64,000 bases of DNA from Lactiplantibacillus plajomi (lineage in GTDB: Bacteria > Bacillota > Bacilli > Lactobacillales > Lactobacillaceae): assembly GCF_005405405.1 (NCBI RefSeq), contig NZ_BJDZ01000009.1, positions 1 to 64,000 of the forward strand, read 5' to 3'. Made by a program: the position numbers and the translations under genes. The notes below the pieces were generated by a model, which was not told where the DNA came from, made no database searches, and worked only from the letters and a program-made list of their open reading frames with translations. Shown here piece by piece: positions 1-64,000 of the stretch; position 1 is the stretch's first letter; each line of letters starts with the position of its first letter.

Positions 1-485
1 CAGTTTTAAAAATCAAAAGCGTAAGCAAATAGGACGAGAAACCAAAATTCGGTTTCTCGTCCTATTTGCTTATACAGAGGCTAGTTATGTCACAGCCCCA
101 TCTTAAGGACCGTTTGACTCAAGAACAGCTCGTGCATGAAGGCTTGGATTTAAATCAGCAATTTACTCAAACCTACCTTATCGCTCATGACTTAGTCAAA
201 GCCTTTCAAAACCGCGATTATTCGGCCTTTATCACGATTCTTGGCAAGGTAGAAAACGTTAGTCCACAGCTCATGACCACCATCAAAACCTTTATTCATA
301 ACAAACAATTAATAGCAAACATGGCCAGTGGGAATTTGTCAAATGGTCCCATCGAAGGGGTTAATCGAAAAATCAAACAGATCAAACGAACTGCGTATGG
401 TTATCGAAACTGGCAAAACTTTATCTATCGCATTCAAGTCTCATTTAAAATCAAAATCACAAAAAAGAACCCAATTCGTAAATGA
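1..485 (+). pseudogene. ISL3 transposase, C-terminal fragment with frameshift
   Basis: The 66-485 frame encodes the end of an ISL3 transposase. It includes a segment SNGPIEGVNRKIKQIKRTA, which matches the family's final catalytic-Glu region (GxxEGxNxKIKxIKRxxxG), followed by GYRNWQNFIYRI. Just upstream the same frame runs back to a TAG at 30-32, while the frame starting at base 2 reads FKNQKRKQ, which is also typical of this family. The coding frame therefore shifts near base 30. The break coincides with the left arm of a perfect 22-bp inverted repeat. The N-terminal part lies outside the window. No function is expected unless the full element is expressed by frameshifting, which nothing here supports. 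Confidence 0.75.
22..72. repeat. Perfect 22-bp inverted repeat, 7-nt loop
   Basis: Arms 22-43 and 51-72 are exact reverse complements, with loop AAAATTC. The right arm encodes plausible transposase residues in frame (GFSSYLLI); the left arm holds the frame break and stop. Confidence 0.9.
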
Positions 486-508
486 ATTGGATTCTCAAAT
501 TAGTCCTC

Positions 509-532
509 ATCAACACCGGTTGACAAAGAGCC
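509..532. repeat. ISL3 terminal inverted repeat (right)
   Basis: The sequence CAACACCGGTTGACAAAGAG followed by CC lies 24-47 bases after the transposase stop and resembles the conserved ISL3-family end. The matching left copy and the 8-bp target duplication cannot be checked, because the left end is outside the window. Confidence 0.65.
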
Positions 533-570
533 TTTATTTCACAAAAGCTAGTGTTAACCGCTTGCATTTT

Positions 571-579
571 TGGTATAGT
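571..579 (+). promoter_or_regulatory. Extended -10 promoter for the prenyltransferase gene
   Basis: TGGTATAGT is an extended -10 (TGn plus TATAGT). It sits about 37 bases before the TTG start at 616 and just outside the IS end. No good -35 is seen. Confidence 0.5.
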
Positions 580-615
580 GGTATTGCACGAAATTATTTT
601 ATGGGGGCGAAATAG

Positions 616-1581
616 TTGACAAACGAACCAACTTATCAACCGATGACGGTTAAAATTTTCTTACAATTCATCCGGTTGAATGCGAAGGCGGCTAGCGTGG
701 TACCGTACTTCATTGGGATCCTTTTTTCAATTTATTATTTTCACGCGTTTAACTGGGTCAATTCATTGATCTACTTGATCGCACAGGTGGCGATTGCACT
801 GTTTGTGACCGGGTTCAATAACGTTCAGGACTACTACCTGGCTAAGGATTTGCATTACCGGGATACCTATAACATCGTGGGACGTGAACACTTATCGCCG
901 CGGCGGTCGATGGCGCTGGTACTGGTGATGTTAGCAACTGCAATTATTTTAGGCATCGTCTTGGTTTTTAAAACCAATTTTCTACTTTTATTCATGGGAG
1001 CCGCGGCAATTGGCGTGGCCATCTTTTATACCTACGGACCAGTACCGTTTTCACGCTTCCCGTTGGGTGAACTGTTATCGGGCTGTGTCGAAGGATTCGG
1101 AGTTTTCTTCCTCAGCGTTTACATGAACGTGGCCACCCCGGTTTTGGCCGGTTTTACGTTGGACTGGCCGCAGTTCGCGTTGGTCGGTAACTTGGAAAAT
1201 ATTTTGGTGATGGTCCTAGTCGGGCTGCCAGGAATCTTCTTAGTTGCCAACATCATGTTAGCCGATAACATTTCCGACTTGCAGCAAGATATTCGCAACG
1301 AACGCTACACCGTACCGTATTACATCGGCCACCGGCGGTCACTGCAAGTTTACGATACGCTGGCATTGCTCGGTTACGTACCGGTGATTATTAGTGTCAT
1401 TTTGCAAATTTTGCCGATTTACCAATTATTGGTCTTACTAGTCTTACCGAAGATCATCAAGAACATCAAGGCGTTTAACGCGGTTCAAATTAAGGAAACT
1501 ACTTTTAACACCGCACCGCAAAACTTGATGTTATTTCAGGGGATGCAGTTATTGGGGCTGATCTTAGGCATTATTTTTTAA
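616..1581 (+). CDS. UbiA-family prenyltransferase (MenA-like)
   Basis: This 321-residue integral membrane protein has about eight or nine hydrophobic segments. It carries both Asp-rich prenyl-diphosphate motifs of the UbiA superfamily: NNVQDYYLAKD at residues 68-78 and DNISDLQQD at 217-225. Family members attach a polyprenyl chain to an aromatic acceptor at the membrane; in lactobacilli such proteins are usually annotated as 1,4-dihydroxy-2-naphthoate prenyltransferase for menaquinone. The exact acceptor cannot be told from sequence, and no other men genes are nearby. The start is TTG, preceded by GGGGGCG. The gene stands alone, converging with yidC across a shared terminator. Confidence 0.85.
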   Translation: MTNEPTYQPMTVKIFLQFIRLNAKAASVVPYFIGILFSIYYFHAFNWVNSLIYLIAQVAIALFVTGFNNVQDYYLAKDLHYRDTYNIVGREHLSPRRSMALVLVMLATAIILGIVLVFKTNFLLLFMGAAAIGVAIFYTYGPVPFSRFPLGELLSGCVEGFGVFFLSVYMNVATPVLAGFTLDWPQFALVGNLENILVMVLVGLPGIFLVANIMLADNISDLQQDIRNERYTVPYYIGHRRSLQVYDTLALLGYVPVIISVILQILPIYQLLVLLVLPKIIKNIKAFNAVQIKETTFNTAPQNLMLFQGMQLLGLILGIIF

Positions 1582-1596
1582 GCTAAGGTCAAACTA

Positions 1597-1629
1597 AAAG
1601 CGCTTGAAGTCATTGGCTTCAAGCGCTTT
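1597..1629. terminator. Bidirectional terminator between prenyltransferase and yidC
   Basis: AAAGCGCTTGAAG and CTTCAAGCGCTTT form a perfect 13-bp stem with loop TCATTGG. It lies between two convergent genes; runs of T are short. Confidence 0.75.
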
Positions 1630-1640
1630 GCTGTCTCTAT

Positions 1641-2573
1641 TTAGTGATGGTGGTGACGTTGCTGTTTGCCAGCGTTACGGCCCTGACCCGGTTTACGGGC
1701 TGCCGTTGGTTGGGACGGTGTTTCACTAGCCTTGACCGGTTTCGGCTTAGGTGCGGCCGGTGTTGGCGTTTTAATTGGGTGTTTTTTCAATTCCGCTGCA
1801 ACTTCGCGCCGAATCCGTGGGCGGAAGAAGTTGATGATCAACGTCTGTAAGCAGGCAAATAACCCACCGACGAAGAAGTACAGGCCTAGTCCGGCTGGTG
1901 CTGGTAGTGAAATGAACAGAATCATAATCGGACTAATAATCAGCATCATTCGCATTTGCTTCTTTTGGTCGTCCGGTAGCCCAATCATTGATAAGTAACC
2001 CTGAGCTAAGTAGGAAAGAAAGGCCAGAATCGCAATCAGCATACTTGATTTACCTAATTGCATTCCCATGAACACTGAATGTTTCATCTCATCTGAGTAA
2101 GCAATTGCCGAGTAGAGGGCTGAGAAAATTGGCAATTGAATTAGCAACGGCAAGCAACCGATGCCACCGGTCATACTGATGCCATTATCGCGGTACAGTT
2201 GCATTAATTCGCTGCTGACGGCCGCCTTTTCGTCGGGCGTTTGGGCCGCTTTTTGACGTTCCTGAATTTTCTGCATCTGCGGCTTAACCGCTGCCATTTT
2301 TTCCTGTTGGTAAGTTGATTTTCGTTGTTGGTTGATCATCATCGGTAATAGGACTAACCGGACGATCACCGTCAGCAAGATGATGGCCCATCCGTAGTTA
2401 TTACCGAGCAGGCTGGCTAACCAATCCATGACGGCTTGGCCAGGTACGGCCAGGTAATGATAAACGGGGCCGGTGGGCCTACCATTCTTCGTCTGGACAC
2501 AACCGCTTAAAAACAGTGCGAGCGTGGGCAGCGTTAGCATTAACGTGAGCCCTTTTTTAGATTTCAATAGCAT
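1641..2573 (-). CDS. yidC: Membrane protein insertase YidC/Oxa1 (second-paralogue type)
   Basis: This 310-residue protein inserts membrane proteins alone or together with SecYEG. It has a lipoprotein signal peptide with lipobox LSGC (Cys about residue 25), then the five-helix YidC core (NNYGWAIILLTVIVR, GGIGCLPLLIQLPIF, and late segments LIISPIMILF and FFVGGLF). The tail is basic and Pro/Lys-rich, ending in four His, as in YidC2 proteins whose tail binds ribosomes. The ATG start has AAAGGGG six bases upstream. The next gene upstream on this strand is acylphosphatase, the same neighbour as in L. plantarum as remembered. The His run is native sequence, not a tag. Confidence 0.95.
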   Translation of the reverse strand: MLLKSKKGLTLMLTLPTLALFLSGCVQTKNGRPTGPVYHYLAVPGQAVMDWLASLLGNNYGWAIILLTVIVRLVLLPMMINQQRKSTYQQEKMAAVKPQMQKIQERQKAAQTPDEKAAVSSELMQLYRDNGISMTGGIGCLPLLIQLPIFSALYSAIAYSDEMKHSVFMGMQLGKSSMLIAILAFLSYLAQGYLSMIGLPDDQKKQMRMMLIISPIMILFISLPAPAGLGLYFFVGGLFACLQTLIINFFRPRIRREVAAELKKHPIKTPTPAAPKPKPVKASETPSQPTAARKPGQGRNAGKQQRHHHH

Positions 2574-2632
2574 ATGATCCCCTTTAATTTAAACGTATAT
2601 AAAGATGATGATACTAGACCTCAGGGGGGATT

Positions 2633-2905
2633 TCAATTAGTTATCCGAAAATTATGGTAGTTTTGTGGCTCGGTCTCGCGGACTAGTAGTTGGTCAACGC
2701 GGCCGTAGTCGGTCGGGGACTGACGAATCACGTCGATGAAGACTTGCACCCGTTGATCCTCGCCCTCGGCTTCGATAAAGACCGAACCGTCCATTAAGTT
2801 GCGGACGATGCCGTTGACGCCGCATTTATCCGCGGCGACTTTGGTGGCCCAGCGGAAACCGACGCCCTGAACGCGGCCACTGGCTTGTAAGGTTACTGCG
2901 CGCAT
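2633..2905 (-). CDS. acyP: Acylphosphatase
   Basis: This 90-residue protein hydrolyses carboxyl-phosphate bonds such as acetyl phosphate. The hallmark GRVQGVGFR, with the phosphate-binding loop and catalytic Arg, lies near residues 10-18, and the catalytic Asn lies in GIVRNLMDGSV near 36. A GTG nine bases further upstream is in frame, but it directly abuts the Shine-Dalgarno AAGGAAG. The ATG at 2905 with 8-base spacing is therefore preferred. It lies between yidC and the divergent RNA methyltransferase gene. A -10-like TATTAT sits on this strand near 2960. Confidence 0.93.
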   Translation of the reverse strand: MRAVTLQASGRVQGVGFRWATKVAADKCGVNGIVRNLMDGSVFIEAEGEDQRVQVFIDVIRQSPTDYGRVDQLLVRETEPQNYHNFRITN

Positions 2906-2993
2906 AACTGTCACTTCCTTGTTAAAGATGGCGTTACGGACGACGAAGCATCCACTAATATAATAGCATTTCAGGGCGCTGCTCGCGATATGC

Positions 2994-2999
2994 TATACT
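2994..2999 (+). promoter_or_regulatory. Extended -10 promoter for the RNA methyltransferase gene
   Basis: TGCTATACT (2991-2999) is an extended -10, 45 bases before the chosen ATG. It faces away from the acyP promoter, so this short region drives both directions. Confidence 0.5.
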
Positions 3000-3044
3000 T
3001 GAAAATAAACGAGCATGTTACGGAAAAGGAAGAGCACACAAACC

Positions 3045-3815
3045 ATGGAAAAAATCAATTCATTACAAAACGCCCACGTGAAGGCGTGGAAAAAGTTACA
3101 AACCAAAAAGGGGCGCCGGCAACAGGGCCTATACTTGTTAGACGGTTGGCACCTCGTTAATGAGGCCTTAAAAGCCAAACAGCCAATCAAAGCGTTGTTG
3201 ATCACGGCCAAACAGTTGGCGACCAAGCCAGACTTGACGGTTTTTCCAACGGTGATCGAAATTTCGGAGGAAGTGGCCGCCCACATCAGTGCGACCGTTA
3301 CCCCCCAGGGGGTCTTTGCCCTGGTTCCGTTGGCAACTTCACAGGCCGATCCGCTGACTGACTTGGATCTGACTCGGCCGTGGTTGTTATTGGATAACGT
3401 GCAGGATCCCGGTAACATTGGCACGATGGTGCGGACCGCGGACGCCGCCGGCTTTGCCGGGGTCGCCTTTGGCCGTGGAACCGTCGACCTGCACCAACCC
3501 AAGGTGGAACGGTCGATGCAGGGGAGTCAGTTTCATTTGAAACTGATTAGTACCGACCTGGAAAGCTTGGTTGAGCGCTTGCACACAGCGGACGTTCCGG
3601 TTTACGGGTCGGAGTTGAACCCGCAAGCAGCCCAGTACTTAGACGTGCGGGCGCCGGCCTGTTTTGGCCTGATTATGGGCAATGAGGGTAACGGGATGCG
3701 GCGGGAGTTACTGGCGTTGACCGATAAAAATCTTTATATTCCAATTAAAGGCCAGGCCGAATCGTTGAACGTGGCGGTCGCTGCCGGTATCCTGATGTTC
3801 GGGCTTTACCGCTGA
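3045..3815 (+). CDS. TrmH/SpoU-family RNA 2'-O-methyltransferase
   Basis: This 256-residue SPOUT methyltransferase uses SAM to methylate a ribose 2'-OH in rRNA or tRNA. The N-terminal substrate-binding domain (KGRRQQGLYLLDGWHLVNEAL) is followed by the SPOUT motifs: LLLDNVQDPGNIGTMVRTA near 110-130, FGLIMGNEGNGM near 205-215, and the knot motif IPIKGQAESLNVAVAAGIL near 230-250. All three family motifs are complete. A longer frame begins at 3015, but AAGGAAG at 3025 favours the ATG at 3045. The specific target nucleotide is not predictable; the closest named relatives are YsgA-like. Confidence 0.9.
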   Translation: MEKINSLQNAHVKAWKKLQTKKGRRQQGLYLLDGWHLVNEALKAKQPIKALLITAKQLATKPDLTVFPTVIEISEEVAAHISATVTPQGVFALVPLATSQADPLTDLDLTRPWLLLDNVQDPGNIGTMVRTADAAGFAGVAFGRGTVDLHQPKVERSMQGSQFHLKLISTDLESLVERLHTADVPVYGSELNPQAAQYLDVRAPACFGLIMGNEGNGMRRELLALTDKNLYIPIKGQAESLNVAVAAGILMFGLYR

Positions 3816-3853
3816 GTTGGAGGTTAGATTCCCGTTTAAATTGGGCAAAATAC

Positions 3854-3882
3854 TTTCAAAGTTACTTACTTTTTAGTAGAAT
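3854..3882 (+). promoter_or_regulatory. Promoter for the HD-domain gene
   Basis: TTTCAA at 3854-3859, a 17-base spacer, then TAGAAT at 3877-3882, 31 bases before the ATG. Confidence 0.45.
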
Positions 3883-3912
3883 AGCGGTAGTTATTAACAA
3901 AGGGAGCTTTTA

Positions 3913-4419
3913 ATGAAAACTAATGCGTGGAAACAAGATTCTGAATACGTGGCAGTTGTGGCCGATTTATTAGCTCAGCCAGCCGTGCAACGGCTCGCTG
4001 ATTTTACCCAACACCACCATTCGAATCGCTTAGATCATTCGATTGCAGTCTCATATGATAGTTATGTGTTAGCTAAGAAGTGGCATCTGAATACCACGGC
4101 AGTTGCTCGTGGTGGATTATTACATGATTTGTTTTATTATGACTGGCGCGAAACGAAGTTTGATTTGGGTTCGCACGCGTTTATCCACCCACGGGTCGCG
4201 TTACGTAACGCGGAAAAGTTGACGAAGTTGACGCCAATGGAAAAGGATATCATTTTAAAGCACATGTTCGGGGCGACGCTAGCCGTGCCGAAATACCGTG
4301 AAAGTTTGCTCGTTTCCCTAGTCGATGATTTTGAAGCAGAACAAGAGTTTTTTGGCCCGCTCAAGTTAAAGTTGGCTAAACAGTTAGATCGGTTCCGAGG
4401 TAAGGTCTCCGCCGGTTAG
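3913..4419 (+). CDS. HD-domain phosphohydrolase-like protein
   Basis: This 168-residue cytosolic protein of the HD superfamily has metal-dependent phosphohydrolase residues: an early His in RLDHSIAVS (about residue 41) and the HD pair in GLLHDLFYYD (about 73-74). A later HMFGATLAVP and the Asp in SLVDDFEA could complete the metal site. Such stand-alone HD proteins are common in lactobacilli without a known substrate. It is followed 22 bases later by an HxlR regulator in the same direction, so co-transcription is possible. Nothing in the sequence fixes a substrate. Confidence 0.8.
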   Translation: MKTNAWKQDSEYVAVVADLLAQPAVQRLADFTQHHHSNRLDHSIAVSYDSYVLAKKWHLNTTAVARGGLLHDLFYYDWRETKFDLGSHAFIHPRVALRNAEKLTKLTPMEKDIILKHMFGATLAVPKYRESLLVSLVDDFEAEQEFFGPLKLKLAKQLDRFRGKVSAG

Positions 4420-4441
4420 TAGATTTTTGGAGGTCATGCAA

Positions 4442-4804
4442 ATGTCAGAAATGATAGCAGCGACGGTTGAAGATTCGGCCGTAGACTTCGAACTGTGTCC
4501 GAAGTTTGAAAAGACGTTTTCCATTCTGGGTAAGAAATGGAACGGGTTGATTATTGACGTCTTACTGGAAGACGGCCCGCAACGGTTCAAAAACCTAGCG
4601 CGCCGAATTCCTAAGTGTAGCGACCGCGTCTTAGTTGTCCGGTTGAAAGAGTTAGAAGCTAACGGGATCGTTAGTCGGGTCACGCACCGTGATTCGGCCC
4701 TGATCGAGTACCGGTTAACAACTAAGGGTAAGGATTTACGCCAAGTGATGGATACCGTCCATGCATGGTCCGATAAGTGGTTTAGTCCGGCTCAGTGTAA
4801 TTAG
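4442..4804 (+). CDS. HxlR-family transcriptional regulator
   Basis: This 120-residue winged-helix regulator carries the HxlR signature: CPKFEKTFSILGKKWNGLII, then RFKNLARRIP, the recognition region CSDRVLVVRLKELEANGIV, and the wing ending in EYRLTTKGKDL. The Cys before the helix (Cys19 or so) is the position used by redox- or electrophile-sensing members; whether it senses anything here is inference. In-frame ATG/TTG codons upstream (4427, 4436) are too close to GGAGG at 4429-4433; ATG 4442 has 8-base spacing. The target genes are unknown. Confidence 0.9.
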   Translation: MSEMIAATVEDSAVDFELCPKFEKTFSILGKKWNGLIIDVLLEDGPQRFKNLARRIPKCSDRVLVVRLKELEANGIVSRVTHRDSALIEYRLTTKGKDLRQVMDTVHAWSDKWFSPAQCN

Positions 4805-4808
4805 TGGG

Positions 4809-4837
4809 TTGACGTGGCGCACGCTTTGCCATAGACT
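4809..4837 (+). promoter_or_regulatory. Promoter of the pheST T-box transcript
   Basis: TTGACG at 4809-4814, a 17-base spacer, and TAGACT at 4832-4837, placing transcription start just before the T-box leader. Confidence 0.6.
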
Positions 4838-4849
4838 TACAGTGTAGAT

Positions 4850-5101
4850 TGAAAAAGCCTTGACGAGAAGTAGTAGTTAGTAGCGGCGTCATAGGGAAGG
4901 GTGTCACCGATTGAAAGCACCCGGACGCTTTAAGCTAATGAATTCACTCTCTGAGCTGAAATTGGGCGTTTGTACGAACAAATAATTTTCCGGTACCCGA
5001 CCGTTATCGACGGGAAAAGTGCACGGGGCTAGGCCAACTAGCGCCGTGAACAAGGGTGGTACCGCGATGACCTCGTCCCTTTTTGGACGGGGTCTTTTTT
5101 T
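4850..5101 (+). promoter_or_regulatory. T-box riboswitch, phenylalanine-specific, controlling pheST
   Basis: This leader senses uncharged tRNA-Phe and switches between terminator and antiterminator. Stem I begins around GACGAGAAGTAGTAG. The probable specifier is TTC (Phe) at 4943-4945 in context GAATTCA. The conserved T-box AAGGGTGGTACCGCG is at 5052-5066, directly followed by the terminator GACCTCGTCC/GGACGGGGTC and a T-run (5069-5101). The pheST genes follow, matching the Phe specifier. Confidence 0.95.
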
Positions 5102-5136
5102 GTGCCAACGTGACTTAAGAATATTGGAGGATGCAT

Positions 5137-6183
5137 ATGAGTTTACAAGATCGGTTAACTGAATTACGTGATCAAGGCTTGGCCGACATTCAAGCGGCTG
5201 ACGTACTAAAAAAAGTCAACCAAGTGAAAGTTGACCTGCTAGGTAAAAAGGGTCCAATTACGGAAGTCCTACGTGGGATGCGCGACTTAGCGCCGGAAGA
5301 ACGGCCTAAGGTTGGGGCGTACGCCAACGAAGTCCGCGACCGGCTACAACAAGCCATTGATAACCGGCGGGCGGAATTGGAACAAGCCGCCGTCAACAAG
5401 CAGTTGGTGGTTGAAAAATTGGACGTGACGTTACCAGGACGGGAAGTTCCCCAAGGGCAACCACACGTGATTACGCAGATTATTACGGAATTGGAAGACC
5501 TATTCATGGGGATGGGTTACCAAATCGTTGATGGTGACGAAGTTGAAGAAGATTACTATAACTTTGAACGCTTGAACTTACCAAAAGACCACCCGGCCCG
5601 CGATATGCAGGATACGTTCTACATTACCAAGGACGTCCTGTTACGGACCCAAACTTCGGCGGACCAACCGCGCTCACTAGAAAACCACGACTTTTCGAAG
5701 GGGCCGTTGAAGGTCTTATCACCAGGACGGGTTTACCGGCGGGACACCGATGACGCGACTCATTCCCACCAATTCCACCAAATCGAAGGGTTAGTCGTGG
5801 ATAAGCACGTGACGATGGCCGACTTAAAGGGGACGTTGACGTTGGTCTCGAAGACGTTGTTCGGTGACCAGTTCGACGTTCGTTTACGGCCAAGTTACTT
5901 CCCGTTTACGGAACCTTCCGTTGAAGCGGACGTTACTTGCTTTAATTGTGGCGGTAAGGGCTGTGGCATTTGTAAACAAACTGGCTGGATCGAAGTTCTC
6001 GGTGCCGGTATGGTGCACCCACACGTCTTAGAAATGTCCGGAATCGATCCCGAAGTGTACGGTGGTTTTGCCTTTGGTTTAGGGCCAGACCGCTTTGCGA
6101 TGTTGAAGTACGGGGTTGACGACATTCGGAACTTCTACCTTAACGACGTTCGGTTCTTATCACAGTTTTACAAGAAAGGCTAG
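5137..6183 (+). CDS. pheS: Phenylalanine--tRNA ligase alpha subunit
   Basis: This 348-residue catalytic alpha chain of the alpha2-beta2 PheRS charges tRNA-Phe. An N-terminal coiled-coil arm (residues about 1-90) precedes the class II core, with motif 2 around [24 protein letters not shown] and motif 3 [14 protein letters not shown] near the C terminus. The [12 protein letters not shown] four-Cys insert is normal for Bacillota PheS. An upstream in-frame ATG (5131) touches the Shine-Dalgarno GGAGG, so the ATG at 5137 with 6-base spacing is chosen. pheT follows 11 bases later, and both are under the T-box. Confidence 0.97.
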
Positions 6184-6194
6184 GAGGAGTCCCC

Positions 6195-8612
6195 ATGAGA
6201 ATTTCTACACAATGGTTACAAGATTATTTAAAGCTGGACATTCCGGCCGATGAATTAGCAGAAAAGATTGAACGGACCGCCGTTGAAGTTGACGGCGTGA
6301 TCCGGCCGAACGAAGGGCAAAAAAAGGTGGTCGTGGGCCACGTTGAAACTTGCGAACCCCATCCGGATTCCGACCACTTACACGTTTGCCAAGTCGACGT
6401 CGGTGAAGACGAACCGTTACAAATTGTCTGTGGAGCGCCAAACGTGGCCGCTGGTGAAAACGTCATCGTGGCGTTACCGAACTCCTGGATCGGGAACCAT
6501 ACAAAAATCAAAAAGAGCAAGATGCGCGGCGTAAAATCAAACGGGATGTTGTGCGCCCTTGATGAATTAGGCTTTGACGAAAAGTTGGTGCCAAAAGAAG
6601 TTGCGGATGGTATTTTTATTTTACCCGCCGACGCAACGCCCGGCGAACCCGTTTTTGGTTACCTCGGGATGGATGATGAAATCATCGACATGTCGGTGAC
6701 ACCGAACCGTGGTGACATGCTAAGTATGAACGGGACCGCGCACGAGTTGGCCGCCATTTACAATCAAACGCCGACGATGCCAACGGTTGACTTACATGAA
6801 GACGCTGCCGATGACGTGAACGGCCAGTTAACGGTACGGGTTGACGCCGACAAACACGACGTTCCGCAATACAAGATGCGCTTAATCAAGAACGTTCACG
6901 TGCAACCAAGTCCGCTCTGGTTACAAATTCGGATTTGGAACGCCGGCATGCGGCCAATCAATAACGTGGTCGATGCGACGAACTACGTCTTAATGCAATA
7001 CGGGCAACCACTGCACGCTTTTGACTACGATCAATTGACGGACGGCCAAGTGAACGTACGCTTAGCTAAGGCGGGCGAACATTTAACTACGTTGGACGGT
7101 GAGGACCGGGAATTACTAGCGACCGACTTGCTGATTTGTAGTGACGACCAACCGATTTGCTTGGCCGGTACGATGGGTGGTTTGGACACCGAAGTGACCG
7201 CCAAGACAACGACGATTGCCTTGGAAGGTGCGGTCTTTGACGCCGTTAAAATTCGTAAGGCTGCCCATAACCACGACTTGCACAGTGAAGCCTCGATGCG
7301 CTACGAACGGGGCATCGACCACGGCATGACGGTGACCGCGTTGGATGCCGCCGCTGCCATGATTGCTGAATTAGGTCAGGGAACGGTTGCTAAGGGCGTT
7401 GCGGTTGGTCGCGACGAAGACGTTCAACCGTTTGAAGTGACCATCACCTTATCGAAAATCAACCACGTTTTAGGAACAACGTTAACCAGTGACACGGTAC
7501 TGGACATCTTCAAGCGCTTGGACTTTCCAACTAAGCTGGATGGTGAAACCTATACCGTCACGGTACCATCACGACGGTGGGATATTCACCTGCCAGCCGA
7601 TCTGATTGAAGAAGTCGCCCGGCTATACGGGTATGATAACTTGCCGGCAACCTTACCGGCGGGCCAACCAACCATCGGGAAACTCAACGAAACTCAGCGC
7701 GTGATCCGCGATTCTCGCAAAATGATGGAAAGTGCCGGCTTAACTCAGGCCATTAGTTACTCACTGACCACTGAGGAAAAGGCGAAGGCCTTTGCGTTAA
7801 GTGCTAGTGACGTAACCAAGTTGGACTTCCCAATGAGTTCTGAACGGACGACGTTACGGTTAAGCCTGGTTTCCGGATTATTGGACGACCTCGCTTATAA
7901 TAACGCCCGCAAGGAACATAACGTGGCCTTATACGAACAGGGGCGGGTCTTCTATAGCCAACCCGACCAAGTTCGGCCGAAGGAAATCGAACACATTGCC
8001 GGTGCAATTACGGGTTCGATGGTCAAGAAGAGCTGGGGCGTTGCCGAACAACCGGTTGATTTTTACCAAATCAAGGGAATTGTTGCGGGCTACTTGAAAC
8101 GCTTAGCCTTAGCCGGGACGGTCAGTTACGTGGCAACTAGTGATATGCCGGAGATGCACCCTGGCCGGACTGCTAATATTTTTGTTGATGAGACGTTGGT
8201 TGGGTTCGTCGGTGAAGTGCACCCAACAACCGCTAAGGCTTACAAGATCCGTGAAACTTACGTCTTTGAACTTGATTTATCGGCTTTGATTGCTTTACCA
8301 AAGGCTCAACAACAATATCAACCAATTTCTAAGTTCCCAAGTATTACCCGCGACGTGGCTATGCTGGTTGATGATACCGTTACTAACGCGGACGTGGTCG
8401 CCCTAATTACCGATAAGGGTGGCGCGCACTTGCAAAACGTGACGCTGTTTGACGTTTATAACGGCAAGCACGTCCCGGCGGGCAAGAAATCGCTGGCCTA
8501 CACCTTAACTTATCGTGACCAAAACGCGACCCTGATCGACGATGACGTTACGGCAGCCTTCAACAAAGTCTTGGAAGCTCTGACTGAGAAATTAGGGGCA
8601 GAGATTCGTTAA
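6195..8612 (+). CDS. pheT: Phenylalanine--tRNA ligase beta subunit
   Basis: This 805-residue beta chain pairs with PheS. Domains in order are: a tRNA-binding EMAP-like domain about residues 40-150 (VVVGHVETCEPHPDSDHLHVCQVDVG), B3/B4 editing domain about 200-380, B5 about 410-480, a core catalytic-like fold, and the C-terminal ferredoxin-fold anticodon-binding domain from about 710 (PISKFPSITRDVAMLVD). Length is usual for the family. The start follows AGGAGGAG, 11 bases after pheS. A strong terminator follows. Confidence 0.97.
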   Translation: MRISTQWLQDYLKLDIPADELAEKIERTAVEVDGVIRPNEGQKKVVVGHVETCEPHPDSDHLHVCQVDVGEDEPLQIVCGAPNVAAGENVIVALPNSWIGNHTKIKKSKMRGVKSNGMLCALDELGFDEKLVPKEVADGIFILPADATPGEPVFGYLGMDDEIIDMSVTPNRGDMLSMNGTAHELAAIYNQTPTMPTVDLHEDAADDVNGQLTVRVDADKHDVPQYKMRLIKNVHVQPSPLWLQIRIWNAGMRPINNVVDATNYVLMQYGQPLHAFDYDQLTDGQVNVRLAKAGEHLTTLDGEDRELLATDLLICSDDQPICLAGTMGGLDTEVTAKTTTIALEGAVFDAVKIRKAAHNHDLHSEASMRYERGIDHGMTVTALDAAAAMIAELGQGTVAKGVAVGRDEDVQPFEVTITLSKINHVLGTTLTSDTVLDIFKRLDFPTKLDGETYTVTVPSRRWDIHLPADLIEEVARLYGYDNLPATLPAGQPTIGKLNETQRVIRDSRKMMESAGLTQAISYSLTTEEKAKAFALSASDVTKLDFPMSSERTTLRLSLVSGLLDDLAYNNARKEHNVALYEQGRVFYSQPDQVRPKEIEHIAGAITGSMVKKSWGVAEQPVDFYQIKGIVAGYLKRLALAGTVSYVATSDMPEMHPGRTANIFVDETLVGFVGEVHPTTAKAYKIRETYVFELDLSALIALPKAQQQYQPISKFPSITRDVAMLVDDTVTNADVVALITDKGGAHLQNVTLFDVYNGKHVPAGKKSLAYTLTYRDQNATLIDDDVTAAFNKVLEALTEKLGAEIR

Positions 8613-8621
8613 TCTTTTTAG

Positions 8622-8659
8622 AACAGTTCTCAACGGTGGTTGGGAGCTGTTTTTTTGTC
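8622..8659 (+). terminator. Terminator after pheT
   Basis: AACAGTTCTCAAC and GTTGGGAGCTGTT pair (with wobble) around loop GGTG, followed by a run of T. Confidence 0.85.
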
Positions 8660-8740
8660 AAAAGACGCTGAATTGGTCGATTTACTTTAAAAAATCGCTA
8701 AAACTCAGTGTGAACTAGTGCAAAGGCCAGCACAGTCTTG

Positions 8741-8746
8741 TATAAT
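8741..8746 (+). promoter_or_regulatory. -10 element for mltG
   Basis: A consensus TATAAT lies 35 bases before the chosen TTG start; no clear -35 is seen. Confidence 0.5.
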
Positions 8747-8780
8747 TGATAGGATTAATTAACAAATGGAGGGGCGAATC

Positions 8781-9959
8781 TTGAATAACGACCAGGATAA
8801 CCAGGATCAAAAAAACAAGGCTTCCGTTCAACCGGAACGGTTAGAACGGACTGAACGTAAGTCATTTTCAAAGCACGTCATCGGTGGCGTTGTCGGTATT
8901 TTAATTGTTTTATTGATTATTGTCGGCTTCATGGGCTACCGTTACTTTGACAATGCGACCCAGCCTTACGACCGTAAAGATAACCAAGTCGTGCAGGTCA
9001 ACATTCCCTACGGTGCTAACGGGAAAAAGATTGCGGATATTTTGCAATCGAATAAAGTCATTAAGAGTGGCTTTGTTTTTGAATATTGGACGAAAGCCCA
9101 CAACCTCTCTAACTTTCACGCGGGTTATTACCAGCTGAAACCATCAATGAGCTTGGAAAAAATTGCTAAGACGCTGAATAAGGGTGGCTCGTCCGAACCG
9201 ATTCAAAGTTCGACTGGCCGGGTGTTGGTCGTCGAGGGCAGCCAAATCAAGACGATTGCCAAGACGGTTGAAAAGCAGACCGACTTTACGGCCGCCGAAT
9301 TTTTGGCCCTGATGAAGGATAAGACCTTTATTCAGTCGCTGGCCAAGAAGTACCCGCAATTGTTGGCGTCGTCGATGGCTGCTAAGAAGGTTCGTTACCA
9401 CCTCGAAGGTTATTTGTACCCTGCAACTTACCAAGTGGGTAAAAAGATGACGTTGAAGCAGTTGGTTACCCAAATGGTTGCCAAGACGGATCAGGAACTG
9501 CAACCGTACTACACCGAAATCAAGAAGTCGAAGATGTCCGTTCAAGAGATTATGACGTTAGCGTCACTTGTTGAACGTGAAGGCAGTACCAAGAAGGACC
9601 GGCGCTTGATTGCCGGGGTCTTCTTAAACCGCTTGGAAGCTAAGTGGCGTTTGGATTCGGATATTTCAGTGTTCTACGCCATCAATTCGACTAAGTCGAC
9701 GTTGACCGCGAAGGAATTGCAAACCGACTCGCCGTATAATTTACGTAAACACTTAGGTTACGGCCCCGGACCATTTAACAGCCCGAGCCTGACCTCGATT
9801 AAAGCCGTCTTAGAACCCGCCCAACGTAGTAAGAACTACATGTACTTCGTTGCCGACCTTAAGACCGGTAAAGTGTACTATGCAACCGATGCTGCTGGTC
9901 ACGCAGCAAACATTGAAAAGGTATCAAAACACAACGAAGCAGCAGAAAATGGAAAATGA
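8781..9959 (+). CDS. mltG: Endolytic murein transglycosylase MltG (YceG-like)
   Basis: This 392-residue membrane-anchored lytic transglycosylase cleaves nascent glycan strands and sets their length. A charged cytosolic N terminus is followed by a single transmembrane helix (about residues 32-54, [20 protein letters not shown]), a LysM-like region with [20 protein letters not shown], and the YceG catalytic domain with the Glu in [10 protein letters not shown] (about residue 269) and [14 protein letters not shown]. An ATG at 8766 is in frame, but GGAGGGG at 8767-8773 with 7-base spacing favours TTG 8781. udk follows 13 bases later, then greA, as in other lactobacilli. Confidence 0.93.
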
Positions 9960-9972
9960 GGCTAAAGCAACT

Positions 9973-10605
9973 ATGAGTGAAATTAAACGTCATCAGCGCC
10001 CAGTGGTTATTGGGGTCACCGGTGGTTCAGGTAGTGGTAAGACCACCGTTAGCAAGGCAATTTATAACCAATTATCCAGTCAGTCGCTACTGATTTTGCA
10101 ACAAGATTCCTACTACAATGATCAAAGCGACATGACGATGGCTCAGCGCCACGCGGTCAATTATGACCACCCGTTAGCCTTTGATACCGACTTGATGATC
10201 AAGCAAATCAAGCAGTTGTTGGCTTACCAGTCGATTAAAAAGCCGGTTTATGATTACGAACAGTACACCCGGAGCGCGGAAACGATTCATCAGGAGCCCC
10301 GCGACGTAATCATCGTTGAAGGCGTGCTAATTTTGGATGATCAGCGGCTACGTGATTTAATGGACATTAAGGTCTTCGTTGATACCGACGACGATATTCG
10401 AATCATTCGCCGGATTCAGCGCGATATTAAGGAACGCGGCCGGACGTTGGACTCGGTGATCAACCAGTACTTAGCGACCGTCAAACCGATGTATCACCAG
10501 TTCGTTGAACCAACCAAGCGCTACGCCGACATCATCGTGCCTGAAGGTGGCGAAAACGAAGTGGCGATTGATTTGTTAACGACCAAAGTCCGGTCGATTT
10601 TATAG
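9973..10605 (+). CDS. udk: Uridine kinase
   Basis: This 210-residue P-loop kinase phosphorylates uridine and cytidine for pyrimidine salvage. The Walker A motif is [12 protein letters not shown] at about residues 14-25; catalytic and substrate residues are in QQDSYYND and NYDHPLAFD, and IIVEGVLIL and [12 protein letters not shown] follow as usual. The frame extends upstream into mltG, and an ATG at 9949 is possible. The ATG at 9973 gives the standard N terminus and family length, though its Shine-Dalgarno is weak. It is probably translated from the mltG transcript. Confidence 0.93.
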
Positions 10606-10707
10606 ACCATTTGATCAGGATTCAGAATTTCGGAGTTTACATTTAAAATTCGAAATGGTAGTCTGTTCATTGATATTACAATTACAGGAATTAGAGGAGT
10701 GGAAACA

Positions 10708-11190
10708 TTGGCAGAAGACAAAACGTATCCAATGACAGAAGAGGGTAAGGTTAAGCTTGAAAACGAGCTTGAAGATTTAAAAATCAACCAGCGCCCAGAA
10801 ATTATTAACCGAATTAAAATTGCACGGAGCTACGGGGACTTATCCGAAAACTCCGAGTATGAATCAGCTAAGAACGAACAAAGCTTGTTGGAAAACCGAA
10901 TCAAAACGGTGGAACACATGCTGCAATACGCTGAGATTATTGACAGTGATCAAATCGATGAAAACGAAGTTTCGGTTGGTAAAATCGTGACTTTCAAGGA
11001 ATTACCCGATGAAGAGCCCGAAAGTTACACGATCGTTGGGGCGGCGGAAGCTGACCCGATGGCCGGTAAAATTTCGAATGACTCACCGATTGCAAAGGGC
11101 TTAATTGGTCACCACGTCGACGAAGAAATTTCAATCGACATCCCGGCCGGCTCAATGAAAGTCAAGATTTTGAAGGTTGAAAACGCCTAA
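10708..11190 (+). CDS. greA: Transcription elongation factor GreA
   Basis: This 160-residue factor stimulates transcript cleavage in backtracked RNA polymerase. The N-terminal coiled coil has the acidic tip in [18 protein letters not shown] (about 34-51), including the catalytic Asp and Glu. The C-terminal FKBP-like domain ends with [16 protein letters not shown] at 10699 is in frame, but GAGGAG spacing favours TTG 10708, giving the usual [10 protein letters not shown] start. A possible promoter (TTTACA at 10636, TAGTCT at 10659) suggests it can be transcribed apart from udk. A strong terminator follows. Confidence 0.96.
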
Positions 11191-11213
11191 GTTAACTGGT
11201 ATATGAAAGTACG

Positions 11214-11256
11214 AAAGCGTTGCTTAACGATATTAATCGCGAAGCAACGCTTTTTT
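11214..11256 (+). terminator. Terminator after greA
   Basis: AAAGCGTTGCTT and AAGCAACGCTTT form a 12-bp perfect stem followed by T-rich sequence. Confidence 0.88.
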
Positions 11257-11440
11257 GTCACTAGCAAGTGAATTAATAGCGTCAGGAGGTAGTACCCGAT
11301 GGGTTGTGAAAGGTCTAACGTGGCCAGCAATTTTGGCAGCGGGGCGGGTGACGCCCCGCTTAGCTAGTTGGATGACGGTGTTCAGCGGTTGCTCACTGCG
11401 TCTCAATGTTGCGTTTTTGATGCAAACAGGGGACAATAAC

Positions 11441-11454
11441 TGTAAACGATTACA
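11441..11454 (+). promoter_or_regulatory. Catabolite-responsive element (cre), perfect match
   Basis: TGTAAACGATTACA matches the CcpA consensus TGWAANCGNTNWCA at every defined position. It lies 14 bases before the HesB-like start, abutting its Shine-Dalgarno region, a position suited to repression as a roadblock. Confidence 0.75.
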
Positions 11455-11468
11455 GGTGAGGTGCGACG

Positions 11469-11771
11469 ATGAAAATTACGATTACGGATGCAGCAAGTCA
11501 GTGGTTCCACGATGATATGGGCGTGACGACCGGTAACGGGGTCCGCTTTTTCGGTAAGACCTACGGAAAGACCGCGGTCCACAGCGGCTTTTCAATTGGG
11601 TTGATGCGCGACGACCAGCCCCACAAACCGATTGTCGAGACGGTTAAGGACGGCGTTAACTACTATGTTAACGACCGTGATGAATGGTTTTTTAACGGTT
11701 ACGATTTGAAGGTCGATTATGATCCGGAAAATGACGGGCCTAAGTACGATTATATTAAAAATAACGAGTAA
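11469..11771 (+). CDS. HesB/YadR/YfhF-like protein lacking cysteines
   Basis: This 100-residue small acidic protein resembles the HesB-like family (MKITITDAASQWF opening, VRFFGKTYGK, GFSIGLMRDD, a late YVNDRDEWFF). True A-type Fe-S carriers use three conserved Cys; this protein has none, so an Fe-S carrier role in the usual sense is unlikely. It is monocistronic, with a Shine-Dalgarno GTGAGGTG, a perfect cre site immediately upstream and a terminator downstream. Its function is unknown. Carbon catabolite control is inferred from the cre site only. Confidence 0.75.
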   Translation: MKITITDAASQWFHDDMGVTTGNGVRFFGKTYGKTAVHSGFSIGLMRDDQPHKPIVETVKDGVNYYVNDRDEWFFNGYDLKVDYDPENDGPKYDYIKNNE

Positions 11772-11778
11772 TTAACCC

Positions 11779-11820
11779 AACGTGGGACCAAAAGGTAACT
11801 GACTTTTGGTCCCACGTTTT
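11779..11820. terminator. Terminator after the HesB-like gene; member of a repeat family
   Basis: AACGTGGGACCAAAAG pairs perfectly with CTTTTGGTCCCACGTT around GTAACTGA. Its right half and the bases after it resemble the element after recN (44365-44474). Confidence 0.85.
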
Positions 11821-11823
11821 GAC

Positions 11824-12005
11824 AATCAATCAAGTCCGGATGGTGGGCACTTCCTAGTCCGCTTAGTCATCCCGTAATTGCGACCTTATTTGGTTTGGGA
11901 GGGGGTCCTTTTTAAGCGGTGATTATCAGCTTTAGTAAAGTTATTCCGGAATTACGCTTAGCGCTGGGGCTCTCCTAGTCACAACAGTCAGGTTCGCTGC
12001 AATTC
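11824..12005. other. Intergenic region with no recognisable gene
   Basis: This is about 180 bases between the two terminators of convergent genes. I see no reading frame with a ribosome-binding site, no repeat and no RNA motif I recognise. Confidence 0.6.
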
Positions 12006-12043
12006 AAAAAGCGCCGTAAAACCATTCCAGGTTTTACGACGCT
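12006..12043 (-). terminator. Terminator of the YfhO-like gene
   Basis: On the minus strand AGCGTCGTAAAACC and GGTTTTACGGCGCT pair around TGGAAT and are followed by TTTTT. Confidence 0.85.
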
Positions 12044-12065
12044 AATTTTTATTTGGTTTCAGTAC

Positions 12066-14714
12066 CTAAAAATGTAACTGGTCACGCCGCCGTTTCAGTG
12101 CGAACCAGCCGATGGTGCCAATCACGGCGCCCCCGGTAATCAGGCTACCGCTGAGTAGTAACGGTGGCCGGTAAGTCAACGTGACCGTATGGTGGCCCTT
12201 GCTGAGTGGCACGGTTACGAAAGTATTGATTGCTTTTTTGGTTTTAACGGCCTTGCCATCAACGGTGGCATGCCAGCCCTTGGAGTACGGAACGGTTGTC
12301 ATCAAGACTTGGTTTTTCTTGGTGATGTTAATGGTTCCGCTCAACTTGCGACTAGAGTGCTTGGTTAAGTGCCAAGGCTGTTGCTGCAACTTTTTCGCGG
12401 ATTGCTTGAATTCGGCATTATCCAACTTATACAGGGTAAAGTTTTGCAACCACAGCGACGTTTTCTTCATTTGGATTCCAAAGGTGACCGTCTTACCCTT
12501 ACTGTTTGCGGCCACGTTGACCGCAATGGTGTGGCGGTAAGTTGGGTACTGCTTGAGTTCCTTGCCGTTAATGTAATAGCTGGCATTATCCGTATTGAGG
12601 TTAGACCCAAGTGTAATGTAGTAAGAATCGTTGGTCCGCGGTGTAAACTTAAAGTAAATCGAACCAGTTTTACCCAGGTTCTGTTTATTCAGCACTGATC
12701 CGGTCAACGTGGTGACCTTTTTAACGTTTTGGAAAACGACTTCGTCAAAGTTCTCGGCGCTGATCAGACCACTCGTTGACCGGCCGGCCAGTGTTTGGTA
12801 GATCAACTCTTGGCGGGCGATTGGATCCCCGGTCGTTTTGGAAACGTGCAGGTCGTTGATTGCGGCCGACGCGCCGAACCCTAATCCTAACGCGTACGGG
12901 TTCTTGTAGGTGGCAACTTTTTTAGTGCTGAGCCTAGATTGACCCCGGTAGTTGGTCAGGTCCGGTTTGGTGCTAGTGACCGGAATGTAACTACGGTAGT
13001 TCGTGTTGCTCTGCTGTGCCGTGGGAACCTTCTTATCCATGAAGTACTGCATGTCGAGCAGCGAATCACTGATCAAAGTCCCGTTAGTATAGGCGACCAC
13101 GCCGTCACCGTCTGGTTGGCCAATCGAACCGAAGAAGTTCGGAATAATTTTTTCAAAGGTCGAACTGAAATGGTCGGCGCCGTTATAGGCGGCCTGCATC
13201 GGGTCGTCCTTAGTCCGGGTGAAGGTCTTACCAATTCGGTAGAAACTGCTGTCACTCGCTTTGATTTTAGCCACACTTTGGTTCAGCGCGCTGGTGTAAT
13301 TACCGAACTCGGCTTGCGAGACGTACGACAGGTTATTTAATGAAGCGAAAGCGTTAATCCCCATATCGACTGTCACTAGCAAGAGGGCGATTACCTGGTA
13401 GATACGCCGGCGCTGTTTGCCAACTAGTAGGAAAATCAACGTCACGGCGGCTAAGCCAATCGTAATCATCAGGTTGGCCTTGGTGACAAAACTGACGTGT
13501 TTTAGGTTCAAGTAGACGGTAGTAAAGCCGCTAACGCTTAAGACTAACATGATCGCGGCTTGCCACCACTTGACCGTTAACTTGTCGGTTAAGGCCTGGG
13601 CACCCAGCCAGACAATCCAAAAGCAGAAGACGAACGAGAAGCGATAAGGGTACCAGACTGGGAACTGGTCGGCGTGCCAGAGTAAGTCGAGCGGCTCGTA
13701 ACAAAATGAGAGTAGGAGGACGGCGGTAACCAGTAAGCTGCTTAGTTTGACCGTCCAATGGAATTTACGGCGTAGGAAGAACAGCATGAAGGCGAAGATC
13801 GCCAACCAAGCGACGTAAAAATTAGGTTGACCGGACGGCATTTGATCGAAATTAAACGTCCCGGTAACGAACTTGGCAATCATTTTCCACGGCGCGTACT
13901 CGAATTTCCAGTGAACCTTGGTGACGTTGTACTTGGCCTTACTCTGCATCAACGCCCAAAAGGTCGGTAGTAACAGCCAGGCGGATAGGGCGACGGCGAG
14001 TAAGCCCCCCCAGGCAAACTTGGCAACGTGCACGACCAACGTCTTGACGTTTTGCCAGTACTTCGTCGCGGCGTATAACCAGTATAAGCAACTAAAGAGG
14101 ATCACCATGTAACCCATGTAGTAGTTATCGATTAACATGACCGCTAACCAACCGGCAAAGTAGCGGACCTTACCGGTTTTGAAGAGCCGCTCGAGCCCCA
14201 AGATGACCATTGGTAAGATGGCCGTTGTATCTAACCAAATCATGTTTAGTTGGTTGGCAATCATCCAGCCCATCATGGCGTAGGCGGTACTGAAAGTCGG
14301 GACTAGCCAGCCTTTCTGGGTCTTAGTTTTGGTGAGCAACCAAGCAAAGGATAGTCCGGCAAACCCGTACTTTAGGACGGTGACGATAAAAATGCCGGTC
14401 GTGATTGATTGACCAGGGAAGAATAAGTAGATTAAATTAAAGGGACTCATTAAATAGTAAGCCCACACCCCGACCATTTCACCACCAATGGTTTTGGAAA
14501 AGGAATAGAAAAATGCACTCGGGTCGTGTAACAGCGTGTGTCGAAAATAAGCAAATAAATCGACGTACTGTTGACCGAGGTCCACGGTGAGCAAGCTGCT
14601 GGAACCAAACGGGGCCATGCCGCGGTAAATGAAGTAACCGGTCATGGTCAGGAGTGGGAGCCAGAAGCTGACCCATAGCGGCCAGGTGCGTTTGTCAAAA
14701 AAACGACGGATCAT
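12066..14714 (-). CDS. YfhO-family polytopic membrane protein
   Basis: This 882-residue protein of the YfhO family (large membrane proteins related to GT-C glycosyltransferases, linked in other Bacillota to lipoteichoic-acid or lipid glycosylation) has roughly a dozen N-terminal transmembrane helices (residues about 10-490). The early loop LLTVDLGQQYVDLFAYFR contains the acidic residue typical of GT-C folds. A large extracytoplasmic domain (about 500-850) with beta-rich sequence follows, then one last helix (LLLSGSLITGGAVIGTIGWFAL) and a basic tail. A GTG four codons upstream overlaps the Shine-Dalgarno GAGGTGG, so ATG 14714 is chosen. It is a single gene with its own terminator. The acceptor substrate is unknown. 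Confidence 0.88.
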   Translation of the reverse strand: MIRRFFDKRTWPLWVSFWLPLLTMTGYFIYRGMAPFGSSSLLTVDLGQQYVDLFAYFRHTLLHDPSAFFYSFSKTIGGEMVGVWAYYLMSPFNLIYLFFPGQSITTGIFIVTVLKYGFAGLSFAWLLTKTKTQKGWLVPTFSTAYAMMGWMIANQLNMIWLDTTAILPMVILGLERLFKTGKVRYFAGWLAVMLIDNYYMGYMVILFSCLYWLYAATKYWQNVKTLVVHVAKFAWGGLLAVALSAWLLLPTFWALMQSKAKYNVTKVHWKFEYAPWKMIAKFVTGTFNFDQMPSGQPNFYVAWLAIFAFMLFFLRRKFHWTVKLSSLLVTAVLLLSFCYEPLDLLWHADQFPVWYPYRFSFVFCFWIVWLGAQALTDKLTVKWWQAAIMLVLSVSGFTTVYLNLKHVSFVTKANLMITIGLAAVTLIFLLVGKQRRRIYQVIALLLVTVDMGINAFASLNNLSYVSQAEFGNYTSALNQSVAKIKASDSSFYRIGKTFTRTKDDPMQAAYNGADHFSSTFEKIIPNFFGSIGQPDGDGVVAYTNGTLISDSLLDMQYFMDKKVPTAQQSNTNYRSYIPVTSTKPDLTNYRGQSRLSTKKVATYKNPYALGLGFGASAAINDLHVSKTTGDPIARQELIYQTLAGRSTSGLISAENFDEVVFQNVKKVTTLTGSVLNKQNLGKTGSIYFKFTPRTNDSYYITLGSNLNTDNASYYINGKELKQYPTYRHTIAVNVAANSKGKTVTFGIQMKKTSLWLQNFTLYKLDNAEFKQSAKKLQQQPWHLTKHSSRKLSGTINITKKNQVLMTTVPYSKGWHATVDGKAVKTKKAINTFVTVPLSKGHHTVTLTYRPPLLLSGSLITGGAVIGTIGWFALKRRRDQLHF

Positions 14715-14918
14715 TAGAAATGCCACCTCAATCTCTTTTACAATGCGTTTCAGCCGGCTTCAAAACTTCAAAAAAATATTAAAATACTGAATATCGGCTG
14801 AAATTTTCATGTCTATCGTATAGAATAGCATAGTAGTATTGCAATTATTAAGGATTGCTAGTCACATCTGGTAAAATTTCAAAAAATGTTTACCAAATTA
14901 AGAACGGGAGCCTGAGAA

Positions 14919-16949
14919 TTGAAACTGTTTAAGAAAATTACTGCGAATCGGGATCCAAATAAGTCCCACATTCCGTTTCGACTAAACTTTTTATTCTTTA
15001 TCGTCTTTTTGCTGTTTGCTGCGTTAATTGGGCAGTTAGCTTACTTACAGGTCGATTACGGACAAAAATTTCGAACGGAAGTCAACTCCGCTAACAACAC
15101 AACGGCAACGGGGAAGGTTCAGCGGGGGTCGGTTTACGATTCTACCGGCCGGGTCTTAGTTGGTAATAAGTCCCACCAGGCGATTCAATACACCAAGGGC
15201 CTCAATGTGGCGGCAACTAAGATGTACGGGGTCGCAACTAAGTTAAGTCAATTCTTGACGATTCCGACCGACACCTTAACGGACCGTAACCTCGCGGACT
15301 ATTACTTGGCCAGTGCCAGTAACTTAAAGGCGGTCGCTAAGAAGGTCAAGACTTCGACTGACGAGGACGTGATGTACGCCAGAGAAGTCGCCTACACCGA
15401 AAAACACCTGATCAATGATTTGACCGACCAGCAAAAGAAAGCGGCTGCCATCTACTATAAGATGAATTCGGCGTACTCGTTATCAACGGTCAACATTAAA
15501 TCAACCGGCGTAACGAATACGGAGCTGGCCCAAATTGGGGAACACCAGTCGGAAATGCCCGGTGTGAAGGTCGGGACGAGTTGGACACGAAGTTACCCGA
15601 ACGGGACTGACCTGAGCAGTGTGCTTGGGACGGTCACAACCGAAAAGCAGGGGTTGCCAAGTGATGACGTCAAGACGTTATTAGCTAAGGGTTACGCCCG
15701 TGACGATTCGGTCGGACAAAGTCAGTTGGAAAAGCAGTATGAAGACGTCCTGCGCGGAACGAAGTCGCAAACCGAAGTTAAGACGCAGGATGGTGTTATT
15801 CAAAAAGAAATTGAGAAGTACGGCGGCTCGAAGGGGGACAACCTTCAGTTAACGATCAATTCGAAATTTCAAAAGCAAGTTCAAAGTATCATTCGCTCGG
15901 TGGTCGGTTCCAACGTCGGTTCGAACCCGTACATGTCCGGTGCCTACGCCGTGGTTCTGAACCCGAATAACGGGTCGGTCTACGCGTTGGCCGGGGTTGA
16001 CCGCAATACGTCGACCGGGAAGATTACGGAAAACGCCCTCGGGACGATCAACCAATCGATCGTTATGGGGTCGGTCGTTAAGGGCGCCACGGTCATGGGG
16101 GCTTTGCAGGACGGTGTCATTACGCCAACCAACAGTACGCTGACCGACGTGCCAATCAAGTTAGCCGGTACGGCAGCCAAGACGTCCTGGTTCAACAAGT
16201 CCGGGAATATGAACCTGGCATTGAACGCCTCAACGGCGATGGAAGTTTCCTCTAACTCGTATATGATGCAGCTGGCGATGAAGGAAGGTAACTTCAATTA
16301 CGCGGCGGGCAAGGCCCTGACGATGTCGTCGAGCGTCTTCTCAAAGTTACGTGGTTACTTTAACGAATTTGGGTTAGGCGTGAAGACCGGGATTGACTTA
16401 CCAGGCGAAGCCACTGGTTACCAAGGGGCGTCAACCCGCGCTAACATTGGTAAAGCGCTGGACTTGTCCTACGGGAACTACGATTCCTACACGACGATTC
16501 AAGTTGCCCAGTACATCGCAACGATGGCCAACGGTGGTCGGCGAATTGCCCCTCACGTGGTCGGTGCCGTCACTGGGACCAAGGCTAACGGGAAACAAGG
16601 CGCCGTTAAGACCAACGTCGGCGCCCGGGTGCTGAACACGATCGACGTGCCGTCATCGTACTTTGACGTGGTTCACCAAGGCTACTGGAACGTAGTCCAC
16701 GGGAGCATGTCACAACGGACTGGGAGTGCGTTAGCCGACTTGTCACCAGCCGTAGCGGCTAAGTCTGGGACTGCCGAAACGTTCCACGGAACCGTTTCAA
16801 CTGAAACCCTGAGTTTGGCTACTTACGCGCCGTATAAGAACCCGAAGGTTGCGATTGCAATCGTCTTTCCGGGGATGTCCGGCGGGAGCGCGAACATGAC
16901 GGCGGCGACTCAGATTTACAAGGCATTCTGGAAGTATTATGGTAAATAG
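14919..16949 (+). CDS. pbp2B: Class B penicillin-binding protein PBP2B (transpeptidase)
   Basis: This 676-residue monofunctional DD-transpeptidase cross-links septal or peripheral peptidoglycan. It has one N-terminal membrane anchor (residues about 23-46), a dimerisation/pedestal domain (about 60-300), and a transpeptidase domain with the active-site S385-V-V-K388 (MGSVVKG), S444-S-N446 (EVSSNSYM) and KSGT near 617. All catalytic motifs are present; the SVVK and KSGT forms are variants seen in lactobacilli. The start is TTG after GGGAG. It precedes rpmG, with a terminator between. Confidence 0.93.
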   Translation: MKLFKKITANRDPNKSHIPFRLNFLFFIVFLLFAALIGQLAYLQVDYGQKFRTEVNSANNTTATGKVQRGSVYDSTGRVLVGNKSHQAIQYTKGLNVAATKMYGVATKLSQFLTIPTDTLTDRNLADYYLASASNLKAVAKKVKTSTDEDVMYAREVAYTEKHLINDLTDQQKKAAAIYYKMNSAYSLSTVNIKSTGVTNTELAQIGEHQSEMPGVKVGTSWTRSYPNGTDLSSVLGTVTTEKQGLPSDDVKTLLAKGYARDDSVGQSQLEKQYEDVLRGTKSQTEVKTQDGVIQKEIEKYGGSKGDNLQLTINSKFQKQVQSIIRSVVGSNVGSNPYMSGAYAVVLNPNNGSVYALAGVDRNTSTGKITENALGTINQSIVMGSVVKGATVMGALQDGVITPTNSTLTDVPIKLAGTAAKTSWFNKSGNMNLALNASTAMEVSSNSYMMQLAMKEGNFNYAAGKALTMSSSVFSKLRGYFNEFGLGVKTGIDLPGEATGYQGASTRANIGKALDLSYGNYDSYTTIQVAQYIATMANGGRRIAPHVVGAVTGTKANGKQGAVKTNVGARVLNTIDVPSSYFDVVHQGYWNVVHGSMSQRTGSALADLSPAVAAKSGTAETFHGTVSTETLSLATYAPYKNPKVAIAIVFPGMSGGSANMTAATQIYKAFWKYYGK

Positions 16950-17005
16950 CGGGCGGGCGCGGTGCAACCGCGTTTTACACCCGGATTAAAATTTGTTAGA
17001 ATCGG

Positions 17006-17036
17006 TACCAGTATCAGAATTGATACTGGTATTTTT
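17006..17036 (+). terminator. Terminator after pbp2B
   Basis: TACCAGTATC and GATACTGGTA form a perfect 10-bp stem with loop AGAATT, followed by TTTTT. Confidence 0.88.
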
Positions 17037-17046
17037 AATTCATTAA

Positions 17047-17055
17047 TGGTATAGT
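17047..17055 (+). promoter_or_regulatory. Extended -10 promoter for rpmG
   Basis: TGGTATAGT, 58 bases before the rpmG start. Confidence 0.5.
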
Positions 17056-17113
17056 AGTTTGAGTTAAGGGCTATGGCCCTAGAATTTGCGAATGAGTTTG
17101 GAGGGTCAACAAC

Positions 17114-17263
17114 ATGCGGGTACACATTACACTTGAATGTACTGAATGCCACGAACGTAACTACTTATCTTCAAAGAACCGTCGGAACAATCCTGACCGG
17201 GTCGAATTTAAGAAGTACTGTCCTCGTGAACATAAAGTCACTTTACATCGCGAAACAAAATAA
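17114..17263 (+). CDS. rpmG: Ribosomal protein L33
   Basis: This 49-residue large-subunit protein reads [20 protein letters not shown] and continues with KNRRNNPDR and [17 protein letters not shown]. The CTEC and a single later Cys (KYCPRE) leave the CxxC...CxxC zinc ribbon half degraded, so this is a partial or zinc-free form; lactobacilli often carry several L33 paralogues. GGAGGG lies about 10 bases upstream. A terminator-like hairpin begins at the stop codon. Confidence 0.93.
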
Positions 17264-17286
17264 CAACGGGGTGACCTGTTGTTTTT
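17258..17286 (+). terminator. Terminator after rpmG
   Basis: AACAACGGG and CCTGTTGTT pair (one G-U) around GTGA, then TTTTT; the stem starts inside the rpmG stop region. Confidence 0.7.
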
Positions 17287-17371
17287 CAGCAACATTGTCA
17301 TTAGACAATGGGTTTCTCATTTGTTGGCAACGACCGGAATCTTCCGGAGTGTTAATGAATGAGATTTTTTT
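17287..17371 (+). promoter_or_regulatory. Structured leader/terminator-like RNA before fthC
   Basis: Hairpin CATTGTC-ATTA-GACAATG (17293-17310) is followed by a second structure: TCTCATT (17315-17321) pairs with AATGAGA (17358-17364), enclosing the hairpin CCGGAA-TC-TTCCGG, and ends in seven T. This could be a second terminator or an attenuator of fthC; no known riboswitch consensus was recognised. Confidence 0.5.
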
Positions 17372-17411
17372 GTATCGATAACTAAAAAATAGCTTGGTGG
17401 GGGTTACGACC

Positions 17412-17972
17412 GTGGAAAAAAAAGCCTTTCGAAAACAACAAATTAGTCAGCTCAGCAAAATGACCGCTGAACAACGGGTTGCGCAAAACTTGTCGCTGCA
17501 ACAACAGCTCTTCGCTAGTGCCGCGTGGCAGCGGGCCCAGACGGTCGCGGTCACCATCAGCAGCCCGATTGAAGTCGATACCCGCCCGTTCGTTCAGCAA
17601 GCTTGGCAAGAGGGGAAAACGGTCTTGATTCCCAAGACGTTACCCCACCGTCAAATGGCCTTTTACCCGTACACGGCCAGCAGTCAGCTTGAACGGACCA
17701 AGTTTGGCATCTTGGAACCGGTTGATGGTGAAGCCGTCGCTAAAAAAGCGATTGATTTGATCATCGTGCCTGGCCTAGGGTATAGCTTGGATCAGCACGC
17801 CCGCATTGGTTTTGGTGGTGGCTATTACGACCGCTACTTGGCTGATTTTAAGGGAACCAAATTAACGGTCGCTTACCAGCAAATGGCATTTGCCACTGCC
17901 CAGTGGCCGGTCGATGCGTTTGATATTTTACTCGACGAGGTACTCGTCGCAAAGGAAGGTGAGCGTGATTAA
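17412..17972 (+). CDS. fthC: 5-formyltetrahydrofolate cyclo-ligase
   Basis: This 186-residue enzyme converts 5-formyl-THF to 5,10-methenyl-THF using ATP. The N-terminal basic helix KKAFRKQQISQL, the substrate region ISSPIEVDTRPFVQ, and the diagnostic IIVPGLGYSLDQHARIGFGGGYYDRYL (about residues 117-143, here spelled in two parts: VPGLGYS and GFGGGYYDRYL) are intact. Start: GTG at 17412, 8 bases after GGTGGGGG; a TTG at 17394 overlaps that site. Its end overlaps the rhomboid start by 8 bases, so the two are translationally coupled. Confidence 0.93.
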   Translation: MEKKAFRKQQISQLSKMTAEQRVAQNLSLQQQLFASAAWQRAQTVAVTISSPIEVDTRPFVQQAWQEGKTVLIPKTLPHRQMAFYPYTASSQLERTKFGILEPVDGEAVAKKAIDLIIVPGLGYSLDQHARIGFGGGYYDRYLADFKGTKLTVAYQQMAFATAQWPVDAFDILLDEVLVAKEGERD

Positions 17973-18645
17973 ACGATGGTGGCAAACGGAACCCGCAGTA
18001 ACCCAGGTTATTTTAGCGGTCACGGTCGCGTTCTTCTTAATCCCGTGGCTCCTGATGGGCAGCCAGGGAATCTGGCTAGTCAACATGATGGGGCTCAAAA
18101 ATAATCAGGCGATTATAGCCGGTGAGTGGTGGCGATTCATCACGCCGATGTTTCTGCACGCAAATTTGACCCACATCGCGTTGAACGCGGTGGTGATTTA
18201 CTTTATGGGGGTCCAGATCGAAGCAATGTTTGGGCACTGGCGGATGCTGGTCATTTACTTGATTGGTGGCATCAGTGGCAACATCCTGAGTTTTGCGTTA
18301 TCGAATAACCAGTCGCTGGGCGCTAGTACCGCCTGCTTCGCGTTATTCGGGGCCTTCCTGATGGTCGGTGAGTCGTTCTGGGAGAACCCGGTGATTCGGC
18401 AGCTGGCGAGCCGCTTCTTACTCTTAACGGTGATCAACCTGGTCTTTGACCTGTTTTCGACCGGCATTGATATTTGGGGGCACGTCGGCGGTGCCATTGG
18501 TGGCTTTTTAATCGCCTACACGCTGGGCGTCCCCCGAATCGGTAAAATTTCGAATTTAAAGCGAATTTTAGCGACGGTCGTCCTTGTGATTGCTTGGGTA
18601 GCGCTGCTAAAAATGGGTTTTACAAATGGTGAATTAACTGTATAA
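17965..18645 (+). CDS. gluP: Rhomboid-family intramembrane serine protease (GluP-like)
   Basis: This 226-residue protein has six or seven transmembrane helices and the rhomboid hallmarks: RFITPMFLHANLTHIALN with the conserved His/Asn, catalytic Ser in LGASTACFALFGAF, and catalytic His in WGHVGGAIGGF. The residue after the active Ser is Thr where most rhomboids have Gly (GxSG). A GTG at 17959 is in frame, but AAGGAAGG favours GTG 17965. The order fthC-rhomboid-yqgQ-glcK matches the Bacillus yqgP-yqgQ-glcK cluster. Confidence 0.9.
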   Translation: MIKRWWQTEPAVTQVILAVTVAFFLIPWLLMGSQGIWLVNMMGLKNNQAIIAGEWWRFITPMFLHANLTHIALNAVVIYFMGVQIEAMFGHWRMLVIYLIGGISGNILSFALSNNQSLGASTACFALFGAFLMVGESFWENPVIRQLASRFLLLTVINLVFDLFSTGIDIWGHVGGAIGGFLIAYTLGVPRIGKISNLKRILATVVLVIAWVALLKMGFTNGELTV

Positions 18646-18663
18646 TAAATCGAGGATATGCAC

Positions 18664-18885
18664 ATGAAAACACTCTACGACGTCCAACAATTACTGAAAA
18701 AGTTTGGTGTGTACGTTTACGTGGGCAAACGTATTTGGGATATCGAACTGATGGCCATCGAGGTGGATCACCTCTATCAGGCCGGGGTGATCGATGCCAA
18801 AATGTATTCCCGCGTAAAACTCGTATTGAGTCATGAGCACCGGCTAGAAGCAGAACATGAGCGCGCAAAAGGCGCGCCGCATTAA
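18664..18885 (+). CDS. yqgQ: YqgQ-family protein (DUF910)
   Basis: This 73-residue conserved cytosolic protein matches the YqgQ family: KTLYDVQQLLKKFGVYVYVG, KRIWDIELMAIEVDHLYQAG, and a charged helical tail. Function is unknown; it almost always lies between a rhomboid protease and glucokinase in Bacillota. The ATG at 18664 has the Shine-Dalgarno CGAGGA 7 bases upstream; an ATG at 18658 is too close to it. It is followed 17 bases later by glcK. Confidence 0.9.
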   Translation: MKTLYDVQQLLKKFGVYVYVGKRIWDIELMAIEVDHLYQAGVIDAKMYSRVKLVLSHEHRLEAEHERAKGAPH

Positions 18886-18902
18886 TGGAGGGATTTAGCA
18901 AC

Positions 18903-19865
18903 ATGGAGCGCAAATTAATTGGGGTCGACCTTGGTGGTACGACGACAAAGTTCGCTATTTTAACTGAAAATGGTGACATCCAACAAAAATGGAGTATCGA
19001 TACGACGATTTTAGATGAAGGATCCCACATCGTTCCTAACATCATCGATTCGATCAACCACCACATCGATCTTTACAAGATGGACCGTTCCCAATTTATC
19101 GGTATCGGGATGGGAACTCCCGGGACCGTTGATTTGGACAAGGGGACCGTTATTGGGGCGTACAACTTAAACTGGAAGACCTTACAACCAGTTAAGAAAC
19201 AAATTGAAGAAGGTACCGGGATCAAGTTTACGCTCGATAACGACGCCAACGTTGCCGCACTTGGCGAACGCTGGAAGGGTGCCGGTGAAAACGGCAGTGA
19301 CGTGGTGTTCGTTACCCTTGGTACGGGGGTTGGCGGTGGCGTCATCGCTGACGGTCGCCTCTTACACGGTACGGCTGGTGCGGCTGGTGAAATCGGCCAC
19401 GTGACGGTTGAACCAAACGGCTACATGTGTACTTGTGGCAAGAAGGGTTGCTTGGAACAATACGCTTCGGCAACCGGGGTGGTTCACGTTGCACGGGATA
19501 TGGCGGAAGAATTCTCCGGTAACTCTAAGTTAAAGCAACTTTTAGATAACGGTGAAGAAATCAGTTCTAAGATCACGTTCGACCTTGCTAAGGAAGGCGA
19601 CATTTTAGCGAAGAGCGTCGTTGACCGGGTTTCATACTACTTAGGCTTAGCCTTGGGTAACGTTGGTAACACGATGAACCCGTCGTCCATCATTATTGGT
19701 GGGGGCGTTTCCGCTGCCGGTGACTTCTTGTTACAACAAGTTATCGCCTACTTCAAGCAGTTTACTTTCCCAACGGTTCGGAACACGACCGTTTTGAAGT
19801 TAGCCGTCTTGGGTAACGATGCCGGGGTCATTGGTGCCGGCTCATTAGCACAACGTTTCATCTAG
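18903..19865 (+). CDS. glcK: ROK-family glucokinase
   Basis: This 320-residue enzyme phosphorylates glucose to glucose-6-phosphate. The N-terminal phosphate loop is GVDLGGTTTKFAI, the sugar-binding region is DNDANVAALGE, with VTLGTGVGGG after it. The ROK zinc motif CTCGKKGC with the following LEQYAS is intact (about residues 175-188). Start ATG 18903 follows GGAGGG; upstream in-frame codons lie inside that site. It is last in the fthC-rhomboid-yqgQ-glcK operon, with a strong terminator after it. Confidence 0.95.
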   Translation: MERKLIGVDLGGTTTKFAILTENGDIQQKWSIDTTILDEGSHIVPNIIDSINHHIDLYKMDRSQFIGIGMGTPGTVDLDKGTVIGAYNLNWKTLQPVKKQIEEGTGIKFTLDNDANVAALGERWKGAGENGSDVVFVTLGTGVGGGVIADGRLLHGTAGAAGEIGHVTVEPNGYMCTCGKKGCLEQYASATGVVHVARDMAEEFSGNSKLKQLLDNGEEISSKITFDLAKEGDILAKSVVDRVSYYLGLALGNVGNTMNPSSIIIGGGVSAAGDFLLQQVIAYFKQFTFPTVRNTTVLKLAVLGNDAGVIGAGSLAQRFI

Positions 19866-19879
19866 CGAGAATAACTTGG

Positions 19880-19911
19880 GGGTGCCGGCACGCGTGTCGG
19901 CGCCTTTTTTG
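19880..19911 (+). terminator. Terminator after glcK
   Basis: GGTGCCGGCAC and GTGTCGGCGCC form a GC-rich stem followed by TTTTTT. Confidence 0.9.
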
Positions 19912-19996
19912 TTGGCAAGGGGATAATTACCGCTTGCCCCTAGTCAAAGTAAGCGGTTTTGTGTAAAATAGTAAGGTAGAAAATAGGAGGGATATC

Positions 19997-20410
19997 GTGG
20001 TTTTAGGTGCACTTACCGGTTGGGGGTACGTCAACGTTGTTTTGTTGATCCTCATCGCGGCTTACGTTATTTATGAGTTATATAGTTATATTCGGCGCAA
20101 GCAGGTTTCCACCATGCTGGAAGAAGACGATTTTCAAGCGGGTATGCGGAAAGCGCAAGTCATTGATTTACGGGAAAAGAAAGAATTTGATGCGGGTCAT
20201 ATTTTGGGTGCCCGCAACATTCCGTTTAATCAATTGAAAGTCCGGATGGCGGAACTACGGACGGATATGCCGGTATACTTATATGATCAAACCCATAGTT
20301 TGAGTACCCGGGCCGTTGTGACGTTGCATAAAAACGGTTTTAAAGAGTTGTATATTTTAAAGCCCGGTTACGCACGCTGGGAAGGCAAGACGAAAAAAGC
20401 CAAGTATTAA
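19997..20410 (+). CDS. Membrane-anchored rhodanese-like protein without catalytic Cys
   Basis: This 137-residue protein has an N-terminal transmembrane helix (residues about 10-30, YVNVVLLILIAAYVIYELY), then a single rhodanese domain (VIDLREKKEFDAGHILGARNIP, about 50-73). The active loop reads YLYDQTHSLSTRA, with Asp where the sulfur-accepting Cys should be, so it cannot act as a sulfurtransferase. This YqhL-type form is common in Bacillota beside glucokinase and may be a binding module. The GTG start follows AGGAGGG, and the gene has its own terminator. Confidence 0.88.
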   Translation: MVLGALTGWGYVNVVLLILIAAYVIYELYSYIRRKQVSTMLEEDDFQAGMRKAQVIDLREKKEFDAGHILGARNIPFNQLKVRMAELRTDMPVYLYDQTHSLSTRAVVTLHKNGFKELYILKPGYARWEGKTKKAKY

Positions 20411-20457
20411 AAAATGGCGGCAAGAACAAAATAATTTTGTTCGGGCCACCATTTTTT
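20409..20457. terminator. Bidirectional terminator between rhodanese and DUF3042 genes
   Basis: AAAAAATGGCGGCAAGAACAAA pairs with TTTGTTCGGGCCACCATTTTTT, with minor mismatches, between convergent genes. Confidence 0.85.
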
Positions 20458-20464
20458 ACGTTAA

Positions 20465-20641
20465 TTAGCCGTTATGAGCGGAGCGACTCTTGCGCATTGC
20501 TTTTTTACGGCTTTCTTCGAATTTATTTTCTTGTTCTTCGATTGGATCCACAACCTGTTTCTTAAAGGATAAAACGGAACCAATCACGGCGCCGGCCGTT
20601 GCCACGACCCCGAATAAGAAGCCACGTGTAAATGATTTCAT
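20465..20641 (-). CDS. DUF3042-family small membrane-associated protein
   Basis: This 58-residue protein has a short hydrophobic N-terminal segment (MKSFTRGFLFGVVATAGAVI) followed by a charged helix (VDPIEEQENKFEESRKKAMR). That layout and the KSRSAH ending match DUF3042, a family limited to lactobacilli and relatives with no known role. AGGAGG lies 8 bases before the ATG. It converges with the rhodanese gene. Confidence 0.88.
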   Translation of the reverse strand: MKSFTRGFLFGVVATAGAVIGSVLSFKKQVVDPIEEQENKFEESRKKAMRKSRSAHNG

Positions 20642-20738
20642 AGTTTGAACCTCCTAGCTGTTATTAGTTTTATTATGCTTGTTTTTTGCCGAGATATCAA
20701 TGATTTAAAGCTTGAATTTCGAAAATGGGGATGGAAAA

Positions 20739-21476
20739 ATGCGGACACAGATTATTGCACACCGTGGCAGTAAGGGGACCCGGCCGGAAAATACCCTAGT
20801 GGCGTTTCGCGCTGCAATTGCGGATGGGGCGGATGGCATCGAGACCGACGTTCACTTGTCACGGGACGGTCACCTGATCATCATGCACGACGAACGGGTT
20901 GACCGGACGACTGATGGGGAAGGCTTGATTCAGGACCTAACGTTAGCCCAGTTAAAACGGCTGGACGCTGGCAGCTACTTTGACCCGGCCTACACCAACA
21001 CGCGGGTCCCAACGTTGGATGACGTTGTGCAGTTGCTAGTGGCGCAACATTTCACCGGAATCTTTAATTTAGAACTTAAGACCAATAAGATTCATTATGA
21101 GGGAATTGAAGATTTGGTGGCCGACTATTTTGACCAGCACTCGGTGCCTTTCAAACTGGTTTACTCCAGCTTTTATGCCAAATCGGTGGAACGCTTGCAC
21201 CGCTTACAGCCAGAGGTTGAAACCGATAGTCTCTTTTCGGCCCGGCGCCGAATTGCGCGCCGGTTACACGCCCAGCACGTTGTTTTGGGCTACCACCCGG
21301 CCATGCGCTGGGTGCGCTTGAACTGGTTGTGGTTACCCAAGATTCAGTTGCGACCGTGGACCGTTAACAAACCGCGCGACATGCGCTTTTGTTTTCGGCA
21401 CCGCTTTGCGGGTATTATTACGGATTATCCGGGACTGGCTTATCAAATACGACAAAATTATCGGGGTGAACATTAA
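20739..21476 (+). CDS. glpQ: Glycerophosphodiester phosphodiesterase
   Basis: This 245-residue GDPD-family enzyme hydrolyses glycerophosphodiesters to glycerol-3-phosphate and an alcohol. The metal/catalytic set is present: IIAHRGSKGTRPENT (His-Arg, Glu-Asn), DGIETDVHLSRDGHLIIMHD (Glu, Asp, His), and NLELK further on. There is no signal peptide, so it acts in the cytosol on imported or lipid-derived substrates. An upstream in-frame TTG (20712) lacks a site; ATG 20739 is preferred. The stop directly abuts the miaA start. Confidence 0.92.
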   Translation: MRTQIIAHRGSKGTRPENTLVAFRAAIADGADGIETDVHLSRDGHLIIMHDERVDRTTDGEGLIQDLTLAQLKRLDAGSYFDPAYTNTRVPTLDDVVQLLVAQHFTGIFNLELKTNKIHYEGIEDLVADYFDQHSVPFKLVYSSFYAKSVERLHRLQPEVETDSLFSARRRIARRLHAQHVVLGYHPAMRWVRLNWLWLPKIQLRPWTVNKPRDMRFCFRHRFAGIITDYPGLAYQIRQNYRGEH

Positions 21477-22403
21477 GTGCAACAAAATAAAGTTTTATTG
21501 ATAGCGGGACCGACCGCGGTCGGCAAAACGGCCCTATCGTTAGAGTTGGCCCACCAATTGAACGGTGAAATTATTTCTGGCGACTCGATGCAGGTGTATC
21601 AAAAATTAGACATTGGGACGGCTAAAGTGCTGCCGGAAGAACGGGCGGGAATCCCGCATTATCTGATTGATATTAAGACGGTTGACCAACGCTTTACGGT
21701 CGCTGAATTTGTGACCCGGACGACCGCGCTGATCACGGCCATCAACGCCCGTGGTAAGTTACCGATCGTGGTTGGTGGCACCGGCTTTTATTTGCAATCA
21801 CTACTAGCGGGCTACCAGTTTGGGCCGAGTGATGGCGATCCCGACTGGGCGTTTCGTCAGCATTGGTTTGATCAAGCGGCCACGGCGGGTAATCAGGTGG
21901 CGTGGGACGCTTTGAACCAAGTGGACCCGGCTACCGCCGCAACGGTGGCACCCGCTAACCTGGTGCGGATAATCCGGGCGCTCGAGTATTATCACCAGAC
22001 CGGTAAGCGTTTCTCGGAGCAGGCCGACGTACCGGACGTTCAGTTAGACGCACGCACGCTTTGTCTAACTACCGACCGCTCCCGGTTATACGACCGGATC
22101 AATCAACGGGTCGACCTGATGATGGCCGACGGGCTGGTTGATGAAGCCCGCTGGCTATTTGACCAGGGCGGGGCGGCTTTACCGGCCGGCAAGGGGATTG
22201 GTTACCACGAGCTCTTCGGCTACTTTGAGCACCAACGGAGCTTGGCTGACGCGGTTGACCTAATTAAGCGCGATTCGCGCCACTATGCCAAGCGACAGCT
22301 GACCTGGTTCCGAAATAAGATGACGGTGACGTGGTTTGATTTATTGGAACACCCCGAGCAACGGCGCGAAATCGACCAGCAACTGGCTAGTTGGTTAAGC
22401 TAA
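21477..22403 (+). CDS. miaA: tRNA dimethylallyltransferase
   Basis: This 308-residue protein transfers a dimethylallyl group to A37 of tRNAs reading UNN codons. The P-loop is AGPTAVGKTALS at residues 10-21, the catalytic region is GEIISGDSMQVYQKLDIGTAK, and GGTGFYLQSLL and GKGIGYHELF follow. The GTG start lies immediately after the glpQ stop, so it is coupled to it. As elsewhere in Bacillota it precedes the glutamine synthetase region (miaA-glnR-glnA), but glnR has its own promoter. Confidence 0.96.
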   Translation: MQQNKVLLIAGPTAVGKTALSLELAHQLNGEIISGDSMQVYQKLDIGTAKVLPEERAGIPHYLIDIKTVDQRFTVAEFVTRTTALITAINARGKLPIVVGGTGFYLQSLLAGYQFGPSDGDPDWAFRQHWFDQAATAGNQVAWDALNQVDPATAATVAPANLVRIIRALEYYHQTGKRFSEQADVPDVQLDARTLCLTTDRSRLYDRINQRVDLMMADGLVDEARWLFDQGGAALPAGKGIGYHELFGYFEHQRSLADAVDLIKRDSRHYAKRQLTWFRNKMTVTWFDLLEHPEQRREIDQQLASWLS

Positions 22404-22433
22404 AATATAAATTGGTCTACCTAAATTTGCATA

Positions 22434-22450
22434 TGTCATGTTTTCTTACA
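22434..22450 (+). promoter_or_regulatory. GlnR/TnrA operator
   Basis: TGTCATGTTTTCTTACA fits TGTNA-N7-TNACA exactly and lies just upstream of the -35 of the glnRA promoter. This is the expected autoregulatory site. Confidence 0.88.
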
Positions 22451-22457
22451 TGAATTG

Positions 22458-22486
22458 TTGACTTTCACCATTCAGATTGCTACTAT
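22458..22486 (+). promoter_or_regulatory. glnRA promoter
   Basis: TTGACT at 22458-22463, 17-base spacer, TACTAT at 22481-22486. Confidence 0.8.
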
Positions 22487-22515
22487 TAAGTCTGTATTAA
22501 AGGAGGAGGGTCGCT

Positions 22516-22896
22516 ATGAAGGAGAAGGAGCTTCGTCGTTCGTTGGCTGTTTTGCCAATTGGTACGGTTATGAAGTTGACTGATTTGTCCGCTCGTCAGA
22601 TTCGGTACTACGAAGAGCAGGGCCTGATCGTTCCCGAACGCAACGCCGGTAACCGGCGGATGTTCTCGTTGAACGATATTGATCGGTTGCTTGAAATCAA
22701 GGATTACCTAGCCGATGGCATTAATATGGCTGGCATTAAAGAAGTCTATGAACTACAAAAGCAACGGGCTAAGCAAAAGCAAGCCGCACTAGCCCGACCG
22801 CTGACCGACGACGACGTTCGCCGAATCCTCCATGACGAATTCCTGAATCTTGGGCGTTTGCAGTCTGATCCCGGGCCGCATTACCCCGCGCATTAA
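22516..22896 (+). CDS. glnR: MerR-family repressor GlnR
   Basis: This 126-residue regulator represses glnRA when nitrogen is abundant, sensing feedback-inhibited glutamine synthetase through its C-terminal tail. The MerR winged helix is GTVMKLTDLSARQIRYYEEQ (about residues 17-36), with the AGNRRMFSLNDIDRLLEIKDYL wing and coupling region; the tail is RLQSDPGPH. AAAGGAGGAGGG precedes the ATG. It has a perfect GlnR box in front of its own promoter and glnA 43 bases downstream, the standard arrangement. Confidence 0.96.
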   Translation: MKEKELRRSLAVLPIGTVMKLTDLSARQIRYYEEQGLIVPERNAGNRRMFSLNDIDRLLEIKDYLADGINMAGIKEVYELQKQRAKQKQAALARPLTDDDVRRILHDEFLNLGRLQSDPGPHYPAH

Positions 22897-22939
22897 ATGC
22901 GTCTGCATCCATTAGTCAATCATTTAAGGAGCGATTTTC

Positions 22940-24286
22940 ATGGCAAAACAGCAGTACACCAAGGACGATATCCGTCGTATCGTTAAGGAAGAGAACGTTA
23001 ACTTTTTACGGCTAATGTTCACCGACTTATTCGGGACGATCAAGAACGTTGAAGTTCCAGTTTCACAGCTCGATAAATTACTCGACAACAAGCTGATGTT
23101 TGATGGGTCATCCATCGACGGCTTCGTACGGATCGAAGAAAGTGATATGTACCTCTACCCAGACCTTTCAACTTGGTTGATCATGCCTTGGAACACGGAA
23201 CATGGTAAAATTGCCCGGTTGATCTGTGAAGTTTACACGCCGGATAAGAAGCCGTTCGAAGGTGATCCGCGTAATAACTTGATCCGGGTCCTGAGTGACA
23301 TGCGCGATGCGGGCTTCACTGCCTTTAACATCGGGACTGAACCTGAATTCTTCCTCTTTAAGATGAATGATAAGGGTGAACCAACGACGGAATTAAACGA
23401 CAAGGGGAGTTACTTCGACCTTGCACCAATGGACTTGGGTGAAAACTGCCGCCGCGACATTGCGTTGGAATTAGAACGCTTAGGCTTTAACGTTGAAGCC
23501 AGCCACCACGAAGTTGCCCCTGGCCAACACGAAATCGACTTTAAATATGCGGATGCGCTGAGTGCTGCTGATCACATTCAAACCTTTAAGCTGGTTGTTA
23601 AGACGATTGCCCGTAAGTATAATTTGTGGGCAACTTTCATGCCAAAACCGCTGAACGGCGTGAACGGGTCCGGGATGCACGTTAACATGTCACTCTTCCA
23701 CGATAAGGGGAACGCCTTTTATGATCCGGAAGAAAAGGACGAATTACAATTATCGACGGATGCCTACCACTTCTTGGGCGGCTTGATGAAACACGCCCGT
23801 AGTTACACGGCGGTTACCAACCCAACCGTCAACTCTTATAAGCGGTTAGTTCCGGGTTACGAAGCACCGGTTTACGTGGCTTGGTCCGCATCTAACCGGT
23901 CACCAATGATTCGGATTCCAAGTGCCCGTGGGTTATCGACCCGCTTGGAATTACGGAGCGTTGACGCGTCAACCAACCCTTACTTGGCCTTTGCGGCGGT
24001 CTTGGAAGCCGGACTGGACGGTATTAAGAATAATATCGAACCACCGAAGAGTGTTGACCGCAACATCTACGTGATGAACGAAGACGAACGGCACGCGGCG
24101 GGGATTGCCGACTTACCATCGACCTTGCACAACGCGTTAAAGGAATTCCAGACGGATCCAACGATGAAGAAGGCCTTAGGACCACACATTTATCAAAGCT
24201 TCCTGGAAGCTAAGCGGCTGGAATGGGCTTCTTACCGTCAGCAAGTCAGTGAATGGGAACGCGATCAATACATGGAACTGTATTAA
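22940..24286 (+). CDS. glnA: Glutamine synthetase type I (alpha)
   Basis: This 448-residue enzyme condenses glutamate and ammonia with ATP. It has an N-terminal beta-grasp domain with [11 protein letters not shown]-type motif ([11 protein letters not shown], about 54-64), metal Glu residues in [25 protein letters not shown], and [17 protein letters not shown], and the Glu-flap and C-terminal helix that contact GlnR. Length and the lack of an adenylylation loop fit the GSI-alpha class of Bacillota, regulated by feedback inhibition. It is transcribed with glnR, with a terminator after it. Confidence 0.97.
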
Positions 24287-24306
24287 AAACTAAACTGATT
24301 GATTCT

Positions 24307-24345
24307 AAAACGGTTAGGAAGCTTCGGCGACCTGACCGTTTTTTT
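24307..24345 (+). terminator. Terminator after glnA
   Basis: AAACGGTTAGG and CCTGACCGTTT pair (one wobble) around AAGCTTCGGCGA, then a T-run. Confidence 0.85.
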
Positions 24346-24462
24346 ATATTTTTGGAAAATTAGCGGTGTTAACCTTTATTAATTTAACAATTTTCGGTAA
24401 CATTAACTTGTAGTGCAATTCACCAAGTTTCAAAGATTGAAAATGATTGCAAGGAGATTATT

Positions 24463-25350
24463 ATGGAAAAACAAAATCAGCCTGATCTTGAAAATCAAGA
24501 TCAACCAACGCGCGTGCTTACGGACCGCCTTCAACAAAAGTTGGACTACGTGACCACGCTGCGCCAAGCAATTACGGCTGGTGACGACCGGTTGATCTAC
24601 GAATTGATCGATGGTGACCATTATCACCAAGCCTTATTAAACGAGGAACCGGATTCAACCCGTAACGCCCAAGTGGATTTAATTACGGACGTTCATCCGG
24701 CAATCAGTCATTACTTGAGCACGAAATTAATTGATTATTTGGCGCGCGAGTACCCATTTTTCTACTATGAAGAAACCCATCTCGGCGAGTTCCAAATTTA
24801 CTTTGGTAACTGGTGGGACCGGCGGCGGTTTGGCAAACTAAATGTTTTGAAGGTTGCCTTTGAGTTTGATAGTGATGAATTTAATAAGCTGCAACAAACG
24901 TTTGCCTTAGCGGCGACCCACAAGCGTTTTAACACCGACCAAATTCAAAAAATTTCGGCGGCCAGTGACCAACTCCAAAAATTGATCGACGCCCAGAGTG
25001 ACCGTGACGACCAAAAAGATACGTTACGGAAACAATTAAAAGAAAACGGGCAGCGGAACTCCTTATTCGATTCTGGTCGAATTAAGGAAGAGCGCCAACA
25101 AATCATTGACCAGTTAACTAAGTTGGCTGATCAAGACGAGCAGGCCAATAATGCGCACGCTGCAATGAAAGATAACGAAGCGAAGATCTTGACGTTGTCT
25201 AAAGAAGACACCATTTTAGCATACGAAAAGCAAGCCATTGAAAACGCCTTTAAGAGCTTCGAGAATTTTAATGAGCGTAATCGTAGTCTGTACGTAGATT
25301 ACTTGACCACGCTGATTGGAAAGGCGCAGGTAGCGGACGATGAGCAATAA
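24463..25350 (+). CDS. Uncharacterised protein with C-terminal coiled coil
   Basis: This 295-residue hydrophilic protein has no signal peptide or membrane segment. The N-terminal half (about 20-160) looks globular, with a Trp/Arg patch GNWWDRRRFGK; the second half (about 170-285) is rich in Gln, Asp, Lys and Leu and looks coiled-coil (KLIDAQSDRDDQKDTLRKQL and later ERQQIIDQLTKL). I do not recognise a catalytic domain; a vague resemblance to SMC/SbcC-type coiled coils is not evidence of nuclease function. AAGGAG precedes the ATG. Its end overlaps the next gene by 11 bases, and a dUTPase closes the cluster. Confidence 0.8.
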   Translation: MEKQNQPDLENQDQPTRVLTDRLQQKLDYVTTLRQAITAGDDRLIYELIDGDHYHQALLNEEPDSTRNAQVDLITDVHPAISHYLSTKLIDYLAREYPFFYYEETHLGEFQIYFGNWWDRRRFGKLNVLKVAFEFDSDEFNKLQQTFALAATHKRFNTDQIQKISAASDQLQKLIDAQSDRDDQKDTLRKQLKENGQRNSLFDSGRIKEERQQIIDQLTKLADQDEQANNAHAAMKDNEAKILTLSKEDTILAYEKQAIENAFKSFENFNERNRSLYVDYLTTLIGKAQVADDEQ

Positions 25351-26296
25351 TGAACAGCAAACAGAAACTGACGCGGCAACGCTGAGCACCCACGGCAAAC
25401 TAACGATGTTTAACGAAGGCCTGAAAAACGGCCTGGCTAACGGTGAAAAGTTTACCGCGCTAATGGACCAGTTGATTGAAACGACCGATGGTGAAACTTT
25501 ACTAGGGGCGGCACAGCAGTTAGCCAATTTTAAGTTGGATTCCGCGTACGTGACTTTTCCGCACCAGTATCAAAATGCGGATTACTACCTGATTTTTATG
25601 AGCCGCCTGTTAGCAATGCACCAAAACGAAAAGCCGGTCTTGAATTCGCAACGGCATAGTGAATCACTATTCCACGTCTTCGAAGACCTGAGCGATGATT
25701 ATACGTTCCGTTTTGAAGTCGTTAGTGATGCGAACGGTGGCGCCTATTACCATGAGCAGACGACCGGTGAGAATCTCTTTTATATCCACCTGGAACGGCG
25801 GTTATTGCGGTTTAACAGTACGGCCTTTACCAATTTATTTATTAATAAGTTGTTGCTAAAGGGAACCGGGATCGACCAAATCAACGCGGTCTTAACCACG
25901 TTAATTGCGTTTGGACACTACTTGCGCAACGACTTTGGTTTTAACGTCGATTTCAATATTTTAGACGTGGACAACGCGGCGAAGTACGAACTGCGGGCTG
26001 CGGATCTGGACCGTTCGATCGTCGACAAGTTATTCGTGACGGCGGCCGAACACGACTACATGCTGCGCAACTCGCAGCATGGTAACGGCGCTGAAATTGA
26101 ATTGCGAGACGGCCTTATTGTCGACTTGTTCAATAACACGCCGGACGGGCAGGCACGCTGGGTCTTAACGGTTCACGACCCGCAACAAGAGGTATCCTGG
26201 TTCGACGTCTTGCTCCACTTTGACTTCATGCGTGACTGGTACCTAGATAATATCGACGCCTTAGAAATTAAAGCGGATCCATTAGTTTTTGCTTAA
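25340..26296 (+). CDS. Uncharacterised protein, coupled to preceding gene
   Basis: This 318-residue cytosolic protein starts inside the end of the previous gene, so the two are probably made together. It is acidic, with mixed helix and strand and no motif I can name. Visible features are a Thr/Gln-rich N terminus (about 1-20), aromatic-rich segments such as YQNADYYLIFMSRLLAM (about 74-90), and a strand-rich end (ARWVLTVHDPQQEVSWFDVL). No Walker motif, helix-turn-helix or nuclease signature is seen. A dUTPase starts 15 bases after its stop. The same trio is remembered from L. plantarum, but this could not be checked. Confidence 0.78.
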   Translation: MSNNEQQTETDAATLSTHGKLTMFNEGLKNGLANGEKFTALMDQLIETTDGETLLGAAQQLANFKLDSAYVTFPHQYQNADYYLIFMSRLLAMHQNEKPVLNSQRHSESLFHVFEDLSDDYTFRFEVVSDANGGAYYHEQTTGENLFYIHLERRLLRFNSTAFTNLFINKLLLKGTGIDQINAVLTTLIAFGHYLRNDFGFNVDFNILDVDNAAKYELRAADLDRSIVDKLFVTAAEHDYMLRNSQHGNGAEIELRDGLIVDLFNNTPDGQARWVLTVHDPQQEVSWFDVLLHFDFMRDWYLDNIDALEIKADPLVFA

Positions 26297-26311
26297 TGAT
26301 AGGGGATTAGG

Positions 26312-26851
26312 ATGTTAGACTTAACGACTTTACTACAACAATCCATCCGGTTGGACCGGGACATTACGGCTCACCAACAGATTCATTGGAAGCCGGCCGA
26401 CCGGCTCCAAAACGCGATGGTGGCGTTGGACGTAGAATTAGCTGAAATGGCCAATACGGCCGAATGGTTTAAAGTTTGGAAGGTTCATAAGGGGAAGGCT
26501 GACGCGGGTAAGACCAAGCGTGAAACGTTACTGAACGAATACGTTGACGCGATGGACTTTTTCTTCCTGTTAGCTGCAATTCAGCAGTGGACCCACTTGG
26601 TACCACTAACTACTGACGACCTGACAAAGTTGGCCGAACAACGGTCGACGGATTTGAATAAGCAATATTTAGCCATTAAGCACCTGTTATACGATGCCTA
26701 CTTTAATCACCGCCAAGTGAGCTACCAACACGCTTGGCACGTGTTTCTGAAATTAGGGTTAGTGGAATTTGGGTTTACTCAAGATGAGATTCAAACGGCC
26801 TTTACGGCTAAGAACCAAGTTAATGAACAGCGACAAGCTGATAATTACTAA
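26312..26851 (+). CDS. Dimeric all-alpha dUTP diphosphatase (dUTPase_2 family)
   Basis: This 179-residue helical protein of the MazG/dimeric dUTPase superfamily converts dUTP to dUMP and pyrophosphate, keeping uracil out of DNA. The metal-binding helices are visible: ALDVELAEMANTAEWFKVWK (ExxE, about 38-57) and LLNEYVDAMDFFFLL (ExxxD, about 73-87). These pairs match the family pattern. It closes a three-gene cluster with two unknown proteins and may be co-transcribed with them. A shared terminator separates it from the next convergent gene. Its specificity (dUTP versus other NTPs) is inferred from family. Confidence 0.85.
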   Translation: MLDLTTLLQQSIRLDRDITAHQQIHWKPADRLQNAMVALDVELAEMANTAEWFKVWKVHKGKADAGKTKRETLLNEYVDAMDFFFLLAAIQQWTHLVPLTTDDLTKLAEQRSTDLNKQYLAIKHLLYDAYFNHRQVSYQHAWHVFLKLGLVEFGFTQDEIQTAFTAKNQVNEQRQADNY

Positions 26852-26852
26852 C

Positions 26853-26882
26853 AAAAAAATCTGCCAAACGGCAGATTTTTTT
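26853..26882. terminator. Bidirectional terminator
   Basis: AAAAAAATCTGCC and GGCAGATTTTTTT form a perfect 13-bp stem with loop AAAC between convergent genes. Confidence 0.9.
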
Positions 26883-26884
26883 GT

Positions 26885-27235
26885 TTATTCGGTAGTTGAA
26901 TCGTTATTGAGCAAGGTGGCGTCGTTATCTGGATCATCCGCAATCAACTGGTTGACTAAGTCAATTAGCGGCTGACGCTGATCCAAGTCGTCGTCACATT
27001 CGAAAAAGGCGCCAAGTTCCTCGGCCACCAACTGCGGATCGGCGTCCATGTAACGGTAATCGTAACTATTAATTGTGTAGTGCAAATGGTCCGGCATGTG
27101 GGCAATCACGCACCCGGTCGCCGATTTTCCCTTAGTGGCCTTATCGGTAAATTCCACGGATAAGTTGTAGGGGGCGTCGGTCGAGCGGTCCTTAATGGCG
27201 TGGGCAATGTTTCCGGCAATTGCTTCAAGTTTCAT
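26885..27235 (-). CDS. Uncharacterised acidic protein
   Basis: This 116-residue protein has no signal peptide or membrane segment. It has an N-terminal helix (MKLEAIAGNIAHAIKDR), a strand region (NLSVEFTDKATKGKSATGCV), and a strongly acidic C-terminal third (FFECDDDLDQRQPLIDLV, ending DPDNDATLLNNDSTTE). No family recognised. GAGGTG precedes the ATG. It is transcribed away from the surface-protein pseudogene and has a good terminator, so it is probably a real gene. Confidence 0.72.
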   Translation of the reverse strand: MKLEAIAGNIAHAIKDRSTDAPYNLSVEFTDKATKGKSATGCVIAHMPDHLHYTINSYDYRYMDADPQLVAEELGAFFECDDDLDQRQPLIDLVNQLIADDPDNDATLLNNDSTTE

Positions 27236-27403
27236 GTTTTCACCTCGTGGTCTATTATAGCGAGTTTGCGGGTGGTTGACTAGCTGGGAAAGCAGCGCGC
27301 TCGTTCTTAATAATTTAAAACCTGAATTAATGGTTAACAGTGGTCAACAGTGCTATATTGTGAATGAGTTTAATAATATCTGGAGAAAGGTCGCGTTTGG
27401 GAC

Positions 27404-30400
27404 ATGCAAAAGCGAAGGGTTAAGTTACGTACAATACCGGAGTCGTCTCATTTTTTGTACAATACAGGTAAAACACTGTTAATGTTAGGTTTAGGAAGTT
27501 CAATAGTTGTACTTGAACACCAGGTAGGAGCGGATGCTGCAGAAATAAAAACTGTGACTTCGGCATCACCGGCAATGGTAAGTCCAGCAAGTGCGGTTCA
27601 AACTGCTCGTTCTCAGGTGTTGAGAACGAGTCAAGGTTCGGTTGAGCCGTCGGTGGCACCAACAGTTGGGGCTGAAGCGCAGTCGGCTGATTCGGCATTG
27701 AGTGTCGAGAAAGCTAAAATGAACGCCAAGTCAACTGGCCAACTCAGCTCGCAACTGACTAAGGTGGCACAAAATTCGGCACAATCAGCAGCTCAACCGG
27801 CAACCGAGTCACAAGCGGCAATAATTGAACCGACCACTGCAAAAGCTAAGACTGCTAGTCCTCAGGCACAAACGAGTGCGGGGACCAAACCTGAAGCAAC
27901 GGTTGCGGAAAGTAGCGTAACCGGTACTTCAAAGGTTGCAATTGATCGACAGACAGTGCAAGTGCCAGAAAAACGAGTAGTGCCGGAACCACAGCCAAAT
28001 GTGGATTTAATTTACCATGGTTTGGTTGCCCAGTTTGATAAGCAAACTGGGCGGTTAACGTTGCACGGTGGTGAGCCAAAGCGGTCTGATACCACTGAGA
28101 TGCTAAGCGGGGCGGATTTTGACTTGAGCCAGGTACGTGATGTCGTGGTTGATGGTATGGTGAAGGTTGCGGATGATTATGGTCGGGGGTTGTTTGAAAA
28201 TCTAACGAACATGCGGACCTTGTCCGGTTTAGATAAGGTGGATGTACGGACCGCCGTTAACTTTGATGGGATGTTTAAAAATGACCAAGCCATCACCGAA
28301 CTTGATTTGAGTCACTGGGATATGCGCCAAGCACGTTCGGCCACGAGCATGTTTGAGAATACCCGGTCACTGCGTAAAATGACGTTTGCCTTCAAGAGTC
28401 CCGATTTACGTACCGTGGACCGTATGTTTTTTAACATGGATGCGGACGTTACGGTAGCGGATAGTGCGGTGACGGTTAAAAACTGGGATGCCTACGGGAT
28501 TCAAGCTTATGATCAACTTTTTAGAGGAGCTCACTTGCTAAGTGCGGATTTAGCAAACTTTGATTTTTCGGGGGGCACTAAGGCAACCGGGGTATTTCAG
28601 GACGTTTCACTTCAAAGGTTAGATTTGAGCAATAGTCGTTTGTCCCGGTAAGTCGCGTTAACGGACTGGTTAGCCGGAAGCCGGGTTCACGATTTACTGC
28701 TCAATGGGTGGACGGTTCAATCAGGGCAAAAAGCGGACCTATTATTTGATCAGACGGTTGTGGATCACTTGGAAATGAAAGACTGGTTGCTAAATTATCT
28801 AACAAGTGAGCAACTGACCAGCCTGGCGGAGCGGATAACTGCAAGCGTTGCGGCTGACAATCAATCGGGAAGTATTGATTTAAGTGGTTGGCAAATCACG
28901 CCCGAATCGTCGGTACCTCCCTTGTTCCAAAAGGTAAAAGTCCACCAGCTGATCCTCGATGGTTGGGGAACGAACGGCTTACAAAGCTTAGCCAATTGGT
29001 TTAGTGGCGCGCAAATCGATCAGTTAGCGATGAACGATTGGAACTTACCGACACAGGGGCTTACTAATTTATTCGAAGCAGCTACGATTGGTACGCTTAA
29101 TGCGCAACGCTGGTGGTTTAGTGCTAAGCCATATGAGGATGACGCGTTGACCGAGACGCACCAGTCGCTAAGCGGATTATTTCAAAACGCACAAATTAAA
29201 ACACCGTTGGATTTAAGTAGTTGGCGCACCGCGAACGTGGTCGATTTGAGTGAATTGTTCCAAAACTTTAAAGGTGCTCCAACGGTTAACCTAAATGGCT
29301 GGGACGTTACACACGTTCACGACTTTGACGCTGCCTTTAAAAGTGCAGATTTTCAGACGTTAGATTTATCGACTTGGGATTTCGCTGGTGCACAAAGTAC
29401 GCAGGAAATGCTACAGACGCCGGGATTAAACCAGTTTAGCGTGAACGAGTCGCTGCGATTTAAGGGTACTAATGACGAGGCTTCATACCTGAATACACCA
29501 CCAGTGACGATTGATTATCCGGGGTACTGGCAAAACCAAGCCACCGGTGCAATCTACACCGCGGCCCAACTCGCTAACTTGTACATGCATGATCAGGGAA
29601 TTAGCGCGACTTACCGATGGCTTTCGAACCAGACAGCACTTCAGGTGACGGACTTGACGTTGCACGTTGGTGCACACTATGATCCGCACCAATTAGTCAG
29701 CCAACTGGTTGGACCATTGGGTGACCCGTTGACCCCAACGCAAACGGGACTTGAGTTTGAGGGCGCGGTTGATTCACGCCAAGCGGGGCAGTATCCAGTC
29801 ACCGTTAGTTATCAAGACCGATATGGTAAACGGGTGACGGCAACCGCTACCGTCCGGGTCATTGCAAATGATAGTCAAGCTATTTTAGCGGGGCGGAATA
29901 TGACGGTGGTCGCCGGTCCCCGAGTCACCTTAGCACAAGTTGCAGATTTGTTAGATGCTCGTGATGATCAGGGCCGGGTGATTTCATTAACGGATGCTTT
30001 GGAGCAACAACGGCAATCCGTTGGCGCTTTGACCGTTAAATTAACTAATGAACTTGGTGAAACGTTGCCAACCCTTGATTTAGCTCATGCTGGGCATTAT
30101 TTCTTGGCTTTTAGTTACTTGACCAATAATTATGATTTGCTGACGCATACGAGTGAGTTAACGTTATTAGCGACCCGGGCAGCCGTCCATGTTGCTCCGG
30201 TTACCGTAATTCAGTACCACGTACCAACGGTTGACTGGCAAACGGGCGTTCAATTAGTTGACGCAAATGGTCAAACGGTTAACGAACCGTTGAAGGTACT
30301 TGCGGTCGACTGGTTGAACGGACCGGTTGATCCTAAACACGCCGGACGGTCCCAGTTGACGTTAACGTATACCGACCTTGCAGGTAACGTTGTGACGGGG

Positions 30401-31129
30401 CAAGCTTGGATGACGGTAGTGGCAAGCCAGGCCCAGCTAGCAGTTAAGGTACCCGCACCAATCGTAGTGGGAACGCTTAACAATTTCGACCCAACAACGG
30501 TTTTTGATTGGGCGGTCGACGAAGCCGGACAATTGATACCGGCCACACAAGTCCACTTTACCGATAACGTTGACCCCAATCGGGTCGGACAATATGCCGT
30601 GCGGGTACGCTATTCTGGGCCGTACGGGACCGAGTTGGCGCAGACGGTGTCGGTCCAGGTCGTTGCTGCGCCGGCCCCCGTTGATCCCAAACCGGGCAAC
30701 CCGGCGCCAGTCACGCCGGAACCGGTTAATCCCGAACCAGGTAACCCGGCGCCAGTCACGCCGGCCCCCGTTGATCCCGAGCCAGGCAACCCGGCGCCGG
30801 TCACGCCGGAACCGGTCAATCCTAAACCAGTCAAGCCTGTGCCAGATATGGCAAAGCCGATTGAACCGCAACCTAACTGTCCGCAGCTAGTTGTATCAAA
30901 GTCTAATAATCAAAAGCAGCAATCAGCGAGTCGACAAGCCGATTCTTGGCCAAACTTAGTCACTGAAGTTAAGGGTGTCGGTCAACCAGAACGGCCAGTG
31001 TCGACCGGTGATTCTCAGCGGCTTCCGCAAACGGGGGAACTAAGTTCAAAAGGCAAACCTGCTGGCGTAATTTTACTGGCGTTAATGAGTTTTCTTGTCC
31101 TAGTAACCGGCCGGCGACCGCGGAATTAA
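27404..31129 (+). pseudogene. LPQTG-anchored BspA-like surface protein, interrupted by one in-frame stop
   Basis: This is a single frame of about 1240 codons broken only by TAA at 28649-28651; the sequence on both sides continues in the same frame with no other stop. The order is: signal peptide (about residues 18-45), a Ser/Ala/Thr-rich stretch, DUF285/BspA-type repeats (such as MFKNDQAITELDLSHWDM and LFQNFKGAPTVNLNGWDV) on both sides of the stop, three or four Ig-like domains, a Pro-rich wall-spanning repeat, and the sortase signal LPQTGE (31022-31039) with hydrophobic helix and RRPRN tail. An intact protein would be a cell-wall adhesin candidate. The upstream part lacks the anchor and the downstream part lacks signal peptide and ribosome-binding site. 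Confidence 0.88.
30673..30845 (+). repeat. Pro-rich wall-spanning repeat in surface-protein pseudogene
   Basis: Tandem units of about 15 residues of the form GNPAPVTPEPVNPEP are repeated roughly three times, encoded by near-identical DNA. It is typical of the segment crossing the cell wall before an LPxTG anchor. Confidence 0.85.
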
Positions 31130-31130
31130 G

Positions 31131-31691
31131 TCACTTTTGAATGGTCTTGGATTCAATTAAGGATTGAAATCGGTCGTCATGGTTAAAGTGATAAGTGACG
31201 GTGTGACCGTTAATGGTTACAGTCCAATCCTGAAAAGTGACTTGTCCGGCTGTCACGGTGTACGGAATCCGCCGGTGGTTATTTGCAATGATCAGGTGAG
31301 TTGCTGTAATTTGATAGGTCGTGCCCCAGGCTTGGTTGGTCGCCATACTACCGGTTTCACGGATAGTACTGGCATCTTTGAAGTAAAGGTATTGACCGCC
31401 ATCGTGGACGGTATTAACGGGTGCCCGGCCGGCGTCCATAGCCTGTCCCACGTCTTCGCCATCGAACTTAACCGGAAAAATTGAGAAGCTTTTACCGATT
31501 AAATATTTTTGGATAGTTTGGCGGGTTGTACTGTTTGTCTGACTAGTCGAAGTCGAAGGTAACTTGGTATGTTGGTTGCTTTTGGTGCTTTGAGGTTTAA
31601 TGGGTGCTGATTTTGGTGAACTGGAACAGGCGGTCAGTGGCAGACTAACTAGGCTAATAATGATTACTATTAAAACGTGACGGGTGCGCAT
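31131..31691 (-). CDS. Putative lipoprotein
   Basis: This 186-residue secreted lipoprotein has an N-terminal signal (RTRHVLIVIIISLVSLPL) and lipobox LTAC with Cys at about residue 22. A Ser/Thr/Lys-rich linker (about 23-58) follows, then a C-terminal domain of about 125 residues (GKSFSIFPVKFDGEDVGQAM, GTTYQITATHLIIANNHRRI) with alternating strands. It resembles small Lactobacillus lipoproteins of unknown role. AGGAGG precedes the ATG. Its stop lies one base from the stop of the convergent surface-protein pseudogene, leaving no room for a separate intergenic terminator. Confidence 0.82.
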   Translation of the reverse strand: MRTRHVLIVIIISLVSLPLTACSSSPKSAPIKPQSTKSNQHTKLPSTSTSQTNSTTRQTIQKYLIGKSFSIFPVKFDGEDVGQAMDAGRAPVNTVHDGGQYLYFKDASTIRETGSMATNQAWGTTYQITATHLIIANNHRRIPYTVTAGQVTFQDWTVTINGHTVTYHFNHDDRFQSLIESKTIQK

Positions 31692-31795
31692 GGTGAAAAC
31701 CTCCTAAAATGATTTGTTTTAAATGAATGGCCTTACTGATTCAAGATTAATTTTACAACATCGGTAGTGATCTCGGTCGGCCGATTTCTACGGCA

Positions 31796-32137
31796 TTATC
31801 GGCGCAATAAACGTGCACATTTAGTATGAACTATGTTTTTTAGAGTGAACCAAAAATAAGATTCCTTGTTAAACCAACGTTTACAAGGAATCTTATTTTT
31901 AATAAAGACGAATATCGTGTAATATATCTTGTTTGGAAGTAATCTCAAAACGTATCGGAAATCCAGTGCATTTTTAATTTTGGTAAAAATGTCAGTTTGC
32001 GGCATACCGCGGGTGGAAAACAATCTAAGCGTAATCATTTCTTCTATATGTGCATGATTTAATAGAAGCTCATTTAATGTATACGAAAACAAACGATAAT
32101 TCACTGTCAAGCTTCTCCGTGGGACAAATCGGGACAA
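31796..32137 (-). other. AT-rich open frame beside tRNA-Arg, possible mobile-element remnant
   Basis: A 113-codon frame on the minus strand is much more AT-rich than its neighbours. It opens at a TTG without a clear Shine-Dalgarno, and its last third reads through a perfect hairpin (31852-31900), so it is unlikely to be an intact gene. The segment LNELLLNHAHIEEMITLR faintly recalls phage late regulators but is too short to assign. Its position on the 3' side of tRNA-Arg is where integrating elements usually insert. Confidence 0.35.
31852..31900. terminator. Perfect long hairpin, terminator-like (copy 1)
   Basis: AAAAATAAGATTCCTTGT and its exact complement flank loop TAAACCAACGTTT. Copy 2 at 32174-32223 has the same design and loop motif. 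Confidence 0.75.
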
Positions 32138-32173
32138 ATTATTTCGTCACCCCGTCTAGTTTTGTCGAGAACT

Positions 32174-32223
32174 AAAAATAGAGAATCCCGCTAAATCAAC
32201 GTTTAACGGGATTCTCTATTTTT
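32174..32223. terminator. Perfect long hairpin after tRNA-Arg (copy 2)
   Basis: AAAAATAGAGAATCCCG and its exact complement flank CTAAATCAACGTTTAA. It lies 27 bases past the tRNA 3' end on the minus strand and is probably its terminator. Confidence 0.8.
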
Positions 32224-32249
32224 AAAACTGTAACTGTGAAATTCTAATA

Positions 32250-32323
32250 TGTCACCTGTGAGACTCGAACTCACAACCCTCCGCTTAGAAGGCGGATGCT
32301 CTATCCGGTTGAGCCAAGGTGAC
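32250..32323 (-). tRNA. tRNA-Arg (anticodon TCT)
   Basis: The minus strand folds as a full cloverleaf: acceptor stem GTCACCT/AGGTGAC with discriminator A, D arm with GGCTCAACCGGATAGAGC, anticodon stem-loop CCGCC-TTCTAAG-CGG, and T arm GTGAG-TTCGAGT-CTCAC. The anticodon is TCT, reading AGA/AGG. No CCA is encoded. There is no flanking tRNA cluster. Confidence 0.95.
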
Positions 32324-32581
32324 AACAACAGGATTTATTATAGATAAGAACGTTGAAGGTGTCAATTCTTATTTAAGTTTTTAACGGCGCCGGTACGCGC
32401 TTGCAATCGATAAAAAAGTTGGTCAAGGGGGTCGTTGAACGGTGACTTGGATGATTAAATGGTTGTCATAGTTTAAGAAAGTTTAAAGAAGAGTGTAGAA
32501 ATTGTTAAACCTAGACTTTTAACTTGAAATATTCCTGTAACAAAACGATAATAAAAATGTAACAGGGAAGGAGAATCAGTT

Positions 32582-32707
32582 ATGGGTCCAGTTTTAGCTA
32601 TTATCGGTATTTTGACCATCGCAGGCGGTATTCAATATTATTCAAACATGGTTGCAAAAGAAAATGCAGCAAGCAAGCATTTCACTGCTTCCCGTAATGA
32701 CCGTTAG
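32582..32707 (+). CDS. Tiny single-pass membrane protein
   Basis: This 41-residue frame opens MGPVLAIIGILTIAGGIQYY, which is one hydrophobic helix, and continues with a polar tail (SNMVAKENAASKHFTASRND plus R). GGAAGGAG lies about 9 bases before the ATG, and a perfect 21-bp hairpin terminator follows. These support a real gene too short for routine calling. The function is unknown. Confidence 0.7.
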   Translation: MGPVLAIIGILTIAGGIQYYSNMVAKENAASKHFTASRNDR

Positions 32708-32751
32708 CCTGCGGGCGATTCATCCGACATGCACACAGTGCCAATACAATC

Positions 32752-32797
32752 AATCAAAAAAAGAACTGATCACTAATGATCAGTTCTTTTTTTGATT
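32752..32797. terminator. Bidirectional terminator, perfect 21-bp stem
   Basis: AATCAAAAAAAGAACTGATCA and its complement around CTAA, between two convergent small genes. Confidence 0.92.
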
Positions 32798-32951
32798 ACT
32801 TAATTTTTGGGGCTTTTTCAATGGTTTCAGTCTTACCGGCAGCCCAACGTTGGATAGCAGCGATTTGCTTTTCGCGACGAATGCGCTTTTGCTTACCAGC
32901 AACTGGCCGACGTGATGCCCAAGTGTTATATGGTTTTGCAACAACAGTCAT
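32796..32951 (-). CDS. Small basic protein of unknown function
   Basis: This 51-residue frame starts MTVVAKPYNTWASRRPVAGK and continues KQKRIRREKQIAAIQRWAAG. It is strongly basic in the middle with an amphipathic helix, suggesting nucleic-acid or ribosome contact, but that is inference. AGGAGGG lies about 11 bases before the ATG, and a shared terminator covers the stop. It stands alone on the minus strand. Confidence 0.7.
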   Translation of the reverse strand: MTVVAKPYNTWASRRPVAGKQKRIRREKQIAAIQRWAAGKTETIEKAPKIK

Positions 32952-33176
32952 AAGAGTATGTCCCTCCTTTGATTAGTCCAATAACGACTATATTAAAACA
33001 AGTATAGTGTCAATTGCAACCGAATTTTACGGAAAAGCAGGCTTTCCCTGAAAAAATTGCACTCCCATTATAACCAACTTGTCAATTAAATGTCAAGGAG
33101 TTATCCTTTACAGAGTGTGGCGAAATTCAAATCATTTTAGACGTTCATTTTAAAAATGTCTGGCAAATACAAACAA

Positions 33177-33206
33177 TTAGACACCCATAGCGGATAATGC
33201 TATATT
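33177..33206 (+). promoter_or_regulatory. Promoter of the TetR gene
   Basis: TTAGAC at 33177-33182, 18-base spacer, and extended -10 TGCTATATT ending at 33206, 26 bases before the ATG. The 280-base gap before it (32952-33231) is AT-rich and shows no gene; an imperfect dyad lies at 33139-33162. Confidence 0.55.
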
Positions 33207-33231
33207 ACTTTTAGAAAGTAGGGAACTAATT

Positions 33232-33861
33232 ATGAGTCATGATATCGATCCGCGCGTGGATAAGACGCGGCGGCGGTTACGCCGAGCACTAATTACATTA
33301 CTACAAACTGAAACGGTTGAAAATATTTCCGTTCAAAAATTGACCAGTACCGCATCGGTGACTCGTGGCACGTTTTACCTCCATTATAAGGACAAACCTG
33401 CGTTTATCGATCAGGCGCTGGAAGACCTGGTCACGGAGCTATTTGACGCGGCCATCGTTACGGTGGGAATTGGCGACGTGATGACCAATCCGGCGGCCCC
33501 GTTACGGCGGGTGCAAGTCCTCTCGCTGTCGCGGGCGTTAGGTTACATTGATGCTCACGCTGAAGCGTTCCAGACGTTACTGTTGGACCAGCGCCAACTC
33601 GCCGTTAGCCAGCGAATCAACCGTCAGCTAACGAGTTGGATGCAGCGGTTTTACCGGGACTTTCAAGATCAGTTTGCGGACCTCGAGGTGCCGATCAACG
33701 TTCAAATCGCTTACTACGTCTCCGCCACGGTGGGCTTGATCACCGACTGGTTGGCCAATGATATGATCTATACGCCGCATTATTTAACGAAATGCATTAA
33801 AAAGCTCCATCATTTAATGACAACGCGCAGTATTAGTTTTACGGACTTTTTTGTTCAATAA
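33232..33861 (+). CDS. TetR-family transcriptional regulator
   Basis: This 209-residue regulator has a TetR helix-turn-helix at about residues 10-56: RRRLRRALITLLQTETVENI, then VQKLTSTASVTRGTFYLHYKDK. The C-terminal helical domain resembles the TetR_C_8 group found with DhaS-type regulators. There is no divergently transcribed partner; the nearest upstream gene is a convergent small protein, so the target is unknown. Autoregulation is possible through a dyad near 33139-33162. Confidence 0.9.
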   Translation: MSHDIDPRVDKTRRRLRRALITLLQTETVENISVQKLTSTASVTRGTFYLHYKDKPAFIDQALEDLVTELFDAAIVTVGIGDVMTNPAAPLRRVQVLSLSRALGYIDAHAEAFQTLLLDQRQLAVSQRINRQLTSWMQRFYRDFQDQFADLEVPINVQIAYYVSATVGLITDWLANDMIYTPHYLTKCIKKLHHLMTTRSISFTDFFVQ

Positions 33862-33870
33862 AACTAAAGC

Positions 33871-33899
33871 TTGACGACTAGGCAAAAATTTGATAGTAT
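33871..33899 (+). promoter_or_regulatory. Promoter of the rplU operon
   Basis: TTGACG at 33871-33876, 17-base spacer, TAGTAT at 33894-33899. Confidence 0.75.
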
Positions 33900-33904
33900 T
33901 TTCC

Positions 33905-33990
33905 TGTTGTATTTGTGGACTTCTACAGCTACAACCGCACGGGGTGAGTTTTAAGTTCAGCTTGACTGACGCTTAACTCGGCGAGTCTAA
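33905..33990 (+). promoter_or_regulatory. Probable ribosomal protein L21 leader
   Basis: The transcribed region before rplU can fold into stem-loops (GTTGTA...TACAAC, and GACTGACGCTTAACTCGGCGAGTC) and contains GGGGTGAG. Position and shape suit the autoregulatory L21 leader known in Bacillota; this was judged by eye only. Confidence 0.5.
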
Positions 33991-34020
33991 GTGATTCATA
34001 ATTTAAGGAGGTGCACAAAC

Positions 34021-34329
34021 GTGTACGCAATTATTGTAACTGGTGGCAAACAATATAAAGTTGAAGCAGGCCAAGCTATCTACGTTGAAAAGCTTGACGC
34101 CGCAGCCGGCGACAAGGTAACTTTTGATCAAGTTGTCTTTGTTGGTGGCGACTCAACCAAGATTGGTACCCCTACTGTTGATGGTGCGACGGTTGAAGGT
34201 ACTGTTGAAAAGCAGGGCCGTGACCGTAAAGTGGTTACTTTCAAGTACAAGGCCAAGAAGGGTCAACATACTAAGAAGGGTCATCGCCAACCATATACCA
34301 AGGTAACGATCGACAAAATCAATGCATAA
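34021..34329 (+). CDS. rplU: Ribosomal protein L21
   Basis: This 102-residue large-subunit protein begins [20 protein letters not shown] and contains [20 protein letters not shown], the L21 signature. The reading frame is open upstream, but AAGGAGGTG sits 8 bases before the GTG at 34021. It is first gene of the rplU-prp-rpmA operon. Confidence 0.97.
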
Positions 34330-34350
34330 TTAAGAAAGTAGGCATTGCTT

Positions 34351-34686
34351 ATGATTCAGGCTACCATTTCTCGTAATTCCGACGGTCAGGTGACCGCCTT
34401 TAAAATGACGGGACATGCTGATTCAGGTGCTTATGGACAAGACATCGTGTGTGCGGCGGTCTCGGTGTTAGCAATTAGTACGGTCAATGGGATCGAACAA
34501 GTTGCCCACCTAAAGCCCACGATTCAAAGTGATGAGACTAACGGGGGATTGTTGATTGCAGATTTTTCCAAACTTGATTTGGCGAATGAACAATTACAAA
34601 CACTTTTAGCTAGTTTCACGCTCGGATTAAACGATGTGGCCGCGAATTATGGTGATTTTATCACGGTTCGCGAGCAAACACGATAA
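34351..34686 (+). CDS. prp: Ribosomal-processing cysteine protease Prp
   Basis: This 111-residue protease removes the N-terminal extension of L27 in Bacillota. The catalytic His is in MTGHADSGAYGQ (about residue 22) and the Cys in DIVCAAVSVL (about 34); both are intact. An in-frame TTG lies at 34345, too close to GTAGG. It lies between rplU and rpmA, the universal arrangement where L27 carries the extension, which it does here. Confidence 0.95.
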   Translation: MIQATISRNSDGQVTAFKMTGHADSGAYGQDIVCAAVSVLAISTVNGIEQVAHLKPTIQSDETNGGLLIADFSKLDLANEQLQTLLASFTLGLNDVAANYGDFITVREQTR

Positions 34687-34710
34687 CTACATTCGGAGGT
34701 GGACTTTACT

Positions 34711-34989
34711 ATGTTAATGAACTTGCAATTTTTCAGTCACCATAAAGGTGGCGGTTCAACTACCAACGGTCGTAACTCAGCTGGTCGTCGTTTAGGCGCC
34801 AAGCGGGCTGATGGCCAAACGGTTAAGAATGGGAACATTCTTTATCGTCAACGTGGGACGCACATTTACCCAGGTGTCAATGTTGGTCGCGGTGGTGACG
34901 ATACGTTATTTGCAAAGGCAGACGGTGTCGTTCGTTACGAACGCATGGGTCGCGACAAGCGCCAAGTTTCTGTTTACCCAGCAAAATAA
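34711..34989 (+). CDS. rpmA: Ribosomal protein L27 with cleavable N-terminus
   Basis: This 92-residue protein begins [20 protein letters not shown]. The MNLQFF segment is the extension cut by Prp, probably between Phe8 and Ser9, exposing the tail that reaches the peptidyl-transferase centre. The remainder ([34 protein letters not shown]) is standard. GGAGGTGG precedes the ATG at 34711; an upstream GTG overlaps it. Confidence 0.97.
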
Positions 34990-34994
34990 TTATG

Positions 34995-35023
34995 AAAGAG
35001 CCTCTGCGGGGGCTCTTTTTTTT
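34995..35023 (+). terminator. Terminator of the rplU operon
   Basis: AAAGAGCC and GGCTCTTT pair around TCTGCGGG, followed by T-rich sequence. Confidence 0.88.
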
Positions 35024-35076
35024 CGGGAGGATGCCGGCTAACCATCAGTACAAACGTAACTAACCAGCTCAAAGTT

Positions 35077-35085
35077 TGGTATAAT
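35077..35085 (+). promoter_or_regulatory. Extended -10 promoter for the M24 peptidase
   Basis: TGGTATAAT is a full consensus extended -10, 30 bases before the start. Confidence 0.65.
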
Positions 35086-35115
35086 GGGACGTAAAGCATG
35101 GATGGGAGTGACTCG

Positions 35116-36180
35116 ATGTCTAATCGAATTGCACGGTTACAGCAAACTTTCGAAGAATTGAAGATCGATGCATTTTTAGTTTCTAGCGAAGCCAATCTGC
35201 ATTATTTAACGGGAATGGCGGACATGGCTGGCGACGGCTACTTGTTAGTCTTGGCCGATGACGCTTACCTGATTACCGATGCACGTTATCAGACGGCCTT
35301 TGCGGGTCAGTACGATGACGAGCACCTAGTCATCACCCGTGACTATTTAGGCGCGGTGTGTCAGTTGATTGCGACCACGCAAACGGGCGTCATGGGCTTT
35401 GAAGACGACCTGCCTTACGTGGCTTATAGCTATTTGGATGAGAATCTTGTCAGTGACTTAGTGGCGTTACCCACAGTGGTGGATACGTTGCGGATCACCA
35501 AGTCCGCGGATGAAATTGAAAAGCTGCGGGCGTCGGCTAAATTGGCCGATGCGGGCTTTCAATACGTAACGAGTATTGTGCGTCCGGGCATGCGTGAAAT
35601 TGACGTTAGTAACTTGTTAGACGCCTACATGCGTAGCCACGGTGCCAGCAAGGCGTCGTTTACCACCATCGTGGTTGGCGGGGCCCGGGCGGCGTTGCCC
35701 CACGGAACGGCGTCAACGGCGTTACTGGAAGCTGGACAGATGGTCACGTTAGACTTCGGTTACTTTTTGGACGATTATACGTCCGACATGACCCGGACCT
35801 TTGCGTTGGGGGAACCGGACGCGAAGCTCAAGGCGGCTTACCAAGCCGTTTTAACGGCGCAACAATTGGTGGTTGACCAGGTGCACGCCGGGGCCAACAG
35901 TGCTGAAGTTGACGCGGTCGGTCGCGACTACCTGACTAAGGCGGGCTACGGCGAAGCCTTTAACCACGGGATGGGTCACGGTATTGGGCTTGCCATTCAT
36001 GAAGCACCCTTAATTTCCAAAAATACGGCTAACCGGCTCGTTGCCAATAGTGTGGTGACCGTTGAACCCGGGGTTTACTTCCCAGGGCTTGGCGGTATGC
36101 GCATCGAGGATGACGTGCTGGTGACGGCAACCGGGCACGAACGGTTAACGAAAGCGACCCGCGACTTGCTGATTTTATAA
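35116..36180 (+). CDS. M24-family Xaa-Pro aminopeptidase
   Basis: This 354-residue cytosolic metallopeptidase of the aminopeptidase P/YqhT type cleaves N-terminal residues before proline. The N-terminal creatinase-like domain spans about 1-125. The catalytic pita-bread domain has metal ligands in TLDFGYFLDDYTSDMTRTF (two Asp), NHGMGHGIGLAIHEAP (His), VTVEPGVYFPG (Glu) and MRIEDDV (Glu). All five ligands are intact. ATG 35116 is preferred to 35098 because GGGAG lies between. As in Bacillus yqhT it precedes efp. Confidence 0.92.
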   Translation: MSNRIARLQQTFEELKIDAFLVSSEANLHYLTGMADMAGDGYLLVLADDAYLITDARYQTAFAGQYDDEHLVITRDYLGAVCQLIATTQTGVMGFEDDLPYVAYSYLDENLVSDLVALPTVVDTLRITKSADEIEKLRASAKLADAGFQYVTSIVRPGMREIDVSNLLDAYMRSHGASKASFTTIVVGGARAALPHGTASTALLEAGQMVTLDFGYFLDDYTSDMTRTFALGEPDAKLKAAYQAVLTAQQLVVDQVHAGANSAEVDAVGRDYLTKAGYGEAFNHGMGHGIGLAIHEAPLISKNTANRLVANSVVTVEPGVYFPGLGGMRIEDDVLVTATGHERLTKATRDLLIL

Positions 36181-36189
36181 CCAAGACAG

Positions 36190-36218
36190 TTGTCAGGATG
36201 GCGCTGGCTTGTTATAGT
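36190..36218 (+). promoter_or_regulatory. efp promoter
   Basis: TTGTCA at 36190-36195, 17-base spacer, TATAGT at 36213-36218. Confidence 0.8.
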
Positions 36219-36248
36219 AATAAAGATATCTTCTAGGAGGACAATAAT

Positions 36249-36806
36249 ATGATTTCGACTGCAGATTTTAAGAATGGGTTAACCATTGAAGTGGACAACG
36301 CAATTTGGCGCATCGTGGAATTCCAGCACGTTAAGCCTGGTAAGGGTGGCGCGTTTGTACGTTCTAAGTTAAAGAACTTACGGACTGGTGCCGTTCAAGA
36401 CAAGACTTTCCGTGCCGGTGCGCGGATGGAACAAGCCCCAATCGATAAGAGTACGATGCAGTACCTTTACGAAGATGGCGGCAACTACGTCTTCATGAAC
36501 ACTGAAACTTACGAACAAATTGAAATTCCTGGCGAACAAATCGAAAACGAACTGAAGTTTTTGAAGGAAAACATGGAAGTTCAAGTAACGATGTACAACA
36601 ACGAAGTGTTAGGCATTGATTTACCAAACACCGTTACCTTGGAAGTTAAGGAAACGGAACCGGGCATCAAGGGTGACACTGCTTCTGGTGGTTCAAAGCC
36701 AGCAACGTTGGAAACCGGTGCGATTATTCAAGTGCCATTCTTTGTTAAGGCCGGCGATAAGTTGATCGTTAACACGGTTGATAGCACTTACGTTTCACGC
36801 GCGTAA
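36249..36806 (+). CDS. efp: Elongation factor P
   Basis: This 185-residue factor rescues ribosomes stalled at proline runs. It has three OB-like domains; the loop [21 protein letters not shown] (residues about 29-49) carries the Lys that is modified in many bacteria. In Bacillus that Lys receives 5-aminopentanol; no modification genes are visible nearby. TAGGAGGACAATAAT precedes the ATG. It is followed by the Asp23-type gene and nusB. Confidence 0.97.
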
Positions 36807-36851
36807 TCGTTCGTACCAAACCGACAAACATGGAATTGGAGGAATGTCGAC

Positions 36852-37310
36852 ATGGCTGAAAGTAGCAACATTACGTTACAAAGTAAAGAACCCAGCTTAG
36901 GACAGATTCAAATTGCACCAGAAGTGCTTGAAATAATCGTGGGGATCGCGGTTAGCCAAATTGATGGCGTTAACCGGATGCGGGGCACGATTTCTTCCAG
37001 TGTCAATGAGTTGTTCGGTCGCAAGAAGAGTCTTGGTAAGGGTGTTAAGCTGACGATCGTTGACGATCAAATCAGTGTTGACGTATACGCTTACCTGAAC
37101 TACGGGGTTTCCGTACCGAAAGTTGCGTTAGAAATTCAGGATAAGGTCAAACAACAAATCCTGTTCATGACCGATTTGGCGCTCAGCGAAGTGAACGTCC
37201 ACATTACGGGCATTGTAACTGAAAAGACGGAAAGCGCCATTGACCCAAACAATTTGTTTGGTGACGACGACCCCGAAACCGATCAAAGTGAAGATGGTGA
37301 AGAATCTTGA
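36852..37310 (+). CDS. yqhY: Asp23/Gls24 family protein (YqhY type)
   Basis: This 152-residue cytosolic protein of the Asp23 family has the core IQIAPEVLEIIVGIAVSQID, then VDVYAYLNYGVSVPKVALEI and VNVHITGIVTEK. The acidic tail (NLFGDDDPETDQSEDGEES) is typical of YqhY, which in Bacillus modulates acetyl-CoA carboxylase. Its end overlaps the nusB start by 4 bases. It is a paralogue of the YloU-type protein at 62423. Confidence 0.92.
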   Translation: MAESSNITLQSKEPSLGQIQIAPEVLEIIVGIAVSQIDGVNRMRGTISSSVNELFGRKKSLGKGVKLTIVDDQISVDVYAYLNYGVSVPKVALEIQDKVKQQILFMTDLALSEVNVHITGIVTEKTESAIDPNNLFGDDDPETDQSEDGEES

Positions 37311-37726
37311 GTTTAACGCGTCATGAAATTCGGGAAAAGGCGTTTCAAGCGTTATTTGCGTTGAACGCCAACCCCGAAGCTGATGAAAATCAGCTTTTTG
37401 AACAGTTACTCAACCCTGATGAGAACGCGGAAGTTGAGCTTCCAGCCTATCTCAGTACGTTAGTGACTGGTGTTCGTGAACACCAATCCGAATTAGACGC
37501 CCTGATTCAACCGTATTTAAGTCGGACGTGGTCGTTAGATCGACTCGCCAAAGCCGATTTAATTATTTTGAGAATCGCATTCTTCGAATTGAAGTTTGTC
37601 GACGACGTACCCGCTAAGGTCGCGGTCAACGAAGCAATTGAGTTGACCAAGGCTTTCAGTGATGACCGTTCACGGAAATTCGTTAGCGGTGTTCTGGGTA
37701 AGGCCGTTAAGGACCAAACGGTTTAG
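37307..37726 (+). CDS. nusB: Transcription antitermination factor NusB
   Basis: This 139-residue all-helical protein forms part of the rRNA antitermination complex with NusE. It opens with LTRHEIREKAFQALFAL (Arg-rich boxA-binding helix) and ends with AIELTKAFSDDRSRKFVSGV, the conserved closing helix. The TTG start overlaps the stop of the upstream gene (TTGA), so translation is coupled. A strong terminator follows. Confidence 0.95.
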   Translation: MSLTRHEIREKAFQALFALNANPEADENQLFEQLLNPDENAEVELPAYLSTLVTGVREHQSELDALIQPYLSRTWSLDRLAKADLIILRIAFFELKFVDDVPAKVAVNEAIELTKAFSDDRSRKFVSGVLGKAVKDQTV

Positions 37727-37757
37727 TCTAAAACCGAACAATTGGATGTTCAACCCG

Positions 37758-37787
37758 AAAAGTCTGGCATTTTGCCAGACTTTTTTT
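37758..37787 (+). terminator. Terminator after nusB
   Basis: AAAAGTCTGGC and GCCAGACTTTT form an 11-bp perfect stem around ATTTT, followed by T. Confidence 0.92.
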
Positions 37788-37830
37788 AATAAGTTATCAT
37801 CTTCCTCGCTACTTATTAGTGGTCCGTCTA

Positions 37831-37839
37831 TGCTAAAAT
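37831..37839 (+). promoter_or_regulatory. Extended -10 promoter for the folD operon
   Basis: TGCTAAAAT, 30 bases before folD. Confidence 0.5.
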
Positions 37840-37868
37840 GTAAGCAGACAAGAGAGGGAGTGTGGCAC

Positions 37869-38729
37869 GTGTTGACAAAAATTATTGATGGTAAGGCGGT
37901 CGCCAAAAAGGTGAACGACCAAACGGCTGAGGCCGTTACTGAATTAGTTGCCCAGGGTGTGCAGCCCGGGATTGCTGTGATTATTGTTGGGGAAGACCCG
38001 GCTAGTCAAATTTATGTCCGTAATAAGAACCGTAAGGCACTCAAACTTGGGATGCATTCGGTTGTCCGGCAGTTGCCAGTAACGACCACGCAGGAAGAAT
38101 TATTAGCAATTATCGCGGAATATAACGCAGATCGATCGATTCACGGTATTTTAGTTCAATCACCGTTGCCGAAGCAGATCAACGAACCGCTGATTACGCG
38201 GGCTATTGATCCGAAAAAGGACGTGGATGGTTTTCACCCCGAAAACGTGGGTAAGCTGATCACGAACTATCCGGGGCACTACCCGGTTGCGAATACGCCA
38301 CGGGGCATTATGACGATGCTCAAGGAGTATAACGTTGAGCTAGCTGGTAAAACGGCGGTCGTCATTGGTCGCAGCACGATCGTTGGTAAACCCATGGCGG
38401 CGTTACTAACGAACGCAAACGCGACGGTAACGTTGGCCCACAGTCGGACCCGCCATTTAAAGGCGGTCGCCAAAACTGCGGATATTTTAGTGGTGGCGAC
38501 CGGGATTACCCACTTGATCAACGGCGCGGACATTAAGCCCGGCGCAACGGTGATCGATGTTGGTATGGATCGCGATGAAAATGGCAAGTTGACCGGTGAC
38601 GTGGACTTTGATTCGGCACAGGACGTGGCGGGCTTAATTACCCCGGTTCCCGGTGGCGTTGGTCCGATGACGATTGCGACTTTAATGCAAACGACGGTCG
38701 AACTTGCAAAATGGAGTGATGCTAAGTGA
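37869..38729 (+). CDS. folD: Bifunctional methylene-THF dehydrogenase/cyclohydrolase
   Basis: This 286-residue enzyme interconverts 5,10-methylene-, methenyl- and 10-formyl-THF. The catalytic Lys lies in YVRNKNRKA (YxxxK, about 52-56), the substrate motif is GILVQSPLPKQI, and the Rossmann region is VVIGRSTIVGKPMAALL. The end is the signature GLITPVPGGVGPMTIATLM. The frame is open far upstream, but GAGAGGGAG sets the start at GTG 37869 (TTG 37872 also possible). First of an operon with xseA, xseB, ispA and tlyA. Confidence 0.96.
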   Translation: MLTKIIDGKAVAKKVNDQTAEAVTELVAQGVQPGIAVIIVGEDPASQIYVRNKNRKALKLGMHSVVRQLPVTTTQEELLAIIAEYNADRSIHGILVQSPLPKQINEPLITRAIDPKKDVDGFHPENVGKLITNYPGHYPVANTPRGIMTMLKEYNVELAGKTAVVIGRSTIVGKPMAALLTNANATVTLAHSRTRHLKAVAKTADILVVATGITHLINGADIKPGATVIDVGMDRDENGKLTGDVDFDSAQDVAGLITPVPGGVGPMTIATLMQTTVELAKWSDAK

Positions 38730-40078
38730 GTGACAGTCAACAATATTTGACAGTTTCCGCATTGACACAATATATCAAACGTAAATTTGAGGTTGATCCC
38801 TACCTAGGGACGGTGTACCTGACCGGCGAAATTTCGAACTACCGTTCCCGGCCGAACAGTCACCAGTACTTTAGCTTGAAAGATGACCGCGCTAAGATTT
38901 CGGCGATGATGTTTAAGTCGGCCTTTGCCAAGGTTAAATTTCAACCCGAAGAGGGCATGAAGGTCCTAGTGGTGGGCCGAATCGGTCTGTACGCGCCGAG
39001 TGGTCAGTATCAGATTTACGTTGAGCGCATGGAACCGGACGGGGTCGGTGCGCTCTACCAAGCGTATGAACAGTTAAAAAAGAAGTTAGCGGCTGAGGGC
39101 TTATTTAATGCGCCCAAAAAGCCGCTTCCGCGTTTTCCAAAACGGATCGCCGTCGTCACGAGTCGTAGCGGAGCCGTTATCCGTGATATTATCACGACGA
39201 CCCGTCGTCGGTTCCCGATTGCACAAATCGTTTTGTTCCCGGCGCAGGTCCAAGGTGACGCCGCGGCCCCAGAAATTGCTCGCCAAATTGAGCGTGCTAA
39301 CCAAACCGGGAATTTTGACACGCTGATTATCGGGCGGGGTGGTGGTTCCATCGAAGACCTCTGGCCGTTCAATGAAGAAGTCGTTGCTCGTGCAATTGCC
39401 GCCAGTACGCTACCAGTCATTTCTTCAGTCGGTCACGAAACCGATACGACGATTGCGGACTTGGTGGCAGACGTGCGGGCCGCAACCCCTACCGCGGCGG
39501 CTGAATTAGCGGTTCCCGTTTATAATGAAGTTTTGGTACAATTGAAGCAGGATCAGACCCGAGTCTTAAACGGGTTTCAAAATCTTGTGCGCCGCGACCG
39601 CCAGCAACTGGATAAACTGCGACAGTCGTACGTCTTCACCCAGCCGACCCGCTTATACGAAGGTTATTTACAAAAGTTAGACTTTTTAAATGAACGTCTA
39701 AAACAGGCCGAAGTGGCCAACGTCAATCGGGCTAGCCAACAGGCGCAACGCTTGACGCAACGCTTGATGCAACGGAACCCGGTTCACCAGGTCCGTCAAG
39801 TTGAAACTCAGGTGACCAACTTGACCAGTCGCTTACAGCGGGGGACCAACTTAGTGATGCGGCAAAAACGGCAACGGTTGGCCCAAGTAGTTCAATCATT
39901 GGACCTACTTAGTCCACTTAAAATTATGGGCCGGGGTTACGCGTTCGTGACGGCTGAGCAGCAGGTGGTCCATTCAATCAAGCAGTTGCAGCCGCATCAG
40001 AACGTGGCCGTGCATTTGGCGGACGGTGAAGCGCAGGCAGAAATTATGAGTACCGACGGAGGCAAACAAAATGGCTGA
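38726..40078 (+). CDS. xseA: Exodeoxyribonuclease VII large subunit
   Basis: This 450-residue catalytic subunit of ExoVII degrades single-stranded DNA from both ends. It has an N-terminal OB domain ([30 protein letters not shown]) and the core [31 protein letters not shown], and [21 protein letters not shown] long coiled-coil C-terminal region (about 270-400) follows. The GTG start overlaps the folD stop, and its end overlaps xseB by 8 bases. Confidence 0.96.
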
Positions 40079-40310
40079 ACAACCAACATTTGAACAAAAT
40101 TTAACCCAATTAGAAACCATCGTGAACCAACTTGAACAGGGGGACGTACCGTTGGAAAAAGCGTTAGACCAATTTCAACGCGGCGTGGCCCTGGGCAAGC
40201 AGCTGCAAAGCACCCTGGAAGGCGCTGAAAAGACGTTGACCAAGATGATGGATGAAAATGGTCACGAAGTTCCGTTTGAGCGCGATACGGGCGATGACCA
40301 AAATGAGTGA
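40071..40310 (+). CDS. xseB: Exodeoxyribonuclease VII small subunit
   Basis: This 79-residue helical protein assembles along the XseA coiled coil. It has the family pattern [20 protein letters not shown] followed by [20 protein letters not shown]. The acidic tail overlaps the start of ispA. It is translationally coupled to xseA. Confidence 0.95.
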
Positions 40311-41193
40311 GACGTTACTAAAAAGCTTTGAAACGACCTGGGTACCACGGATTAACACCTACCTCGACGAGAACTTGCGGGATTGCAGTGACCGTGAAAT
40401 TTTAACCGCTGCCATCCGCTACTCGGTGTTGGCGGGCGGCAAGCGATTGCGGCCGTTATTGACGCTAGCCGTCTTAACCAGCTTTGACCAGCCGGTGACC
40501 GCGGCTAATTTACGGGCCAGCGTGGCGTTAGAGCTGATGCACACGTACTCGTTGATTCACGATGACTTACCGGCAATGGACAACGACCGGCTGCGACGGG
40601 GTGAACCAACTAGTCACGTCAAGTTCGGTGAGGACATTGCCATTTTAGCGGGCGATGCCCTCCAACCATTGAGCTTTCAATGGCTGGCGGACAGTGGCTT
40701 ACCCGCAACGATGGTGGCCCACTTGACGTTGGGCTTGGCACAGGCGAGCGGCCCACGCGGCATGGTAGCCGGCCAGGTTGCCGACGTGAAAAATACGGGC
40801 CATCAATTGGCGTTACCCGCGCTACGTCAGTTACACCGCGAAAAGACCGGGGCGCTGATTCATTACGCGGTAGCCGCGGGTGTCATTCAGGCGCAGGTCG
40901 CCGATCCGGTGGCTCACGAACTACTGGCGTTTGCGGATGCCTTTGGCTTAGCCTTTCAAATTTACGATGATATTTTAGACGTTACTAGTACGCCCGCTGA
41001 GTTAGGAAAAGCGACCCACAAGGATGCGGACGAGCAAAAAAACACTTATCCCGAGTTACTGGGATTGGCGGGGGCCAAAGCGGCTTTGAAAACGGCGCTG
41101 GCTACCGCGACTAGCGCACTACAACGGGCGTCAAAGGATAGTCAGCGTGATTTTGAACTACTGGCGTCATTTTTAACGTACTTCACAGATTAA
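40303..41193 (+). CDS. ispA: Farnesyl/geranyl diphosphate synthase
   Basis: This 296-residue trans-prenyltransferase builds C15 (or C20) isoprenoid diphosphates for undecaprenyl and menaquinone precursors. The first Asp-rich motif is in [18 protein letters not shown] (about 87-104) and the second in [11 protein letters not shown] (about 223-233); both are intact. Upstream in-frame ATGs at 40294 and 40252 are possible; 40303 gives the usual N terminus, overlapping the xseB stop by 8 bases. No good Shine-Dalgarno is seen for any, which fits translational coupling. Confidence 0.92.
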
Positions 41194-41207
41194 AGGACTT
41201 AAAATTA

Positions 41208-42023
41208 ATGGAAAAAGAACGAGTTGACGTATTATTAGTACAACAGGGGTTATTTGATACCCGTGAAAAAGCCAAGCGTGCCGTGATGGCCGGTGAAATT
41301 TTAGGCGTAAACGAAGAACGGCTGGATAAGCCGGGAATGAAAATTCCGGTGACAACTGAACTCCACTTAAAAGGTAAGCCGATGCCCTACGTTTCGCGTG
41401 GGGGACTTAAGTTAGAAAAGGCCCTAAAAAGTTTTGCCATCGATGTGAGTGGTCGCACCGTTTTAGACATTGGTTCTTCAACCGGTGGTTTTACCGACGT
41501 GATGCTCCAAAACGGCGCGACGTTAAGTTACGCGCTCGATGTGGGGAGTAATCAGCTCGTTTGGAAACTGCGTTCGGATCCACGGGTCGTCGTGATGGAA
41601 CATACCAATTTTCGTTACAGTAAACCCGCCGATTTTCAACACGGCCAACCGAGTTTTGCGTCAATTGACGTGTCGTTTATTTCTTTGCACCTCATTTTAC
41701 CGCCGCTCCACGCGATTTTAGCGGATGGCGGTGAAGTGGTGGCGCTAATTAAGCCACAGTTTGAAGCTGGCCGGGAAAACGTCGGTAAGCACGGAATCGT
41801 GCGTGACCCGGCGGTGCATACCGGGGTGCTGACGGATATCGTCAACTTTGCGACAACTGCTGGCTATAACGTCCTGGGGTTGGATTATTCACCAATCAAA
41901 GGTGGCGAAGGCAACATCGAATTCCTGATTCACCTGCAAGCAACGGCGGCAACCGCAACGGTTGCGCCGACCGTTTCCATCGAAGCAACGCAAAAAGCGG
42001 CGTACGAACAATTGAATAACTAA
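41208..42023 (+). CDS. tlyA: TlyA-family rRNA methyltransferase / hemolysin-like (YqxC)
   Basis: This 271-residue protein has an S4 RNA-binding domain (about 5-65, RVDVLLVQQGLFDTREKAKR) fused to an FtsJ-like SAM-dependent methyltransferase (VLDIGSSTGGFTDVMLQNGA, about 83-102; later ALIKPQFEAGRENVGKHGIV). Relatives 2'-O-methylate rRNA cytidines; the hemolysin name is historical. It is followed by argR, then recN, the order seen throughout Bacillota. Confidence 0.92.
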   Translation: MEKERVDVLLVQQGLFDTREKAKRAVMAGEILGVNEERLDKPGMKIPVTTELHLKGKPMPYVSRGGLKLEKALKSFAIDVSGRTVLDIGSSTGGFTDVMLQNGATLSYALDVGSNQLVWKLRSDPRVVVMEHTNFRYSKPADFQHGQPSFASIDVSFISLHLILPPLHAILADGGEVVALIKPQFEAGRENVGKHGIVRDPAVHTGVLTDIVNFATTAGYNVLGLDYSPIKGGEGNIEFLIHLQATAATATVAPTVSIEATQKAAYEQLNN

Positions 42024-42110
42024 CGGATTTCAAATCCAGTCTTTCATATTTATGCAAAATGGCTTATGATGTGTTTAAATAGATATGACTAAGACGCCGG
42101 GGGTGATCAG

Positions 42111-42569
42111 GTGAAAAAGCAGGAGCGCCAGCGCTACATTAAACGGTTATTGAGTACCAACGAAATTGAACGCCAAGAAGATTTTGTCCGCCTATTACAA
42201 GCGGAAGATATTGACGTGACCCAAGCGACGATTTCGCGCGATATTAAGGATATGCAGCTCGTTAAGGTGCCCTCAGCAACGGGTGGTTACCATTACAGTC
42301 TGCCAGTCCAAAAGCAAATGGATACCGAAAAGAAGCTGAAGCGAACGTTAAGGGATGCCTACGTTTCGTACGCCACTCAAGACAAGTTCGTACTGGTTAA
42401 AGTTTTACCTGGTAACGGCCCGGCACTAGCAACGTTAGTCGAAGCGATGCACTATGATGAGGTTTTTGGCACGATCAGTGATGACGCGACGGTCCTCATT
42501 ATTTGTAAGTCGTTAGACCAGACGTTAGAGTTACAGCAAAAGATTCAACGCCTGTTAAGCGGTCACTAA
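42111..42569 (+). CDS. argR: ArgR-family transcriptional regulator
   Basis: This 152-residue arginine-responsive regulator has an N-terminal winged helix (about 1-70) with recognition region DIDVTQATISRDIKDMQLVK, and a C-terminal hexamerisation and arginine-binding domain (about 80-150) whose GTISDDATVLIICKS contains the paired Asp for arginine. The GTG start follows GGGGGTGATCAG. Lactobacilli often carry two ArgR paralogues; this recN-linked copy is the AhrC-like one. Confidence 0.93.
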   Translation: MKKQERQRYIKRLLSTNEIERQEDFVRLLQAEDIDVTQATISRDIKDMQLVKVPSATGGYHYSLPVQKQMDTEKKLKRTLRDAYVSYATQDKFVLVKVLPGNGPALATLVEAMHYDEVFGTISDDATVLIICKSLDQTLELQQKIQRLLSGH

Positions 42570-42581
42570 CTGAGTGACGAT

Positions 42582-42616
42582 CGACCTGTTCACGTTTGTG
42601 TCAGGTCGCTTTTTTT
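42582..42616 (+). terminator. Terminator after argR
   Basis: CGACCTG and CAGGTCG pair around TTCACGTTTGTGT, followed by seven T after GC. Confidence 0.8.
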
Positions 42617-42650
42617 AGCCAATTCTGAATTTAGGTTCGGGGGTTTTGCA

Positions 42651-44354
42651 GTGTTACAGGAATTATCAATTACAAACTTTGCGATTATTGAACATTTGGA
42701 TATCGCTTTTGAAAACGGAATGACGGTCCTAACCGGTGAGACCGGGGCCGGGAAATCAATCATTATTGACGCCGTCGGGTTGTTAGCTGGTGGCCGCGGT
42801 TCGCAAGAATTTATTCGCACGGGCGCCGACAAGGCCGTTTTACAAGGGATGTTTATTTTACCGGCAGACGGGGTCACCGCGCAGTTACTCGATGATGCCG
42901 GGATCGATCACGCTGATAATACCGTGATTTTACAACGGGAAATTGCGAAGAGCGGTCGCAACACTTGCCGGATCAACGGTATGCTGGTCAATACGACGAC
43001 GCTGAAGCACATCGGTGAGACCATCGTGGATATTCACGGTCAAAATGAGCACCAGGAGCTGATGCAGCCCGAAAAGCACCTCGGATTGCTGGACGAATTT
43101 GCGGCTGTCAAAATCCAGCGCCTGAAGAGCCGTTATCAGGCACAGTACCAGCGCTATCAGCAGTTGAGTGCCCAATTACGGAAAAAGAACGCCAACGAGA
43201 AGGAATGGGCACAACGGTTAGACATGCTTAACTTCCAAGTGGAAGAGATTTCTGCGGCTCAGGTTAAAGTCGGTGAAGAAGCTGAACTAGCGGCCGAGCG
43301 GGACCGCTTGGATAATTACCAGACGATCAACCAGGCCTTACAGCATAGTTATACGTTGTTGGCCGCCGGGGAAGAAACCACCGGTGCCGTTGACATGGTC
43401 GGCACTGCGATGAACGCGTTGGAGCCGATTGCCAACCTCGACCCGGCGTTTAACGAGATTACTATGAGCGTTAAAAACGCGTTTTACGGGCTTCAGGATG
43501 CGGCCGGTCAAATTTCTAACCAGCTCGACTTACAGGAATTCGATGAGGGCCGCCTCGATGAGATTGAGCAACGGCTGGACGTTTTAAGTCAATTGAAACG
43601 TAAATACGGTGACTCGGAGCAGCAAATTTTAGATTATTACCAAAAAATTAGTACCGAGTTAGCCAAGATGACCGATTCCGAGGAGAACAGCGAGGACCTA
43701 TCCCAACGGGTCGCTGATCAAAAGGCGGCGTTGTTGAAAACCGGCGAGGCGCTTTCGGATAAGCGGCGGACCGCGGCAAAGTTATTGCAACGCCAGATCC
43801 ACCAAGAACTGAAAGACCTCTACATGGATAAGGCGGTTTTTGAAGTCCGCTTTAAGCCGACGAACGGCCAGATTTATCAAAGCGGCCTGGACCGGGTCGA
43901 GTTTTATATTCAGACCAACCCGGGTGAAAAGATGCGTCCGCTGGCTAAAATTGCGTCTGGTGGGGAACTCTCACGGATGATGCTAGCGCTTAAAACCATC
44001 TTTTCCGAGTCGCAGGGCATTACGAGTATTATTTTTGACGAAGTTGATACGGGGGTCAGTGGCCGGGTCGCCCAGGCAATTGCCGAGAAAATCAACGGTA
44101 TTGCGAAGTTTTCGCAGGTCCTCTGCATTACCCACTTACCACAAGTGGCGGCGATGAGTGATCACCACTACTTCATTGCCAAGAAAATTACCGGGAAGCG
44201 GACTAAGACGAGCGTCACGAAACTGACGGCGGACGACCGGGTCGGTGAATTAGCGCGGATGCTGGCGGGTACCAAAGTCACGAAGCTATCACGGGAACAC
44301 GCCCAGGAATTATTACGCTTAGCGGCCGAAGAAAAGTCGGCGAGCAAATCATGA
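42651..44354 (+). CDS. recN: DNA repair protein RecN
   Basis: This 567-residue SMC-like ATPase acts early at double-strand breaks. Walker A is VLTGETGAGKSIIID (about 26-40), the coiled-coil arms span about 155-380, and the C-terminal ABC half holds signature LAKIASGGELSRMMLALK and Walker B SIIFDEVDTGVSG. The start is GTG after CGGGGG. Unlike in Bacillus, no clear LexA box is visible in the short gap after the argR terminator. Confidence 0.96.
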   Translation: MLQELSITNFAIIEHLDIAFENGMTVLTGETGAGKSIIIDAVGLLAGGRGSQEFIRTGADKAVLQGMFILPADGVTAQLLDDAGIDHADNTVILQREIAKSGRNTCRINGMLVNTTTLKHIGETIVDIHGQNEHQELMQPEKHLGLLDEFAAVKIQRLKSRYQAQYQRYQQLSAQLRKKNANEKEWAQRLDMLNFQVEEISAAQVKVGEEAELAAERDRLDNYQTINQALQHSYTLLAAGEETTGAVDMVGTAMNALEPIANLDPAFNEITMSVKNAFYGLQDAAGQISNQLDLQEFDEGRLDEIEQRLDVLSQLKRKYGDSEQQILDYYQKISTELAKMTDSEENSEDLSQRVADQKAALLKTGEALSDKRRTAAKLLQRQIHQELKDLYMDKAVFEVRFKPTNGQIYQSGLDRVEFYIQTNPGEKMRPLAKIASGGELSRMMLALKTIFSESQGITSIIFDEVDTGVSGRVAQAIAEKINGIAKFSQVLCITHLPQVAAMSDHHYFIAKKITGKRTKTSVTKLTADDRVGELARMLAGTKVTKLSREHAQELLRLAAEEKSASKS

Positions 44355-44364
44355 TACGTTGAGA

Positions 44365-44474
44365 GTGTGCCAAAAGTCGGTTAGATGTGAGCATGAACGG
44401 CGTAAGACGAAAAATCCTGGGCTTGGATTGTTTGGCTTACGGGGTTAAGCGGAGCCAGCTGACTTTTGGCGCAC
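44365..44474. repeat. Branched intergenic repeat/terminator element after recN
   Basis: Outer arms GTGTGCCAAAAGTC (44365-44378) and GACTTTTGGCGCAC (44461-44474) enclose an inner dyad CGTAAG...AAAAATCC / GGATT...CTTACG. The right end and following bases resemble those after the HesB-like gene, indicating a repeated element of which the HesB copy lacks the inner arm. Confidence 0.7.
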
Positions 44475-44504
44475 GTTTTGGCTATCAATATTTGGAGACA
44501 CACA

Positions 44505-44536
44505 AGGGGTTGTGACTAATGTTACAGCCTCTTTTT
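44505..44536 (+). terminator. Terminator-like hairpin, copy A
   Basis: AGGGGTTGTGAC-TAAT-GTTACAGCCTCT with wobble pairs, followed by TTTTTT. Copy B lies at 44630-44657. The rest of 44537-44683 is AT-rich with no gene seen. Confidence 0.65.
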
Positions 44537-44629
44537 TGACCGGCAGATTTAGTCTAAATATTAACAGTTTGGATTAGTTTTTACTTAATTGAATTTAGTT
44601 GATTAGAATTGAATTAAAGCTATTGGGTC

Positions 44630-44657
44630 AGGGGTTGTAACCGATGTCACTGCCCCT
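44630..44657. repeat. Hairpin, copy B of 44505-44536
   Basis: AGGGGTTGTAAC-CGAT-GTCACTGCCCCT is closely similar to copy A in arms and loop length but has no T-run. Confidence 0.6.
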
Positions 44658-44683
44658 AATTCTGGATTTACGTGACGTGTTGT

Positions 44684-44713
44684 TTGCAATTTGCTTTCAT
44701 AGTAAGTTATGCT
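44684..44713 (+). promoter_or_regulatory. Possible original opuC promoter, now upstream of the IS
   Basis: TTGCAA at 44684-44689 and TATGCT at 44708-44713 (18-base spacer). Without the IS this would lie about 65 bases before opuCA. Confidence 0.4.
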
Positions 44714-44757
44714 TAATAGGGCACAGTTTATTAAGTGAACTAGGGTCCGTCTGAAAA

Positions 44758-45189
44758 CTACTTAAGTAAGATGCAAATTGAGGCAATGTAGACCGTAGCC
44801 AGATAAACGTGAGCAAGCTTATCATAACGCGTTGCAATCCTACGAAAGTTCTTCAACTGATTGAAGAAGTTCTCAATCAAATGGCGCTCACAATAAACGT
44901 GGTAATCACAGGCCCACTTGTGTTTGGTATTTTCCTTAGGCGGAATGGTATAGACGCCTGCTTTATCTTCAATATACTGGCGAAGTTTCGCGGTACCATA
45001 GGCTTTATCCGCAATAATATTTGATTGAGAAATATCGAAGCTTTCCAGTAACTCACTGGCAACTTGGCTATCATGTACTTGGCCACCCGTTAGGCGAAAC
45101 CCCAGAGGATTCCCTAATCCGTCAACGAGTGCGTGAATCTTGGTTGTTCGGCCACCTCGGCTTAGTCCAATAGCTTGATTTTCGACCAA
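44758..45189 (-). CDS. IS5-type transposase, second frame (OrfB)
   Basis: This 143-codon C-terminal half of the DDE transposase contains SRGGRTTKIHALVDGLGNPL, the second Asp in NIIADKAYGTAKLRQYI, and the final Glu region HLIENFFNQLKNFRRIATRYD. It has no Shine-Dalgarno and is expected only as a fusion with OrfA by -1 frameshifting, giving ...GAKKNAECLVENQAIG across the joint, which is the normal IS427-group sequence. Confidence 0.88.
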   Translation of the reverse strand: MVENQAIGLSRGGRTTKIHALVDGLGNPLGFRLTGGQVHDSQVASELLESFDISQSNIIADKAYGTAKLRQYIEDKAGVYTIPPKENTKHKWACDYHVYCERHLIENFFNQLKNFRRIATRYDKLAHVYLATVYIASICILLK

Positions 45190-45533
45190 ACATTCGGCGT
45201 TTTTTTTGCCCCAGTGGCTTTTTGATGTGCTCGAACGATCGTTGAATCCAAGCTCAAGTTTTCCATATCAGGGTCGTCAATCAATTCGAGGAAAACCTGT
45301 TCGAATAAGCCCGAACTTACCCAAGCTCGGAAGCGACTATACACCGTTTTCCAAGAGCCATAGCGTTCAGGTAGATCACGCCAAGGCGCCCCACTGCGCA
45401 TGAGCCAGAGGATAGCGTTGAGGGCGGTACGGTTGTCTAGGCTTGATGGACGGCCAGTCCGGTATGGCGGGAAGTATCCTTTGATTCGGTCCCACTGAGC
45501 ATCTTCCAGTTCGTATCGTTTAGGTGTTGTCAT
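45162..45533 (-). CDS. IS5-type transposase, first frame (OrfA)
   Basis: This 123-codon frame encodes the helix-turn-helix domain and the first catalytic Asp (SLDSTIVRAHQKATGA). It contains YELEDAQWDRIKGYFP and RSGAPWRDLPERYGSWKTVY, both typical of IS427-group elements. A run of eight A on the coding strand (positions 45200-45207) lies in the overlap and is a standard -1 slippery site (A AAA AAA) linking it to OrfB. Confidence 0.88.
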   Translation of the reverse strand: MTTPKRYELEDAQWDRIKGYFPPYRTGRPSSLDNRTALNAILWLMRSGAPWRDLPERYGSWKTVYSRFRAWVSSGLFEQVFLELIDDPDMENLSLDSTIVRAHQKATGAKKTPNVWSKIKLLD

Positions 45534-45628
45534 CGGAATGCCTCGATTCGTTTTTCCTCAGATTATACCTGAATTTTTAGTTTTCAGACAGTCCCTAGAT
45601 AAGCTGAATTTAGATTGGAGTGATGAGT

Positions 45629-46831
45629 TTGTTTCTCACAATGGAGCATTTAAACAAGACGTATCCCGGTGGCAAGGTCGCCGTTGATGATTTTAACTTG
45701 AATATCGAGAAGGGTGAGTTTGTCTGCTTTATCGGAACGTCTGGTTCGGGGAAAACCACCACGATGCGGATGATTAACCGGATGCTTAGCCAAACGTCGG
45801 GGACCATTAAGTTAAATGGTGAAGATATTGGCAAAATGGATCCGGTTAAGTTACGCCGCAAAATTGGTTACGTGATCCAAAACATCGGCTTGATGCCGCA
45901 CATGACGATCCGTGACAATATCACCTTGGTACCACGCTTACTGAAGTGGCCACAAGATAAGATGGACGAACGCGCCAAGGAAATGATTAAACTGGTTGAA
46001 CTTCCCGAAGATTACTTGGACCGCTACCCGTCCCAGTTATCCGGTGGTCAACAGCAACGGATCGGGGTTGTGCGGGCACTGGCAGCCGACCAAGACTTAG
46101 TTTTAATGGACGAACCGTTCGGGGCCTTGGATCCGATTACCCGTGAATCGTTACAAGACTTAGTTAAGGATTTGCAGGAACGCCTCGGTAAGACCTTCGT
46201 ATTCGTAACCCACGATATGGACGAAGCCCTAAAGCTTTCCACGAAGATCGTCATCATGGACGGCGGCGAGATTATGCAAGTTGCCACGCCGGATGATATT
46301 TTACGCCACCCGGCTAACGAATTCGTTGAGAACCTAATTGGGAAGGACCGCTTGATTCAAGCCCGGCCAAGTATTACGACCGTTGGCCAAGTCATGTTGA
46401 AAGACCCAATTTCGACCACCCCGGGTAAGTCCTTGACCGACGCGCTGCGGCTTATGCATGACAAGCGGGTTGATAGTCTGCTAGTGACCGATGAAGCCGG
46501 CATTTTAAAGGGTGTGATCGGCATTGAAGACGTGGACTATAACTTTAATTCCGCAACTAGTGTCAGTGACATCATGAAGAAGGATATTTTCTACGTTCAA
46601 TCCAATTCGCTGATTCGTGACACCGTTGAACGTATTTTGAAGCGCGGTTTGAAGAACATTCCGGTCGTTGACGACCAACACCGCCTAGTCGGAATCGTAA
46701 CGCGGGCCACGCTGGTGGACATTGTTTATGACGCACTTTGGGGCGATGAAGCGGAAGACGAAGCTTCGAACAATATTCATCACGAGGAGGACGCAGCGAA
46801 GACCAGCACTAAGGGCGGTGATCTTAAATGA
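45629..46831 (+). CDS. opuCA: Glycine betaine/carnitine/choline ABC transporter, ATP-binding protein
   Basis: This 400-residue ATPase energises osmoprotectant uptake. Walker A is [11 protein letters not shown], the signature [15 protein letters not shown], and Walker [13 protein letters not shown]. Two C-terminal CBS domains (about 255-370) sense ionic strength or c-di-AMP in relatives. ATG 45623 is only 2 bases from GGAG; TTG 45629 with 8-base spacing is more likely. An IS ends 34 bases upstream, so the native promoter is displaced. The three transporter genes follow with overlaps. Confidence 0.94.
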
Positions 46832-47457
46832 TGAGTTTCTTCCAAACTTACGGGGCGCAGTTGCTGCTTAAAACTTGGCAACACTTTTATATTTCCGCGT
46901 TTTCACTCTTTTTAGGGGTCATCGTGGCCGTCCCGCTTGGTATCTTGTTAACGCGGGTCAAACCGATCGCGAACGTGGTGATGTCAATTGCCAGTATGCT
47001 GCAAACCATTCCGGCGATGGCGTTATTAGCTTTAATGATTCCATTCTTTGGGATCGGGGCGATTCCAGCAATCATTGCGTTATTCATTTACTCCCTGTTA
47101 CCAATTTTGCGGAACACTTATTTAGGAATGGAAGACGTTGAACCAGCCCTGATTGATGCTGCAAAAGGGATGGGAATGACTGGTTGGCAGTCAATTATTA
47201 AAGTGGAAGTACCCATGGCTGCACCGGTGATCATGTCCGGGGTGCGCTTGTCCGCAACTTACGTTATCGCGTGGGCGGCGCTAGCTTCCTACATCGGTGC
47301 CGGTGGCTTAGGGGACTTCATCTTTAACGGTTTAAATTTGTACCGGACCGACTTGATTTTAGGTGGTTCGATTCCAGTCATTATTTTGGCCCTCATCGTG
47401 GATTGGCTCCTAGGTAAACTGGAAGCCGCTGTCACCCCACGAACAACGCAAGCGTAA
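46828..47457 (+). CDS. opuCB: Osmoprotectant ABC transporter permease
   Basis: This 209-residue inner membrane subunit has about five or six helices and the BPD-type EAA loop [20 protein letters not shown]. Together with OpuCD it forms the channel. The start overlaps the opuCA stop by 4 bases. The sequence ends hydrophilic after [10 protein letters not shown]. Confidence 0.93.
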
Positions 47458-47471
47458 GGGGGATGTAAATA

Positions 47472-48407
47472 ATGAAAAAATTCAAAAAATGGCTGTTAGG
47501 CCTATTAATGACCATTGTCAGCGGGACGTTACTTGCCGGTTGCGGGTTCCCAGGGTTATCCGGAACTTCTAGCGGCACGGTTCGGATTGCGGCCCAAAAT
47601 ACGACCGAACAACAAATCATGGCTTACGTGATTCAGGATATGATTCAGCACTATTCCAACATGAACACGACGATCATCAACAACTTGGGTTCCGGGACGG
47701 TTAGTTTTAACGCCCTGAAGAACGACCAGGCCGATATTTCTTCCATCCGCTTTACCGGGACCGACTACTCGACCATTATGGGTAAAAAGGTTGACCGGTC
47801 AAAGATCAAAGAAACCGACCAGGATGTCTACAAAGCCTTTAATGATGATTATGACATGACGTACTTCCCAACGTACGGCTTTGCCGACACCTACGCTTTT
47901 ATGGTGACGAAGCAAACGGCGAAGAAGTATCACTTGAAGACCGTTAGTGATATGAAAAAGGTCGCACCGAAGTTAGCGGTCGGCTTGGATCAAACCTGGC
48001 TTGAACGGAAGGGTGACGGTTATACCGCCTTCCAAAAATTGTACGGTTATAAGTTCGGGAAAACTTATCCGATGCAAATTGGGTTAGTCTACGACGCCCT
48101 GGAATCGGGTAAGATGGACGCTATCTTAGGGTACTCAACCGATGGCCGGATTGGTAGTTACGACTTGACGCTATTGAAGGATGACAAGAACTTCTTCCCA
48201 CCATATAACGCGAGTGCGGTTGCCAATAACAAAGCCTTAAAGGAACACCCGAAGTTGAAGTCGATTCTGAACCGCTTGAATGGCAAGATTAGCTTGAAGA
48301 CGATGCAAAACTTGAACTATCAAGTGGATAATAACTTAGTTGAACCGGAAACGGTCGCTAAGCAGTTCCTTGAAAAACACAACTACTTTGAAGGGAGTGA
48401 CAAGTAA
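47472..48407 (+). CDS. opuCC: Osmoprotectant-binding lipoprotein
   Basis: This 311-residue extracytoplasmic substrate-binding lipoprotein has signal KKFKKWLLGLLMTIVSGTLL and lipobox LAGC (Cys about 24). It carries the OpuAC/ProX-like fold, with aromatic residues such as YFPTYGFADTYAFMV available for the quaternary-ammonium cage. The stop overlaps the opuCD start by one base. Substrate range among betaine, carnitine and choline cannot be settled from sequence. Confidence 0.93.
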   Translation: MKKFKKWLLGLLMTIVSGTLLAGCGFPGLSGTSSGTVRIAAQNTTEQQIMAYVIQDMIQHYSNMNTTIINNLGSGTVSFNALKNDQADISSIRFTGTDYSTIMGKKVDRSKIKETDQDVYKAFNDDYDMTYFPTYGFADTYAFMVTKQTAKKYHLKTVSDMKKVAPKLAVGLDQTWLERKGDGYTAFQKLYGYKFGKTYPMQIGLVYDALESGKMDAILGYSTDGRIGSYDLTLLKDDKNFFPPYNASAVANNKALKEHPKLKSILNRLNGKISLKTMQNLNYQVDNNLVEPETVAKQFLEKHNYFEGSDK

Positions 48408-49060
48408 TGGCAAATATGAACTTGTTTGAACAACTCGTTTATTATTACCAACAAAACGGTGCTTACGTTTTGAGCCAATTTATGCGCCACTTCCTGGTGT
48501 CGATTTACGGGGTCATCTTTGCGGCAATCATCGGGATTCCGATTGGGATTTTTATCGCGCACCACACGAAACTTAGTAGCGTCGTCATTGCGATTGCTAA
48601 CGTGATTCAAACCGTGCCGTCGCTTGCGATGTTATCGATCATCATGATCGGTTTGGGACTCGGTGTGAACACGGTTATCGTCACGGTCTTTCTGTACGCG
48701 TTACTACCAATTATTAAAAACACCTATACTGGGATGTTGAACGTGAGTGATGACATTCTGGATTCTGGTAAGGGGATGGGGATGACCCGCTGGCAGATTT
48801 TACGGATGGTGGAATTACCGCTGTCGCTGTCAGTGATTATGGCCGGTCTCCGGAACGCGCTAGTGTTAGCTATCGGGATCACCGCCATTGGGACCTTCGT
48901 TGGTGCCGGTGGTTTAGGGGATATCATTATTCGTGGGACGAACGCCACGAACGGTGGGGCAATCATCCTTGCCGGGGCGTTACCAACGGCCCTAATGGCA
49001 ATTATTTCCGATACGGTGCTCGCCTGGATTGAAAAGCGGGCGGATCCGACCCAGAAATAA
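48407..49060 (+). CDS. opuCD: Osmoprotectant ABC transporter permease
   Basis: This 217-residue second permease has helices such as SIYGVIFAAIIGIPIGIFIA and the EAA loop DDILDSGKGMGMTRWQILRM. It is paralogous to OpuCB. It is last in the operon, with a strong hairpin terminator after it. Confidence 0.93.
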   Translation: MANMNLFEQLVYYYQQNGAYVLSQFMRHFLVSIYGVIFAAIIGIPIGIFIAHHTKLSSVVIAIANVIQTVPSLAMLSIIMIGLGLGVNTVIVTVFLYALLPIIKNTYTGMLNVSDDILDSGKGMGMTRWQILRMVELPLSLSVIMAGLRNALVLAIGITAIGTFVGAGGLGDIIIRGTNATNGGAIILAGALPTALMAIISDTVLAWIEKRADPTQK

Positions 49061-49068
49061 CGGTAAAT

Positions 49069-49141
49069 AAAAAGATTGATTTACAGGTCAACTGGTACTC
49101 ATTCAGGGAAGTAACGAGTTGCTGTAACATCAATCTTTTTT
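49069..49141 (+). terminator. Terminator after opuCD
   Basis: AAAAAGATTGAT and ATCAATCTTTTT pair as the base of a long hairpin, with further pairing ACAG/CTGT and ACTC/GAGT inside. Confidence 0.8.
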
Positions 49142-49143
49142 GT

Positions 49144-49210
49144 TTGCGGTAAAAACACCGCTAAGAATATGCAAGGTGGTTATTCTCAGCAATTTCATCT
49201 TTTACCGCAA
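49144..49210. repeat. Two-tier hairpin between opuCD and the LexA-box gene
   Basis: The outer stem TTGCGGTAAAA/TTTTACCGCAA is a perfect 11 bp. The inner stem GCTAAGAATA/TATTCTCAGC has one mismatch. No T-run follows on either strand, so it is not an ordinary terminator. Confidence 0.7.
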
Positions 49211-49227
49211 GTTGATTTAATTTTGTT

Positions 49228-49569
49228 TTAGTGTCCCTGGCGCTGGACGTAACGGACTTGGTCAGCGTCAATCAGATGGGTCAAGTGTTGCTGCCGGTTG
49301 ATTAAAACGAGCTGACCGCTCGCCAGTACCTTAAGTACGCCGTGAACGTTATACGGGTGGTGCTCAGATAATTGGGGCTGCATTTGCAACATCAGTGCGT
49401 AGTGCCGTTCGAGGGCTTGCTGTAAAAACAGCGTCCGTTGCGCGGCTGGCATTACCGGTAGCAACGGCACCTCAGCGCTCGGGGCGGCAATGAAATCATC
49501 CATAAATTGGCGGTAGGTTGCGTGTAAATTTTTTGAAATGAGTTTTAAATTGGATTGTTGATTTTGCAT
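49228..49569 (-). CDS. Uncharacterised protein, probably SOS-inducible
   Basis: This 113-residue protein has no signal or membrane segment. It has helices with MQNQQSNLKLISKNLHATY and AAQRTLFLQQALERHYALML, and a short strand-rich end (HGVLKVLASGQLVLINRQQH). I do not recognise a family. The ATG at 49569 follows GAGGTGG; an upstream codon overlaps that site. Its promoter (TTGCAT, 17 bases, TATAAT) contains one LexA-box-like dyad in the spacer and another just downstream, so damage induction is inferred. The gene is convergent with opuCD and divergent from gmk. Confidence 0.75.
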   Translation of the reverse strand: MQNQQSNLKLISKNLHATYRQFMDDFIAAPSAEVPLLPVMPAAQRTLFLQQALERHYALMLQMQPQLSEHHPYNVHGVLKVLASGQLVLINRQQHLTHLIDADQVRYVQRQGH

Positions 49570-49580
49570 GATAGCCACCT

Positions 49581-49594
49581 CGAACATTTGTTTG
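49581..49594 (-). promoter_or_regulatory. LexA-box-like site, proximal
   Basis: CGAACATTTGTTTG is a near match to CGAACRNRYGTTYC and lies just downstream of the -10, overlapping the expected transcription start. Confidence 0.55.
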
Positions 49595-49601
49595 TGTCTA
49601 C

Positions 49602-49630
49602 ATTATACGAACAAGCGTTCTGAAATGCAA
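49602..49630 (-). promoter_or_regulatory. Promoter of the LexA-box gene
   Basis: On the minus strand TTGCAT (49630-49625), 17-base spacer, and TATAAT (49607-49602). A strong sigma-A-type promoter. Confidence 0.75.
49608..49621 (-). promoter_or_regulatory. LexA-box, distal, in promoter spacer
   Basis: CGAACAAGCGTTCT matches CGAACRNRYGTTYC at 13 of 14 positions and has the perfect dyad GAAC-N4-GTTC. It fills the spacer between -35 and -10. Confidence 0.72.
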
Positions 49631-49758
49631 GCATTAAATTTAACAATCGGGTCATGCGAACTTCAAAATGGGAAGAATCGTTTGATAAAGCTTGCAATCA
49701 AGGGATAAAAAGTGCAAAATAAACTTTAAAACATATTTAATAAGGGGAATTTGTGATC

Positions 49759-50379
49759 ATGGCGAAACAAGGCATGTTAATCGTCTTATCAGGTCCTTCG
49801 GGTGTCGGTAAGGGTACTGTCCGTAAGGAAATTTTTGATTCAGATGATAACGATTTTCAATATTCAGTCTCGATGACGACCCGGAAAATGCGTCCGGGCG
49901 AAGTTGATGGGAAGGACTATTATTTTGTCTCCAAAGATGAGTTCGAGGATGAAATTAAAAGCGGCGGCATGCTTGAATATGCCAAGTATGTTGACAACTA
50001 CTACGGGACGCCCTTAAAATATATCAAGCAGTCGCTGGCCGCTGGTAAGGATGTTTTCCTTGAAATCGAAGTTAACGGTGCCATGCAGGTTCGCGAAAAG
50101 ATGCCCGACGGCGTGTTTATCTTTTTGACACCCCCGGATTTAATGGAATTGAAGCACCGGATCATCGGTCGTGGCACTGACGACATGGCGGTCATTAATA
50201 AGCGGATGGCGAAGGCCGTCGGTGAAATCAAAATGATGCGCAACTATGATTACGCGGTGGTTAACGACGAAGTGCCGTTAGCTGCCGAACGAATCAAGAC
50301 GATTATCCGGAGTGAACGGTACAGTGTTAAGCGGGTCATGCCCGAGTATGAAGAAATGTTAGGAGATGCGGAATCATGA
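49759..50379 (+). CDS. gmk: Guanylate kinase
   Basis: This 206-residue enzyme phosphorylates GMP to GDP. The P-loop is [12 protein letters not shown] (about 10-21), GMP-binding residues lie in [20 protein letters not shown], and the lid is [13 protein letters not shown] at 49753 is in frame, but AAGGGGA favours ATG 49759. The end overlaps rpoZ by 4 bases, the usual gmk-rpoZ pair, followed by coaBC and priA. Confidence 0.96.
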
Positions 50380-50588
50380 TCTTATATCCATCAGTTGATG
50401 ATTTATTAAAGCAGGTTAATTCGCGGTACTCATTGATTATGTTGGCCAGCAAACGGGCCCACGAATTAGATGCCGGGGCCACCCCAATGTTGACCGACTA
50501 TAAGTCCGTTAAAACGATTGGTCGGGCTTTGGAAGAAATTGCGGCCGGTGACTTAATGATCGACCCCGACGAAACCGACGAAAACTAA
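50376..50588 (+). CDS. rpoZ: RNA polymerase omega subunit
   Basis: This 70-residue protein stabilises the beta-prime subunit. It has the omega signature [17 protein letters not shown] (about 18-34) and [12 protein letters not shown]. It overlaps gmk by 4 bases. The acidic C-terminal tail is normal. Confidence 0.95.
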
Positions 50589-50599
50589 GTTGATTTGGA

Positions 50600-50631
50600 A
50601 GTGCCGTTGCGTGTGCGCGGTGCTTTTTTTT
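50600..50631 (+). terminator. Terminator after rpoZ
   Basis: AGTGCCG and CGGTGCT pair around TTGCGTGTGCG, then a run of T. Confidence 0.8.
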
Positions 50632-50690
50632 ACCCATTTTTTGCCTATTTGGGTAAAACGGGGTTCGAACTACAACTTCACCTGAATTCT

Positions 50691-50699
50691 TGATACAAT
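50691..50699 (+). promoter_or_regulatory. Extended -10 promoter for coaBC
   Basis: TGATACAAT, 83 bases before the coaBC start. Confidence 0.45.
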
Positions 50700-50781
50700 T
50701 ATGATGGTGTTTGGTGTGGTTCAGTACATCTAAACGGACGATTAAATTCACCGGTAAACCGGTGACAAGGGACGTGAAACA

Positions 50782-52005
50782 GTGGATATTTGGAATGAAC
50801 GCCACGTAACGGTCGTAGTTAGTGGCGGTATTGCCAGTTATAAGGCGTTATTAGTGATTCGACAGTTAATGAAGCGCGGGGCAACGGTGCGCGTGGCGAT
50901 GACCGCCCACGCAACTGAATTTGTTACGCCGCTGACTTTTCAAACCTTGACCGGTCAGCCGGTCGTAGTGGATGAGTTTACGACCAGTGACCCGCACCAC
51001 GTGGTTCACGTGGCGCTGGCGGACTGGACGGAGACGCTGGTGATGGTCCCGGCGACTGCCAACCTGATTGCTAAAGTGGCAAACGGACTGGCCGACGATG
51101 CGGCCACGACGACGATTTTAGCGACGACTGCCCCTAAATTTGTAATTCCGGCGATGAATTCGCACATGTACGCCAACCCGGCGACCCAGCGCAACCTTGA
51201 CCAGTTAACGACGGACGGGCTTCACGTAATGGCCCCGGCGACCGGGTTATTAGCGGAAGGCTACGCTGGTCGCGGCCGGCTACCGGAACCCGCGGAAATC
51301 GTCGCGTGGTTAACGGATCAGTTGATTCAATTAACGCCCGCGTTACCGCTGAGCGGACAAAACGTGCTGGTGACCGCTGGTGGTACCCGCGAAGCCATTG
51401 ATCCGGTCCGTTACATTTCCAACCGTTCATCTGGCAAGATGGGGTACGCGGTTGCCCAGGCAGCGCGTGAAATGGGCGCGACCGTCACCTTGATCAGTAC
51501 GCCGACCCACTTGCCGGTGCCGGCTGGTGTCCAGATGGTCACGGTCAACTCAGCCGCTGAGTTATTGACTGCGGTCAGCGCGCGGTTTAGTACGACGGAT
51601 TTATTGGTGATGGCTGCGGCCGTGTCGGACTACCGGCCGGTCAATGCCGCTGATGAAAAAATCAAGAAACCGGCCAATCATGCCAATTTAACGATTGAAT
51701 TGACCGAAACGCCGGATATTTTAAAAACGTTAGCGCCCCAAAAAACGACCCAGTACGTTGTCGGCTTTGCCGCTGAGACCCAGCATTTATTAGCCAACGC
51801 TCAGCGGAAGTTGACCAGTAAAAAGGTCGACTTACTGGTCGCCAACGACGTTTCGAAAGCCGGGGTCGGCTTTAACGGTGATACGAATCAGGTGACGTTA
51901 CTACGTCCGGGGCAGGACTCCGTGAAAACGCCGCTGCAATCAAAATTGGCGGTAGCGCGAACCATTTTAGAGACGGTGGTTGCAGACCAGGCGTGGCGTC
52001 ACTAA
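50782..52005 (+). CDS. coaBC: Bifunctional phosphopantothenoylcysteine decarboxylase / phosphopantothenate--cysteine ligase
   Basis: This 407-residue enzyme makes 4'-phosphopantetheine for coenzyme A. The N-terminal flavin decarboxylase CoaC (about 1-180) contains VSGGIASYKAL, the His of the DPHHVVHV segment, and PAMNSHMYANPATQRNL. The C-terminal CoaB (about 190-400) contains VTAGGTREAIDPVRYISNRS and a DLLVMAAAVSDYRP core. Start GTG; priA follows 28 bases later. Confidence 0.95.
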   Translation: MDIWNERHVTVVVSGGIASYKALLVIRQLMKRGATVRVAMTAHATEFVTPLTFQTLTGQPVVVDEFTTSDPHHVVHVALADWTETLVMVPATANLIAKVANGLADDAATTTILATTAPKFVIPAMNSHMYANPATQRNLDQLTTDGLHVMAPATGLLAEGYAGRGRLPEPAEIVAWLTDQLIQLTPALPLSGQNVLVTAGGTREAIDPVRYISNRSSGKMGYAVAQAAREMGATVTLISTPTHLPVPAGVQMVTVNSAAELLTAVSARFSTTDLLVMAAAVSDYRPVNAADEKIKKPANHANLTIELTETPDILKTLAPQKTTQYVVGFAAETQHLLANAQRKLTSKKVDLLVANDVSKAGVGFNGDTNQVTLLRPGQDSVKTPLQSKLAVARTILETVVADQAWRH

Positions 52006-52033
52006 GGCATTATCATAAGAGAGGAAGACCAGT

Positions 52034-54451
52034 GTGGCCCAAATTGCACAAGTTATCGTAGACGTGCCGACGATGCAAACTAACCGGCCGTATACTTATT
52101 TAATTCCAGCGGCCTGGCAGTCGCAGGTACAACCCGGTATGCGGGTGATTGTCCCGTTCGGGCGGGGCAAGCGGCGCGTTCAGGGGTTTGTCGTGAACTT
52201 AACCAATCAATCAACGTTCGATGGTGATTTGAAGGCAATCGACACCGTCGTGGACTTGGCGCCGGTTTTGAATACCGAGGCACTGGCCATGACGGCGTGG
52301 TTGGCGCAGAGTACCTTTGCGTTTCAAATCACCTGTGCGCAGACGATGCTACCGGCGGTCATGCGGGCGAAGTACGAAAAGCAACTGCGGGCCACCGATA
52401 AGACCAGTCCCGCGGTTCGAGAAAAACTATTTGGCGATGCGTCCAGCGTCTCGTTTGAGACCGTGGCGACCGATTCGCAAATGGTCAGCCAACTCATGCG
52501 CTGGCAAAAAGCGGGGGAAGTCGACGTCTATTACCAAGTTAAAAATCAGGCGCGTCGGAAGACCCAACTAGCCGTCAAAGCGGCGTTAACACCGGCGGAA
52601 CTCGCAACGGCACAAACCACGGTGCGCGCCGGGGCAACCCAGCAGCTGGCGTTACTGAAGGCCCTAGCGACCCTGAACGGGGAGACCTTGACGCAAAAAA
52701 TCTTCAGCCGGCGCTTCAATGTGAGCGACGCCACGATTCGCAGTGGTGAAAAGAAGGGCTGGTTGACGCGGGTCGCCGAGGAAGTTTACCGCGACCCGTA
52801 CGCCGACAGCGACATTCAGGCGACTAAGCCGTTAACCTTAAACGATGAACAGCGGGTCGCCGTGGATCAAATCGTGACCGCCATCGACGCGCCGGCCACG
52901 ACCACCTTTTTATTGGAAGGGGTCACCGGTAGCGGGAAAACTGAAGTTTACTTACAAGCGATGGCGGCCGCGTTGAAGGCCGGTAAAACGGCATTAATGT
53001 TAGTACCCGAGATTTCGCTAACACCGCAAATGGTGCGGCGGGTCAAGGGGCGCTTCGGCCACGCCGTTGCGGTGTTACACAGTGGCTTGTCAAACGGTGA
53101 AAAGTACGATGAGTGGCGCCGGATTCAGCGTGGCGAAGCCCAGGTAGTTGTTGGGGCGCGTTCCGCGGTGTTCGCACCGTTAACGAACATCGGCTTAATC
53201 GTGATGGACGAAGAACATGAAAGCTCGTATAAACAAGACGACGCACCGCGTTACCACGCGCGCCAAGTTGCGTTGTGGCGGAGTCGCTACCACCACTGTC
53301 CGGTCGTTCTGGGTTCGGCCACGCCATCGCTCGAGACCCGGGCGCGGGCGGAAAAGGGCGTTTATTCGCGGTTGGTATTAAAAGACCGCGTTAACCAGCG
53401 GCCACTGCCGGCGGTGTCAATTATCGACATGAAAAAGGAAATGCAGCAACACGCCGAAAGTAACTTTTCGGCACCGTTACTGGTGGCGTTACAGGATCGC
53501 TTGGAGCGCCATGAACAGAGTGTCCTGATGCTGAATCGGCGGGGCTACTCTTCATTCGTGCTGTGTCGTGACTGCGGCTTTGTATTGAAGTGCCCGAATT
53601 GCGACATTTCATTGACATTACACATGGACACCCACACGATGAAGTGTCACTACTGTGGCCATGAAGAGGCGATTCCGCGGATCTGTCCGAACTGTCATAG
53701 TCGTCAGATTCGTTACTACGGTACCGGAACGGAAAAAGTTGAAGAAGAACTCCGCGACTTACTGCCCGACGCCCGCATCATTCGGATGGACAACGACACG
53801 ACCCGTAAGAAGGGTGCGCACGAAAAGCTGTTAGCAACGTTTGGTCGCGGCGATGCCGATATTTTGATCGGTACCCAGATGATCGCCAAGGGGTTGGACT
53901 TTCCCAACGTTACCTTGGTTGGGGTGCTGAATGCCGACACCGCCCTGGGCTTACCCGATTTTCGGGCGAGTGAGTGGACCTTTCAACTGCTGACCCAGGT
54001 CAGTGGCCGGGCCGGTCGGGCGGAAAAGGCCGGGCACGTCTACATTCAGACGTTCAACCCCGACCATTACGCGATCCGCTTCGCACAGCACCACGATTAC
54101 GAAGGCTTTTTTAAGTACGAGATGCGGATGCGTCATCAGGGCGGTTACCCACCGTATTACTTCACCGTCCAGATTACCGCTAGTGACCTGGACGAAGCGG
54201 TGGCGGCCAAACGGATGTACCAGTTATTGCAGTGGTTGCGACCACGACTGACGCCCAGCACGTTGATTTTAGGACCAACACCGAAGCCGATTGCGCGGGT
54301 CAACCGGCGCTACTACTACCAAATGGTGTTGAAGTATAAGCGCGAGCCCAACCTTGCCAGCACCTTGAGTACGTTATTACAAGAAACTCAGGTACAGCAG
54401 CGGCAGGGGCTCCAAATCAGTATCGACGTGGAGCCACTACACTTTATGTAA
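52034..54451 (+). CDS. priA: Primosomal protein N' (PriA helicase)
   Basis: This 805-residue helicase restarts collapsed replication forks. It has an N-terminal 3'-DNA-end-binding domain (about 1-110), a winged helix, helicase core with Walker A GVTGSGKTEVYL (about 296-307) and DEEH (VMDEEHESSYK), and zinc-binding Cys pairs in CRDCGFVLKCPNCDISL and CHYCGHEEAIPRICPNC. GTG start. It follows coaBC and precedes fmt, as in Bacillus. Confidence 0.96.
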   Translation: MAQIAQVIVDVPTMQTNRPYTYLIPAAWQSQVQPGMRVIVPFGRGKRRVQGFVVNLTNQSTFDGDLKAIDTVVDLAPVLNTEALAMTAWLAQSTFAFQITCAQTMLPAVMRAKYEKQLRATDKTSPAVREKLFGDASSVSFETVATDSQMVSQLMRWQKAGEVDVYYQVKNQARRKTQLAVKAALTPAELATAQTTVRAGATQQLALLKALATLNGETLTQKIFSRRFNVSDATIRSGEKKGWLTRVAEEVYRDPYADSDIQATKPLTLNDEQRVAVDQIVTAIDAPATTTFLLEGVTGSGKTEVYLQAMAAALKAGKTALMLVPEISLTPQMVRRVKGRFGHAVAVLHSGLSNGEKYDEWRRIQRGEAQVVVGARSAVFAPLTNIGLIVMDEEHESSYKQDDAPRYHARQVALWRSRYHHCPVVLGSATPSLETRARAEKGVYSRLVLKDRVNQRPLPAVSIIDMKKEMQQHAESNFSAPLLVALQDRLERHEQSVLMLNRRGYSSFVLCRDCGFVLKCPNCDISLTLHMDTHTMKCHYCGHEEAIPRICPNCHSRQIRYYGTGTEKVEEELRDLLPDARIIRMDNDTTRKKGAHEKLLATFGRGDADILIGTQMIAKGLDFPNVTLVGVLNADTALGLPDFRASEWTFQLLTQVSGRAGRAEKAGHVYIQTFNPDHYAIRFAQHHDYEGFFKYEMRMRHQGGYPPYYFTVQITASDLDEAVAAKRMYQLLQWLRPRLTPSTLILGPTPKPIARVNRRYYYQMVLKYKREPNLASTLSTLLQETQVQQRQGLQISIDVEPLHFM

Positions 54452-54488
54452 CGAAAATTATTAGGAAATGTACGGAGGAAACTAATCA

Positions 54489-55439
54489 ATGACATCAATC
54501 GTATTTATGGGGACCCCGCAGTTTGCGGCGCCCATTTTAGAAAGTTTGATCAAGGAACAGTACCAGGTACTTGCGGTGGTTACCCAACCCGACCGTAAAG
54601 TTGGCCGGAAGCACGTTTTAACGGCGTCACCGGTAAAAAAGGTGGCCGTTGAACACGGTATCGAAGTCTTACAACCAGAAAAAATCGGTGGTAGTGCCGA
54701 AATGCAACGGGTGATCGACTTACAACCGGACCTGATTGTAACGGCAGCGTTTGGCCAGTTCCTACCGACCAAGCTATTAAAGGCGGCTAAGCTTGCGGCC
54801 GTTAACGTTCACGGTTCACTGTTACCAAAATATCGTGGGGGTGCACCGGTTCAATATTCAATTATTAACGGTGAAGCCGGAACTGGCATCACCATCATTT
54901 ACATGGTTAAGAAAATGGATGCCGGTGACATGTTGGCACAACGGGCGATCCCGATTGAAAAGGACGACGATACCGGGACGATGTTCACGAAACTGAGCGT
55001 GGTCGGCCGCGACTTACTACTAGAAACGTTGCCAAAATTAATTGCCGGTGAGGTGACCGCAACGCCTCAGAATGAAGCGGACGTGACCTTTGCGCCGAAC
55101 ATTCAGCCCGACCAGGAACAACTGGACTTCTTCACCCAGACGGCCAGCCAGATTGATGACCAGGTTCGCGGGATGCGCCCGGCTCCAATCGCCTACGCGA
55201 TGATGGACGGTAAGCGGACCAAGTTCTGGGACGTGACCCCGTTGAGTGAAACCGTTAGTCAGCAACCAGGCCAAGTCGTCCGTAAGACGAAGCACGAACT
55301 GGTGATTGCCGCAGCTGACGGCACAGCCGTAGCAATTAATAAGTTGCAGCCGGCCGGCAAGCCACAAATGACGATCACGGACTTTTTAAATGGGGCGGCC
55401 GACAAGTTCGCCACCGGAGAGCAGGTTATTAATAAATGA
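54489..55439 (+). CDS. fmt: Methionyl-tRNA formyltransferase
   Basis: This 316-residue protein formylates initiator Met-tRNA using 10-formyl-THF. The N-terminal formyltransferase domain has VFMGTPQFAAPIL, the catalytic VNVHGSLLPKYRGGAPVQ (Asn, His) and the Asp of MDAGDML. The C-terminal OB-fold tRNA-binding domain starts near 205. GGAGG is 8 bases before the ATG. The end overlaps rsmB by 4 bases. Confidence 0.96.
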   Translation: MTSIVFMGTPQFAAPILESLIKEQYQVLAVVTQPDRKVGRKHVLTASPVKKVAVEHGIEVLQPEKIGGSAEMQRVIDLQPDLIVTAAFGQFLPTKLLKAAKLAAVNVHGSLLPKYRGGAPVQYSIINGEAGTGITIIYMVKKMDAGDMLAQRAIPIEKDDDTGTMFTKLSVVGRDLLLETLPKLIAGEVTATPQNEADVTFAPNIQPDQEQLDFFTQTASQIDDQVRGMRPAPIAYAMMDGKRTKFWDVTPLSETVSQQPGQVVRKTKHELVIAAADGTAVAINKLQPAGKPQMTITDFLNGAADKFATGEQVINK

Positions 55440-56779
55440 GTACAGTTGGCAACAGCCCCCGCTGGTTAGCGGTTACGGCTTTAGCAAAAATTAAAAACGG
55501 CGCCTATTCAAACCTTCAACTGAACCAGTTGATCAATGATCACGAAATGGACCGGCGCGATATCAACTTATTGACGAACATGGTTTACGGGGTAATCCAG
55601 CACCGCTTAACGTTGGAATACTGGCTAACACCGTTTGTGCGCCACCCGGGGAAGTTAGATCCGTGGGTCCGCGAACTACTGCTGAGTGCGCTGTACCAGT
55701 GGCAGTACTTAGATAAAATTCCGCAACGGGCGGTTTTTAACGAAACGATTGAAATTGCGAAGGTTAAGGGCCACCCCGGGATTCGCCGCTTCGTGACCGG
55801 TGTCCTGCACCAGATGGACCGCAGTGGTTTACCGAAATTTGACGCGATCCAAGACGCTGATGAACGGCTTAGTGTGACTTACAGTATGCCGAAGTGGCTG
55901 ATTGAAGAATTGCGCCGGCAGCTGGGTGCGGACAAGATGGTCAGTATTTTAGCGTCACTTAACCAACCGGCTAAGCAGTCGCTACGGGTCAACCCGGCGG
56001 TTTCAACGGTTGAAGACGTGACTAACGCGCTAGTTAACGCCGGGCTGACGGTCGAAGCCAGTGCGGTGTCGCCGTTAGGGTTAGTTGCTTCGGACGGTCA
56101 GGCCATCAATACCGAGGCGATGCGTTACGGCATGTTCACGGTGCAAGACGAAAGTGCCCAACTCGTCGTTCCCGCCATGGACCTGCGTCCTGGTGACCAC
56201 GTGTTGGACGCCTGCGCCGCACCGGGTGGTAAAACGACGCAAATTGCCGCGGCGCTGGATCCTGAACAGGGCGGTGAAGTCGTTGCCCTCGATATTCATG
56301 ATAAGAAGGTCAAGTTGATCAGCCAAAACGCGGCCCGCTTACACGTTGCGGACCGGGTAGCCGCAACGGCGTTAGATGCTCGGAAAGTGGCGACGGAATT
56401 TAAGCCGGCTTCGTTTGACCGCATCTTAGTCGACGCGCCGTGTTCCGGAATCGGCTTGATCCGGCGTAAACCGGAAATTCGGTACGAAAAACAATTGAGT
56501 GACAGCTTGAACCTCCAAAAGATTCAGCTGGCAATTTTGACCGCCTGCGCGCCAACGCTTAAAAAAGGTGGTATCATGACGTATAGCACTTGTACGATTT
56601 TGCAACAAGAAAATCAGGACGTGATCGACCAGTTCTTGGCCAGCCACCCCGATTTCGAGTTGTTGACAACGCCAACGGCAAATCACTTAAAAGCGGATCG
56701 CAAGACGCGGACGTTAACGATTTATCCAGATGATTACTTGTCCGATGGCTTTTTCATTGCTTGTTTACGAAAAAAATAA
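55436..56779 (+). CDS. rsmB: 16S rRNA m5C967 methyltransferase RsmB (Sun)
   Basis: This 447-residue protein has an N-terminal NusB-like RNA-binding domain (about 1-140) and a C-terminal SAM-dependent methyltransferase: motif I DHVLDACAAPGGKTTQIAAA (about 256-275), catalytic Cys in LVDAPCSGIGLIRRKPE and partner TYSTCTILQQEN. Overlaps fmt upstream. The stop precedes the phosphatase start by 17 bases. Confidence 0.95.
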   Translation: MSTVGNSPRWLAVTALAKIKNGAYSNLQLNQLINDHEMDRRDINLLTNMVYGVIQHRLTLEYWLTPFVRHPGKLDPWVRELLLSALYQWQYLDKIPQRAVFNETIEIAKVKGHPGIRRFVTGVLHQMDRSGLPKFDAIQDADERLSVTYSMPKWLIEELRRQLGADKMVSILASLNQPAKQSLRVNPAVSTVEDVTNALVNAGLTVEASAVSPLGLVASDGQAINTEAMRYGMFTVQDESAQLVVPAMDLRPGDHVLDACAAPGGKTTQIAAALDPEQGGEVVALDIHDKKVKLISQNAARLHVADRVAATALDARKVATEFKPASFDRILVDAPCSGIGLIRRKPEIRYEKQLSDSLNLQKIQLAILTACAPTLKKGGIMTYSTCTILQQENQDVIDQFLASHPDFELLTTPTANHLKADRKTRTLTIYPDDYLSDGFFIACLRKK

Positions 56780-56796
56780 CGGTGGAGTGGTTAACA

Positions 56797-57546
56797 GTGG
56801 ATTTTGCATACCGGTCGGATATTGGCCAACAACGTGAAGAAAATGAAGACTATGTCGGCGTATTTCAAAATAAAGCGGGAATCAACTTTGCGATTGTCGC
56901 AGACGGTATCGGCGGCCACCAGGGTGGGGACGTCGCTTCCGAAATGGCGGTCTCGCACATGGGGTACCGCTTTGAAAACACCCACTTTGATCAGCCGGAA
57001 GACGCGGTCAAGTGGCTGTCCAACGAAGTTCAGGATGAAAACCAGCACATCATCGAAAAGGCCCGTGAATTTTCCGATTTGAACGGCATGGGAACCACGA
57101 TGGTGGCGGCGTTACTTTTTGACGACCAGTTTTTAGTCGCTAACCTCGGTGACAGTCGTGGCTACCTATTCCGCAACGGCGCGTTGCACCAGTTAACGGA
57201 AGACCATTCACTGGTGAACGAACTGGTCAAGCGTGGTGAAATCTCGGAAGAACAGGCTCGCAAGCACCCGCAAAAAAATATTATTACCCGGACGGTGGGC
57301 ATTTCTCCCGATGCGGATATCGATACCAGTTTATTTAAAATGGAACTTGGTGATCAGTTGCTGTTATGTTCAGATGGATTGACTAACATGGTTCCTGATG
57401 ACCAACTTGCCAAGGTGTTAGCCGACCAGCACCAAACCGCCACCGAAAAGTGCGAAACGCTGATCAAGATGGCCAACACTGCCGGTGGTTTTGATAATAT
57501 TACCGCACTGATCGTAGCGGTAGATGGCGAGGTGGCCGGTAAATGA
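56797..57546 (+). CDS. stp: PP2C-family serine/threonine phosphatase
   Basis: This 249-residue metal-dependent phosphatase reverses phosphorylation by the neighbouring PrkC kinase. PP2C motifs are intact: GQQREENEDYVG, VADGIGGHQGGDVAS (metal Asp), GMGTTMVAALL, ANLGDSRGYLFRNG, and LLLCSDGLTNMVPDD. The frame is open upstream into rsmB, but GGTGGAG sets GTG 56797. The stop overlaps the prkC start (ATGA), so phosphatase and kinase are translationally coupled. Confidence 0.95.
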   Translation: MDFAYRSDIGQQREENEDYVGVFQNKAGINFAIVADGIGGHQGGDVASEMAVSHMGYRFENTHFDQPEDAVKWLSNEVQDENQHIIEKAREFSDLNGMGTTMVAALLFDDQFLVANLGDSRGYLFRNGALHQLTEDHSLVNELVKRGEISEEQARKHPQKNIITRTVGISPDADIDTSLFKMELGDQLLLCSDGLTNMVPDDQLAKVLADQHQTATEKCETLIKMANTAGGFDNITALIVAVDGEVAGK

Positions 57547-59561
57547 CACCCAACTATACCCTTAGCGGACGGTACCGAATCGTCCGGTCCTTAGGTGAAG
57601 GTGGGATGGCTAACGTTTACTTGGCGCACGACTTAATTTTAGACCGCGACGTTGCGGTCAAGCTCTTACGATTAGACTTGCGTGATGATCCACGAACAAT
57701 CAAACGGTTCCAGCGGGAGGCTCTGGCCACCACGGAACTCGTGCACCCGCACATTGTGAGTTTGTACGATGTGGGTGAAGAAAATGGCATGCAGTACCTG
57801 GTGATGGAATACGTTAAGGGAATGGACCTTAAGAATTACATCAAGCAGCATTTTCCACTCCCATTGCAGCAAGTCATTGATATTATGGAGCAGATTTTAA
57901 GTGCGGTCGCCACCGCGCACGCGCATAACATCATTCATCGGGACTTAAAGCCCCAAAATATTTTAATCGATGAGGCCGGTAACGCTAAAATTACTGATTT
58001 TGGGATTGCCGTTGCCTTATCGGAACATTCGATGACCCAAACCAACACGATTTTGGGTTCGGTACATTACTTATCGCCGGAACAAGCCCGCGGTAGTATG
58101 GCAACCAAACAATCGGACATTTATTCCTTAGGGATCATTTTGTACGAAATGCTGACCGGTTCGGTTCCGTTTAAAGGTGAGACCGCGGTGTCGATTGCGT
58201 TGAAGCACTTTCAAAGTGAGATCCCGTCGGTTCGAGACTTTGACGCCGACATTCCCCAGGCTCTAGAAAACGTGGTCTTAAAGGCCACGGCTAAGGATCC
58301 GCGGGAACGGTACGCCATGGTGGAAGACATGGCGACGGATCTACTGACGACCTTGTCGACGACCCGGGCTGGCGAGCGCCGCTACGTGCCGGCAGACGTC
58401 GGTAACGATGAGACTAAGATCATGCCGAAAGCCGATATTCAGGCGGCGATTGCGGCCAATCAGGACGGCGCGACCCAAGCGTTGCCGCGGGATCCCGAGC
58501 CGGCAAAACCTGCCGAAACAACGACGGCCAGTGCGGATGATACGGTCACGCCGCTACCGAAACGCTCCTGGTCCAAGCGCCACCCGGTTAGGCGCCGGAT
58601 CTTAATGATTTTTGGCGTTATTTTCTTGCTAGTGGCGGCGGTCTTGATTGGCTTAACCCTTAGCCGACCACAAATGACCTCGGTGCCTACCGTTACCGGG
58701 ATGACCCACAACGCTGCGACTCAGGCACTGGCGAAGCACAGCTTAACCGTGGGAAAAATTTCGCGGCAAAAGAGTAACCGGGTGGCAAAAAACGAGGTCG
58801 TAAAAACGACGCCAGCGAAGAATGCCAAGGTGGCTAAACACTCACGCATTGACCTGGTGATTAGTAGTGGGGCCAAAAAGATGAGCTTTGGTAACTTTGT
58901 GAACGAAAACTACGGGGAAGTGCGTAAATCGCTGAAGGCACAAGGCTTTACGGTGCGTGAACGCTTCAGCACTTCCGACGTTGCGACCGGCCAGATTTTA
59001 AGTCAGGACGTGACTGCTGGCAGCACGGTGTTACCAACGGCCACGACGGTGACGTTCACGGTCAGTGCGGGTAACCAGTACGTGGATTTAAAGGATCTGA
59101 CTGGTGAAAGTCAGTCGGATATTGAAACTTACGCGGCTGATAACGGCTTGAACGTGACTTTTAAACGCGGCTACTCGAGCGAGCAGAAAAAGGGTTACTC
59201 GTACGATCAGTCACCGGATGGTGGTAATAACGTTCGTGCCGGTAGTGGCATCACGATTATGATGTCGCAGGGTGACCGGCCGTTAGGAATCGGGACACCT
59301 AGTAACTTTTATGTTAAAATAACGTTGCCGTATAAAGCACTGGCTACGAGCGGTACTCAGGCGAATAACGTGAAGATTTATTTAGAGGACGACTCGCACG
59401 TGTTGACGACGGTTTACCGCGACCTGTCGATCAATCACGATACCCGGGTTAGTTTACCGTTCCAATTGACCGGTAAGGCGACCGGCCGCTACCGAATCGT
59501 CCGTAACGGGGTCACGATTAGTGAAAAAAGTAAAATTACGAGTGAAGACGCAACAAATTAA
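57543..59561 (+). CDS. prkC: Serine/threonine protein kinase with PASTA domains
   Basis: This 672-residue membrane kinase responds to cell-wall fragments. The kinase domain spans about 10-270: SLGEGGMANVYLAHD, VAVKLL, catalytic HRDLKPQNIL, DFGIAVAL, and the SPEQARG region. A Pro/Thr-rich linker follows, then one transmembrane helix (about 351-373, ILMIFGVIFLLVAAVLIGL), then three PASTA repeats (about 378-590, for example VPTVTGMTHNAATQALAKHS) and a C-terminal domain. The order stp-prkC-rsgA-rpe-thiN is the Bacillota standard. Confidence 0.96.
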   Translation: MTPNYTLSGRYRIVRSLGEGGMANVYLAHDLILDRDVAVKLLRLDLRDDPRTIKRFQREALATTELVHPHIVSLYDVGEENGMQYLVMEYVKGMDLKNYIKQHFPLPLQQVIDIMEQILSAVATAHAHNIIHRDLKPQNILIDEAGNAKITDFGIAVALSEHSMTQTNTILGSVHYLSPEQARGSMATKQSDIYSLGIILYEMLTGSVPFKGETAVSIALKHFQSEIPSVRDFDADIPQALENVVLKATAKDPRERYAMVEDMATDLLTTLSTTRAGERRYVPADVGNDETKIMPKADIQAAIAANQDGATQALPRDPEPAKPAETTTASADDTVTPLPKRSWSKRHPVRRRILMIFGVIFLLVAAVLIGLTLSRPQMTSVPTVTGMTHNAATQALAKHSLTVGKISRQKSNRVAKNEVVKTTPAKNAKVAKHSRIDLVISSGAKKMSFGNFVNENYGEVRKSLKAQGFTVRERFSTSDVATGQILSQDVTAGSTVLPTATTVTFTVSAGNQYVDLKDLTGESQSDIETYAADNGLNVTFKRGYSSEQKKGYSYDQSPDGGNNVRAGSGITIMMSQGDRPLGIGTPSNFYVKITLPYKALATSGTQANNVKIYLEDDSHVLTTVYRDLSINHDTRVSLPFQLTGKATGRYRIVRNGVTISEKSKITSEDATN

Positions 59562-59567
59562 AGTAGT

Positions 59568-59593
59568 AAGTCATGCCTAGGCATGACTTTTTT
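59568..59593 (+). terminator. Terminator after prkC
   Basis: AAGTCATGCC/GGCATGACTT is a near-perfect palindrome around TA, followed by TTTT. A -10-like TACAAT for rsgA lies just after it. Confidence 0.8.
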
Positions 59594-59656
59594 GGTACAA
59601 TAGGAACAGATATCCAAAAGCGGACCGTACCAAATTGAAAATAAGGTGGTGCTAAT

Positions 59657-60553
59657 TTGAAAATTGGACAAATTCGACAATCATTAAGTGGCTTCTACGA
59701 CGTTTACGCCGATGGCCAACTCTACCGGACTCGGGCTCGCGGCAACTTTCGGAAACGAAAGATTACGCCGCTGGTCGGTGACCAAGTGGAATTTGATAGT
59801 ACAACGCCACAAGAGGGCTATCTACTGAAAGTATTATCACGAACGACGCAGCTGGTGCGACCACCAGTTGCTAACGTGGACCTCGCAATCGTGGTGACGG
59901 CGACGACCCCGCAAGAGTTCTCGACGAACTTGCTGGACCGCCAGTTAGTGGCCTTAGCGGTTGCGGGCATCGAACCGGTGATTTATTTCGCCAAGACCGA
60001 CTTATTAACGGATGCGGATTACGCGCAACGTGCCAAGTTAGCGGCGGCTTACCGCCAAATCGGGTACCAGGTAATCATGGATCGGACCGCCTTTTCGGCC
60101 ACGGCGTTGGACGCACTTCGCCAAGCGTTGGCCAACCACGTGGCGGTCGTCATGGGTCAGACCGGGGCGGGTAAATCGACGCTACTGAACCATTTGCAGC
60201 CGGGATTGGATCTCGCGACCGGTGAAATTTCGCAAGCGCTTAACCGTGGGAAACATACGACCCGTAAGGTTAGTTTGATTCCGATTGCTGACGGTTTAGT
60301 GGCCGACACACCAGGCTTTTCGTCCTACGAAGTTTTCAACATTGCTGCTAACGAATTAACACATTACTTTCCAGAATTCGTTGCGTTAGCCGCTGATTGC
60401 AAGTATCGTGGCTGTGTGCACATCAACGAACCGCAGTGCGCGGTCAAGGCCGCGTTAGCCGCGGGGACGTTACTTCAAAGTCGTTATGATAATTACTTAC
60501 AATTCTATGAAACGATTAAAAATAAAAAAGTTATCTATAATAAGAAAAAGTGA
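59657..60553 (+). CDS. rsgA: Ribosome biogenesis GTPase RsgA (YloQ)
   Basis: This 298-residue circularly permuted GTPase matures the 30S subunit. An N-terminal OB domain (about 1-65) precedes the GTPase, with permuted order: YFAKTDLL (G4) first, then [14 protein letters not shown] (G1) and [11 protein letters not shown] (G3). The C-terminal zinc site is [14 protein letters not shown]. The start is TTG after AAGGTGGTG. Confidence 0.96.
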
Positions 60554-60562
60554 GTGAGACAT

Positions 60563-61216
60563 ATGATTAAAGTTGCGCCTTCAATTTTAAGTGCTGATTT
60601 TGCTAATTTACAACGGGACGTTCAAATGGCTGAACAGGCGGGTGCGGACATGCTGCACATTGACGTCATGGACGGGCAGTTCGTCCCCAACTTGTCCTTT
60701 GGGATGAGTACCGTGGCGGATCTTCGGCCGGTGACTTCCTTACCGTTGGACTGCCATTTGATGATTGTGGAACCGGAACGCTTTGTGGAACGGTTTGCGA
60801 AGGCCGGTGCCGATTTGATCGGGATTCACGTTGAAAGTACCCAACACGTTTATCACGCCTTACAGTTGATCAAGGAGGCCGGAGTTAAGGCGGAAATCGT
60901 CATTAACCCTGGGACCCCGCTGAGCATGATCACCGAAGTGTTACCGCTCGTGGATCAGGTGTTAGTGATGACCGTCAACCCCGGCTTTGGTGGCCAACAT
61001 TTCTTGCCGGCAATGGTCGATAAGATTAGTCGCTTAGCTGAAATTAAGCGGGAAAAGGGCTATCACTTTGATATCGAAGTTGACGGTGGAATCAACGCTA
61101 AAACGGTTAAGGCGTGCTACGATGCCGGTGCTACGGTTGCCGTTGCGGGTTCCTACGTTTACGACAGTCCTGAACCGGCTGCCAGAATTCAAGATTTAAA
61201 AGTGGCGACGAACTAA
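60563..61216 (+). CDS. rpe: Ribulose-phosphate 3-epimerase
   Basis: This 217-residue TIM-barrel enzyme interconverts ribulose-5-P and xylulose-5-P. Active-site motifs are VAPSILSADFANL, LHIDVMDGQFVPNLSFG (metal His, Asp), CHLMIVEPE, MTVNPGFGGQ and DIEVDGGINAKT. A GTG at 60554 is possible; no strong Shine-Dalgarno distinguishes them. The stop overlaps the thiN start by one base. Confidence 0.95.
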   Translation: MIKVAPSILSADFANLQRDVQMAEQAGADMLHIDVMDGQFVPNLSFGMSTVADLRPVTSLPLDCHLMIVEPERFVERFAKAGADLIGIHVESTQHVYHALQLIKEAGVKAEIVINPGTPLSMITEVLPLVDQVLVMTVNPGFGGQHFLPAMVDKISRLAEIKREKGYHFDIEVDGGINAKTVKACYDAGATVAVAGSYVYDSPEPAARIQDLKVATN

Positions 61217-61854
61217 TGGAGATTATTAATTTGCTGGTTGGTGGCCCGACCGCGGACTGGCCGGCGGACTTAGCCAAAATTCCCGGATCGTGGGTCGGTG
61301 CCGACCGTGGCGCACTGCGACTGGTTAAAATGGGGATTCAGCCGGTAATGGTGGTCGGTGATTTTGATTCGATTAACCAAGCCGAGTTAGCGACCGTTAA
61401 AGCAGCTTTAGCCGGTTCGGTGATCGTTAAGCCGGATCAGGACCACACCGACACCCAGTTAGCCATTAAATCGATTTTTGAACAGCTAGCCCCTGATGAA
61501 GTCCACGTCTACGGGGCGACTGGCGGACGGTTAGACCACTTACTGGCCAACGTGTGGCTAGTGCTCGACCCGTTTTTCCGCCAGTGGGCGCCTAAAATCA
61601 AGCTGATTGATAAGCAGAATAGCTTACGGTACTACTTACCGGGCGACTACCGGATTAAAAAGGAAGCCGATAAGCGCTACCTGGCGTTCGTTCCGCTAAC
61701 GCCGATGCACCTGACGTTGCCGGATGAGAAGTATCGGCTGCAAGCTGACTACCACGACTACCCAATTTCGTGGGCCAGTAACGAATTTGTCGGGACTAGC
61801 GGGCACGTTAGTTTCGATCAGGGCGTGCTGGCGGTGATTCAAAGTAAAGATTAA
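61216..61854 (+). CDS. thiN: Thiamine pyrophosphokinase
   Basis: This 212-residue enzyme transfers pyrophosphate from ATP to thiamine. It shows the family pattern: GGPTADWPADL, VGADRGALRLVKMG, VVGDFDSI (metal Asp), DQDHTDTQLAIKS and GATGGRLDHLLANVWL; the C-terminal beta sandwich binds thiamine (around SWASNEFVG). It overlaps rpe by one base. A strong bidirectional terminator follows. Confidence 0.95.
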   Translation: MEIINLLVGGPTADWPADLAKIPGSWVGADRGALRLVKMGIQPVMVVGDFDSINQAELATVKAALAGSVIVKPDQDHTDTQLAIKSIFEQLAPDEVHVYGATGGRLDHLLANVWLVLDPFFRQWAPKIKLIDKQNSLRYYLPGDYRIKKEADKRYLAFVPLTPMHLTLPDEKYRLQADYHDYPISWASNEFVGTSGHVSFDQGVLAVIQSKD

Positions 61855-61860
61855 CTTGTT

Positions 61861-61900
61861 AAAAAAAGCCGATTTTCCCGTGCGGGGAGAATCGGCTTTT
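61861..61900. terminator. Bidirectional terminator after thiN
   Basis: AAAAGCCGATT and AATCGGCTTTT pair, with an inner TTCCC/GGGGA stem. Confidence 0.85.
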
Positions 61901-62000
61901 AGGGTGCCATTATAAAGTTTATAAAAAGTGGGGTGGTCAACCGGAAATTTGGGCATAAAAAAAACGCCACCCACAAAAAATGTAGTGACGAATTAGTGCG

Positions 62001-62186
62001 CTAAACGCGCGTTACTTTACCTGATTTCAAAGTCCGAGCTGAAACCCAAACCTTCTTTGGTTTACCATCAACTAAAATGCGAACTTTTTGCAAGTTAGCT
62101 TTCCAGCTGCGGCGGCTGTGGTTTAAGGCGTGGGAACGCGTGTTACCAAAGTGCGTCCGTTTGCCCGTAACGTAGTCTTTTGCCAT
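62001..62186 (-). CDS. rpmB: Ribosomal protein L28
   Basis: This 61-residue large-subunit protein reads [20 protein letters not shown], then [16 protein letters not shown]. The ATG at 62186 follows GGAGGC; the frame is open further upstream. It is transcribed oppositely to yloU and fakA, as elsewhere in lactobacilli. Confidence 0.96.
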
Positions 62187-62422
62187 GTTGATCTGCCTCC
62201 TTCGGTAATCATTGATAAAAGGTCGTTGCTTTATCATTCACTAGAATAATTTATCATAGTTCCCCACAGGTTGCAATACATTTCTATCAAGTAATTTTAC
62301 TTTACTGCTAAATTCCCGTGTTACGGGCTTTAGAGCACTGGTCGCTTAATTTTTCTTTCAACCCGGGTTGTGCTATGATAAACTATCGTAAATGAACGCG
62401 TTAAAACAAGGAGGCTATTTTC

Positions 62423-62785
62423 ATGGCTGTCAAAATCAAAACGCAATTCGGCACGATCGATATCGATAACGACGTGATTGCTACCGTCGTTGGTGGTGCC
62501 GCAACGGAAAACTTCGGGGTTGTCGGCATGGCTAGTCGCAATCAGATCCGTGATAACTTAAATGAAATTTTACGCCGCGAAAATTATGCGCGGGGCGTCG
62601 TCGTCCGTCAAGAAGATAACGGGGTGGCGATTGACGTCAACGTGATCGTCAGCTACGGCACGAAGATTTCAGAAGTCTCACGCAATGTCCAAGCCAAGGT
62701 CAAATACAATTTGCAAAACATGCTTGGCGTTACGGCCAATTCGGTCAACGTCATTGTCCAAGGTGTGCGGGTAATGAACGACTAA
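62423..62785 (+). CDS. yloU: Asp23/Gls24 family protein (YloU type)
   Basis: This 120-residue cytosolic Asp23-family protein contains FGTIDIDNDVIATVVGGAAT, then VDVNVIVSYGTKISEVSRNV and a closing GVTANSVNVIVQGVRV. It is coupled by position to fakA (30 bases away), as in Bacillus yloU-yloV. AAGGAGG precedes the ATG. Confidence 0.94.
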   Translation: MAVKIKTQFGTIDIDNDVIATVVGGAATENFGVVGMASRNQIRDNLNEILRRENYARGVVVRQEDNGVAIDVNVIVSYGTKISEVSRNVQAKVKYNLQNMLGVTANSVNVIVQGVRVMND

Positions 62786-62814
62786 TTGAAATTGGTGGAA
62801 GCCAAGGAGGAATT

Positions 62815-64000
62815 TTGAAATTGAAAATCACCACGATTACTAATCTTGAATTTGGCAAAATGGTGCAGGCTGCGTCGCAGAAACTGAACCAACGCGCCGA
62901 ATTCATTAATTCTTTGAACGTTTTCCCGGTACCGGATGGCGATACGGGGACGAATATGAGCCTTTCGATGGCGAGTGGTGCTAAGTACGAGCGGGAAGAA
63001 ACCAGTACCGCGGTTGGCGACTTAGCGTCAGCACTTGCCAAAGGGCTATTAATGGGAGCCCGTGGCAACTCGGGGGTTATTTTGTCGCAGATTTTCCGCG
63101 GCTTCTCTAAGAACGTTGCCGGTAAGGATACGTTGGATGCCAACGACCTTGCCGAAGCCTTTGCTGCCGGTGCGCAAACCGCGTATAAGGCAGTTATGAA
63201 GCCGACGGAAGGGACCATCTTAACGGTAATTCGTGAAGCAGCGGGTGCCGGTAAAAAGGCCGCCAAGACGACGGATGATATTGGTGTGGTCATGGATAAG
63301 GTCGTTACCGCTGCCGAAGCTGCGTTGAAGTCAACGCCGGACCTGTTGCCTGTTTTGAAACAGGTTGGGGTCGTTGATTCCGGTGGCCAGGGGTTAACCT
63401 TCGTATTAGAAGCCTTTAACGATTCATTAAACGGCCGGGTTGACGAGACCCAGGACTACGTTCCCGACGACGCCGAAATGGATTCGATGATTGACGCTGC
63501 CCACCACCAGAGTGTTCAGGGTAAGTTAGACCCGAACGACATTAAGTACGGTTACTGTACCGAAATTATGGTGCGCATCGGTGACGGTAAGTTAGTCGAC
63601 CATCAATTCGATTATCAGACGTTTTACGACTACTTAGCTAAGTTAGGGGACTCCCTCTTGGTGATCAACGATGATGAGATCGTCAAGGTCCACGTGCACA
63701 CCGAACATCCCGGTGACGTGATGACTTGGGGCCAACGCTTCGGGGCGTTGATCAAAGTTAAGGTCGACAACATGCGGTTACAACAAGAAACCATCATGGA
63801 ACACGACCAGGAAGAAACGGCGCAAGCAACCCCGGTCGCGCCGGCCGAACCAGCGCAACCGAAGATCGACATGCACGGGTACGCTGTGATTTCCGTGTCT
63901 TCCGGTGACGGGATTGCCACTCTGTTCAAGGGTCTGGGCGTGACGAACATCATCGCGGGTGGTCAGACGATGAACCCTAGCACGGCGGACATTGTTGACG
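62815..64000 (+). CDS. fakA: Fatty acid kinase FakA (YloV), 3' end beyond window
   Basis: The N-terminal 395 codons are open to the window edge. The DhaL/DAK2 domain that binds ATP is clear: NVFPVPDGDTGTNMSLSMAS (metal Asp triplet), GARGNSGVILSQIFRG, and VDSGGQGLTFVLEA; a second domain begins near 220 (KYGYCTEIMVRIGDGK). The partner FakB binds the fatty acid; no fakB is in view. TTG 62815 or TTG 62821 could start; GGAGG is 4 or 10 bases upstream respectively. Confidence 0.93.
   Translation, partial: MKLKITTITNLEFGKMVQAASQKLNQRAEFINSLNVFPVPDGDTGTNMSLSMASGAKYEREETSTAVGDLASALAKGLLMGARGNSGVILSQIFRGFSKNVAGKDTLDANDLAEAFAAGAQTAYKAVMKPTEGTILTVIREAAGAGKKAAKTTDDIGVVMDKVVTAAEAALKSTPDLLPVLKQVGVVDSGGQGLTFVLEAFNDSLNGRVDETQDYVPDDAEMDSMIDAAHHQSVQGKLDPNDIKYGYCTEIMVRIGDGKLVDHQFDYQTFYDYLAKLGDSLLVINDDEIVKVHVHTEHPGDVMTWGQRFGALIKVKVDNMRLQQETIMEHDQEETAQATPVAPAEPAQPKIDMHGYAVISVSSGDGIATLFKGLGVTNIIAGGQTMNPSTADIVD

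Follow-up and report, generated by a model that had tools for sequence, protein, structure and literature searches.

We analysed a window of 64,000 nucleotides (the whole stretch of DNA presented here, from Lactiplantibacillus plajomi contig NZ_BJDZ01000009.1), in which the forward strand carries a long surface-protein gene interrupted by one stop codon. As seen in both the ORF list and the sequence, the frame that begins at the ATG at 27404 runs to 31126 as a single frame of 1,241 codons, and a TAA at 28649-28651, which is codon 416 and lies about one-third of the way into the gene, is the sole stop inside it. The TAA closes an upstream part of 415 codons and is followed directly by a downstream part (28652-31129) of 825 sense codons with its final stop at 31127-31129. 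The frame thus holds 3,720 bases of sense codons without a second stop; with the stop frequency of base shuffles, the chance of an open frame of 825 codons is about 1e-17. The features of the gene are collected in Table 1.

Table 1. Parts of the interrupted surface-protein gene, in window positions.
Feature	Position	Strand	Basis
Possible ribosome-binding site, purine-rich, weak	27382..27390	+	13 bases before ATG, by eye
Upstream part: N-terminal segment, Ala/Ser-rich linker, first DUF285 repeats, TAA	27404..28651	+	ORF list; DUF285 47.9 bits, best stretch residues 262-346
Signal-peptide-like N-terminus	27404..27538	+	By eye against N-termini of genus relatives; no family model matched
Stop-containing repeat, residues 401-446	28604..28741	+	Gapless match to residues 511-556
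Sister repeat, residues 511-556	28934..29071	+	Internal repeat comparison
DUF285 stretch past the stop	29165..29419	+	49.4 bits, residues 172-256 of downstream part
Bacterial Ig-like domain (Big_3), best of 2 stretches	29744..29860	+	42.5 bits for whole part
Pro-rich tandem repeat linker, 45-base spacing	30669..30890	+	Repeat analysis
Sorting signal: LPQTGE, hydrophobic stretch, basic tail	31022..31126	+	By eye; TIGR01167 12.5 bits, cut-off 15.9

From the N-terminus onward, the parts follow each other in the order hydrophobic segment, Ala/Ser-rich linker, DUF285 repeats flanking the stop, Ig-like domains, Pro-rich linker and LPQTGE. DUF285 (PF03382) scored above its curated cut-off of 25 bits on each side of the stop, and the PARCEL repeat model TIGR02167 remained below its cut-off of 30 bits (18.9 and 13.1 bits), so that we file the protein by DUF285 only. 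These observations bear out an earlier sequence-only reading of the window in its claims of one in-frame stop at this position, of a frame otherwise continuous from 27404 to LPQTGE, and of matching domains on both sides of the break. Two other claims of that reading stood in part. The sortase anchor is clear by eye from the LPQTGE motif, but TIGR01167 fell short of its cut-off and PF00746 gave no match; similarly, a hydrophobic N-terminus is visible by eye where the signal peptide was claimed, but the family models recognised none. The layout of this N-terminus resembles, in divergent form, that of genus relatives with what we take to be KxYKxGKxW-type N-termini. The genome contains one match to a sortase (81.2 bits, cut-off 26.6).

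We also modelled the repeat domain as a continuous stretch of 522 residues with the stop read through, using 7 sequences (mean pLDDT 75.9), and the model placed strands both before and after the stop position. The Foldseek matches listed were mostly leucine-rich-repeat proteins with TM-scores below 0.3, so that an LRR-like solenoid fold is only suggested; the model, in other words, suggests a repeat solenoid with weak LRR matches. A sequence search of the PDB gave no match. The codon usage index, at 0.63 for the upstream part and 0.68 for the downstream part, was a weak sign of coding: the wrong frames gave values of 0.58-0.61, and 12 genes sampled from the window gave 0.68-0.81.

Comparison with relatives indicated how the two sides of the stop belong together. 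When the protein was used as a BLASTP query with X at the stop, single alignments spanning the stop were obtained with the proteins at loci L003 (residues 126-1075) and L004 (residues 146-1075), which come from two other Lactiplantibacillus species (genomes G017 and G004, respectively). The whole open frames of these relatives are 1,324 and 1,316 codons (1,284 and 1,281 inside the fetched loci), and each is colinear with the window gene for more than 900 residues, with no stop at the corresponding place. Because these continuous frames align colinearly, both sides of the stop are, by the measure of the alignments, one gene. Among 22 relatives selected from fetched loci, all 22 matched and the best alignment spanned residue 416 in 12; the longest stop-to-stop frame was taken from each locus, so that openness is given by construction, and these counts show that both sides co-occur in one frame, not how often the gene is broken. 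Within the protein itself, the stop-containing repeat matched its sister repeat with an ungapped BLOSUM62 score of 50, compared with a mean of -40 (sd 15) for the rest of the protein. Since this match is gapless, the lesion is of the substitution type, a nonsense codon around which no codons have been lost or gained.

We then consider how far the gene is distributed. Across the genus, the downstream part found a match in 21 of 21 genomes (33% identity for the best-scoring one outside its own genome) and the upstream part in 20 of 21. In the family, 4 of 397 genomes, its own included, passed 1e-30 with a C-terminal query of 542 residues, the best-scoring other match having 35% identity; in the rows listed for this search, only three candidates per genome were scored. 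The 26 plasmid records that matched were each below 60% identity and held no closer orthologue, and none was found for the downstream protein in a wider search of genome contigs, from which its own genome was possibly excluded. In the aggregate, the genus, family and plasmid searches yielded no close orthologue. To locate the same chromosomal place elsewhere, we used a neighbouring gene that we read as dut. All 179 of its residues align with 77-89% identity to its counterparts at 14 loci (13 titled Lactiplantibacillus and one an uncultured Lactobacillus MAG), which places the window in Lactiplantibacillus. Neither half had a match at 1e-4 in any of 25 dut loci; of the 14 genus-like loci, 7 (L043, L046-L050 and L053) show the whole dut-to-tetR interval, and the other 7 do not. 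From this lack of matches, it looks to be an accessory gene that is restricted to its species and sits at a variable chromosomal place.

The surroundings provided three further observations. At about the same place downstream of dut, L. fabifermentans (L052:9052-13071) carries a 1,339-residue LPQTDE protein that matches neither half at 1e-4, and surface-protein genes may have a hotspot in the dut interval. The adjoining lipoprotein-like gene on the opposite strand of the window (31131-31691) likewise lacked a match at 1e-4 in every one of the 25 dut loci, and for that reason may have come with the surface-protein gene. With respect to numbers, DUF285 matched only 4 times in this genome, which puts it lowest among the 21 genus genomes searched; the others have 7 to 63 matches.

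In our interpretation, a nonsense codon has very probably, and recently, turned a Lactiplantibacillus gene for a sortase-anchored, species-restricted surface protein with DUF285/BspA-type repeats into a pseudogene: an in-frame stop stands at codon 416 of 1,241, and the G017 and G004 relatives are open across it. Translation would end at codon 416, and any product would consequently be an exported but unanchored fragment that breaks off partway through the repeat solenoid and is likely to be degraded or lost. The 825 codons beyond the stop, which appear to have no export signal, would give no useful product, and selection to keep the surface protein appears to be relaxed in this strain or species. 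With regard to age, about 154 new stops would be expected in the frame per substitution per site under neutral change in a uniform substitution model, so that, with no further stop seen, less than about 0.02 neutral substitutions per site would have built up since selection was released (95%, counting stops only and ignoring indels, with both halves assumed to be neutral since the event). The sequence-only reading had likewise called the break recent and had foreseen a truncated unanchored fragment or no product. Our interpretation agrees on the predicted product, and the date is upheld on a different footing, as the absence of a second stop is better ground for a recent break than the matching domains cited earlier. 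A clean frame past the stop would also fit continued use of the gene, through readthrough or through polymorphism among strains.

The second of these, in which most of the species would carry the gene intact and the isolate would have a nonsense mutation in it, perhaps by loss during laboratory passage, has a substantial chance of being right, somewhat short of even. It is nested within the pseudogene reading at a smaller scale, and the confidences we attach to the two overlap. A lesion that is single and clean speaks for it, as does the finding that two more surface genes of the same genome look broken by single frameshifts. This genome has 9 sortase-anchor matches above the PF00746 cut-off, which with the window gene and a gene on contig C10 makes at least 11; at least 3 of these 11 look broken, namely the window gene and one gene each on C10 and C14. 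The C10 gene (G000:C10, about 41.6-44.9 kb; L068:1640-4916, L130:640-3916), which combines LPQTDE with an N-terminus of the KxYKxGK type, is broken by a frameshift near 42.7 kb, and its two halves lie in a single frame in all 3 relatives examined. The flagged stops in G006:C75 and G020:C15, which had been candidates for further broken relatives of the C10 gene, precede the start codon, upstream of which the query extended, and both were set aside. The C14 gene (G000:C14, about 23.5-25.1 kb; L073, L129) looks, from its frames alone, to be shifted near 23.8 kb, in a Pro-rich linker: its upstream frame is long, and the 125 residues of its LPQTGE tail are encoded in a different frame.

An assembly or sequencing error at one base has in its favour that the genome, of 2.76 Mb, is a draft in 77 contigs, and we nevertheless hold it to be improbable: the lesion is of the substitution type and not an indel, and wherever a locus extends to the neighbouring dut, tetR and rplU genes, these align along all or almost all of their length.

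As to how the stop could have arisen, positions 28646-28661, which hold the TAA, match 29601-29616, read as its reverse complement, in 15 of their 16 bases, and all three bases of the TAA are among those that match. The inverted copy begins 955 bases downstream, and 939 bases separate the arms. When no more than one mismatch is allowed, the gene has a single inverted pair of 16 bases, and the stop lies in it; in 40 shuffles of codon order there were 0.175 such pairs on average, with at least one pair in 3 of the 40 and 0.07% of positions covered on average. The pair was noticed post hoc among many features and is a lead, not a result. That template switching from this imperfect inverted copy within the same gene produced the stop is a suggestion to which we give little credence. 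Local template switching is not usually expected over 939 bases. If true, such repeats could switch surface-protein genes off at raised rates.

Readthrough or recoding of the TAA, which would give a short secreted form together with a rare anchored long form, had been named as an alternative in the sequence-only reading and gained no support here; we consider it very unlikely. The downstream frame, intact for 825 codons, is in its favour. Against it, no anticodon for TAA, TAG or TGA was present in 59 Rfam tRNA matches read with ARAGORN, a list that is possibly incomplete, given that 150 of 169 candidates were scored and that a draft assembly can miss tRNA genes. TAA is also the ordinary stop here: it ends 28 of 46 window genes, with TGA ending 12 and TAG 6 (the 46 were obtained from 50 ORFs by removing both parts of this gene along with three antisense frames and adding L21). 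On the tRNA anticodons and the usage of TAA, we reject a change of genetic code or a suppressor tRNA. The 109 bases 3' of the stop showed no unusual RNA fold (z +1.04; 172 of 200 shuffles folded at least as well), and hence no sign of a stimulatory RNA structure, and the two closest relatives have no stop at that position. The usual marks of programmed readthrough, that is, a stop-reading tRNA, a stimulatory structure and a conserved stop position, were each looked for and not found, and the matches listed in a literature search for 'stop codon readthrough' held no mention of it.

Least credible is a reading as two genes, the first for a secreted repeat protein of 415 residues and the second for a protein starting downstream at GTG 28760: a mechanical ORF list holds both frames, but relatives carry one continuous frame, the stop sits within a repeat, and the downstream ORF has a sorting signal without a signal peptide or, by eye, a clear ribosome-binding site, the latter also disposing of internal restart. 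Scans for promoters and terminators were at chance level (7 against 5.6 and 7 against 6.9, respectively).

The pseudogene reading carries two warnings for annotation, namely that the gene should not be counted as a working adhesin in probiotic or colonisation contexts, and that the downstream GTG frame should not be annotated as a separate gene. More broadly, it adds a further example of lactic acid bacteria losing individual large surface proteins. Three broken relatives in other species were seen among the flagged-stop matches listed. The first, G004:C2 (L065:2212-6348), is a DUF285 surface protein with one in-frame TAA in its N-terminal linker, its signal segment in frame upstream and 1,279 open codons past the TAA; G015:C1 has several lesions; and G020:C96 has an in-frame TGA with no signal segment in view. 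No stop inside a DUF285 domain was seen among the matches listed, so that such breaks are a minority.

Proteins with DUF285, or BspA-family, repeats are also termed PARCEL repeat proteins in the available part of PMC2996958. The window gene resembles them in that DUF285 exceeds its cut-off on either side of the stop and that the model, with weak LRR matches, suggests a repeat solenoid, and differs from them in that TIGR02167 remains below its cut-off and this copy is interrupted by an in-frame stop. The LPxT-anchored proteins at L003 and L004, which combine DUF285 with Ig-like domains, share the colinear arrangement and an LPQT near the C-terminus, and differ from the window gene in that their frames are open and their identity to it is only about 26%. 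Published surveys, in the portions available, describe comparable losses. In L. salivarius UCC118, six of the ten sortase-dependent proteins are pseudogenes (PMC3619620), and L. ruminis ATCC 27782 has 85 pseudogenes when every kind is counted (PMC3231920). A third source gives nearly 400 secretome pseudogenes, most arising by frameshift, and 'many' among the large mucus-binding-protein genes of lactic acid bacteria, for which the authors left open whether the broken copies are true pseudogenes (PMC3017865). As in the sortase-substrate and mucus-binding pseudogenes that the excerpts of PMC3619620 and PMC3017865 describe, a large surface gene is broken here and its frame is still recognisable; unlike most of the secretome pseudogenes in the latter source, it is broken by a single nonsense codon and not by a frameshift. 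The inactivation is an ordinary and probably recent one, of a kind often seen in lactic acid bacteria.
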